Shown here one piece after another: positions 1 through 36,821 of a stretch of 36,821 nt of DNA. Each line of letters opens with the position of its first letter. The first letter of the stretch is position 1. The notes under the pieces are model-generated. The model did not search any database. It was not told where the DNA came from and saw nothing but the letters and a program-made list of their open reading frames with translations. Both the position numbers and the translations under genes were made by a program. This DNA comes from an uncultured Clostridia bacterium (GTDB taxonomy: Bacteria; Bacillota; Clostridia; Christensenellales; Borkfalkiaceae): NCBI GenBank assembly GCA_947629345.1, contig CANRDK010000004.1, forward strand, positions 1-36,821. The letters are read 5' to 3'.

Positions 1-2040
1 GTTGTGGACGATGTGCTCTGCCTCGAAGCGGGCCAGCAGATCCCCGCGGACTGCGTGCTTGCAGAGGGGGTCGTGGAGTGCAACGAGTCCCTCCTCACGG
101 GCGAGAGCGTTCCCGTCAAGAAGGAAATCGGGGACATGATGTATGCGGGCTCCTTCGTTGCGAGCGGCGCATGCCGCGTGCGCGTTGAAAAAGTCGGGCG
201 GGGGACCTACCTCAATTCCCTCACCTCCCGTGCCAAGAAGTACAAGAAACCGCGGTCGGAGATCATGAATTCCATCCATCTCTTCATCCGCATCATTGCC
301 GTGCTCATCGTCATCATCTCGGCGATCACGGCATTCACGAGCTGGAAGGGCTCTGCCGACCTCGCCCTCGAAACGCGGGAGCGGCTCAACGCAACCATCA
401 TTGCAACGGCGGCAGTCGTCATCGGCATGATCCCCTCGGGACTGCTCCTGCTCACCTCGATTGCAATGGCCGCGGGCGTCAGGCGGCTCGCCAAGAAGAA
501 TACCCTCGTGCAGGACCTCTACTCCCTCGAAATGCTCGCCCGCGTGGACGTGCTCTGTCTCGACAAGACGGGCACCATCACCGACGGCAGGATGACGGTC
601 AACGACTGCATGATCCTCAACAATTACACGGACTATACCCTCGAGGATATCATGGGTTCCATGCTCCTCTCCCTTGAGGACAACAACCAGACGTCCATCG
701 CGCTCGAGGCAAGATTCGGGCACTCCACCGCCCTGCATGCAACGGCAAAGATCCCCTTCTCCTCCAAGAGAAAGCTCTCCGCCGTCAGCTTTGGGGAAGT
801 GGGGACATTTGTGATGGGGGCTCCCGAATTTGTCCTCCGCCCCATGCCCCCCAAGATCGAAAAGATCGTCAAGCAATACGCGCAGTCGGGGCTCCGCGTC
901 CTCGTCCTCGCCTATTCCCCCTCACAGATCTCGGGGGAGAAGATCCCCTCGCTGCTTCGCCCCATGGCGATCATCACCCTCGCAGACAATGTGCGTCCCG
1001 ACGCCGTGAACACCATCAAGTGGTTCCGCGACAACGAGGTGGAGATCAAGATCATCTCGGGGGACAATCCCGTGACCGTATCCGAAGTTGCAAGAAGAGT
1101 GGGCGTGAAGAATGCCTCGAACTACATTTCCCTCGACGGGCTCACCGAGGTGGAAGTGCAGAATGTGGCAACGCAGTACACCGTATTCGGCCGTGTCACC
1201 CCCGAACAGAAGGCCATCTTGGTGCAGACCCTCAAAAAACAGGGCTCGACCGTGGCCATGACGGGGGACGGCGTCAACGATATCCTCGCCCTCAAGGAGG
1301 CCGACTGCGCCATCTCCGTCGCCTCGGGCAGCGAGGCCGCAAGGAATGTCTCCCACCTCGTCCTCACCGACAATAACTTCATGAATCTGCCCTCTGTCGT
1401 GTATGAGGGGCGGCGGGTCATCAACAATATCAAGTCCTCCGCGGCCCTCTATATCACAAAGACGCTCTTCATCACCATGCTCGCGATCTTGTGTGCCTGC
1501 ATACAGCAGCCCTACTTCTTCCAGCCGAGCAACATGCTCCTGTTTGAAGTGCTCGTTGCGGCATTCCCCTCCGCCGTCGTCACGATCTTCCAGCCGAATG
1601 CGGCCAAGGTCAAGGGGAAATTCATTCCCTTTGTCATGTCGCGAAGTATCCCCGGGGCAATCACCCTCATTCTGTGTATTCTCACGGTGTATCTCGGGAA
1701 CTTCTTCTGGCCTGAACAGTTTATGGGGACGGTCGCGGGGGAGACGCAGTCCCTCATGACGCCCATGATGACGCTTGCCATCTCCTTCGGCGGGCTCGTC
1801 ATTCTGTATCGTATTTTGCAGCCCTTCAACCTTCTCAGGGGGATCGTGTATGCTATCTCCGTGGGCGTGACCATTCTCGTATTCTCCGTGCCCGTGCTCG
1901 GCAATATCATCTATGCGGGCTGGAGCACGGTGGAGCTCGGCTTCACGCAGGTGCTGTATATCATCGCGATCATCTTGGCGGCCTTCCCCGTCTCGGGCGC
2001 CCTCGTCAAACTCTGCGACATGATGAATCCCTCGGAATAG
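1..2040 (+). CDS. CtpE-type cation-transporting P-type ATPase, 5' end outside window
   Basis: ATP-driven cation pump of the HAD P-type ATPase superfamily, in the plasma membrane. The frame is open from base 1 and begins inside the actuator domain, so roughly the first hundred residues lie upstream. Counting from the GTG at base 4, the actuator TGES motif is at 32-35, an M4 IPSG motif at 143-146, the phosphorylation site DKTGT at 187-191, and TGDGVND of the P domain follows. The C-terminal third has about six membrane segments. The sequence joining M4 to DKTGT resembles CtpE-like pumps; mycobacterial CtpE is linked to calcium uptake. SERCA-type pumps have Glu in M4 where this protein has Ser, so ion specificity cannot be read off. 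Family is confident; substrate is not. Confidence 0.9.
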   Translation, partial: VVDDVLCLEAGQQIPADCVLAEGVVECNESLLTGESVPVKKEIGDMMYAGSFVASGACRVRVEKVGRGTYLNSLTSRAKKYKKPRSEIMNSIHLFIRIIAVLIVIISAITAFTSWKGSADLALETRERLNATIIATAAVVIGMIPSGLLLLTSIAMAAGVRRLAKKNTLVQDLYSLEMLARVDVLCLDKTGTITDGRMTVNDCMILNNYTDYTLEDIMGSMLLSLEDNNQTSIALEARFGHSTALHATAKIPFSSKRKLSAVSFGEVGTFVMGAPEFVLRPMPPKIEKIVKQYAQSGLRVLVLAYSPSQISGEKIPSLLRPMAIITLADNVRPDAVNTIKWFRDNEVEIKIISGDNPVTVSEVARRVGVKNASNYISLDGLTEVEVQNVATQYTVFGRVTPEQKAILVQTLKKQGSTVAMTGDGVNDILALKEADCAISVASGSEAARNVSHLVLTDNNFMNLPSVVYEGRRVINNIKSSAALYITKTLFITMLAILCACIQQPYFFQPSNMLLFEVLVAAFPSAVVTIFQPNAAKVKGKFIPFVMSRSIPGAITLILCILTVYLGNFFWPEQFMGTVAGETQSLMTPMMTLAISFGGLVILYRILQPFNLLRGIVYAISVGVTILVFSVPVLGNIIYAGWSTVELGFTQVLYIIAIILAAFPVSGALVKLCDMMNPSE

Positions 2041-2071
2041 CGTTTCCTTCTTTGGGGAGAGGAGGGCTCCC

Positions 2072-2290
2072 TTGCTTCCCCTCTTAGGGGAAGTACCCGC
2101 GTAGCGGGGGATAGGGTTCTCCCCCTCAGTCACGCGGCCGTACGAAGTCCCTTGCCCACCCCTCGAGGGGTGGGTGCCCCGTAGGGGCGGAAGGGGTGTC
2201 ATAACCCCTCAGTCACTACGTGACTGCTCCCCTAAAAGGGGAGCCGAGGCTTGCCGCAATTTTTAATTTTTAATTTTAAATTTTTAATTT
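2072..2290. repeat. Repeat cluster: two four-stem elements plus AT-rich boundary
   Basis: Between the ATPase stop and the terminator lie a four-stem element (TTCCCCT/AGGGGAA stem at about 2076, CCCGC/GCGGG stem at about 2096) and a second related copy from about 2151 to 2250 ending in a CTCCCCT/AGGGGAG stem. From 2258 to 2290 there is an AT-rich tract built on the 7-base unit AATTTTT. No ORF here looks real. Confidence 0.8.
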
Positions 2291-2321
2291 AAAAAACCGC
2301 TCCCGTGGGAGCGGGTTTTTT
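2291..2321. terminator. Bidirectional intrinsic terminator
   Basis: Perfect 8-bp stem CCGCTCCC (2297-2304) and GGGAGCGG (2307-2314) with a 2-base loop. It is preceded by six A and followed by six T, so it can stop transcription on either strand. It sits between the convergent ATPase and metallophosphoesterase genes; the stop codon of the latter (2320-2322) overlaps the T tract. Confidence 0.85.
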
Positions 2322-3042
2322 ATGCAAAGATCGTGACGATGGGAATGTGCGGCGGGTCGTTGATGCGGAAGGGAAAGCGGCTCCGTCCGATCCCGCGGGA
2401 GACGACAAGGTCCGTCCCCTCGGCAATGGGATAGAGCCCCGAGGTGTACTTCGGAAAGAGCCCCTGATCGGGCGCATAGATCCCGTGTCCGAACACGCGG
2501 AACTGTCCCCCGTGCGCATGGCCCGAAAAGATATAGTCGGGGCGAAGGATCTGTGCATGTTCCCCCGCACGCTCGGGATGATGGGCAAGCAATATCTTCA
2601 CGCCCTTGCCCTCAAAGCGGGGCGCACCCTCCCTCTCCGTATCGCCTGCGATGAGCAAAACTTCTCCGCCAACGGTGAAGGAGAGGCATCTCCCCGTGAC
2701 GTCGTGCACGCCGCAGTCCCTTAAAAGTTCAAAGATCTCTCCCCGCTGCCTGTGGCGGTATTCGTGGTTCCCCTCCGAAAAGAACACGGGCATGAGGGCG
2801 CTGAGCCCCTCCAAAAACTCCCGTGCGCCGCATGAGGCAAGGTCTGCCTTTCGCCACACGAGGTCCCCCGTGACAAAGGCAACGTCCACATTCCTCTCCT
2901 CGAGTTCCCGCAGAATGAGGGCGGGATCGGCACGCTGCCGCGGAAAGTGCAGATCGCTTAAGATGGCTGCCCTGATTGAACTTTCCCCCTGTCCGAGGCT
3001 GAACTCCTCATAGTCGATACGCTTGTTCTCGAAAATTCCCAT
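2320..3042 (-). CDS. Calcineurin-like metallophosphoesterase (YkuE-like)
   Basis: A 240-residue metal-dependent phosphoesterase. The metal-binding signature is complete: DLH at 30-32, GD at 59-60, GNHEY at 91-95, H154 and GHAHGGQ at 174-180. This order and the GHAHGGQ ending match the YkuE/YaeI group, which is usually membrane-tethered and includes enzymes acting on lipid A precursors or UDP-sugar lipids. No N-terminal membrane segment is present, so this form is probably cytosolic or peripheral. The ATG at 3042 has no Shine-Dalgarno site, and a good promoter ends six bases before it, which suggests a leaderless transcript. It lies 44 bases downstream of mutY on the same strand. The physiological substrate cannot be inferred. 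Confidence 0.88.
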   Translation of the reverse strand: MGIFENKRIDYEEFSLGQGESSIRAAILSDLHFPRQRADPALILRELEERNVDVAFVTGDLVWRKADLASCGAREFLEGLSALMPVFFSEGNHEYRHRQRGEIFELLRDCGVHDVTGRCLSFTVGGEVLLIAGDTEREGAPRFEGKGVKILLAHHPERAGEHAQILRPDYIFSGHAHGGQFRVFGHGIYAPDQGLFPKYTSGLYPIAEGTDLVVSRGIGRSRFPFRINDPPHIPIVTIFA

Positions 3043-3048
3043 ACTTCC

Positions 3049-3076
3049 ATTATATGCCGCGGATATGCCCTTTCAA
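3049..3076 (-). promoter_or_regulatory. Sigma-A promoter abutting the metallophosphoesterase start
   Basis: Minus-strand -35 TTGAAA (3071-3076), 16-base spacer, -10 TATAAT (3049-3054). Only six bases separate the -10 from the ATG at 3042, so the expected transcription start is at or next to the A of the start codon. Confidence 0.65.
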
Positions 3077-3086
3077 ACCAATGGGA

Positions 3087-4370
3087 TCACTTGAGCCACA
3101 CGCGAAAGGCCTTGAATGCGGAGGGAATGGCAAAGTTTTGGCGGATCTCCTCTGCCGTCGCCCAGAGAAACGCGGGGTCGGGCGTTTCGGTCTCGATGAG
3201 GTAGCCCGTCATGCGCCACTCCACATGGGTGAACACATGCGTCGCGTTCTTTTGGGCGAGGAGGGTGCCCTTCTGCGTCATTCCGAGCGCATGCGAGGGA
3301 TCCCCTTGTATCGACAGGCCTCCGTCAGTTTTATGAGATCCTTCGCTACGCTCAGGATGAGCGCGCCCGGGGGAGGCTCTTTCGCCCACTACTTGAGCGT
3401 CCCCTCTCATGCCCCCTCCTTGTGTGGCCCCTCTCATGCCCCCTCCTTGGGAAGGCTCGGTCATGCCCCCTCCTTGGGGAGGCTCGGTCATGCCCCCTCC
3501 TTGGGCGTCCCCACTCATGCCCCCTCCTTGGGAGGGCTCGGTCATGCCCCCTCCTTGGGGAGGGGGGTAGGGGGGTGGGGAAACCTCATTCGGGAACTCC
3601 CACAGCCCCTTTAAGAGCCCCTCTTCCCGCTTGCGAATGGCATACTTTCCGCCGCACTTCAGCACATACACGTTGAGATATTCCACCCGCCGCGGCCTCT
3701 TCTCCGCACGGACGGGAAAGTCCTCCTCCCTTCCCTCGAGATGGGCACGGCAGAGGGTATTCCACGGGCACTGTTCGCACAACGGAGCGCCGTTGGGGAC
3801 ACAGACGATCGCGCCGAGCTCCATGAGCCCCTCACAGAAATCGGCCGTCTCGTCGGGATAGACCGCCCGCAAAACTTCCGTAAATTTCCTCTTTGCAGCG
3901 TCGTCGATGACGCTGTCGTCCGCAAAAAACCGCGTGAGAATGCGCAGAACGTTGCCGTCCACGGCGGGTTCCTTGAGTCCCAAAGCAATGGACGAAAGCG
4001 CCCCCGCGGTGTAATTTCCAACACCCGCCAAGGCATTTACCCCCACCCATGTCTGGGGGGTACCCTCCCGAAAAAGCGTCTCGGCGGCCCTTTTGAGGTT
4101 GCGGGCACGGGTGTAGTAGCCAAGCCCCTCCCACGCCTTCATGACCTCGTCCTCGGAGGCGAGTGCGAGCTCCCTTTCGGTGGGGAACTTTTCGAGAAAG
4201 GCGACGTATTTTTCCTTGACAGCCTCCACCCGCGTCTGCTGGAGCATGAGCTCTGCGACGAGGGCGGTGTAGAACGTCCTGTTGTGCCGCCACGGGAGAT
4301 CCCGCTTATTTTGGCGGAACCACTGGAGCAGCCTCGGCACCGCCTGTTGTAATGTTTCGATATCGGTCAT
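3087..4370 (-). CDS. mutY: Adenine DNA glycosylase MutY with in-frame repeat insertion
   Basis: Removes adenine mispaired with 8-oxoguanine. The 427-residue protein has an intact catalytic half: Glu40 in the AELMLQQT motif, a helix-hairpin-helix around 112-125, catalytic Asp138 in VDGN, and a 4Fe-4S cluster set Cys190, 198, 201, 207. The NUDIX-like C-terminal domain starts near 229 and is cut at about residue 264 by some 100 residues translated from intergenic repeats (nine-residue QGGGM units, then an HPERSEGS hairpin peptide). It resumes near 366 with the conserved HVFTHVEW segment. Frame is kept throughout. The family is usually about 350 residues, so the excess equals the insert. The ATG has no clear Shine-Dalgarno site and an AT-rich repeat begins six bases upstream. 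Glycosylase activity is expected; 8-oxoG recognition may be altered. Confidence 0.95.
   Translation of the reverse strand: MTDIETLQQAVPRLLQWFRQNKRDLPWRHNRTFYTALVAELMLQQTRVEAVKEKYVAFLEKFPTERELALASEDEVMKAWEGLGYYTRARNLKRAAETLFREGTPQTWVGVNALAGVGNYTAGALSSIALGLKEPAVDGNVLRILTRFFADDSVIDDAAKRKFTEVLRAVYPDETADFCEGLMELGAIVCVPNGAPLCEQCPWNTLCRAHLEGREEDFPVRAEKRPRRVEYLNVYVLKCGGKYAIRKREEGLLKGLWEFPNEVSPPPYPPPQGGGMTEPSQGGGMSGDAQGGGMTEPPQGGGMTEPSQGGGMRGATQGGGMRGDAQVVGERASPGRAHPERSEGSHKTDGGLSIQGDPSHALGMTQKGTLLAQKNATHVFTHVEWRMTGYLIETETPDPAFLWATAEEIRQNFAIPSAFKAFRVWLK
3277..3363. repeat. Long imperfect hairpin repeat inside mutY
   Basis: An arm beginning GTCATTCCGAGCGC near 3277 pairs imperfectly with an arm ending CGCTCAGGATGAGC near 3363. 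This is the same hairpin family found between genes elsewhere in the window. Read on the minus strand in the mutY frame it gives HPERSEGSHKT and then DPSHALGMTQ. Confidence 0.8.
3408..3569. repeat. 27-bp tandem repeat array inside mutY
   Basis: Six units with an exact 27-base period, seen from the core CATGCCCCCTCCTT at 3408, 3435, 3462, 3489, 3516 and 3543. Units differ mainly in a nine-base variable part. Because 27 is divisible by three, each unit adds nine residues (QGGGM plus four variable residues) and changes in copy number keep the frame. The array borders a PPPQGGG-type GC-rich element at about 3559-3580. Confidence 0.92.
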
Positions 4371-4375
4371 GGGGA

Positions 4376-4775
4376 AATTAAAAATTAAAAATTAAAAATT
4401 GTGGTGGGGGGCTCTTGGCTCCCCTCTTAGGGGAGCTGTCACGCAGTGACTGAGGGGTTTTTAGAAACCCTATCCCCCCTTCGGGGTACTTCCCCTAAGA
4501 GGGGAAGCAAGGGAACTACGCGCTCGTGCCGCGCTTAGCGAGCGGATCTCGTAAACTTACGGACTTCCGTTCTTAAAGCGAGATTCTCTCGCCCCTTCGG
4601 GGCTCGGAATGAGGGAACGGGCTCCCGTGCGGACCCCGTTCAAGGGCGTACCCCCACCCCTACCCCGCCCCCTTACGCAGGGGGCGGGCAAGAGGGACGG
4701 CCGAACGAAGTCCCCTTGCCCACCCCTAAGAGGGGTGGGTGGCACGGCTGCCCTTGCCGTGACGGAAGGGGTGTC
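4376..4775. repeat. Repeat cluster between fhs and mutY
   Basis: This 400-base gap holds only repeats. An AT-rich (AAAAATT)n block at 4377-4400 faces inward with GTGG. A reverse-oriented four-stem element follows at about 4411-4514 (GTCAC/GTGAC stem at 4438-4450), then a GCGAGATTCTCTCGCC-type hairpin at about 4540-4615, a GC-rich hairpin around 4640-4700, and a half copy of the four-stem element at about 4705-4772. No gene or clear terminator was found. Confidence 0.8.
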
Positions 4776-4777
4776 AA

Positions 4778-6442
4778 TTAAAACAGCCCTACGATTCTCC
4801 CGCTCCCATCCACGTCAATGCGGCAGGCGGCGGGGGATTTGGGGAGCCCCGGCATGGTAAGAATATTGCCCGTCAGCGCGACAATAAATCCCGCCCCCGC
4901 GGCAACCTTCACCTCCCGCACCGTGATGAAAAAGTCCTCGGGCGCGCCGAGCTTTGCCGCGTCATCCGAAAAGGAATACTGCGTCTTTGCGACGCAGACG
5001 GGCAGGTTCCCGAAGCCCAGCCCCTCCAGCCGCTCGATCTCCTTCTCCGCCTCGGGGGTATACTTCACCCCCCTTCCGCCGTAAATTTTGGTCGCAAGCG
5101 CATGAAGTTTCTCCCTGATGGGGAGCTCCAAGCCGTAGCAGTACGAAAAATCGTTCTTCTCCCCGCACAGCCGCACGACCTCCTCCGCGAGCGCAACGCC
5201 GCCCTTTCCCCCTTCCGCCCAAACGGTAGAGAGCACGACATTGACGCCGAGCGCACGGCACTTCTCCATGACGAGGGAGATCTCCGCATCCGTATCGCCG
5301 GGGAAGCGGTTGATCGCGACGACGGCGGGGAGATGATACACATTCTTGATATTGGAAAGGTGGCGAAGCAGGTTGGGAAGCCCCTTCTCGAGGGCGGTAA
5401 GGTCCTCATTTCCAAGCTCCGTCTTTTCGAGCCCGCCGTGCATCTTGAGGGCGCGAACGGTGGCGACGATGACGACGGCGCTCGGTTTCAGCCCTGCGGC
5501 ACGGCACTTGATGTCGAGGAACTTCTCAGCTCCCAAATCTGCCCCGAAGCCCGCCTCCGTGACGACGTAGTCCCCAAGTTTCAGGGCCGTCTTGGTCGCA
5601 ATGACGGAGTTACATCCGTGGGCGATATTAGCGAAGGGCCCGCCGTGGACGAGCGCAGGCGTTCCCCCGAGGGTCTGAACGAGGTTGGGCTTCAGGGCAT
5701 CCTTCAAGAGGGCCGCCATGGCCCCCGCCGCCTTGAGGTCCCCCGCCGTGACGGGTTCCCCATCGTAAGTGTAGCCGACGATGATGCGGGAAAGACGGGT
5801 CTTGAGGTCGGAAAGGGAAGTTGCAAGGCACAGAACTGCCATGACCTCGCTCGCGACGGTGATGTCGAAGCCGTCTTTCCGCGGGACGCCGTTTTTGCCC
5901 CCGCCGAGGCCGTCCTCGATGGAGCGCAGCTGGCGGTCGTTCATGTCCACACAGCGCTTCCATGTGATCTTTGCGGGGTCGATGTTGAGCTCATTCCCCT
6001 GAAAGATATGATTGTCGAGCATGGCAGCGAGCAGATTATTCGCCGCGCCGATGGCATGAAAATCCCCCGTGAAGTGCAGATTGATGTCCTCCATGGGGAC
6101 GACCTGCGCGTATCCGCCCCCTGCGGCTCCCCCCTTGATGCCGAATACGGGCCCGAGAGAGGGCTCTCGGAGGGCGACCACGGTCTTTTTGCCGAGAAGG
6201 GCAAGGCCGTCTGCGAGGCCGATGGTGGTAGTCGTCTTCCCCTCCCCCGCGGGCGTCGGCGTGATGGCTGTGACGAGAATGAGCTTGCCGTTCTCCCCCT
6301 CACGGTCCATGACGGAGAGATCGATCTTGGCCTTATATTTGCCGTAGTACTCGATCTCGTCCTCGGAGAGGCCGACCTTCTGTGCGATTTTGAGGATATG
6401 CTGCAATTTTGCCGCCTGTGCGATCTCGATATCCGACTCCAT
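4778..6442 (-). CDS. fhs: Formate-tetrahydrofolate ligase
   Basis: Makes 10-formyl-THF from formate, THF and ATP in the cytosol, feeding purine synthesis and, in acetogens, the methyl branch of the Wood-Ljungdahl pathway. At 554 residues it is full length. The P-loop TPAGEGKTT lies at 63-71, followed by the conserved [18 protein letters not shown] segment; the C-terminus ends in a conserved [10 protein letters not shown] segment. The start ATG at 6442 has an AGGAGG site five bases upstream and a TTGACA promoter. GlyA is also in this window but not adjacent; both supply one-carbon units. No other acetogenesis gene is visible, so acetogenesis cannot be claimed. Confidence 0.97.
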
Positions 6443-6466
6443 ACCCGCCTCCTGATTTCAACAAAA

Positions 6467-6496
6467 AGTATAACAAATTCCCCCTCGGTTTGTCAA
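6467..6496 (-). promoter_or_regulatory. Sigma-A promoter of fhs
   Basis: Minus-strand -35 TTGACA (6491-6496), 18-base spacer, -10 TATACT (6467-6472). The leader is about 18 bases and carries AGGAGG at 6448-6453. It is too short for a THF riboswitch. Confidence 0.75.
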
Positions 6497-6515
6497 TTCC
6501 TGAGGGGGAAGAGGG

Positions 6516-6902
6516 AAATTAAAAATTGAAAATTATGGCAAGCCTTGGCTCCCCTCATAGGGGAGCTGTCACGCAGTGACTGAGGGGTTTTAACACCCCT
6601 TTCGCCCCTACGGGGCACCCACCCCTCGAGGGGTGGGCAAGAGTCCGTCCTTTCCTCGAAGCGGGAGCATGACGTTCGGCCCGCCGCGTCACCCTGCCCC
6701 GCCGTCCTAATCACGTCACCCTGAGCAACGTCGAAGGGTCACCGCAGCAATAAGGTGATGGTTCGACTGCGCTACTTCGCGCTACGCGCTCGTGCCGCGC
6801 TTAGACACAAATAGAACGCGCGCGGGGCACCATGACGTGATCAGAACGCCGCCGTTCTAAATCTTGCATTACCATAATTTTTAATTTTAAATTTTAAATT
6901 AC
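6516..6902. repeat. Repeat cluster with inverted AT-rich ends
   Basis: The left end (6517-6536) reads AAATTAAAAATTGAAAATTA then TGG. The right end (about 6870-6900) begins CCATAATTTTTAATTTTAAA, the inverse arrangement. Between them lie a reverse four-stem element (about 6543-6643) and a larger palindromic region whose arms ATCACGTCA (6710-6718) and TGACGTGAT (6833-6841) are exact complements. No ORF in the block resembles a gene. Confidence 0.75.
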
Positions 6903-6914
6903 ATGCTCCCTTTT

Positions 6915-7742
6915 CTACCTTTGATTGAACTTTCTCTTTACGAACCAATCAGTGACGCGTTCGGGCAAAATCTTGTACATATAGCGCAAAAAAGCGTTCC
7001 TGCCGCCTGCCACGTTCACCGTTGCGGGGTTCTTCTTGGTGGCAAGTTTTACGATCGCCTCGGCGACGAGAGAGGGGTTCATGCCGCCCTGCTCCATGTT
7101 CGCAAGCGCAGCGGAAGCCTTCTTCACCGACGGCGTGTACGACTTTGCGTCCTCCTCGCCGTACACCCGCCGCGCGTAGGTGAAGTCCGTGGCCGTGCCC
7201 CCGGGCAGGAGAGCGCTTACCCGCACGCCCTGCTTTCTGAGCTCCAAATCGCTCTCCCGCGCAAGCATGACGAGGGCTGCCTTGGAGGAGGAGTAGAACC
7301 CGTCGTAGGGAATGGGCATGTCCCCGCCCAAGGAGCCCACGAGCACCGCCCTTCCGCCCCGCTTTCTGAGGAAGGGAGCCGCCGCCTTGAGCGACTCCAC
7401 CGCGCCGAAATAATTGACCTCGAAGAGGTACCGATAATCCCCGCTCTTGGCGTGTTCCAAGGGAGCCGCCATCGAAAAACCTGCAGAATATACGAGAATA
7501 TCGATGCCGTCCGTCTCCGCCCCGATCCGCTCGACGGCATGCTTCAGCTCCCCCTCTTCGGAAGCGTCCGCCTCCACCGTCTGCACCCTCTCCCCCTTGA
7601 AGGGAGTGCGGGAGACATTGTACACCCTGTACCCGCGGGAGGCGAGTCGGAGAGCTGTCTCCCTGCCGATTCCCGAGGACCCGCCGACGACCACGGCCGT
7701 CCGTCTCTGCGGCAAGATTTTTTCCTTTTTCTCTGTTTCCAT
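6915..7742 (-). CDS. Short-chain dehydrogenase/reductase (SDR) family oxidoreductase
   Basis: A 275-residue classical SDR, an NAD(P)-dependent oxidoreductase. From the ATG at 7742, the Rossmann motif GGSSGIG is at 20-26, the adenine-ring YSAG motif (usually NNAG) at 85-88, catalytic Asn110, Ser137 and the YSSSK pair Tyr150/Lys154. A serine follows the Arg in VSRT, which leaves cofactor preference open. The C-terminal 60 residues are basic with a hydrophobic patch, as in SDRs annotated as 3-ketodihydrosphingosine reductase-like or DltE-like. A TTG at 7748 is an alternative start. Neither start has a good Shine-Dalgarno site. Repeats flank the gene on both sides, so the neighbourhood gives no clue to its substrate. 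Confidence 0.88.
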   Translation of the reverse strand: METEKKEKILPQRRTAVVVGGSSGIGRETALRLASRGYRVYNVSRTPFKGERVQTVEADASEEGELKHAVERIGAETDGIDILVYSAGFSMAAPLEHAKSGDYRYLFEVNYFGAVESLKAAAPFLRKRGGRAVLVGSLGGDMPIPYDGFYSSSKAALVMLARESDLELRKQGVRVSALLPGGTATDFTYARRVYGEEDAKSYTPSVKKASAALANMEQGGMNPSLVAEAIVKLATKKNPATVNVAGGRNAFLRYMYKILPERVTDWFVKRKFNQR

Positions 7743-7795
7743 ACCCAAATTATGGGCGATTTTACAGTGATTATACAGCTTTGCGCTCTTGGGAA

Positions 7796-8113
7796 GGGGG
7801 GACGCTCATCCTGTCCCGCGCGCATTCTATCTGCGTCTAAGCGCGGCACGAGCGCGTAGCGCGAAGTAGCGCAGCGAAGGATCCCGTTAAACCTACGGAA
7901 GTAATTAAAAATTGAGCGCTCCGCGCTCATCCTGAGCGCAGCGAAGGATCCCGCTAAACGCACGGTAGTCCGTTGGTTCAATGGGATTCTTCGGTCGGCT
8001 GCGCCTCCCTCAGAATGAGCGCGGGGGCGGGGGCCGAGGAAAGTCGGAACGTCATGCCCCCTCAGTCACGGCAAGGGCAGCCGTGACAGTTCCCCTACAA
8101 GGGGAGCCAAGGG
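7796..8113. repeat. Repeat cluster upstream of the SDR gene
   Basis: Two hairpin-family copies lie in tandem. The first (about 7796-7885) is truncated and contains a GCGCGGCACGAGCGCG segment also seen near 4525 and 6790. The second (about 7925-8022) is complete, with arms GCTCATCCTGAGCGC and CCTCCCTCAGAATGAGC. A short AT-rich piece separates them near 7900. The 3' half of a four-stem element (GTCACGGC with GCCGTGAC) follows at about 8053-8112. Confidence 0.8.
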
Positions 8114-8117
8114 CCCC

Positions 8118-8888
8118 TCATCCCAATGCCACGTCTAAAACCATCATCAAACAGAAGCCGAAGATGAGGCCGAGAGAGGCGAGCGTCTTGCTCTTTTCAA
8201 AGCATTCGGGAATGAGCTCCGAGCACACGACGGCGACCATCGCTCCCGCCGAAAAGGCAAGCGCCCAAGGCAGAAGTCCCGTGATGAATCCCGCTGCCAA
8301 CGCTCCGAGGACGCAGGCGGGGATCTCCACCGCCCCCGAGAGCGACGAAAACACAAAGCTCTTCACGGCAGAGAGCCCCTTCGCGCGGAGCGGAAAGGCA
8401 ATGCACAGCCCCTCGGGAAAGTTCTGGATCCCGATCCCGAGGGCGAGGAGAAAGGCAGAGAGCACGGCATGTTCCCCTCCCGCAACGGCAAAGGCGACGC
8501 CCACCGCCATGCCCTCGGGGATATTGTGCAGCGTGACGGCCAAAAAGAGCAGGGCGTTCTTCTCGTCTCCCAATTTCGTCCCCCTCTTTTTTCGCCGCAT
8601 GAGAAGGACGTCGCTCACGATAATGAACCCGCCGCCGAGGAGAAAACCGAGCGTAACCGTCACATAACTCGGCAAAAATCCCTCATAGCTGAGGGCGGGA
8701 AGGAGTAGGGAGAAGAAGGACGCGGCGATCATGATCCCTGCCGCCGCCCCGTTCATGAGGGTGAGGAGGGCAGGCTTCACCCCCTTTGAAAAAAAGACGA
8801 GGGACGCGCCGAGCGTCGTCAAAGAAAAGAGCATCAGCGAGGCGAGAACGGCCTGCTGCCACTGTGCAAGGGATAAAAACCACTGCAT
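8118..8888 (-). CDS. ZIP family divalent metal transporter (ZupT/GufA-like)
   Basis: A 256-residue inner-membrane transporter expected to import zinc or a related divalent metal. About eight hydrophobic segments are visible. The signature binuclear metal site is present as HNIPEG at 121-126 and QNFPEG at 155-160, and a His/charge-containing loop of about 15 residues follows the third segment. I chose the ATG at 8888 because GGAGGT sits seven bases before it; the open frame extends further upstream but without such a site. It is divergent from the small membrane protein gene at 9056. No metal-responsive riboswitch or obvious Zur/MntR box was recognised. The metal transported is inferred from the family only. 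Confidence 0.92.
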   Translation of the reverse strand: MQWFLSLAQWQQAVLASLMLFSLTTLGASLVFFSKGVKPALLTLMNGAAAGIMIAASFFSLLLPALSYEGFLPSYVTVTLGFLLGGGFIIVSDVLLMRRKKRGTKLGDEKNALLFLAVTLHNIPEGMAVGVAFAVAGGEHAVLSAFLLALGIGIQNFPEGLCIAFPLRAKGLSAVKSFVFSSLSGAVEIPACVLGALAAGFITGLLPWALAFSAGAMVAVVCSELIPECFEKSKTLASLGLIFGFCLMMVLDVALG

Positions 8889-8992
8889 ATGCAGGACCTC
8901 CGAGAGTATTTCATGGGTACAGTCACTGCATTTTATGAAAGATAGACAATCCGCGTGCAACAAATTTTTTCACAATATTTTCAAAATCGGTC

Positions 8993-9021
8993 TTGACAAC
9001 AAAAATCGTCGGCGGTATAAT
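8993..9021 (+). promoter_or_regulatory. Perfect consensus sigma-A promoter
   Basis: TTGACA (8993-8998), exactly 17 bases, TATAAT (9016-9021). It drives the gene at 9056 with a leader of about 28 bases that includes a GGGGGGAAG ribosome-binding region (9040-9048). The full match suggests strong constitutive expression. Confidence 0.9.
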
Positions 9022-9055
9022 AAGGTAAAGTTATAAATTGGGGGGAAGATTTTTT

Positions 9056-9520
9056 ATGGCAGCACTCGGCATCATTACATTGGTGTTGACGGGATTCATG
9101 ATCGTGTACTATTGCTACATTGCAAATCACACGGAAGAACATGACGTCTCCTTCTTCATCAGCGTAGGTCTCATTTCCATGGTCATGAACCTTTTCACGA
9201 ACGGCGGCGGCATCTACGGTCTCGCTTGGCTGTACCTCGTCATCGCGGTCGTGTTCCTCGGCGTAGGTTGGCTCATCGACCTCGAAGATTCCATCGGATT
9301 CTACAAATCCATCGGTCCTTGGTTCAAGAGCACATTTACGAACACCTCCCGCATCGGGTTGCAGGTTATCTCGTTCGTGCTCTTCCCCGTCGGCGCAGTG
9401 CTCTACTTTGTGAATTATAACAACAACGGCGCCCTCGCAAAGTCCTGCGGCAGAGCGGCATGGTTCGGTTTCCTGTGCGTGCTCCTGCTCCTTTGGGCGG
9501 TCCTCGGCCTCGTGCTCTGA
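9056..9520 (+). CDS. Small multi-pass membrane protein of unknown function
   Basis: I do not recognise this family. The 154-residue product has about five hydrophobic segments (roughly residues 4-24, 30-50, 57-77, 100-121 and 133-154) joined by short loops. Conserved-looking features are an NHTEEHD loop after the first segment, LIDLEDS before the middle loop, and NYNNNGALAKSCGRA before the last segment. There is no signal peptidase site or recognisable enzyme motif. The ATG at 9056 is chosen because it follows a GGGGGGAAG site; an in-frame TTG at 9038 lies upstream of that site. It is a single-gene transcription unit, with a perfect consensus promoter before it and a strong terminator after it, so it is probably abundant. 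Function cannot be assigned. Confidence 0.85.
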   Translation: MAALGIITLVLTGFMIVYYCYIANHTEEHDVSFFISVGLISMVMNLFTNGGGIYGLAWLYLVIAVVFLGVGWLIDLEDSIGFYKSIGPWFKSTFTNTSRIGLQVISFVLFPVGAVLYFVNYNNNGALAKSCGRAAWFGFLCVLLLLWAVLGLVL

Positions 9521-9535
9521 TCGGAAAAAATTCAT

Positions 9536-9563
9536 CCGTCCTCGCAAAAGGACGGTTTTTTTT
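9536..9563 (+). terminator. Intrinsic terminator of the small membrane protein gene
   Basis: Stem CCGTCC (9536-9541) and GGACGG (9550-9555) with an eight-base loop, then eight T. It begins 15 bases after the stop codon. Confidence 0.88.
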
Positions 9564-9599
9564 ATTTGAAAGAGGCGGTGGCCAAAACTGCATGCGAGG

Positions 9600-9840
9600 G
9601 CAGAAGGACGCGCCCGCGCTCGCCTTGCCTTTCCTCTTGCCCGCCCCCTGCGCAAGGGGGCGGGGTAGGGGTGGGGGTACGCCCTTGAACGAAGTCCGCA
9701 CGGGAGTTTTTTCCTCATTCCGAGCCCCGAAGGGGCGAGAGAATCTCGCTTTAAGAACGGAAGCCCGTAAGTTTACGAGATCCCCTCGGCTGCGCCTCGG
9801 GATGAGGGTGCCGCGGGATGAGGACGGGGCGGGGACATTC
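9600..9840. repeat. GC-rich hairpin and CGAGATTCTCTCG-type repeats
   Basis: A GC-rich hairpin (CCCGCCCCCTGCG with its GGGGGCGGGG partner) lies at about 9640-9670, followed by GGGGTGGGGGTACGCCC. A second element at about 9715-9790 contains CGAGCCCCGAAGGGG and GAGAATCTCGC. Both also occur near 4560-4700 in the opposite orientation. The rest up to 9900 shows nothing else. Confidence 0.75.
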
Positions 9841-9928
9841 TCACCCCCACCGCAGCGGACAAATTTCATGTTATTTTCGCATTTTCGTCATATAAGTGTG
9901 TTATTTTTAAAAGAAAGGAGACATCTCT

Positions 9929-11638
9929 ATGAAAAAATATCTCTGGATCCCCCTGCTTTTCGGCATTTTGCTCTTTGCAGGCTGCACGCCCACGGGAAAC
10001 AACGGCTTTGTCAACCCCGGGGACAGTCTCGGGGGCGGCGGCATCGTTGAAAATATACCCGATGCGACCGATTCCGAGAGCATGGAAAATGCCAACCAAA
10101 CGGCAGGCGAAACGGAAAAGGGCGAGGCCGTTCCCGAAGGCGCGATCCCGCTCACGCAAACGGGAAAGATCACGGAGAGCGGCGGCTATCTCGTGACGGG
10201 CTCCCTCGAGGGCAAGATCAGCGTAAAAGCGGAACATGTAACTCTGTTTTTGAACGGCGCGGCCCTCTCCTCCGCCGACGATAAGGTCATCACGAGCGAT
10301 TACGATCTCACGCTCACCCTTCTCGGCGAGAACTCTGCCGAAACTTCCGCCGCATCCACCAATGCCATCTCCTGCGACGGGGATCTCGTCATCAACGGCA
10401 GCGGGAGCCTCACCGTGAAATCGACCAAAAATGCGATCAAGGCGAACACGATCTCCGCCACTGAGGCGACGCTCGACATCCGATCGGACGGCGACGGGCT
10501 CCATGCCGAGATCGACGCCTACGACGACCTCACTTCCGCCCCTACCTTCTCCTATGAGGACGGCGGCTGGGTGAAGCTCGACGGCGCATTTGTCACCGTG
10601 AACGCGGGCGATGACGGCATTCAGGCGGATACCTTCATCCTCATCAAGGGAGAGGGGAAACTCGACGTCACGACGAACGGCGGCGCACCGCAGACGATCA
10701 CCGAATCTTCCTCCGACAATGGGGACGGCAAGGGCGTCAAGGCGGGCGCGATCGACTGGGGTGCAGACGGAAACGAAATCATATCCGACGAATATTTCAT
10801 CGGAATCGAGGGCGGCGAGGTCCATATCAACGCCAACGACGACGCCATTCATTCGGACGGCAAGATCGAGATCTCGGGCGGCACACTCGACATTGCCGCG
10901 GGGGACGACGGCGTCCATGCGGAGGCCCTTCTCACCGTCACGGGCGGGGAAATTGCCGTCACAAAGTGCTACGAGGGACTTGAGGCCGCCAAGGTGGAGA
11001 TCTCAGGCGGAAAGATCTCTGCGGTCTCCGTCGATGACGGCATCAACGCCGCCGACGGGACGACCCTCCCGATGGGACAGGCAAATTCCAACTGCCATAT
11101 CATCATTGCAGGCGGGGACATCAAGGTCAGCGCAGAGGGCGACGGCGTGGACTCCAACGGCTCCGTCCGCATGACGGGCGGCACGCTCGTCGTATACGGT
11201 CCGACGAGGGACGGCAATGCTGCGCTCGACGCGGACGGCGGGATCTTGATGGACGGCGGCTATCTCTTTGCCGTGGGTCCCATCGGCATGGTGGAGACGC
11301 CTGCAAGCAATTCCAAACAAAATACCCTCTCCTATGCGCAAAATCAGACGATTTCGGCGAATACCAATCTGTCCCTGACGGACGACGGCGGAAAGGCGAT
11401 CTTCTCCATCACGGTGAAGAAAGTCTGCCGCTCCGTCATCATCTCCTGCCCCGAGCTCGCCATGGGGGAAAGTTTTGGGCTGTACGGCGGGGATACGCAG
11501 CTGTGCACCTTCACCGTTTCGTCTGTCATCACAACGGTGGGCTCCGCGGGGAACATGGGGAATCCCGGCGGCATGCCTCCGCAGGGCCCCGGCGGCGGGT
11601 TCGGCAACGGCGGTTTCGGCCACGGCGGCCGCTTCTGA
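9929..11638 (+). CDS. Cthe_2159-like beta-helix lipoprotein
   Basis: A 569-residue secreted lipoprotein. The signal peptide ends in LFAGC with lipidation expected at Cys19. After an acidic linker (20-70), the body to about residue 530 consists of short beta-strand turns such as ISGGTLDI, DDGVHAE and VTGGEIAV, spaced about 20-25 residues, the pattern of a right-handed parallel beta helix. This matches the carbohydrate-binding family of Cthe_2159 (DUF4353), whose clostridial prototype binds cellulose and pectin-like polymers. The tail (about 540-569) is Gly/Pro/Met-rich and low complexity. The ATG has AAAGGAG eight bases upstream. A polysaccharide-binding role at the cell surface is inferred from the family; no catalytic motif is seen. 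It stands alone, without glycosidase neighbours. Confidence 0.85.
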   Translation: MKKYLWIPLLFGILLFAGCTPTGNNGFVNPGDSLGGGGIVENIPDATDSESMENANQTAGETEKGEAVPEGAIPLTQTGKITESGGYLVTGSLEGKISVKAEHVTLFLNGAALSSADDKVITSDYDLTLTLLGENSAETSAASTNAISCDGDLVINGSGSLTVKSTKNAIKANTISATEATLDIRSDGDGLHAEIDAYDDLTSAPTFSYEDGGWVKLDGAFVTVNAGDDGIQADTFILIKGEGKLDVTTNGGAPQTITESSSDNGDGKGVKAGAIDWGADGNEIISDEYFIGIEGGEVHINANDDAIHSDGKIEISGGTLDIAAGDDGVHAEALLTVTGGEIAVTKCYEGLEAAKVEISGGKISAVSVDDGINAADGTTLPMGQANSNCHIIIAGGDIKVSAEGDGVDSNGSVRMTGGTLVVYGPTRDGNAALDADGGILMDGGYLFAVGPIGMVETPASNSKQNTLSYAQNQTISANTNLSLTDDGGKAIFSITVKKVCRSVIISCPELAMGESFGLYGGDTQLCTFTVSSVITTVGSAGNMGNPGGMPPQGPGGGFGNGGFGHGGRF

Positions 11639-11639
11639 T

Positions 11640-11900
11640 TCCCACGCATCCTGCCCCGCGTCATCCTGCCCACCCCGCTCATCCTGCCCCGCGTCATCCT
11701 GCCCCACGCGCTCATCCTGAGCGTAGCGAAGGATCTCATAAAACCAACGGATCAGGGTTCAATGGGATTCTTCGGTCGGCTACGCCTCCCTCAGAATGAG
11801 CGGCTGGGCGCGTCATCCTGCACATGCGCTCAGCATGAGCCCCCTTCGCACTCTTCTTCTCAGCATGACGCCGCACACGCCCCCCAGCGTTCTCCATTCT
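11640..11900. repeat. Hairpin repeat with expanded arm
   Basis: From 11641 to about 11720 the arm motif GTCATCCTGCCCCGC or a variant repeats about five times in tandem. A complete hairpin copy follows (arms GCTCATCCTGAGCGTAGC and GCTACGCCTCCCTCAG) to about 11803. Weaker CAGCATGA-type fragments continue to about 11875. No gene is seen here. Confidence 0.75.
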
Positions 11901-11929
11901 TTGGCAGGACGCTTTTTTTCTTTCCCCTC

Positions 11930-11958
11930 TTTACAAAATATGCAAATTATGATACAAT
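11930..11958 (+). promoter_or_regulatory. Sigma-A promoter of the DUF697-like gene
   Basis: TTTACA (11930-11935), 17 bases, TACAAT (11953-11958), followed by a leader of about 24 bases with CGGAG at 11976-11980, eight bases before the ATG. Confidence 0.75.
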
Positions 11959-11988
11959 AAAGAAAAGTCATTCTTCGGAGAAAAAATT

Positions 11989-13014
11989 ATGGCAAAGAAA
12001 GACAAAATCGAAGAAAGCGCCGAAAAAAACGGCGACAAAATGACGATCTACGAATACGAGCAAAAGTATGTAAAGCGGCAAAACGTGCGGGGCGCAAAGA
12101 TATTCCTGCGCATCTTCGCCGCGATCTTGGGCGTATTCCTCTTCGTCTTGCTGTTTTTAACAGCTCTCCGCGTCTATGAGATCAACGATATCGCGGGCTA
12201 TGCAACGGGGGCGGTCTGTCTCGTCCTCTATATCTTCATCTTCGTCATTCCGCTCATCAAGATCATGCGCGCCCCCTATTTTGTGACGAACGTCAACGCG
12301 CAGACGGCCTCTGCCGCAAAACGGCACAACCGCAAAGTGCGGCAGGAAATTGCCGATAAGATGATCAATTTCACGGCAAAAGTTGACGGCGCAGGCTGGT
12401 ATGATTCCGAACTCGTGGGCAAACTCGCCATCGCGCGCAACGCAGGGGACGACGAGGCGCTGAAGGAGCATCTCACCGCCCTCTACAAAGGTTCCATCAA
12501 AAAGACGGCGAAATCGCTCATCATGAAGAGCTCCATGCGCTCGGCAATGTATTCCGCCCTCTCGCAGTCCGAGAGGATCGACGCCGCGCTCGTCATCGCC
12601 GTCAATACGCAGCTCATCAAGGACCTCGTGTTCCTCTATGGGTTCCGCCCGTCGGACGTGAAGCTCGCAAAGATCTTTGTCACCGTCATCAAAAATTCGA
12701 TGGTGGCGCTCGGCCTCGGCGGGCTGAATGTGGGGAACGCCGTCGTCAAGACGATGGGCGACGCGGTAAAGGGCATTCCGATCCTCGGCAGCCTCATCTC
12801 CACCATCGTGGATTCCTCGGTGCAGGGGCTTGCGAACGGGACACTCACCGCCCTCATCGGCTTCCAGACCATCAAATACCTCAATACGGAATACAATTTG
12901 CAGAACATTCTCGACGGGATCGACGTTTCCGAATCGGAGACGGAACTGCAGGAGACCTGCTCGGAGATCGAAACGCAGCTCAAGAAGCGCAAAAAACTCG
13001 CCCCCGCCGTCTAA
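11989..13014 (+). CDS. DUF697/YcjF-like membrane protein
   Basis: A 341-residue membrane-associated protein. After a charged N-terminus there are two membrane segments (about 42-64 and 72-92). A basic, helical cytosolic stretch follows, then a domain at about 170-290 that resembles DUF697/YcjF: SMRSAMYSALSQSERIDAAL, then NTQLIKDLVFLYGFRPSD, then glycine- and valine-rich amphipathic helices. DUF697 domains elsewhere are fused to or adjacent to dynamin-like or Era-like GTPases, but no GTPase is encoded nearby. The C-terminus (300-341) is acidic then lysine-rich and may form a coiled coil. The gene has its own promoter and Shine-Dalgarno site and is flanked by repeats, so it looks monocistronic. 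The biochemical role is unknown; membrane stress or envelope function is only a guess. Confidence 0.7.
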   Translation: MAKKDKIEESAEKNGDKMTIYEYEQKYVKRQNVRGAKIFLRIFAAILGVFLFVLLFLTALRVYEINDIAGYATGAVCLVLYIFIFVIPLIKIMRAPYFVTNVNAQTASAAKRHNRKVRQEIADKMINFTAKVDGAGWYDSELVGKLAIARNAGDDEALKEHLTALYKGSIKKTAKSLIMKSSMRSAMYSALSQSERIDAALVIAVNTQLIKDLVFLYGFRPSDVKLAKIFVTVIKNSMVALGLGGLNVGNAVVKTMGDAVKGIPILGSLISTIVDSSVQGLANGTLTALIGFQTIKYLNTEYNLQNILDGIDVSESETELQETCSEIETQLKKRKKLAPAV

Positions 13015-13034
13015 GCAAGGACGAGAGATTTGGA

Positions 13035-13305
13035 ATGACCCGCGCGCTCATCCTGACCCGCGCGCTCATCCTGAGCGTAGCGAAGGATCCCGTTAAACCT
13101 ACGGACTTCGTTCAATGGGATTCTTCGGTCGGCTACGCCTCCCTCAGAATGAGCGGTCGGTGCGTTCCCTGCTCCCGCGCTCAGCCCGAACGGAGTCCCT
13201 CTTGCTTCCCCTCTTAGGGGAAGTACCCCGAAGGGGGGATGGGGTTCCAATAACCCCTCAGTCGTCTGCGACGACAGCTCCCCTGAGAGGGGAGCCAAGG
13301 GCCCA
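13035..13305. repeat. Repeat cluster between the DUF697-like and sigma-associated genes
   Basis: Two tandem 18-base arm copies (ACCCGCGCGCTCATCCTG, about 13038-13075) lead into a complete hairpin element ending near 13153. A four-stem element covers about 13200-13303, with stem 2 CCCC/GGGG and stem 3 GTCGTC/GACGAC (13261-13275). Stem 3 differs on both sides from other copies, so pairing is kept. Confidence 0.8.
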
Positions 13306-13320
13306 TCCTTGGGAGGACAT

Positions 13321-14196
13321 TCACCCCCTGCCGAAGCCTTCCGAAATATCGGGGACGAAATCAGCGTCGAGCTCCGCCGTCAAAACATAATAATTCTGCA
13401 CATATGTGCCGTTTTCCTCAGTCGTCTCCGCGGCGAACAAGACCCAGAGAATGGAGCCGTCCGCAACGTCGAACTGGAAGGAGATCGCCCCCGAACCGAT
13501 GTCCCGCTGCGGTTTTCCGATCCGCCGCACGACCTCTTCAATCTTCATACCGCTCACGATCTGCTCGCACTCTTCCCGCGCGGGCAGATTTTTTTTGTCC
13601 CTGTCGAGCCAGCTCACGGGATCGTTCTTATCGAACTGCTCCACGTCGTCGATGACGAGGTCCTCCCCCTCTTCGGAGAGCTTCAGGCGGCGGATATAGC
13701 CGTCATCCATGGAATAGTCGAGCGAGAGTTCGTCCGAAAGCCCCACAAAGGAGGGAATTCCGATGATGGCGACCGCCTCAATGACCGTTTTATCGCGGAT
13801 ATCTTCAAAATTTTCCGCCTCCGCCGTGACTCTGTCGTAGCCGTAATGCGTGACGATTTCCTCGTTTTTCAGCACATAGATGTGATTTTTTTGGCCGTCA
13901 TCGTAAAAGGCGAGATCTTCAAAGAACAGGCACCCCATCCCCCTGAGATCCCCCACCGTGAGAGGGTCGCCTCCTCCGACAAAGCGGGAAAGGGCAAGCG
14001 CCGTCGGCACGGCGACCGCGGAGATCACTGCAAGAACGAGCACGGCCGCAAGGGTGCAGAAAGCCGCTTTTTTCGCATATATGTTGCGTTTTTTGAATTT
14101 GATGACCTCCCCCTCTTCCCTCGGAGGGTCGAATTTCGTCTCTGCACCAAGCGACGCTTCAAACTCCCTCAAGAAAGTTTCTTCCGACCTCTTCAT
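13321..14196 (-). CDS. Single-pass membrane protein coupled to sigma factor (putative anti-sigma/sensor)
   Basis: A 291-residue protein with a cytosolic N-terminus of about 43 residues, one membrane segment (about 44-68) and an outer domain of about 220 residues. Two stretches of the outer domain, KTVIEAVAIIGIPSFVG and SGMKIEEVVRRIGKPQRDIG, each followed by a beta-rich segment, look like repeats of a BamE/BLIP-type fold; this is pattern reading, not a confirmed match. The ATG at 14196 has GGAGG eight bases before it and overlaps the sigma factor stop as ATGA, so translation is coupled. By position and topology it is probably the regulator of that sigma factor, but no zinc-finger (HxxxCxxC) anti-sigma motif is present. 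Confident as a gene, moderate on role. Confidence 0.72.
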   Translation of the reverse strand: MKRSEETFLREFEASLGAETKFDPPREEGEVIKFKKRNIYAKKAAFCTLAAVLVLAVISAVAVPTALALSRFVGGGDPLTVGDLRGMGCLFFEDLAFYDDGQKNHIYVLKNEEIVTHYGYDRVTAEAENFEDIRDKTVIEAVAIIGIPSFVGLSDELSLDYSMDDGYIRRLKLSEEGEDLVIDDVEQFDKNDPVSWLDRDKKNLPAREECEQIVSGMKIEEVVRRIGKPQRDIGSGAISFQFDVADGSILWVLFAAETTEENGTYVQNYYVLTAELDADFVPDISEGFGRG

Positions 14197-14720
14197 GCCT
14201 TTTTCCTCCAATTTCTGTATTTTTTCAGAGCGCGGTAATACCTCGTCTTCACGGTCCCGACCTTCTCGTTCAGCCTCGCCCCGATCTCGTCGAACGGCAG
14301 GTCCTCCGAGAGCCGCAGGAGAATGATCTGCACGTCCTCCTCGGGCAGGATCCGCCTGAGATCTGCTACCAATTCCCTGAACTTTTCATGCGCCAAAACG
14401 TCGAAATCGTCGCATAAGTCGCAAATTTTTTCGGGATCGAGGGGAGAGGTGCGGCTGTTCTTCCGAATGAGCGAGAGCGCATGGTTCTTGACGCTCGCCG
14501 CAAGATACCCGCGGACATTGCCGACGTCCGCGGCATGGGCAAAGAAGCCGACAAACGTCTCTTCGACCGCGTCCTCGATATCCGCCCGCTCCGCAAGATA
14601 GCGTGCCGCTATAAATACCGCTAAAGGCTTATATTTTGTATAGAGATATTCAAACGTCGCCTGCGGTTCCCCCGCCTCATGCGAACTGAGGGCACGCTTC
14701 AGCCTTTTTTCGTCGGTCAT
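14193..14720 (-). CDS. ECF-like sigma-70 family RNA polymerase sigma factor
   Basis: A 175-residue sigma factor with regions 2 and 4 only. Region 2 is seen as the FEYLYTKYKPLAVFIAARYL stretch followed by DIEDAVEETFVGFFAHA. Region 4 helix-turn-helix is seen as LPFDEIGARLNEKVGTVKTR near the C-terminus, followed by YYRALKKY. The start ATG at 14720 has AAGGAG six bases upstream; the open frame extends 17 codons further but without a site. It overlaps the downstream membrane protein gene by four bases. A candidate ECF-type promoter precedes it, consistent with autoregulation. The stimulus it answers is unknown. Confidence 0.88.
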   Translation of the reverse strand: MTDEKRLKRALSSHEAGEPQATFEYLYTKYKPLAVFIAARYLAERADIEDAVEETFVGFFAHAADVGNVRGYLAASVKNHALSLIRKNSRTSPLDPEKICDLCDDFDVLAHEKFRELVADLRRILPEEDVQIILLRLSEDLPFDEIGARLNEKVGTVKTRYYRALKKYRNWRKKA

Positions 14721-14743
14721 CCTTTGCTCCTTCCTCTCTTTAA

Positions 14744-14770
14744 GACGCGTTGCCCCGCCAAAAAATTTCA
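14744..14770 (-). promoter_or_regulatory. Candidate ECF-type promoter of the sigma factor gene
   Basis: Minus strand: TGAAAT (14765-14770), 17 bases, CGTC (14744-14747). This resembles the TGAAAC/CGTC pattern of Bacillus ECF promoters. It lies 24 bases before the start codon, as expected for autoregulation. One instance only. Confidence 0.45.
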
Positions 14771-14792
14771 AAAGTCAGAAAAAAATTTCTAC

Positions 14793-14815
14793 AAAAAATC
14801 GCCCCGCAGGGCGAT
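14793..14815 (-). terminator. Intrinsic terminator of hsp20
   Basis: Stem ATCGCCC (14798-14804) and GGGCGAT (14809-14815) with a four-base loop; the minus strand continues in six T. It begins 12 bases after the hsp20 stop and separates it from the sigma factor gene. Confidence 0.8.
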
Positions 14816-14827
14816 CTTCCGATCAGA

Positions 14828-15241
14828 TCATTCGATTTCGATGAAGTTGTTCTCGCTCTTTTTCTCAGGGCCCTTCTTGGGAACGGTGAGAGAGAGGATG
14901 CCGTTTGCATACTTTGCCCTGATCTGCTCGCGGGTGATGTCGCTGCCCACATAGTAGCTTCTCGAGGTCTGCTCGCGGATCTCCCTGCGGAGATACTTCT
15001 TGCCCTCCTCTTCCTTCTTCTGCTTGGCCGCGCTCACGGTCAGATACCCGTTCTCGAGGGAGACTTTGATCTCATCCTTCGCGTAGCCGGGGAGTTCGAG
15101 GTCGAGCTCGTAATCGGTTTCCGTCTCCTTGATATCCGTGCGGAGTTCCCGCGTCTCTTCAAAGAACATGGGCTTGAAGAAGTCGTCGAATACGTCGAAG
15201 AGGTCGTAGTTGTTTTGTCTTGTCTGAAGTTCGTGTTTCAT
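14828..15241 (-). CDS. Hsp20/alpha-crystallin small heat-shock protein
   Basis: A 137-residue ATP-independent chaperone that holds unfolding proteins in the cytosol as oligomers. The alpha-crystallin domain covers about residues 35-125: ELPGYAKDEIKVSLENGYL at its start and the hallmark GILSLTVP near its end. The C-terminal IEI matches the I-x-I motif that links subunits. The N-terminal arm is short and Phe/Asp-rich (DLFDVFDDFF), typical of clostridial Hsp20. The ATG at 15241 follows AGGAGG by nine bases. It has its own promoter and terminator. I saw no CIRCE inverted repeat upstream, so HrcA control is not supported. Confidence 0.95.
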   Translation of the reverse strand: MKHELQTRQNNYDLFDVFDDFFKPMFFEETRELRTDIKETETDYELDLELPGYAKDEIKVSLENGYLTVSAAKQKKEEEGKKYLRREIREQTSRSYYVGSDITREQIRAKYANGILSLTVPKKGPEKKSENNFIEIE

Positions 15242-15319
15242 GATAAAAATCCTCCTAATCTTTCTCGGGAGGCTGCGGTGGATCGTTCCCGACGCCTGCC
15301 GCTTCCTTTGTTCACTTAT

Positions 15320-15346
15320 ATTATACCGCCCTTCCGAAAGTTTCAA
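15320..15346 (-). promoter_or_regulatory. Probable hsp20 promoter
   Basis: Minus-strand -10 TATAAT (15320-15325) with a -35-like TTGAAA (15341-15346) at a short 15-base spacing, or TTTGAA at 16. The short spacer may indicate regulated use. The leader of about 70 bases ends in AGGAGG (15251-15256). Confidence 0.55.
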
Positions 15347-15443
15347 ACAGATTTCTGAATTTTTTGAAAATTTTTTCGTATACTCCCCTTTGGGAGGAAA
15401 GTATGATAGAACACGACACGGGGGAACTTTGGGTATTTATAAT

Positions 15444-15471
15444 ATAACATATGTTATATAACGTATGTTAT
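15444..15471. promoter_or_regulatory. Nested 28-bp palindrome, possible operator
   Basis: Two adjacent copies of a 14-base near-palindrome, ATAACATATGTTAT (15444-15457) and ATAACGTATGTTAT (15458-15471). Together they form a 28-base palindrome with one mismatched pair. It lies in the gap between the divergent hsp20 and nucleoside kinase genes, about 120 bases upstream of the hsp20 -10, and is not part of the repeat families. Confidence 0.45.
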
Positions 15472-15496
15472 TATTGGTTTTATGCTGAAAAGGAGA

Positions 15497-15780
15497 GTCC
15501 GTCGGTCTACGAGATCCACTCGCTACGCTCGGGATGAGGACGGGGACCCGTACCCCCGCGCGCTCATCCTGCCCCTGAGCGAAGCCGAAGGGGAAGGATC
15601 CCATTAAACGCACGGAGGTCCGTTCGTTCAATGGGATTCTTCGGTCGGCTACGCCTCCCTCAGAATGAGCGGTCGGTGCGTTCCCCGCTCCCGTTTTCAG
15701 CACGAACGTATTCCTCGGCTCCCCCTCCGAGGGGGAGCTGTCACGGCCGCCCTTGCCGTGACTGAGGGGGTGTCACCCCC
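15497..15780. repeat. Repeat cluster upstream of nucleoside kinase
   Basis: A partial arm (GATCCACTCGCTACGCTCGG) near 15511 is followed by a complete hairpin element at about 15560-15672 and the half four-stem element at about 15712-15775 (stem 3 arms GTCACGG and CCGTGAC). The stretch 15781-15824 is AT-rich promoter-proximal DNA. Confidence 0.75.
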
Positions 15781-15824
15781 ATGATTGCAATTCACAAAAT
15801 TAGAAAAAATTTTTCAAAAAACTA

Positions 15825-15853
15825 TTGCAAAATCAATTTGTTTGTTGTATAAT
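15825..15853 (+). promoter_or_regulatory. Sigma-A promoter of the nucleoside kinase gene
   Basis: TTGCAA (15825-15830), 17 bases, TATAAT (15848-15853). The transcript leader of about 25 bases carries AGAGGGG at 15871-15877 before the ATG at 15886. Confidence 0.8.
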
Positions 15854-15885
15854 ATATAGCTAACCAAAAAAAGAGGGGAAAAACT

Positions 15886-17544
15886 ATGATACAGGTCACA
15901 TTCAACAATCAAACTTTATCTGTGGAGGACGGCACGAGGGTGCTCGATTTGATAGATAAGAACGAGCGCAAAAACCTCGTCGTCTGTCAGGTGGGCGCAC
16001 AGGTCAAGGAGCTCAACTACCGTCTCTCCGAAAAGAACAACGGCATGACGATCCGTCTCTTGAACCTCAGCAACGAGGAAGCGGGCAAGGCATACAGTGC
16101 AACGCTGCGCTATGTCGTCGCGATGGCGTTCTATCGCCTCTATCCCGACGTCAAGATCCGCTTCTCCTACAACATCTCCCGTTCCATCTCCTGTCAGGCG
16201 CTGACGAAGAACTTCAACATGTCGCATGCGTTTGAGGAGATCGTGAAGGAGATCCAACACATCATCGAGGAGGACCTCCCCATCGAACGCGTCACCGTGA
16301 CCATTGAGGAGGCGACGGAGATCTATAAAAAGTTCCACCTCGACGACAAGATCGACATTTTGAAATACCGTCCCGAGAACACGGTCCATCTCTACAAGTG
16401 CGGCGAGTACTACAACTATCTGCACACCTACATGCTGCCCTCCACGGGCTGCATCCACAACTATACGATCACGCCGTATAGCCCCGGCATCATCATCCAA
16501 TACCCCCGCCACGACTTCGACACCAACATTCCCGAATTTGAGGAGGAATCGGTGTACTGCCGTTCCCTTCAGCGTGCCTACGACTGGACAGTCAAGGCCA
16601 AGGTGCAGACGGTGACGGACATCAACCGCAAGATCGAACGGGGCGAGACGCTTGAATTTGTCCAAATGTGCGAGGCCTATCACAACCGCCAGCTCACCAA
16701 GCTCGGCGACATGATCGAGAGCGACATCGAAAACGTCCGCCTCGTCGCGATTGCGGGCCCGAGTTCGAGCGGCAAGACCACCTTCTGCAACCGTCTCCGC
16801 ATCGAGCTTCTCTCCCGCGGCATCAATCCCGTGACGATCTCGATGGACGATTTCTATTTTGAAAAGGACAAAATCAGTCAGATACAAGGCGTTCCCACTG
16901 ACCATCTCGACCTCGAACACATCAACTGCCTCGATATCGAACTCTTCAACAAGTGCCTGTTCGACCTCATCAACGGCGAAGAGGTGACGCTGCCCCGCTT
17001 CAACTTCCAGACGGATAAGCGCGAGGCGGGCAAGACCATCCGCGTGGAGCCGAACGTTCCCATCATCATCGAGGGCATCCACGCGCTCAACGAAAAGCTG
17101 ACGAAATCCATTCCGAAACATCAGAAATTCAAGATCTATATCGCGCCGCACAACCAGCTCAATATCGACAATCACTCCCCGCTCTCCATCACAAATTCGA
17201 GACTTATACGCCGAATTGTGAGGGATATGCAGTTCAGGAACTGCTCTGCGGCCAACACGATCGACATGTGGCAGTCGGTGAGAAACGGCGAGTTCCGCTG
17301 GATCTATCCCAATCAGGAAAACGCTGACTTTGTGTTCAATTCGAGCCTCGGCTACGAGCTCTGCGTGCTCAAAAAGAAGGCGATGGAGGCCCTCACGAAA
17401 ATCGAACCGACCGCGCCGCAGTACCTCACCGCCAACCGCCTCATCAAGATCTTGAAGTACTTCCGCGAGATCGACGACGACTCGATCATTCCCTGCAGTT
17501 CCCTCATCCGTGAATTCATCGGAGGCAGCTGCTTTAATGTGTAA
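15886..17544 (+). CDS. TGS-domain nucleoside (uridine) kinase
   Basis: A 552-residue kinase of the uridine kinase/phosphoribulokinase superfamily fused to tRNA-synthetase-like parts. Residues 1-62 look like a TGS domain (TVEDGTRVLDLI-like start). About 110-190 resemble the second additional domain of threonyl-tRNA synthetase. The kinase domain begins near 285, with P-loop GPSSSGKT at 291-298 and the conserved SMDDFYF and EGIHALN segments after it. This architecture is well known in Clostridia, where it is annotated as nucleoside kinase. The likely reaction is ATP or GTP-dependent phosphorylation of uridine or cytidine in salvage; the role of the N-terminal half is not established. It is a monocistronic unit with its own promoter and terminator. 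Confidence 0.9.
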   Translation: MIQVTFNNQTLSVEDGTRVLDLIDKNERKNLVVCQVGAQVKELNYRLSEKNNGMTIRLLNLSNEEAGKAYSATLRYVVAMAFYRLYPDVKIRFSYNISRSISCQALTKNFNMSHAFEEIVKEIQHIIEEDLPIERVTVTIEEATEIYKKFHLDDKIDILKYRPENTVHLYKCGEYYNYLHTYMLPSTGCIHNYTITPYSPGIIIQYPRHDFDTNIPEFEEESVYCRSLQRAYDWTVKAKVQTVTDINRKIERGETLEFVQMCEAYHNRQLTKLGDMIESDIENVRLVAIAGPSSSGKTTFCNRLRIELLSRGINPVTISMDDFYFEKDKISQIQGVPTDHLDLEHINCLDIELFNKCLFDLINGEEVTLPRFNFQTDKREAGKTIRVEPNVPIIIEGIHALNEKLTKSIPKHQKFKIYIAPHNQLNIDNHSPLSITNSRLIRRIVRDMQFRNCSAANTIDMWQSVRNGEFRWIYPNQENADFVFNSSLGYELCVLKKKAMEALTKIEPTAPQYLTANRLIKILKYFREIDDDSIIPCSSLIREFIGGSCFNV

Positions 17545-17549
17545 GAACT

Positions 17550-17745
17550 CACCCCCATCAGTCACGCAAGGGCAGCGTGACAGCTTCCCCCCTCTGAGGG
17601 GGGAAGCTTTTTCATGCCCCTCCTTGGGGAGGGCCGAACGCAGTCCCCTTGCTTCCCCTCTTAGGGGAAGTACCCCGAAGGGGGGGATAGGGTTCAGAAA
17701 CCCCTCAGTCACTGCGTGACAGCTCCCCTAAGAGGGGAGCCGAGA
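17550..17745. repeat. Two four-stem elements downstream of nucleoside kinase
   Basis: The first (about 17552-17610) is a half element whose final stem works as a terminator. The second (about 17650-17743) is complete: TTCCCCT/AGGGGAA, CCCC/GGGG, GTCAC/GTGAC and CTCCCCT/AGGGGAG stems in order. Confidence 0.8.
17582..17612 (+). terminator. Terminator formed by a repeat-family stem
   Basis: Stem AGCTTCCCCCC (17582-17592) and GGGGGGAAGCT with loop TCTGA or CTCTGAG, then five T. It occupies the position of stem 4 of the four-stem repeat, but the T tract is absent from other copies. It lies 38 bases after the kinase stop. Confidence 0.75.
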
Positions 17746-17771
17746 GAACTCCTCAGCTCAAGTCCCTCCCT

Positions 17772-18851
17772 CTAAGGGCGGAAGAGGCGTTTGCCGCCCT
17801 TGGAGGTAAAGACGGAGCTATCCAAAATGCCCGTCGTCACCGTCGGCTTTTCAAGAGCGGGGCGGCTGAGGGCCTCTTCAACGAGAGAGACCAAAAAATT
17901 CTTGGAATCGGTGAGCGAATTCCCGAACAGGTAGCAGGCCAGCGAGCCCGGCACGGTGTTGAGCTCATTAAAAAAGACCTCCTCCCCCACGAGCAAAAAG
18001 TCCGCCCGCACGACCCCCGTCACATGGAAGCCTTCATACAGTTTTTCGGTGCATAAGTGCACTTTTTTTGTGATCTCATCGGAAATTTCGGCGGGGATCT
18101 GCGAGTGTTTTTCGTTTCCCCCCTCGTATTTTTCGTGGAAGGAGAGAATGTCCCCTTGGGAGAAAACTTCCTCCACGGGCGATAGAATGATCTCCCCCTT
18201 GACGCGGCAGGCGGCGCAGTTGAGATCGCGCTTTTTTGCAACATATGGTTCAATTAAGGCCGAATCGTCGAGCGTAAAGGCAAGGCTCAAAGCCTCCCGC
18301 AGTTCCCCCTCGTCCGCGGCGACCTTGATGCCGATGCTCGAGCCGAGCTTGGCGGGTTTGACGATGACGGGGAAGGGAAAGGGCAGTTCAACCTTCTCCC
18401 CCTCCTTTACAGTGACCCCCTCCAAAACGGGCAGGCCGAGCCCACGCGCGGCGATCTTGGTGAGCGATTTATCCATGAACACGGAAGAGACGGCCGCCTC
18501 GGGCGACGCGCTTCTGATACGGTGCCATTTGAACAGGGCAGAGAGGGTGCCGTCCTCGCCAGCTCCCCCGTGACAGCAGTTGAGCGCAACATCCACGGGA
18601 AACTTTTTGCCCCGTTCCGTCTCCAGCCCGCCCGTGCAAAAACGCAGCTTTTTCCACTTTTTGGAGACCGTCCGAAAGTCGGTGACGGCGTGCATTTCGC
18701 CCACATATAGCGCGTTTTCGCGGGTGATGTAGACGGGGAGAACGTCATAGTCCGCGCCGCGCAGAAGGTTGGCGCAAAGCATGCCCGTGATGATGGAGAT
18801 CTCATGTTCGTTGGAATTTCCGCCGAAGAACACGGCGACTTTTTTTTGCAT
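17772..18851 (-). CDS. ddl: D-alanine-D-alanine ligase
   Basis: Joins two D-alanines with ATP for peptidoglycan precursors, in the cytosol. The protein has 359 residues from the ATG at 18851, which follows GGAGGTG. The N-terminal domain has FFGGNSNEHEIS, with the glutamate that contacts the first D-Ala. The central region has the CHGGAGEDG motif and the ATP-grasp segment KPAKLGSSIGI. The C-terminal metal-binding segment is FNELNTVPGSL. The order matches Ddl. The murF-like gene lies 351 bases upstream on the same strand, separated by repeats, so the two act in consecutive steps: Ddl makes the dipeptide that MurF attaches. The open frame extends upstream into a repeat (MGFFGRL peptide); I treat that extension as spurious. 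Confidence 0.95.
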   Translation of the reverse strand: MQKKVAVFFGGNSNEHEISIITGMLCANLLRGADYDVLPVYITRENALYVGEMHAVTDFRTVSKKWKKLRFCTGGLETERGKKFPVDVALNCCHGGAGEDGTLSALFKWHRIRSASPEAAVSSVFMDKSLTKIAARGLGLPVLEGVTVKEGEKVELPFPFPVIVKPAKLGSSIGIKVAADEGELREALSLAFTLDDSALIEPYVAKKRDLNCAACRVKGEIILSPVEEVFSQGDILSFHEKYEGGNEKHSQIPAEISDEITKKVHLCTEKLYEGFHVTGVVRADFLLVGEEVFFNELNTVPGSLACYLFGNSLTDSKNFLVSLVEEALSRPALEKPTVTTGILDSSVFTSKGGKRLFRP

Positions 18852-18899
18852 AAAAAAACACCTCCGAGTTGATTTTTCCTCTTTGGTGGTTGTGGTTGG

Positions 18900-19190
18900 T
18901 CCCCCCCGCTCATTCTGAGGGAGACGACCGAAGAATCCCATTAGACTTACGGACTCCCGTGCGTTTAAAGGGATCCTTCGCTGCGCTCAGGATGAGCGCG
19001 CGGGGCGGGATGAGCGCGGGGGCAGGATGAGCGCGGGGGCAGGATGACGCCGCTGCCCGAACGGAGGCCCCTCGCTTCCCCTCTTAGGGGAAGTACCCGC
19101 GCAGCGGGGGATAGGGTTCAAACCCCTCAGTCACGGCAAGGGCAGCCGTGCCAGCTCCCCTACAAGGGGAGCCAAGGGGACTGCGTTCAG
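18900..19190. repeat. Repeat cluster between ddl and murF
   Basis: A hairpin element (about 18908-18995) runs into a tandem 17-base arm expansion (GGCAGGATGAGCGCGGG units, about 18995-19048). A complete four-stem element occupies about 19073-19180, with an extended stem 3 (arm GTCACGGC). Confidence 0.75.
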
Positions 19191-19202
19191 CCCCTTCCGC
19201 GT

Positions 19203-20780
19203 TTAATATTTATCGGGCAGGTCGTTGAGAAAGAGAACAGTGTCGCCGAATTGCAGCATATCCCTCAATTTTTCCTGCGCGGCCGCGAGCGTGGGAACGA
19301 TCTGCAGCTTTCCCTCGTCGCCGCCCGCGTTCTTGTAGCCGTTCCGCACGGCAAGCACGCGCGTCTCCCCCACGAGAATGACGCCGTCCAGCCCGACGAG
19401 CGCTTCGCCCAAGGCCTCGTTGGCGGCCTCCTCGATCTCGCCGAGCTCCACGAGCCCCGGGGTGACAACGACCTTCCGTCCCGCCGCCGTCTTTAAAACC
19501 TCCACGGCATTTTTAGCGCCCGCGGGATTGGAATTGTAGCTGTCGTCCAAGATGACGACGCCGCCATTTTCAGACCGCTCCAGTCTGTGCGGCACGGGCG
19601 CAAGCGTCAGGACCGCAGTAACGATCTCCTCGAACGTCATGCCGAGCGTAAGGGCGAGCGCGGCGGAAATTGCAATGTCCTCGGCGGCATGGCGGCCCAA
19701 GATTTTGGTCTCAACGGCCGCTTCTTTCTCCCCGAGAACGAGGGTAAAAGTCGTTTTATCGCAACATATGTGAATGTTTTTTGCAGAAAAGTCCCTACCC
19801 TCAACGACAGCGTCCTCTCTGAGATCGGCGGCCGATTTGCCGAGCACGACCTTCTCCGCCGCCCTTGCGAGCTCCCCCTTTTCGCGGCGAATGTTCTCAA
19901 GGCTTCCGAACGTTTCGAGGTGCTGTTCGCACACCCCCGTAATAGCGCCGACGGTGGGCTTCACCATCTCGCAGAGCTCCTTGATGTCGCCGACGTGCCG
20001 TGCACCCATCTCCGCGAGGAAGATATCGCATTCCGCCCCCTCCCCGTTGACAAATTTTGCGATCCCGATGGGAGTATTGTAGGAGGAGGGCGTCGCCTTC
20101 ACGCTGAACTTATTTGCAAGCATCTGCGCGGCGAAGGTCTTGACGCTCGTCTTGCCGAAACTGCCCGTGATCCCCACCTTGACACAGCCGCTCCCGTCGA
20201 GGGTGCGCTTGGCCTTTTTGATAAAGTGGCGGGCGCGGGGGACTTCATACACCTTCATGATGCAGTTGGCCGCCGCTGCAAGCACAAACAGCAGAGCGGG
20301 AACGAGGCCGACGGGAGCCAGTTTCAGGGCCTCCGCCCACGGCTTTCCGATCGCTTTCGCGGCGCAGAAGAGGCCGATCTCCGCCCCGAAGATGACGGCA
20401 AAAATCAACACATATGTGCAAATTAAGAGCCTTGCGAGCCGCTTCGTGAAGTCCACGGGGACCTTGAGCGACTTGCGGAATGCAAACACAAAGAGGGCGC
20501 ACAGCCCGACATAGCCCGCCGCGCCGATGACGTCCGCAAAGGGTCCCAAAAAGGAGAAACAAAGCCCGAGGAGCGCAGTGACGAGCACGACGCAGAGCGC
20601 GAGGAGCTGATACCTGCGGCGGAGCATGTTCTTCTTTTTGACATACCACTTCAAGGCGTCGCCGCTGCGGTAGCCCTCCTGCTGCAGAATGCCGAAGAGG
20701 GGCAGTGCGCAGTACGTCAGAATGGTGGTGAATGCCACGGCATACGCCGCCATGATCAAGAATTCAATTGTATTTGGCAT
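19203..20780 (-). CDS. murF: MurF-like Mur ligase with N-terminal membrane domain
   Basis: A 525-residue fusion. Residues 1-178 contain five membrane segments (about 6-29, 58-80, 84-102, 117-140, 153-174) in place of the usual MurF domain 1. From about 195 comes a Mur ligase core: P-loop GITGSFGKTS at 203-212, the EMGARHVGDI motif, and the MurF-type LDDSYNSNP segment, then the C-terminal ligase domain. MurF adds D-Ala-D-Ala to UDP-MurNAc-tripeptide. Domain 1 normally binds that nucleotide substrate, so its replacement by membrane helices suggests activity at the membrane or a changed way of holding the substrate. The ATG at 20780 follows GAGGAG by eight bases and overlaps the upstream hydrolase gene by 25 bases. 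The ddl gene downstream fits the pathway. Confidence 0.88.
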   Translation of the reverse strand: MPNTIEFLIMAAYAVAFTTILTYCALPLFGILQQEGYRSGDALKWYVKKKNMLRRRYQLLALCVVLVTALLGLCFSFLGPFADVIGAAGYVGLCALFVFAFRKSLKVPVDFTKRLARLLICTYVLIFAVIFGAEIGLFCAAKAIGKPWAEALKLAPVGLVPALLFVLAAAANCIMKVYEVPRARHFIKKAKRTLDGSGCVKVGITGSFGKTSVKTFAAQMLANKFSVKATPSSYNTPIGIAKFVNGEGAECDIFLAEMGARHVGDIKELCEMVKPTVGAITGVCEQHLETFGSLENIRREKGELARAAEKVVLGKSAADLREDAVVEGRDFSAKNIHICCDKTTFTLVLGEKEAAVETKILGRHAAEDIAISAALALTLGMTFEEIVTAVLTLAPVPHRLERSENGGVVILDDSYNSNPAGAKNAVEVLKTAAGRKVVVTPGLVELGEIEEAANEALGEALVGLDGVILVGETRVLAVRNGYKNAGGDEGKLQIVPTLAAAQEKLRDMLQFGDTVLFLNDLPDKY

Positions 20781-21472
20781 CGTAAAAACTCCTCAGCCGC
20801 CAAGTTGAAGGCGAGCGGGTCATCCAAAAAGGGGAAATGGCCGCAGTTCTTTAAGATCTTCAGGCGGCTTCCCTCGATTTTTTCAAGATAGATTCGAATG
20901 GATGAGAGCGGGACCTCTTCGTCCCTCTCCCCGTGCAGAAACAGAACGGGCGCGGAGATCGAAGCGGCGGTCTCCCTCAGGTCCTCGTTGACGATCTTTT
21001 TGTAGCTCTCCCGCATGACGGGGGAAAGGGCCCTGTACTCCTCGCTCCCGAAGTGTTTTTCCGCAAATTTCGGAGCGATCTTTTTGCAAATTTTATAGCT
21101 TCTGACGCGGAAACGGTAACATAAGTTGCGTTTTTTTACGATTCCCGCACAGCCCGTGAGCACGGCGCACGGAAAGAAGTTTTCGCTCAGAAGCTTGACG
21201 GCGACCCTCCCGCCGAAGGAGTGGGCAATGACGCGGGGACGGGAAATGTTGAGCTCTTTCAGGGCCCCCTTCACCCATTCCGCATAGTCGCCGACCGACC
21301 ACGGGAAAGGAATCGGCTCTGCCTGCCCCATGCCGGGGAAGTCGAGCGCGGTGACGCGGTAAAATTTAGAAAAATAGCTTATCTGCGGGTAAAAACTCTC
21401 CTTATTGGCGAGATAGCCATGCAGGAAGAGGAGGTCCTCCCCCTCGCCCTGCTGCAAATAGCTTACATTCAC
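20756..21472 (-). CDS. Alpha/beta hydrolase
   Basis: A 238-residue cytosolic alpha/beta-hydrolase fold enzyme. The oxyanion-hole motif LHGY is at 17-20 and the catalytic triad is readable: Ser85 in AHSFGG, Asp184 in GERDEEVP and His212 in NCGHFPF. A Lys/Arg-rich cap lies between about 112 and 165. The start is a GTG at 21472, preceded by AAGGAG and overlapping the rimI stop as GTGA. Its end overlaps the murF start. The substrate is not evident; family members include esterases, lipases and acyl transferases. Its place between rimI and murF within one overlapping operon suggests a housekeeping role, possibly linked to the envelope, but that is inference. Confidence 0.88.
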   Translation of the reverse strand: MNVSYLQQGEGEDLLFLHGYLANKESFYPQISYFSKFYRVTALDFPGMGQAEPIPFPWSVGDYAEWVKGALKELNISRPRVIAHSFGGRVAVKLLSENFFPCAVLTGCAGIVKKRNLCYRFRVRSYKICKKIAPKFAEKHFGSEEYRALSPVMRESYKKIVNEDLRETAASISAPVLFLHGERDEEVPLSSIRIYLEKIEGSRLKILKNCGHFPFLDDPLAFNLAAEEFLRCQIQLNS

Positions 21473-21903
21473 CCAAGCTCCTTCATCATGACGACGGCGT
21501 CCTCTCCGTCAGAATAGTAGCGCGTGCGGCAGTAGACGCCGTGGAAGCCGTTCTTGAGATAGAGGATCTGCGCGGGGGAATTGGAGACGCGGACCTCGAG
21601 ATAGACTTCCTTCACCCCCTTCTCGGCGGCGACTTTCAAAAGTTCTGAGAGGATACTGCTCCCCCTGCCGCAGCGGCGGAACATTTCGCTCACGGCAATG
21701 AGCTGGATCTCCGCCTCGTCGAGCACGACGCTCATTCCCCCGTAGGCGACGACGTTTCCCTCCTCCTCGAGAAGGACGCCGTGGAATTTATCGGAGAGAA
21801 AGGACTCCGCAAGCATGCGGCGCGTCCACGGGTCGGGAAAGCACTCCGCTTCGATCGCGGCGATCTGGTCGAGGTCGCCGACTGTCCATGTCCGCATGCT
21901 CAT
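21469..21903 (-). CDS. rimI: Ribosomal-protein-alanine N-acetyltransferase RimI-like
   Basis: A 144-residue GNAT-fold acetyltransferase. It has the acetyl-CoA pyrophosphate-binding motif RRCGRGSS, a LEVRVSNSPAQILYLKNGF segment typical of RimI, and a C-terminal RTRYYSDGEDAVVM segment also typical of RimI. RimI acetylates the N-terminus of ribosomal protein S18 in E. coli. The ATG at 21903 follows GGAGG by seven bases and overlaps the tsaB stop as ATGA; a second ATG six bases on is an alternative. The placement right after tsaB is a common arrangement in Bacillota. Confidence 0.93.
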   Translation of the reverse strand: MSMRTWTVGDLDQIAAIEAECFPDPWTRRMLAESFLSDKFHGVLLEEEGNVVAYGGMSVVLDEAEIQLIAVSEMFRRCGRGSSILSELLKVAAEKGVKEVYLEVRVSNSPAQILYLKNGFHGVYCRTRYYSDGEDAVVMMKELG

Positions 21904-22499
21904 CTCCCTTCCTCCGCATTCGATTTTCTCAGATATTCCGCCTCGAGCCATGCGCAGGGACGGGCATTCCCGCTGAGCGCCTCCGCCGCTTTTAAAAGCC
22001 CCTCCGCAGTTGAGACGATCTTGCTTTCGATGGGGAGCTGTTCCCCCGAAATGGGCACATAACCCTCAAAAATCAGCGATTCCGCCTCCTCTTTCGGCAT
22101 GTAGCGGGCAGTCCCCGCCGCCCTTCCGTCGTAGGGGCAGGCGTAGAAGTAGCCGTGGCCCGCGTCGATGAGGCAGAGCTTTTTTCCGCTCCCTTCAGCA
22201 TATGCGAGGGTGTCGAAGGAGGTGACGGCAAGGGCAGGCTTCTCCGCCGCCGTTGCGAGCCCCTTGACGGTGGCAATGCCGATGCGGATGCCCGTGAACG
22301 ACCCCGGGCCCACGACGCAGGCCAAAAAGTCGCAGTCGGAAAGGGAGATCCCCGCTTCCTTCAGGGCGATGTCGATCTCGCCCATGAGGCGGACGGAGTG
22401 CTGGGCGGTGCAGTCGGGAAAGTCCCGTATCGCCGTCTTCTCCCCCTTTGCTATCACGGTGAGCCGCTTTGAACTTGTATCGATCGCAAGAAACTTCAA
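21900..22499 (-). CDS. tsaB: tRNA threonylcarbamoyladenosine biosynthesis protein TsaB
   Basis: A 199-residue partner of TsaD and TsaE in making t6A at position 37 of ANN-decoding tRNAs. The fold is ASKHA-like: LAIDTSSK at the start, then VVGPGSFTGIRIG with LATAAEKP after it, as in TsaB. I place the start at a TTG at 22499, because GGGAG lies eight bases upstream and the codon overlaps the tsaE stop as TTGA. Reading the frame further upstream only yields an out-of-frame translation of tsaE. TsaD is not in this window and must be elsewhere. Slightly shorter than usual (about 220-235), consistent with a trimmed C-terminus. Confidence 0.93.
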   Translation of the reverse strand: MKFLAIDTSSKRLTVIAKGEKTAIRDFPDCTAQHSVRLMGEIDIALKEAGISLSDCDFLACVVGPGSFTGIRIGIATVKGLATAAEKPALAVTSFDTLAYAEGSGKKLCLIDAGHGYFYACPYDGRAAGTARYMPKEEAESLIFEGYVPISGEQLPIESKIVSTAEGLLKAAEALSGNARPCAWLEAEYLRKSNAEEGR

Positions 22500-22903
22500 A
22501 ATTCTATCTCCCTGCCGCTTGCTGTCTTTCTGATTTTGACGGTCTTGGCGTCCTCGGGGAGAAGGGAGGGGATGTTCTCGCTCCACTCCACGAGGCAGAC
22601 GCCTCCCATTGAAAAGTATTCCCCGAACCCGAGTGCACGGGCGAAGTCCTCGGAGGGGACACGGTAGCAGTCGAAATGGTAGAGGGGAAGCCTGCCCTCC
22701 TCGTAGCTGTTGATATAGGCATACGTCGGGCTCGTGACTTCGCTCTCCACCCCGAGACCGCGTGCGATACCCTTGGCGAGGACGGTCTTTCCCGCCCCCA
22801 TTTCGCCCTCGAGAAGGACGGTATCGCCCCCTTTGAGCGCCTTTGCGAAGTTTTCCGCAAAAGCAAGCGTCTCCTCTTCGGAATGTGAAATAAAAACAGC
22901 CAT
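22496..22903 (-). CDS. tsaE: tRNA threonylcarbamoyladenosine biosynthesis ATPase TsaE
   Basis: A 135-residue P-loop ATPase that supports TsaB-TsaD turnover in t6A synthesis. The P-loop GEMGAGKT is at 33-40, followed by TSPTYAYINSY and the LYHFDCYR segment that marks TsaE. The VCLVEWSENI segment holds the conserved EW. It is the first gene of the tsaE-tsaB-rimI-hydrolase-murF operon. The ATG at 22903 lacks a Shine-Dalgarno site, and a consensus promoter ends eight bases before it, so the mRNA may be leaderless. Confidence 0.95.
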   Translation of the reverse strand: MAVFISHSEEETLAFAENFAKALKGGDTVLLEGEMGAGKTVLAKGIARGLGVESEVTSPTYAYINSYEEGRLPLYHFDCYRVPSEDFARALGFGEYFSMGGVCLVEWSENIPSLLPEDAKTVKIRKTASGREIEF

Positions 22904-22911
22904 ACACGGAT

Positions 22912-22940
22912 ATTATACCGCATATGGCCGCAGTTTGCAA
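22912..22940 (-). promoter_or_regulatory. Sigma-A promoter abutting tsaE
   Basis: Minus-strand -35 TTGCAA (22935-22940), 17 bases, -10 TATAAT (22912-22917). The ATG at 22903 is eight bases beyond the -10, so a 5' leader of about one or two bases is predicted. This is the only clear promoter for the five-gene operon. Confidence 0.75.
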
Positions 22941-22943
22941 GAA

Positions 22944-23400
22944 AATTAAAAATTAAAAATTAAAAATTATAAATTGGCCATGCGCTCATTCTGAGGGAGC
23001 ACCGGCGACCGAAGAATCCCATTCATTGAACCAACAGACCCCCGTGCGTTTAACGGGATGCTTCGCTGACGCTCAGCATGAGCGGTTGGTGAATCATCCA
23101 TGGCCCGCCGCATCATTCTGCCCTTCCTCTTGCCTGCCCCCTGCGTAAGGGGGCGGGGTAGGGGTGGGGGTCCGCCCTCAAACGAAGTCCATGCCGCCGC
23201 GTCATTCTGAGAACGTGAGTGGGACGAAAGAACGAGAACTAACCCGAAGAATCTCGCGGCGACTGTCCGTAAAGCATGCGGCGAGATGCTTCGGTACAGC
23301 TCGCAAGGACTGCGTACCACTCCCCTTCTCAGCATGACGCCGCACAACGTCTCCCGTGCGTTTAACGGGATACTTCGCCGGTGCTCAGCATGAGCGGGGG
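22944..23400. repeat. Large mixed repeat cluster upstream of tsaE
   Basis: Left to right: an AT-rich (AAAAATT)n block (22944-22973); a hairpin element (about 22982-23085); a GC-rich hairpin (about 23115-23180); a longer imperfect palindrome (about 23198-23343) with GTCATTCTGAGAACG and CTTCTCAGCATGACGCC near its ends; and a lone hairpin arm (about 23355-23398) touching the ribU stop region. No gene is seen. Confidence 0.75.
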
Positions 23401-23404
23401 GGGA

Positions 23405-24157
23405 TTACGACCAGAAAAAGTACCTGAGCAGGGCGAAGAGGACGAGGAGCAGGACGACGGCGATACAGGAGACCGTCACGATGAGGTCACGCCGCTTTGC
23501 CGCAGTCTCCTTCCCCTCCTTCGGCTCCAGCCGCTCCCCCAAGCGGTTGATAAGGCGGGAAATGTGCTTATACACGACAAGCGTCAGAATGCTCGCAATG
23601 AGGCAGCGCATCACGTTGAAGGGCAGAACGGAGACCCAGAGATAGAAGTCATAGAATGTCTGCTCTGTGACGGACGGAAAGAGCGGCCGCATCATGCCGA
23701 GAAGGACTTCCCAATTCCCGCCGAACTGCAAATAGACATAAAATGGAATGAGAATGAGCCAATTCGTCAGAATCGCCACGGCGACGGAGGAAAGAGAACC
23801 GACGGCAAGGGCGATGAGGGCTCCCTTAAAGGTGCGGTTGTGCTTATAGATGAGCCCCGCGGGGATCACGAACCCGACGCCGATGAGGAAATTTGCAAGT
23901 TCCCCGACGAACACGCTGCCCGTTCCCTTGCACACGAGGCGGATGAGCAGTTTGATGACGACGATGATACACCCCGAAACGGGTCCCATGGCGAACGTTC
24001 CGATGAAGAGCGGAATGTCCGAAAGGTCGTATTCCAAAAATCCCGGGAATGCGAACGGGAGCGAGAAGCTGAATACGTGCAAGACCCCCGCGAGAGCGCC
24101 GAAGAGGGCGATCATGGCGATCCGCGTCGTGCTGAAAAACGTGCGGCTTTCCTTCAT
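23405..24157 (-). CDS. ribU: Riboflavin ECF transporter substrate-binding component RibU
   Basis: The membrane S component that captures riboflavin for an energy-coupling factor transporter; the shared EcfA/EcfT parts are not in this window. The 250-residue protein starts at the ATG at 24157 with AGAGGTG upstream. About six membrane segments cover residues 10-200, with the S-component IAMIALFGALAGVLHVF start, LEYDLSDIPLFIG, and GPVSGCIIVVIK. Assignment to riboflavin rests on the FMN riboswitch directly upstream. Unusually, a charged linker (about 200-222, KEGKETAAKRR) and a seventh hydrophobic segment (about 224-246) follow; typical RibU ends near 200. Confidence 0.9.
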   Translation of the reverse strand: MKESRTFFSTTRIAMIALFGALAGVLHVFSFSLPFAFPGFLEYDLSDIPLFIGTFAMGPVSGCIIVVIKLLIRLVCKGTGSVFVGELANFLIGVGFVIPAGLIYKHNRTFKGALIALAVGSLSSVAVAILTNWLILIPFYVYLQFGGNWEVLLGMMRPLFPSVTEQTFYDFYLWVSVLPFNVMRCLIASILTLVVYKHISRLINRLGERLEPKEGKETAAKRRDLIVTVSCIAVVLLLVLFALLRYFFWS

Positions 24158-24196
24158 AAAGAACACCTCTGAAAAATTTTTTTCGGATATTCTTTG

Positions 24197-24227
24197 AAAA
24201 AACGCCCCGCAAGTGTACGCGGGGCGT
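24197..24227 (-). terminator. Riboswitch-controlled terminator before ribU
   Basis: Minus-strand stem ACGCCCCGC and GCGGGGCGT (24202-24210 with 24219-24227), eight-base loop, then six T. It lies between the FMN aptamer and the ribU ribosome-binding site, so it is the probable expression platform: FMN binding should favour termination. Confidence 0.85.
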
Positions 24228-24238
24228 GAAAATATATG

Positions 24239-24350
24239 CTTCTTTTCTCATCCGGACTATACCGTCGGTGCGGGAATTTCACCCGCTCGGCCCAAGAGGG
24301 TTCGCAGACTTTACTGCCGGTGGAGACTTTCACTCCGCCCCAAAGAATAT
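24239..24350 (-). ncRNA. FMN riboswitch (RFN element)
   Basis: Read on the minus strand, the aptamer has the conserved order of RFN segments: GGGGCGGAGTGAAAGTC, CCACCGGCAGTAAAGTC, GCGGGTGAAATTCCCGC, then CACCGACGGTATAGTCCGGA and ATGAGA. The closing helix pairs TTCTTT with AAAGAA. It is followed by an intrinsic terminator and then ribU. Riboflavin or FMN excess should lower transport gene expression. Confidence 0.96.
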
Positions 24351-24364
24351 TCGATCGATTCGAT

Positions 24365-24393
24365 ATTATAGCTTCCGTTTTTGCGTTTGTCAA
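24365..24393 (-). promoter_or_regulatory. Perfect consensus promoter of the FMN riboswitch/ribU unit
   Basis: Minus-strand TTGACA (24388-24393), 17 bases, TATAAT (24365-24370). The -35 lies five bases after the glyA stop codon, so ribU has its own strong start even though glyA reads toward it. Confidence 0.9.
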
Positions 24394-24397
24394 GCGT

Positions 24398-25648
24398 TCA
24401 CATGACATCGTCGCGGTAGACGGGAAATTTTTCGCAGAGGGCGGCGACCTTTTCCGTCACTGCGGGGATGGCCTCCTCCTTGCCGCGGATGACCTCCGTC
24501 ACAAGGTCGGCGATGTAGGCCGCTTCCTCCTCTCCCATGCCGCGGGAGGTGATCGCAGGCGTCCCGACGCGCAGTCCGCTCGTCACAAAGGGGGAAGCCG
24601 TCTCGAAGGGGATCGTGTTCTTATTCGCCGTGATATGGGCCCTGTCGAGCAGACTTTCAAGCTCCTTCCCCGTGATATTCTCCCCTCTCAGGTCGAGTAG
24701 CATCAGGTGATTGTCCGTCCCGCCCGAGACGAGGCGAACGTTTTTCTGAAGGAACCTCTCGGACATGGCTGCCGCATTTTTGATGATCTGCCTCTGATAT
24801 TCCCTGAACGAGGGGGAGAGCGCTTCCTTGAATGCGACCGCCTTTGCCGCGATGACGTGTTCGAGCGGTCCCCCCTGCGTACCGGGGAAAATTGCCTTGT
24901 CGAGCGCCTTTGCGTACTGCTCCTTGCACATGATGACGCCCCCTCTCGGCCCCCGCAGCGTCTTGTGGGTGGTGGAAGTCACGAAGTCGGCATAGGGCAC
25001 GGGGGAAGGATGAAGGCCCGCCGCCACGAGCCCCGCAATGTGGGCGATATCCACCATCATCACCGCGCCGACCTTGTCGCAGATGGCACGGATGCGTTCA
25101 AAGTCGATGACCCGCGGATACGCACTCGCGCCCGAGACGATCATTTTGGGCCTGCATTGAAGGGCGATCTTCTCCATTTCGTCGTAATCGATCAACTCCG
25201 TCTCCGCGTTCACGCCGTAGGGGACAATGTTGAAGTACATGCCCGAATAGTTGACGGGTGAGCCGTGGGTCAGATGGCCCCCGTGAGAGAGGTTCATGCC
25301 CATGACCGTATCCCCGGGCTTGCAGACGGTAAAATAGACGGCGAAATTCGCCTGTGCGCCGCTGTGGGGCTGAACGTTGGCGTGCTCGCACCCGAAGAGC
25401 TCCTTCAATCGGTTGCGGGCAAGTTCCTCCACCACGTCCACGTATTCACAGCCGCCGTAATACCGCTTCCCGGGGTACCCTTCTGCATATTTATTGGTGA
25501 GATGGCTGCCCATTGCCGCCATCACGGCGGGGGAGACGATGTTCTCGCTCGCGATGAGCTCGAGATTCCCCCTCTGGCGTGCAAGTTCCTTTTCCATGGC
25601 CTCCGCGATCTCGGGATCGGCGTTTCGGACCGTCGTCAAATCGATCAT
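24398..25648 (-). CDS. glyA: Serine hydroxymethyltransferase
   Basis: PLP enzyme that interconverts serine and glycine with transfer of a one-carbon unit to THF. At 416 residues it is full length. [10 protein letters not shown] is at 31-40, the [14 protein letters not shown] segment follows at 53-66, and the PLP lysine is Lys229 in [12 protein letters not shown], the same number as in E. coli. VDIAHIAGL (199-207) holds the PLP-ring aspartate and histidine. It has its own promoter and GAGAGG site. Together with Fhs in this window it supplies the folate one-carbon pool. No glycine riboswitch is present. Confidence 0.97.
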
Positions 25649-25678
25649 TGTGCTTCCTCTCTTTCATGATTTTTGTCC

Positions 25679-25707
25679 ATCATAGCACAAAGCAACCAAA
25701 AAAGCAA
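25679..25707 (-). promoter_or_regulatory. glyA promoter overlapping an upstream terminator
   Basis: Minus-strand -35 TTGCTT (25702-25707), 17 bases, -10 TATGAT (25679-25684). The -35 is also the 3' arm of the adjacent terminator hairpin. Confidence 0.7.
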
Positions 25708-25724
25708 GGGAATCACCCTTGCTT
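25696..25724 (-). terminator. Intrinsic terminator downstream of the VWA gene
   Basis: Minus-strand stem AAGCAAGGG and CCCTTGCTT with a five-base loop, running straight into TTTTTT. It separates the VWA gene from glyA. Its outer arm merges with the first bases of the four-stem repeat. Confidence 0.75.
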
Positions 25725-25972
25725 CTTCTCTTAGGGGAGTATCCGCGCAGCCCCCTCTCGCTTCCCCTCTTAGGGGAAGTACCCGCGCAGCGGGGGATGG
25801 GGTTCAAAAACCCCTCAGTCACTGCGTGACAGCTCCCCTACAAGGGGAGCCGAGGGGCCGACCTTGCCCGAACGCAGTCCCTACCCCCTCCTTGGGGAGG
25901 GGGTAGGGGGCGGGAACGTTCTCAATCTCGCCCCCGCCACAATTTTTAATTTTCAATTTTTAATTTTTAATT
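25722..25972. repeat. Composite four-stem repeat and AT-rich block at the VWA 3' end
   Basis: A truncated first element (about 25722-25752) is joined to a complete one (about 25758-25855) through the junction GCGCAGCCCCCTCTCGC. The same junction occurs at about 29880. A PPPQGGG-type GC-rich hairpin lies at about 25880-25915. The AT-rich block (25941-25972) crosses the end of the VWA gene. Confidence 0.8.
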
Positions 25973-27509
25973 CCCCAACCCCCTTCGCCTTTTCGACCAG
26001 CGTCTTGAACTCCGACTTATATACGTCCCTTTCAAGATAGGCGGGAAGGTCGGCAAGACGGCTCAACACGGCGTCGTAGCTCGCGTTGCCCTTGTGGACG
26101 GAATTCCGCAGCAACAGGCCGAATTCTGCGACGCAGGAAATGAACAGCGCATCCTCATTTTGGGACAATATGTTGCGAATTTCCGCCGTTGCGCTGCCCG
26201 CAGTCTCCTCCGCGTCCGTCTTTTTATAGCGGATCTCCACATTCCCCAAAACGGCCTCTTCCGCGACCTCCTCCTTGAGTTCCACCTCAAACAAAGCTGT
26301 CACGCAGAGGTTGGAGCCGATCTCCCCCGCGTCCTTCTTTTCATTGTTGAAGTCGTCCTCGCTCATGATCTTCATGTCGTAGCCGATGAGGCGGTACTTT
26401 TCAACCGTCTCCTCGGAGAAGGTCACGCCTGCCTTGGCGTCCTTGGCGACGGTGACGAGCATGCCGTTGAGTTCCTCCCCCATGACCTTTTCGGCCTCGG
26501 TGGGCGTATCGATATAGGCGTAGTTGCCGTTGCCGTTCAGGGCAAGCGTCTGCATGAAGTCATCGCGCATGTTCCCCATGCCTACCCCCAAAACGGAGAG
26601 ATAAACCCCAGATTTTGCCTTTTCCTGAATGAATTCGAGGAGCTTGTCGCTCGATTGCAGACCGACGTTGAAATCGCCGTCGGAGAGCAAAATCACGCGG
26701 TTATTGCCGTTTTCGGAGAAGTATCTTTCGGCGAGATCGTAGGCGACCTCGAGCCCGCCCGAGCCATTCGTCGAACCGTAGGCGGTCAGCCCCTCAACGG
26801 CGTGGAGAATGGTCTGTTTCCCCGTTTCTGTCGCCATGGTCGGCTCCAAGAGCTGTCCCGCTTCCCCCGCATAGGTCGCAATGGAGACGGCGTCGTTGTC
26901 GCCGAGTCCCCTGACGAGCTTTTCAACGCCCGTCTTTACGAGGTCGAGGCAGGAGACTCCCTCAAGCCCCCGCACACGCGCCGCCATGGAGCCCGAGACG
27001 TCGATGAGGAACACATAGTTGTTGCGCTCCGCCGTGAGAACTTTCTCCTCCGTCTTGACACCGACAGTGACGAGCTTGTGGGAGGGCTCCCACGGGCAGT
27101 CGGTGAGATAGGCCGTGGCCGCCATCACCTCCCCCTCCTGAGGAGCGGGATAGTCGTAGGAGAAGTAGTTGATGAGCTCTTCAATGCGCACGGAATCTGC
27201 GGCGATAGAGTTTCCCATGTTGAGCTGCGAGCGGACCTGCGAATAGTTCGCCGTGTTCCTGTCGAGGGAGAAGTAGATGCTGTTCTCCTCGGCGGCGGTG
27301 TGGAAATTTGTCTCCACGATGCTGTCGTATTGGTAGTTTCCGCCCGATTCAGGGGAATCGGGCGCAGAGCCGGATTCCGGCTCTATCCACGAATCCCCGG
27401 GAGCTATACTGCCGCCCCATTCGCCATCGCCGCTGTTGAAGGACGCGCCACACCCCGCAAACGCAAATACCGCCGCGAGCACAATGCCTGCAAAGAATTT
27501 CTTTTTCAT
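25953..27509 (-). CDS. YfbK-type VWA-domain lipoprotein
   Basis: A 518-residue surface lipoprotein. The signal peptide ends in FAGC with lipidation expected at Cys20. After a Gly/Ser/Pro linker comes the YfbK-type N-terminal domain (about 78-150: NTANYSQVRSQLN, VRIEELINYFSYDYPAP). The VWA domain starts near 164 and has a complete metal site start DVSGS at 170-174, then the threonine-position TYGST-like AYGSTNGS and LLSDGDFN segments. The C-terminal third resembles DUF3520. Such proteins are often encoded beside ECF sigma factors, as here, and are thought to act as adhesion or scaffold parts in envelope sensing; ligand unknown. The last residues ELKIKN and the stop come from an AT-rich repeat. 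GGAGGT lies six bases before the ATG. Confidence 0.9.
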   Translation of the reverse strand: MKKKFFAGIVLAAVFAFAGCGASFNSGDGEWGGSIAPGDSWIEPESGSAPDSPESGGNYQYDSIVETNFHTAAEENSIYFSLDRNTANYSQVRSQLNMGNSIAADSVRIEELINYFSYDYPAPQEGEVMAATAYLTDCPWEPSHKLVTVGVKTEEKVLTAERNNYVFLIDVSGSMAARVRGLEGVSCLDLVKTGVEKLVRGLGDNDAVSIATYAGEAGQLLEPTMATETGKQTILHAVEGLTAYGSTNGSGGLEVAYDLAERYFSENGNNRVILLSDGDFNVGLQSSDKLLEFIQEKAKSGVYLSVLGVGMGNMRDDFMQTLALNGNGNYAYIDTPTEAEKVMGEELNGMLVTVAKDAKAGVTFSEETVEKYRLIGYDMKIMSEDDFNNEKKDAGEIGSNLCVTALFEVELKEEVAEEAVLGNVEIRYKKTDAEETAGSATAEIRNILSQNEDALFISCVAEFGLLLRNSVHKGNASYDAVLSRLADLPAYLERDVYKSEFKTLVEKAKGVGELKIKN

Positions 27510-27542
27510 GATGAGACCTCCGTATCGTTTTACGCAATATAC

Positions 27543-27568
27543 AACGAATCATCCCCCGCCCTTGTCCC
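27543..27568 (-). promoter_or_regulatory. Candidate ECF-type promoter of the VWA gene
   Basis: Minus strand: GGGACAA (27562-27568), 15 bases, CGTT (27543-27546), about 34 bases before the VWA start codon. The same pair of motifs with the same spacing occurs exactly 1107 bases upstream at 28650-28675. Confidence 0.4.
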
Positions 27569-27583
27569 GCCTGTTCGAAAAAA

Positions 27584-27876
27584 AATTTAAAATTAAAAAT
27601 TAAAAATGAAAAATTGTGGTGGGGCCTCCGCTCATTCTGAGGGAGGCGAAGCCGACCGAAGAATCCCATTAGACTAACGGACCTCCGTGCGTTTAATGGG
27701 ATGCTTCGCTAACGCTCAGCATGAGCGCGCGGGGCAGGATGACGTGGCACGGACTTCGTTTGAGGGCGGACCCCCACCCCTACCCCGCCCCCTGACGCAG
27801 GGGGCAGGCAAGAGGAGAAGCAGGATGACGCCGCCCCTTCATCCCGAGCGAAGCGAGCGGATCTCGTAAAGCGACC
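27584..27876. repeat. Repeat cluster between VWA and anti-sigma-like genes
   Basis: An AT-rich block (27584-27616, ending GTGG) is followed by a hairpin element (about 27628-27727), a GC-rich hairpin (about 27760-27812) and a GAGCGAAGCGAGCGGATCTC arm (about 27842-27868) reaching within about ten bases of the anti-sigma-like stop. Confidence 0.78.
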
Positions 27877-27881
27877 CCCGC

Positions 27882-28643
27882 TCACAACAAGTATTCCATG
27901 AAGGAGGAGAACGCATACTCGTAGGACGATTCCACCGACACGCAGTATTCCGTGCCCTGCGCCGTGAAGTTGCCGAGACATGCGTATTCCCCGTTGATAA
28001 ATGTCTTTTTGAACGTATAAGTTGCATTTTTTGAGGGAAGGTCGTCGTACTCGGCGAGCTCCTCCGCCCTGTATTTTCCGCCCGAGAGGTCGGTGTAGAC
28101 GGTTGCGGCCACGCGGCGGCCGTGCTGCGAATACAGAAGCTCCGTGCCGAGCAAAACTGCCTCGCCGTCCACGCAGTACAGCGTATATTCCGCATTGATA
28201 TTGGAAGAGAGTCCAAGGCGCGTCAGTTTCTCAAGGCTCTGCCCGTATGCCTCGGAGAGTTCATTGACCCCCGCCGCCCTTGTCTCTGCCGCAGAGAGCG
28301 AAAAGGTGATCGCTTCCGTCGGCCCCTGCGGATCCGCCGTTTCACCTCCCTGCGGATCGTCGCCTTCCTGCGAATCGCCGGGGGCCTCTGCCCCATGGTC
28401 GGGCGCCAAATCGGAGCCTCCGAAGGAGGGAAGTATGCCCACGAGGACGATGGCGATCAGGACAAGGCTTGCGCATGCGGAGGCGAGCGCGATCCACATT
28501 CTGCGTCTTGCGCTTCTCCGCCTGAGCTGTTCCTCGAAGAGGGCACGCTTGGCCGCCGAGAGGTCCACGTTGGGCGTCTCGGTCCCTTCCGCATAGGAAT
28601 TCAGTTTTTCCTCAAGAAATTCGTCCTTTTTCATGTCCTTCAT
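27882..28643 (-). CDS. Single-pass membrane protein downstream of sigma factor (putative anti-sigma factor)
   Basis: A 253-residue protein with a charged cytosolic N-terminus (1-48), an Arg-rich stop-transfer (RRRSARRRMW), one membrane helix (about 50-71), an acidic low-complexity linker (about 77-108, EGDDPQGGETADPQGP) and an outer domain with Tyr-rich beta segments. The N-terminal region is about the size of an anti-sigma domain but has no zinc-binding HxxxCxxC motif. The gene begins ten bases after the sigma factor stop, so the two are co-transcribed. By topology and position it is the likely partner of that sigma factor; the outer domain is not recognised. The ATG at 28634 is an alternative start. 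Confidence 0.75.
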   Translation of the reverse strand: MKDMKKDEFLEEKLNSYAEGTETPNVDLSAAKRALFEEQLRRRSARRRMWIALASACASLVLIAIVLVGILPSFGGSDLAPDHGAEAPGDSQEGDDPQGGETADPQGPTEAITFSLSAAETRAAGVNELSEAYGQSLEKLTRLGLSSNINAEYTLYCVDGEAVLLGTELLYSQHGRRVAATVYTDLSGGKYRAEELAEYDDLPSKNATYTFKKTFINGEYACLGNFTAQGTEYCVSVESSYEYAFSSFMEYLL

Positions 28644-28649
28644 GATAAT

Positions 28650-28675
28650 AACGTTATTCCCCCTCCGTTTGTCCC
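28650..28675 (-). promoter_or_regulatory. Second copy of the GGGACAA-N15-CGTT motif
   Basis: Minus strand: GGGACAA (28669-28675), 15 bases, CGTT (28650-28653), in the last codons of the sigma factor gene. CGTT lies only six bases before the ATG at 28643, which is close for a promoter, so the alternative is a duplicated segment. Confidence 0.35.
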
Positions 28676-29202
28676 GCCTGAAGGGATTTTTTTAGCATTT
28701 CTTCTGCACGGGAAATTGCACGCTCGGCGGCGGACTTGCTGATATTTTCCTCCCGCGCGATCTCCCGCACCGTGTAGTCGAGATAGTAGCGGTAGTAGAT
28801 CATCTTCTTCTCGAGGGGCGGAAGGGATCTGATCGCTTTTTCCAAAAAGAGCGCATCCTCCCTCCTTTCGGGAGAATAGCGCTCGTCTGCAAGCGAAAAG
28901 ATCGCGTCGATATCTTCAGTCGCCGTCCGCCTGTTCCGTCTCAGATAGTCGAGGGCGGTATTGCGCACAATGCGCATCAAAAAGCCATAGGCGTTCCCCT
29001 CCCGATAGGAAGAGGCATGCCTTGCGAGTTTGAGAAAGCTCTCCGACACCACGTCCTCCGCATCCGCCTGCGTCCCCACGATGCCGCGGGCGAGCGCAAC
29101 CATCCGCTTCCCCATGAGAGCAAAGATCTCGTCGAGAGCGGCGGCATCTCCCCGCTTGATGCGTTGGAGGAGGGCATTCAGTTGTGCACTGTCGTAGGGC
29201 AC
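28654..29202 (-). CDS. ECF sigma-70 family RNA polymerase sigma factor
   Basis: A 182-residue sigma factor with regions 2 and 4. Region 2 is read in GTQADAEDVVSESFLKLARH and the RNTALDYLRR segment. Region 4 is read in LPPLEKKMIYYRYYLDYTVR and the helix-turn-helix EIAREENISKSAAERAISRA. The start is a GTG at 29202, chosen because GGAG lies seven bases upstream. It follows hpt by 18 bases on the same strand, so tilS/hpt transcription may feed it. Downstream come the membrane partner and the VWA lipoprotein, a common sensing arrangement. Target genes are unknown apart from the motif candidates noted. Confidence 0.92.
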   Translation of the reverse strand: MPYDSAQLNALLQRIKRGDAAALDEIFALMGKRMVALARGIVGTQADAEDVVSESFLKLARHASSYREGNAYGFLMRIVRNTALDYLRRNRRTATEDIDAIFSLADERYSPERREDALFLEKAIRSLPPLEKKMIYYRYYLDYTVREIAREENISKSAAERAISRAEEMLKKSLQAGQTEGE

Positions 29203-29220
29203 AGAGAGGCTCCAACCGAT

Positions 29221-29760
29221 TTATTTTTGGTACACCGACGGCTTTAAGATGCCAACGTAGGGCAGATTGCGATACCGTTCGTTGTAATCGAGGCCGTAGC
29301 CGACGACAAACTCGTTTTCGATATCGAAGCAGTTGTAGTCGGGCTCGATGTCGTATTCCCGCCGTCCTCGCTTGTTGAGCAGGGTGACGATGTAAACGGA
29401 ATTTGCGCCGCGGGCATAGAACATTTTTTTGACCTCCATGAGGGTCAGGCCGCTGTCGATGATGTCCTCCACGATGACAATGTCGCGGCCCTTCACGTCG
29501 GTGTCAACGTCCTTTTTCATGCGGAGCTGTCCCGAGGAAGAGGAGCCGCTGCCATAGGACGAAACGGCCATGAAATCGAGCGTCACGGGGATGTCGAGAT
29601 TGCGGATAAAGTCGCTGTAAAAGACGATGCTTCCCTTGAGAATGCCGATGACGACGGGATTGCTGCCCCTGTAGCGTGCCGCGGCCATTTCCGCCGCCTC
29701 TTTGACCTTTTCACGAAGTTCCCCTTCGGTGATCAGAACCCTTTCGATATCAGGATGCAT
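29221..29760 (-). CDS. hpt: Hypoxanthine phosphoribosyltransferase
   Basis: Salvages hypoxanthine and guanine to IMP and GMP with PRPP. The protein has 179 residues from the ATG at 29760, which follows AAAGGAG by seven bases. The PRPP-binding motif is VIVEDIIDSGLTL; upstream are the conserved GILKGSIVFYSDFIRNL and DFMAVSSYG segments, and downstream the EFVVGYGLDYNERYRNLPYVG segment of bacterial HPRT. It follows tilS, as in many Bacillota where tilS, hpt and ftsH are neighbours; ftsH is not here. Confidence 0.96.
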   Translation of the reverse strand: MHPDIERVLITEGELREKVKEAAEMAAARYRGSNPVVIGILKGSIVFYSDFIRNLDIPVTLDFMAVSSYGSGSSSSGQLRMKKDVDTDVKGRDIVIVEDIIDSGLTLMEVKKMFYARGANSVYIVTLLNKRGRREYDIEPDYNCFDIENEFVVGYGLDYNERYRNLPYVGILKPSVYQK

Positions 29761-29825
29761 ATGTACTCTCCTTTGTAATTTTTTGTATGATATGTGCGAT
29801 TTTTCGGCCCTCACCGCAAGGGAGG

Positions 29826-29996
29826 TAGGGGGTCCCTGAACGGAGTCAACCTTGCTTCCCCTCTTAGGGGAAGTACCCGCGCAGCCCCCTCTCGCTTCCC
29901 CTCTTAGGGGAAGTACCCGCGGAGCGGGGGATAGGGTTTCAAACCCCTCAGTCTCGCTACGCTCGCCAGCTCCCCTACAAGGGGAGCCGAGGGGCC
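29826..29996. repeat. Composite four-stem repeat between tilS and hpt
   Basis: A truncated element (about 29849-29884) joined to a complete one (about 29888-29990) through the junction GCGCAGCCCCCTCTCGC, as at 25750. The copy ends within about ten bases of the tilS stop codon. Nothing else is seen in this 238-base gap. Confidence 0.8.
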
Positions 29997-29998
29997 CC

Positions 29999-31321
29999 TC
30001 ACACGATTATGCCGCGGCGGAGAGTGGTCTCCGTGACCTTTACGCTGTCGGCGATCTCCACCCCGACAACGGCGTACACCTCGCTCCCCTTGGCGATGAC
30101 GGGCAGATTTTTCGAGAGCCGCGCGGGAATTTTACGGTCGGTCAAAAACTTTTTGAGCGTCTTTCGCGGGGCGTGGAAGGGGGTGAACATGTCCCCCTCC
30201 TGCCGCGTTCGCACGACACAGCCGTCGGGAAAAGCGTCTAAATCGACGTATAACCATCGTTTTTTGTCTGAACGCTCCGCTTCGTTTGCCTCTTCCCTCA
30301 CCTCAAAGGGGGTGGGAAAAAGATAGAGCTGCGGCTCTTTCGTGAAAGGATACGGCCCAGACAGCGGCGTGCCGTTGATGCTCAAGCAAAAGGCGATATG
30401 GTCCCCCTCGCGGACGGCATAGAGGGCGGCAAAGCCCTTTAAATCTTCGGGAAGAGGCACAGAAACCTTTCTCCCGCTCTGCAAGTTTTTAAGTTTTTCG
30501 ATCTCGGCAATGTTTGCACGAGAATAGCCCCCGTCGTCGGCACTGCGCCGCATGCAATAAAGGCAGGCGCGGCGGAAGAGCACGTCGGGCAAGTCCACGG
30601 GGACCCGCTCCTCCCCCGCAACGTGCACGATCGCATCCTCGGCAAGTTTTTGCAGAAATTCATCCTCCTCTGCGGCGAGCGAGGCAAATTCCACGAGATG
30701 CTTTGCGGCGTTCCCGTGAATCTTTTCAAAGGCGGGAAGGGCGGTGTGACGGATATAGTTGCGGGTGTAATTTTCGTCCGAATTGGTGGAATCTTCCACG
30801 TGCGGAAGGCCGTTTTTCGCAACATATGTTGCAATTTCTTCGCGCGTGACGGAGAGAAGGGGGCGCACGATGCCGTCGTATTCCGTGATCGCACGCATGC
30901 CGGATAGGCCCGTTCCGCGGGCGAGGCGGAAGAGGACGGTCTCGGCGACGTCGTCCGCATGATGGGCCGTTGCGATGAGGTCGGCCTTGTCATTTTTGAG
31001 AATTTCACGGAAAATGCTGTAGCGCACACAGCGGGCGGCCTCCTCCACGCTCCCGCCCTGCTCCCTGACGAGCTTGGGAATGTCGGCATGCTCGATTTGG
31101 AGGGGGATCCCCCATTTTTCGCACATATCTTCGCAAAAATGCATGTCGCGCAAAGACTCTTCGCCGCGGATGCCGTGTTCGATATGGACGGCCGAGAGGA
31201 TGATATCGTACTTTTCCGCCTGCATTTTGAGGGCATGCAGGAGACAGACGGAATCGATCCCGCCCGAAAAAGCGACACATATGCGTCGGTTTTGATATTT
31301 TTTGGCGTCGAACAGCAACAT
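29999..31321 (-). CDS. tilS: tRNA(Ile)-lysidine synthetase
   Basis: Converts C34 of the CAU-anticodon tRNA(Ile) to lysidine with ATP and lysine, so the tRNA reads AUA. The 440-residue protein has the PP-loop SGGIDS at 19-24, followed by HIEHGIRGEES, then the ATAHHADDVAET motif and the RNYIRH segment typical of TilS. A C-terminal domain of about 80 residues (TRQEGDMFTPFHAPRKTLKKFL) matches the substrate-binding tail. I start at the ATG at 31321; the frame extends upstream only to a TTG inside the promoter. The promoter ends ten bases before the ATG, so a very short leader is predicted. Confidence 0.95.
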   Translation of the reverse strand: MLLFDAKKYQNRRICVAFSGGIDSVCLLHALKMQAEKYDIILSAVHIEHGIRGEESLRDMHFCEDMCEKWGIPLQIEHADIPKLVREQGGSVEEAARCVRYSIFREILKNDKADLIATAHHADDVAETVLFRLARGTGLSGMRAITEYDGIVRPLLSVTREEIATYVAKNGLPHVEDSTNSDENYTRNYIRHTALPAFEKIHGNAAKHLVEFASLAAEEDEFLQKLAEDAIVHVAGEERVPVDLPDVLFRRACLYCMRRSADDGGYSRANIAEIEKLKNLQSGRKVSVPLPEDLKGFAALYAVREGDHIAFCLSINGTPLSGPYPFTKEPQLYLFPTPFEVREEANEAERSDKKRWLYVDLDAFPDGCVVRTRQEGDMFTPFHAPRKTLKKFLTDRKIPARLSKNLPVIAKGSEVYAVVGVEIADSVKVTETTLRRGIIV

Positions 31322-31331
31322 TTGGAACCTT

Positions 31332-31360
31332 AGTATAGCATATCCGTTTTGAAAATGCAA
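31332..31360 (-). promoter_or_regulatory. Sigma-A promoter abutting tilS
   Basis: Minus-strand -35 TTGCAT (31355-31360), 17 bases, -10 TATACT (31332-31337). The ATG at 31321 lies ten bases beyond the -10, giving a predicted leader of three or four bases. Confidence 0.65.
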
Positions 31361-31404
31361 GCCGCCGCACGCAGTTTGGACGAATTCAGTTTTTTGGTTG
31401 CTCC

Positions 31405-31742
31405 CCGCTCCGTTGGTTTTACGGGATCCTTCGAGTAGCCCCGCGTCAGGATGAGCGGGGGGTCTCGCTTCCCCTCTTAGGGGAAGTACCCGCGTAGCGG
31501 GGGATAGGGTTCAAAAACCCCTCAGTCACCTACGGTGACAGCTCCCCTACAAGGGGAGCCAAGGGTCCGTCCTCGCCCCAACGCAGTCATGCCCCCTCCT
31601 CGGGAGGGGCAAGAGGAAGGGCAGAATGCGCGCGGGGGGCCTCGCTTCCCCTCTTAGGGGAAGTACCCGCGTAGCGGGGGATAGGGTTCAAAAACCCCTC
31701 AGTCACCTACGGCGACAGCTCCCCTACAAGGGGAGCCAAGGG
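31405..31742. repeat. Tandem near-identical four-stem repeats
   Basis: Two complete four-stem elements at about 31464-31562 and 31641-31740 are nearly identical over about 100 bases. In stem 3 one has GTCACC/GGTGAC (31525-31539) and the other GTCACC/GGCGAC. A hairpin arm (about 31420-31458) precedes them and a GGAGGGG fragment lies between. No gene is present in this 500-base gap. Confidence 0.85.
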
Positions 31743-31789
31743 ACCTTTCCTTCACTTCAAAATAAAACGCTTAAATTTTTCCAAAACCA

Positions 31790-31817
31790 TTGCCAAAAGA
31801 AAATTTCATGCTATAAT
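31790..31817 (+). promoter_or_regulatory. Sigma-A promoter of the hydrolase lipoprotein gene
   Basis: TTGCCA (31790-31795), 16 bases, TATAAT (31812-31817), with AGGGAGG at about 31825-31831 and the ATG at 31839. Confidence 0.75.
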
Positions 31818-31838
31818 GGAACAAAGGGAGGAAATATC

Positions 31839-32843
31839 ATGAAAAAGAAACTTTTGGCACTGGGTGCGGCGGCAGTGTTCGCGCTCACGGGACTCTTTGC
31901 GGCGGCATGCGACAACGATTCGCAGCAGAACACGGGCTCGGACGATACCCAGCAGGAACAGGGCTCGGACGACATTCAGAAGGATCCCGACGACGGGAAG
32001 GGGGATGACGTGAAGGAGAGAGAACTGCGCGTCCTGCGCGAGGGATTCACCTATAAGATCGACCAGACAGAACACACCGTTGCCTATACCGACAGCGAGG
32101 GCAAAAATATCACCCTCTACGGAAACGTATGGGCTCCCCTAAAAAACGGCAAATATCCTGCGAAATATCCCGCCGTCATCCTCTGCCACGGCTTTAACGG
32201 GCACTATACCGATTTCCCCACAGAGTGTCAGGCATTTGCGGAACGGGGGTATGTCTGCTATGCGTTTGACTTCTGCGGCGCACAGGCGGACGGCAAGAGC
32301 ACGGGCAGAACAGCTGCCGATTACACCCCCTTCACGATGAAGGAGGACCTCCGCGCGGCCATCGCCGACATCAAGACGCTCGACAATGTAGACGGAACAC
32401 AGATCTTTCTCTTCGGCGGCAGCCAAGGTGGGTTTGTGACGGCTCTGACGGCGGCAGATGAGGACATCAAGGATCAGATCGCTGCGGTCGCCATGTACTT
32501 CCCCGCGCTCAACATTCCCGAAGATTGGCACGGAAAGCCCGAGGTGACCACTTCCCCCTTCCCGGGATTTTCCATCAGCGGGAAATATATCCATTCGGTA
32601 CAGGACCTCGACCCCTACGCCGTGATCGGCAACTATGAGAAGGATATCTGCATCATTTGGGGAGACCAAGACAACATTGTCCGCCGTGAATTTATCGACA
32701 GGGCGGTGGAGGCGTACGGAAAGGAGCGGGTGGAGCTCACGGTCATCAAGGGCGCGGGGCACGGGTTTGTCCCTGCGGTGTCCGCCGAGGCGGCCAAAAC
32801 GGTGCTGAAATTTATGGAATCCCGCACTTATGTTGTAGAATAA
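31839..32843 (+). CDS. Alpha/beta hydrolase lipoprotein
   Basis: A 334-residue secreted hydrolase. The signal peptide ends in LFAAAC, with Cys24 as the likely lipidated residue; the box is slightly unusual (A at -3). A Gln/Asp-rich linker (25-65) follows. The catalytic domain has LCHGFNGH (oxyanion region), Ser195 in GGSQGG, Asp278 in WGDQDN and His308 in GAGHGF, a full triad. GGSQGG with a FDFCGAQADG segment upstream resembles bacterial acyl-esterases such as cinnamoyl or acetyl esterases acting on polysaccharide side chains; that is inference. The frame extends 71 codons upstream through a repeat; the ATG at 31839 with AGGGAGG is the real start. The next gene is a GH3 enzyme with its own promoter. 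Confidence 0.88.
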   Translation: MKKKLLALGAAAVFALTGLFAAACDNDSQQNTGSDDTQQEQGSDDIQKDPDDGKGDDVKERELRVLREGFTYKIDQTEHTVAYTDSEGKNITLYGNVWAPLKNGKYPAKYPAVILCHGFNGHYTDFPTECQAFAERGYVCYAFDFCGAQADGKSTGRTAADYTPFTMKEDLRAAIADIKTLDNVDGTQIFLFGGSQGGFVTALTAADEDIKDQIAAVAMYFPALNIPEDWHGKPEVTTSPFPGFSISGKYIHSVQDLDPYAVIGNYEKDICIIWGDQDNIVRREFIDRAVEAYGKERVELTVIKGAGHGFVPAVSAEAAKTVLKFMESRTYVVE

Positions 32844-32863
32844 GGGGATAGTGCACGGGGGGG

Positions 32864-33220
32864 AATTAAAAATTAAAAATTTAAAATTAAAAATTGTGGT
32901 GTAGATGTTAGGAATGTCTTGGCTCCCCTCCGCGGGGAGCTGTCACGCCGCCCTTGGCGTGACTGAGGGGGTAGGCGCAGAACCCTATCCCCCCTTCGGG
33001 GTACTTCCCCTAAGAGGGGAAGCAAGAAGGGGCACCCCCTCATCCCGAGCGTAGCGAGCGGATCTCGTAAACTGACGGACTTCCGTTCTTAGAGCGAGAT
33101 TCTCTCGCCCCTTCGGGGCTCGGAATGAGGAAAAAGCTCCCGTGCGGACTTCGTTCGGGGTTTCCTTGGCTCCCCCTTCGAGGGGGAGCTGTCACGCAGT
33201 GACTGAGGAGGTGTCATTCT
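32864..33220. repeat. Repeat cluster between the hydrolase and GH3 genes
   Basis: An AT-rich block (32864-32897, ending GTGG), a reverse four-stem element (about 32920-33025, stem 3 GTCACGCC/GGCGTGAC), a GCGAGATTCTCTCGCC-type hairpin (about 33048-33128) and a half four-stem element (about 33165-33215). Confidence 0.78.
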
Positions 33221-33237
33221 TTTTCTCATGCCACAAC

Positions 33238-33266
33238 ATTACAATTTGTGTAATCAAATTACAATT
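33238..33266. promoter_or_regulatory. Candidate operator upstream of the GH3 gene
   Basis: ATTACAATT occurs twice as a direct repeat exactly 20 bases apart (33238-33246 and 33258-33266). Between and overlapping them, TGTAAT and ATTACA form a perfect inverted repeat around CAA (33249-33263). The site lies just upstream of the -35 at 33280, where an activator would bind. Confidence 0.4.
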
Positions 33267-33279
33267 CAGGTAAGGGGGC

Positions 33280-33308
33280 TTGCGGGGCGGCGCAGGCTCC
33301 CTTATAAT
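33280..33308 (+). promoter_or_regulatory. Promoter of the GH3 gene
   Basis: TTGCGG (33280-33285), 17 bases, TATAAT (33303-33308). TAAGGAG at about 33346-33352 precedes the ATG at 33359 by six bases. Confidence 0.7.
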
Positions 33309-33358
33309 GTGGGAAACCCGCATTCATCACGGGAAAATTGCATGATAAGGAGAAAATT

Positions 33359-36300
33359 ATGGCAAAGAAGGGAATGTCGAATCAGAAGGCGCTCGCGATC
33401 TTTACGCCCTGCATGACGCTCGTTGTCGTCATCATGCTCGCGCTCATCATTGCCGCCTCCATGTTCTACGAGGACATCAGCCTCTTCCTCTACGGCCGTA
33501 CGCAGGAAGCGGACGCGGCGGCCCTTGCGGACGGGGAAGCTCTCTGCGAGGACATCGTGGAAGAGGGCGCAGTGCTCCTCAAAAATGAAGACGAGAGCGG
33601 CACACCCGCCCTTCCCCTCTCGGAGGAGGAACTGCAGAAGGTCAACGTGTTCGGCTGGGCGGCCTACGACTGGATGACCATGGCGTTCGGCTCAGGCTAT
33701 GCGAATACAGACCTGCAGAAGATCAAGTTCTTCCCTGCGCTCGAGGAGGCAGGCATCGGCTACAACCAAGACCTCTACAATCTCTATAAGGATTACTACA
33801 CCGCCCACAGCAAAACGTACGGCGAACAGGACTATCTCGAATACCGCGGCGGCGTCTCCTTCGGCAGCGAGGAGATCTTTGTGCTCCGCGAGCCCTCCAA
33901 ACAGCAATATCTGGACCTTTCGGAGAGCATTCAGAGCTATTCCGACGTCGGGCTCGTCGTCATCGGGAGAACGGGCAGCGAGAGCAAGGACCTCGAGCTC
34001 AAGCAGGTCAAACAGACGACGTCGGGGCAAAACAACAAGACGACGGTCACCGACCGTCACTATCTCGAGCTCTCCACAGAGGAGGAGGACATGATCGACG
34101 TCGCGACGCAGCTGTGCGAAAAGGTCATCGTCATTTTGAACACCGCCAACACGATGGAAACGGGATTTTTGGACAATGACAAGATCGACGGGGCGCTGCT
34201 CGTCGGCATCACGGGGCTCACAGGCGTGAGAGGTCTCGTGAACGTGCTGCGCGGCTATAAGGATGAGCCCGTCCCCGTCCTCGACGATGAGGGAAATCCG
34301 ACCTATGACGAAGAGGGCATGGCGGTCTACAAAAAGAACGAGGACGGCAGCGTTATGACGGAGCGGGTGAAGGTCTCCCCCTCGGGCAGGACGGCAGACA
34401 CCTACGCCTATGACATTCTCGGGACCACCCCCTCTGCCGTTGCGCAGGGCGACAAGGGCTCGGGCGAGGCAGGCGCAGGCACCGTATATGCAAATTGCAA
34501 GAATGAAGACAGCCGCTACCGTGCCTATGTGGACTACTCCGAGGGCATCTATATCGGCTATAAGTGGTTTGAAACGGCAAATGCCGAGGGATTCTGGGAG
34601 GACGTTCACAACGACTACGGCGACGGCTACGAGGGCGTCGTGCAGTGGCCGTTCGGCTACGGCCTCTCCTACGCCGACTTCTCTTGGACGGTGAAGGACA
34701 TCAAAGTCGGGAATTCCTCCAAGAAATCGGGAGAACTTCAGAAGGAGGACACCCTCGTCTTTACCGTAGAGGTCAAGAATACCTCCCCCGAGGGCGGATA
34801 CCCCGGGGAGGACGTCGTGGAGCTCTACTATTCCGCTCCCTATATCGAGGGCGGGATCGAAAAATCCTCCGTCGTCCTCGGCGCCTTTGCTAAGACAAAG
34901 GTCCTTCAGCCGCAGGAGAGCACAACGGTCACCCTCACCCTCCGTGTGCAGGACATGGCCTCCTACGACTGCTACGATCTGAACGGAAACGGGCACACGG
35001 GCTACGAGCTCGATGCGGGTGAATATCACATCATGCTGATGAAGAATGCGCATGAGCTCAAGAGCCCCGAGACAGATTTTGCCTATACCATGTCCGAGAC
35101 CCTGTATGACGTTGACCCCGATACGGAGGAGAGAGTGGAGAACCGCTTCACCGATTTGAACGGGCAGGGCAACGATGAGACGATCGACGAAGCCGACCTC
35201 GACGGCTCCCATGAGGAGACACCTGTAAAGTACCTCTCACGGCAGGATTTCAAGGGGACGTATCCCCAAAAGATCACCTCTCCCCGCAACAGGACGCAGG
35301 AAGCCGAGCGCGTCTGCAAACAGGTGGACCCCACGCAGGAGCAGCTCGAGTATGCGGGCTATGCGGGTGCGACGCGTACGAGGGAAAGCAACGGACTGCA
35401 ATTTTCCGACGTGCTCGACGTGACTGACTACGACGACGAGATCTGGGATCTGCTGATCGCAAATATTTCCGATCAGGAGCTCGTGAACCTCGTGCAGGAC
35501 GGCTACTTCAAGACGGCTGCGCTCGAGAGCATCGGCAAGGTGCAGTATGTGGACCTCGACGGGCCCCTCGGCTTCAACACCCGTGTCACGGGCGGCGACG
35601 GCACGAGCTGTATGTTCATGGCCTATCCGAGCGGCACGATGCTCGCGCAGACATGGAACGAGAAACTCGCCTATGCGTTCGGCCTCTCCGTCGGCAGAGA
35701 AAAGAACTCCATGCAGGGCCTGCGCGGGTGGTATGCCCCCGGTGCGAACCTGCACCGCAACCCCTTCGGCGGCAGAAACGGTGAATATTACAGCGAGGAT
35801 GGGCTCCTTTCGGGCTATATCTGCGCGGGAACGGTGAAGGGCGCAAAGGACATGGGGGTTTATTCCTATGTGAAACACTTCGTCGCCAACGACAGCGAGT
35901 ACAACCGCGAGGGGCTGTTTACCTTCCTCACCGAACAGACGCTGCGCGAGACCTATCTGCAGCCATTTGAGATCATGATAAAGCAGGGCGGCGGCAATGC
36001 GCTCATGACGGCGATGAACCGTCTCGGCAGGGTCTGGACGGGCGCCAACTACGGCCTCGTCACCGAGATCGTCCGCGGCGAATGGGGCTTCCATGGCACC
36101 ATCGTCACCGACTGGATGAATTCCAATGAGAGCTACATGACCCCCTACCGCGGCATTTGGGCGGGCAACGATATCTGGCTGACCAACGGCCTCACCGCCC
36201 CCGCGTTTGCCAACCTGAAGAACGAGACGGCATATAAAATATCCGAACATGTCGCCCACGACGTGCTCTGGACGCTCGCCGACACCATCCGTGCCGAGGC

Positions 36301-36481
36301 AGCCTATGACCCCAATGCTTCGATCGACACATCCGCAGGTGCGACTTACAACCTGACGTGGGTGTGGTATGTTGTGCTCGTGGAGGTCGCCCTCGCCGCA
36401 GGCGTCGCCGTGATGGGCTACTTCCTCGGCAGAACGATCGTACGGAACAAGAAGGCCATTCCCGAGGAGAGCGAGGCGTAG
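33359..36481 (+). CDS. Membrane-anchored, domain-inverted glycoside hydrolase family 3 enzyme
   Basis: A 1040-residue GH3-type enzyme, probably a beta-glucosidase or related exo-glycosidase. It starts with a membrane helix (about 11-38). The usual GH3 C-terminal alpha/beta domain comes first (EEGAVLLKNE near 70, the GRTGSESKDLEL acid/base region near 205). A fibronectin-III-like domain follows (VQWPFGYGLSY, then EVKNTSPEGGYPGEDVVELY). The catalytic TIM barrel is last: VDLDGPLGFNTR, VKHFVANDSEYNREG, MTAMNRLG and the nucleophile Asp918 in IVTDWMN. A second membrane helix (about 1002-1024) and a short basic tail end the protein. This reversed order is known from some rumen Clostridia beta-glucosidases. 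Both ends being membrane-anchored puts the catalytic part outside. Substrate is not evident. Confidence 0.9.
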   Translation: MAKKGMSNQKALAIFTPCMTLVVVIMLALIIAASMFYEDISLFLYGRTQEADAAALADGEALCEDIVEEGAVLLKNEDESGTPALPLSEEELQKVNVFGWAAYDWMTMAFGSGYANTDLQKIKFFPALEEAGIGYNQDLYNLYKDYYTAHSKTYGEQDYLEYRGGVSFGSEEIFVLREPSKQQYLDLSESIQSYSDVGLVVIGRTGSESKDLELKQVKQTTSGQNNKTTVTDRHYLELSTEEEDMIDVATQLCEKVIVILNTANTMETGFLDNDKIDGALLVGITGLTGVRGLVNVLRGYKDEPVPVLDDEGNPTYDEEGMAVYKKNEDGSVMTERVKVSPSGRTADTYAYDILGTTPSAVAQGDKGSGEAGAGTVYANCKNEDSRYRAYVDYSEGIYIGYKWFETANAEGFWEDVHNDYGDGYEGVVQWPFGYGLSYADFSWTVKDIKVGNSSKKSGELQKEDTLVFTVEVKNTSPEGGYPGEDVVELYYSAPYIEGGIEKSSVVLGAFAKTKVLQPQESTTVTLTLRVQDMASYDCYDLNGNGHTGYELDAGEYHIMLMKNAHELKSPETDFAYTMSETLYDVDPDTEERVENRFTDLNGQGNDETIDEADLDGSHEETPVKYLSRQDFKGTYPQKITSPRNRTQEAERVCKQVDPTQEQLEYAGYAGATRTRESNGLQFSDVLDVTDYDDEIWDLLIANISDQELVNLVQDGYFKTAALESIGKVQYVDLDGPLGFNTRVTGGDGTSCMFMAYPSGTMLAQTWNEKLAYAFGLSVGREKNSMQGLRGWYAPGANLHRNPFGGRNGEYYSEDGLLSGYICAGTVKGAKDMGVYSYVKHFVANDSEYNREGLFTFLTEQTLRETYLQPFEIMIKQGGGNALMTAMNRLGRVWTGANYGLVTEIVRGEWGFHGTIVTDWMNSNESYMTPYRGIWAGNDIWLTNGLTAPAFANLKNETAYKISEHVAHDVLWTLADTIRAEAAYDPNASIDTSAGATYNLTWVWYVVLVEVALAAGVAVMGYFLGRTIVRNKKAIPEESEA

Positions 36482-36489
36482 GGAATCAG

Positions 36490-36745
36490 AATGTCCCCGC
36501 CCCCTACCCCCCTCCCCAAGGAGGGGGCATGGATCCCGTAGCGGCGTCATGCTGAGAACGGGAACGGAGTCCCCCCTCGCTTCCCCTCTTAGGGGAGAGG
36601 GCCCGAACGGAGTCCCCCTTGCTTCCCCTCTTAGGGGAAGTACCCGCGTAAGCGGGGGATAGGGTTCCAAAAACCCCTCAGTCACGGCAAGGGCAGCCGT
36701 GACAGCTCCCCTAAGAGGGGAGCCAAGGGGAGCCCCAACGCAGTC
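36490..36745. repeat. Repeat cluster downstream of the GH3 gene
   Basis: A PPPQGGG-type GC-rich hairpin (about 36495-36530), a truncated four-stem element (about 36578-36598), and a complete four-stem element (about 36618-36727) with extended stem 3. No terminator with a T tract was seen after GH3. Confidence 0.78.
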
Positions 36746-36769
36746 ATGCCCCCTCCCGAGGGGTGGAGC

Positions 36770-36812
36770 GGCGTAATTCTGCTCAACAGTGCAGTGCACT
36801 GTGAGCTACGCC
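36770..36812. repeat. Strong hairpin at the window end
   Basis: Nested arms GGCGTA with TACGCC, GCTC with GAGC, and ACAGTGC with GCACTGT around an AGT loop, interrupted by a five-base bulge. No T tract follows within the window, so it is listed as a repeat-like hairpin. It may continue beyond the window. Confidence 0.55.
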
Positions 36813-36821
36813 GCGACAGGA

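Follow-up and report, generated by a model that had tools for sequence, protein, structure and literature searches.

How does a DNA repair enzyme come to carry about 300 bases of intergenic repeat within its reading frame, and does it still work once it does? The question is raised by mutY in the window analysed here, which is the whole of contig C4 (36.8 kb) of G000, a genome of the gut genus Candidatus Gallimonas. As argued below, the insert consists of the genome's own dispersed repeats, and is likely a tolerated passenger that leaves the enzyme working.

The mutY gene and its insert

On the minus strand, mutY forms an uninterrupted frame of 427 codons between 4370 and 3087. The features of the locus are as follows.

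3087..4370, minus strand: mutY, adenine DNA glycosylase, 427 aa, with the frame open through the insert
3273..3578, minus strand: in-frame repeat insert, residues 265-366, delimited by linker comparison with relatives and by pLDDT
3540..3578, no strand given: end of a family A repeat (CCCCACCCCCCTACCCCCCTCC...GGAGGGGG), read PPPYPPPQGGG, recognised from its sequence and its likeness to the G051 insert
3401..3559, no strand given: 27-bp tandem array with six core copies spaced 27, from TRF and a genome pattern search
about 3275..3364, no strand given: long hairpin repeat with the in-frame reading HPERSEGSHKTDGGLSIQGDPSHALGMTQ, from genome matches and folding
3225..3233, minus strand: FTH codons, residues 380-382, placed by alignment as the presumed counterpart of the FSH motif
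3087..3272, minus strand: remainder of the NUDIX-like domain past the insert, NUDIX_4 at 362-422, with pLDDT above 90 for most of it

With regard to domains, Pfam places HhH-GPD at residues 38-165 and NUDIX_4 in two stretches, the best of which is 362-422. Among 64 aligned MutY sequences, E40, D138, C190, C198, C201 and C207 are invariant, as are F380 and H382, and T381 is nearly so. We take E40 and D138 to be the catalytic Glu and Asp of MutY, the four Cys to be those of the cluster, and the FTH triplet (F380-H382) to be the counterpart of the FSH motif, which senses 8-oxoG. The window protein scores 253.8 with the NCBIfam model TIGR01084, below the cut-off of 286.5; insert-free relatives fall short as well (P0003, of 333 residues, 255.0; P0010, 260.3; P0039, 270.7), so the shortfall is not caused by the insert, and an outgroup MutY (L099) lies above the cut-off with 290.6.

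The insert, whose borders are accurate to a few codons, adds about 102 residues (about 300 bases) in frame. Two intergenic repeats of high copy number make it up: one is GC-rich and includes the 27-bp tandem array, the other is the long hairpin. They follow each other in the order GC-rich repeat end, array, short junction and hairpin. The like end of the G051 insert matches many stretches of 36-41 bases in G000. The array is read as six nine-residue units of the QGGGM type; TRF reports a 27-bp period at 3401-3559 (5.9 copies) together with an 81-bp period (1.9 copies, 93%), and the array core occurs 85 times in the genome with up to two mismatches, the six mutY copies included, versus none for the reversed control. 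All five spacings of the mutY array, which come from this one array, equal 27, compared with 2 of 16 divisible by three elsewhere in G000, and TRF periods are divisible by three in 12 of 28 arrays. The hairpin segment has at least 59 matches in G000, itself included and mostly partial, from the scoring of 40 among 280 candidates. Its folding energy is -48.1 kcal/mol (z -5.1), a value equalled by none of 200 shuffles. In the Rfam search of window positions 2000-4900, nothing appeared but a chance microRNA match (24.9 bits, with a gathering score of 95). The intergenic stretches near mutY (2041-2300 and 4380-4780) are packed with other repeats, among them the CTTCCCCTCTTAGGGGAAG palindrome (family B) and AATTTTT runs.

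The first-pass annotation of this DNA had proposed two intergenic repeat families in frame inside mutY, at 3277-3580, with the catalytic and Fe-S residues intact. The open frame, TRF, genome copies and folding bear out the first point, the borders found here are close to those given, and the invariance of the residues over the 64 sequences supports the last. The frameshift or stop that it named as evidence to the contrary is present nowhere in the gene, and the region lies inside the 36.8-kb contig.

Repeats at one loop of MutY and in other enzymes

The 101 Gallimonas genomes searched yielded 90 mutY rows, the other 11, some of them incomplete genomes, giving a partial match (G003), a match as weak as that of the Nth paralogue, or none. 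The FTH motif lies in the same open frame in 88 of the 90 rows (87 by pattern, plus L195, a variant), and the remaining two run into a contig edge at the insert position or within it. Among the 81 rows measured automatically, linker length falls into two classes, 15-25 residues in 73 and 47-116 in eight, with none between; the six rows missed by the left anchor and L195 have linkers of 19-21 by a slightly different measure. In G080 (L035), 29 inserted residues are followed by the contig end, and the C-terminal part of the gene is found on a second contig, whose end likewise lies within repeat sequence. In all, nine of the 90 rows have large inserts at this place, open in frame: G000 and eight other MAGs, so that the comparison across relatives called for by the annotation extends its observation beyond the window. 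By kind, they are distributed as follows.

Family A, forward: G000, G051/G080 and G098
Family A, reversed: G009/G067 and, in another clade, G020
Family B: G014
Low-complexity: G033

Thus, at least two repeat families occur at the MutY site, family A in both orientations, and a count by kind gives four or more independent acquisitions. In a rapidly built tree of 97 rows, from which the linkers were left out and in which 35 of 94 inner branches have weak support, the insert states need eight changes, gains and losses being counted alike. G043 was left aside in this count, a search run without a control having given no match for the rest of its mutY. Insert-free genomes stand beside insert-bearing ones in several places: G088 beside G051 and G080 (support 98), G046 beside G014 (99) and G008 beside G020 (89).

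The inserts of G051, G067 and G014 were used as queries, with at most 40 candidates scored per genome and mutY copies included, and most of their matches cover only the repeat end or palindrome. The G051 insert has at least 43 matches in its own genome, at least 36 in insert-free G088 and at least 47 in G000; that of G067 at least 11 in G067, 50 in G009, 19 in G020 and 47 in insert-free G061; and that of G014 at least 35 in G014, four in its insert-free sister G046 and five in G000. For the G009 and G020 inserts, repetition was shown for the family A end only. By eye, P0018 and P0019 seem to carry single repeat copies without an array, and a few short linkers resemble worn repeat remnants. Gallimonas MutY linkers are shorter than those of most of the 51 outgroup MutYs measured; two rows from another genus (g11) also have short linkers, of 22 and 24 residues, without repeats.

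That copy number can change in nine-codon steps, as the annotation had supposed, is seen among the public MutY homologues (the best 120 of 7,460 with E up to 1e-60). P0001, encoded on a 1,767-base contig, matches the window protein over all its 400 residues and is short of exactly 27, that is, three nine-residue units, so array copy number differs between close relatives. Another near relative, P0002 (395 aa), likewise has three QGGGM units, plus a five-residue gap at the junction.

The idea that mutY is the sole gene hit was dropped once mnmG and dusB were found in the scan of three relatives. In 69 loci of G000 that were examined, 15 open reading frames of at least 180 aa cover a repeat, two of which are mutY read on either strand. 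Only one of the remaining 13 bears a Pfam domain: a PRC barrel at residues 94-158, the repeat being close to residue 52. The scan of the relatives (1.99 Mb, four repeat motifs) gave 132 repeat loci, of which seven lie at least 50 codons inside open reading frames of at least 150 aa versus about 111 expected from the share of such frames, an expectation from which margins were not deducted and which includes some spurious frames. Repeat copies are thus strongly purged from genes. Of the seven loci, two fall in genes that can be recognised and that contain clear repeats.

L325:17595-19784 (G051): mnmG with an in-frame family A array in one loop; TIGR00136 749 bits, cut-off 525
L421:8470-9621 (G031): dusB with the hairpin repeat; TIGR00737 285.0 bits, just below the cut-off of 293.3

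The mnmG counterpart in G088 (P0122) has a short stub at the array site. Extra residues at this loop are found in seven of 12 aligned proteins, and MnmG length is 618-624 residues in 112 of 121 (the query and the best 120 listed). The dusB of G031 shares its hairpin with the window mutY and translates it in an identical frame (HPERSEGSHK); an imperfect direct repeat flanks it. Among the 116 DusB proteins measured of the 120 nearest listed, the segment is 33 residues long in 90 and 61-113 in ten, that of G031 among them; most of these ten show repeat-like peptides by eye, G031's being the one whose genus is known. A frame in G088 (L372) was not counted as a third repeat-bearing gene, having no evident repeat peptide, nor were the other four loci, which have no family match or lie in frames shorter than 200 aa. 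The L372 frame (12000-17609) is a large one resembling the anti-phage ProA/Hhe (1379 bits to NF058533, cut-off 1500).

Effect on the enzyme and competing explanations

The predicted structure comprises the whole MutY fold, C-terminal domain included. Values of pLDDT fall below 50 at residues 274-356 and 358-362, and the insert is predicted to be disordered between confident strands beside an intact fold, an outcome of the structural check that the annotation had called for. In the model, the insert is clear of the FTH motif, joining the opposite end of the strand that leads to it. The model of an outgroup MutY has a helix at the insert site, for which Gallimonas linkers are too short.

Judged from codon comparisons, the part of the gene downstream of the insert is under purifying selection: median pN/pS is 0.31 in 11 insert-bearing pairs and 0.33 in 13 insert-free pairs, the pairs being hand-picked and some rows shared between them. 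With regard to mutations, one pair, G051 and G088, was compared at the four-fold sites of 30 orthologues out of 34 triplets, with G031 serving to polarise the changes. GC>TA changes amount to 20/290 on the insert-bearing G051 branch versus 46/322 on that of its insert-free sister, and their ratio to other GC-site changes in G051 is 0.42 times that in G088 (gene bootstrap 0.28-0.63). Since a lineage devoid of MutY should show the opposite, there is no MutY-loss spectrum here; the result argues against MutY having been lastingly lost in G051, but leaves room for a subtle effect.

The usual partners of MutY appear to be missing from G000, G051, G088 and G043: neither MutM (Fapy_DNA_glyco) nor OGG_N gave a match in any of these four genomes, the controls being positive in 8 and 3 of 14, respectively. 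MutY itself is patchy in the family: outside the genus, 27 of 74 genomes have a hit at E 1e-50 or below, and the sampled genomes of g2, g4, g7, g8, g9, g13, g14, g16 and g17 show weak, Nth-like matches only.

These data bear on several readings of the insert. The annotation had suggested that length variation could tune mutation avoidance as a slow contingency locus. On this reading the array would act as a length dial, steps of nine residues altering MutY activity or partner binding and so the mutation rate. The in-frame copy-number difference seen in P0001 would suit this, as would the precedent of 6-bp mutL repeats that switch mutability in Salmonella (PMC2955026). We nonetheless regard such tuning as improbable, and this part of the annotation was not supported: the loop is predicted to be disordered beside an intact fold, downstream constraint is alike with and without an insert, GC>TA changes are lower in G051, which displays no MutY-loss spectrum, and most Gallimonas rows have no large insert. 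Moreover, mnmG and dusB, unrelated genes of tRNA modification, carry like inserts, so nothing points to a special role in repair. Decay of mutY, with the insert as a mark of coming gene loss, is quite improbable. The patchy occurrence just mentioned (27/74), the lack of a MutM match in all four Gallimonas genomes and the 11 of 101 genomes, some incomplete, without a full mutY row speak for it, but 88 of 90 rows continue in frame to the C-terminal motif while the other two stop at contig edges, the downstream codons are under purifying selection, and the catalytic and cluster residues are kept. A pseudogene is similarly disfavoured by the open frame and the constraint.

Recruitment of the inserted peptide to some new task in MutY, such as partner or nucleic-acid binding, might be read from the repeated presence of inserts at one place; composition, orientation and frame nevertheless vary between lineages, and close relatives have no insert, which makes this reading very improbable. 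Hardly credible is an assembly artefact in which a repeat joined two parts of mutY wrongly or the array was mis-sized. This is a metagenome assembly, and in G043 and G080 the assembly is interrupted at the insert position or within it; yet related in-frame inserts exist in separately assembled genomes and in public proteins, P0001 has the whole frame in common with the window protein, and, the longest exact run between array copies being 29 nt, a collapse during assembly would need a very short word size.

A tolerated passenger could have arisen as follows. The lineage would have lost the helix seen here in the outgroup model, leaving on the protein surface a permissive loop, distant from both the active site and the 8-oxoG sensor. 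Repeats may then land in this loop, with transposition, gene conversion or recombination as candidate routes, and selection would keep only stop-free copies whose length is a multiple of three. Array units might grow or shrink in whole codons through replication slippage or unequal recombination, and the same filter may let repeats persist in the mnmG and dusB loops. Against the passenger reading stand the repeated hits in the same loop, which a purely passive view must ascribe to tolerance, the two g11 rows with short linkers but no repeats, and the lack of a mobilising enzyme (no Y1_Tnp match in six genomes). A bolder proposal, possible but doubtful, is that Gallimonas has a protein-coding repeat system independent of that of Rickettsia, in which several unrelated intergenic families are delivered repeatedly, in either orientation, to a few preferred loops of nucleic-acid enzymes (mutY, mnmG and dusB), where tandem growth in whole codons creates new variable segments. 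If true, the sensor domain of the repair enzyme MutY would vary in length among members of one species.

Comparison with known systems

REP, BIME and REPIN elements are short, high-copy repeats with intergenic palindromes. The Gallimonas repeats resemble them in being short, high-copy, partly clustered and equipped with a palindrome, but differ in that some copies lie in frame inside genes and in that no Y1 transposase was matched. REP mobility driven by RAYT was rejected on this ground, Y1_Tnp giving no match in six genomes (MAGs, some incomplete), with a control positive in 5 of 14.

Rickettsia is the best-known setting for palindromic repeats that lie in frame within ordinary genes. Its palindromic elements (RPEs) are described as dispersed repeats that occur in frame in genes unrelated to one another and whose presence is predicted to suit the fold of the protein (PMC10969869). 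The Gallimonas repeats are likewise palindromic, dispersed over the genome and in frame in mutY, mnmG and dusB. They differ by belonging to another phylum, by comprising at least two repeat families and tandem arrays, by the reading of family A in both orientations and by the re-use of the same loop between species. The hairpin frame is common to the G000 mutY and the G031 dusB. By analogy, the Gallimonas inserts most likely work like RPEs; the likeness drawn here is one of mode, and membership of the RPEs is not claimed.

The nearest case in a mutation-avoidance gene is the mutL switch of Salmonella, where a 6-bp repeat changes copy in whole codons and yields a defective allele (PMC2955026). 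The mutY array is similarly a tandem repeat in a mutation-avoidance gene with copies changing by whole codons; unlike the switch as described there, every mutY form seen keeps the frame, and nothing in the one lineage analysed, G051, suggests that MutY was lost. The BOX elements of pneumococci and the ERIC elements of enterobacteria are comparable by description, as small repeats that carry open reading frames or lie within genes (PMC10969869), the tandem in-frame arrays of mutY being a difference from what is described there. A literature search judged by titles and abstract openings, with few subscription journals covered, showed no earlier report on repeats inside MutY or on Gallimonas repeats.

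Gallimonas thus offers a case comparable with the RPEs in a genus of gut Clostridia, involving three enzymes, with the same loops occupied by different repeats. Since some sister species have the insert and others do not, and otherwise identical proteins differ in copy number, nature provides an experiment on the uptake of new segments by proteins, in which the loops are known and the natural forms measurable. There is also a warning: genes of this kind get low scores from curated models, and an assembly may be interrupted where they lie. Contigs end at or inside the mutY insert site in G043 (C132) and in G080 (C88 and C10).
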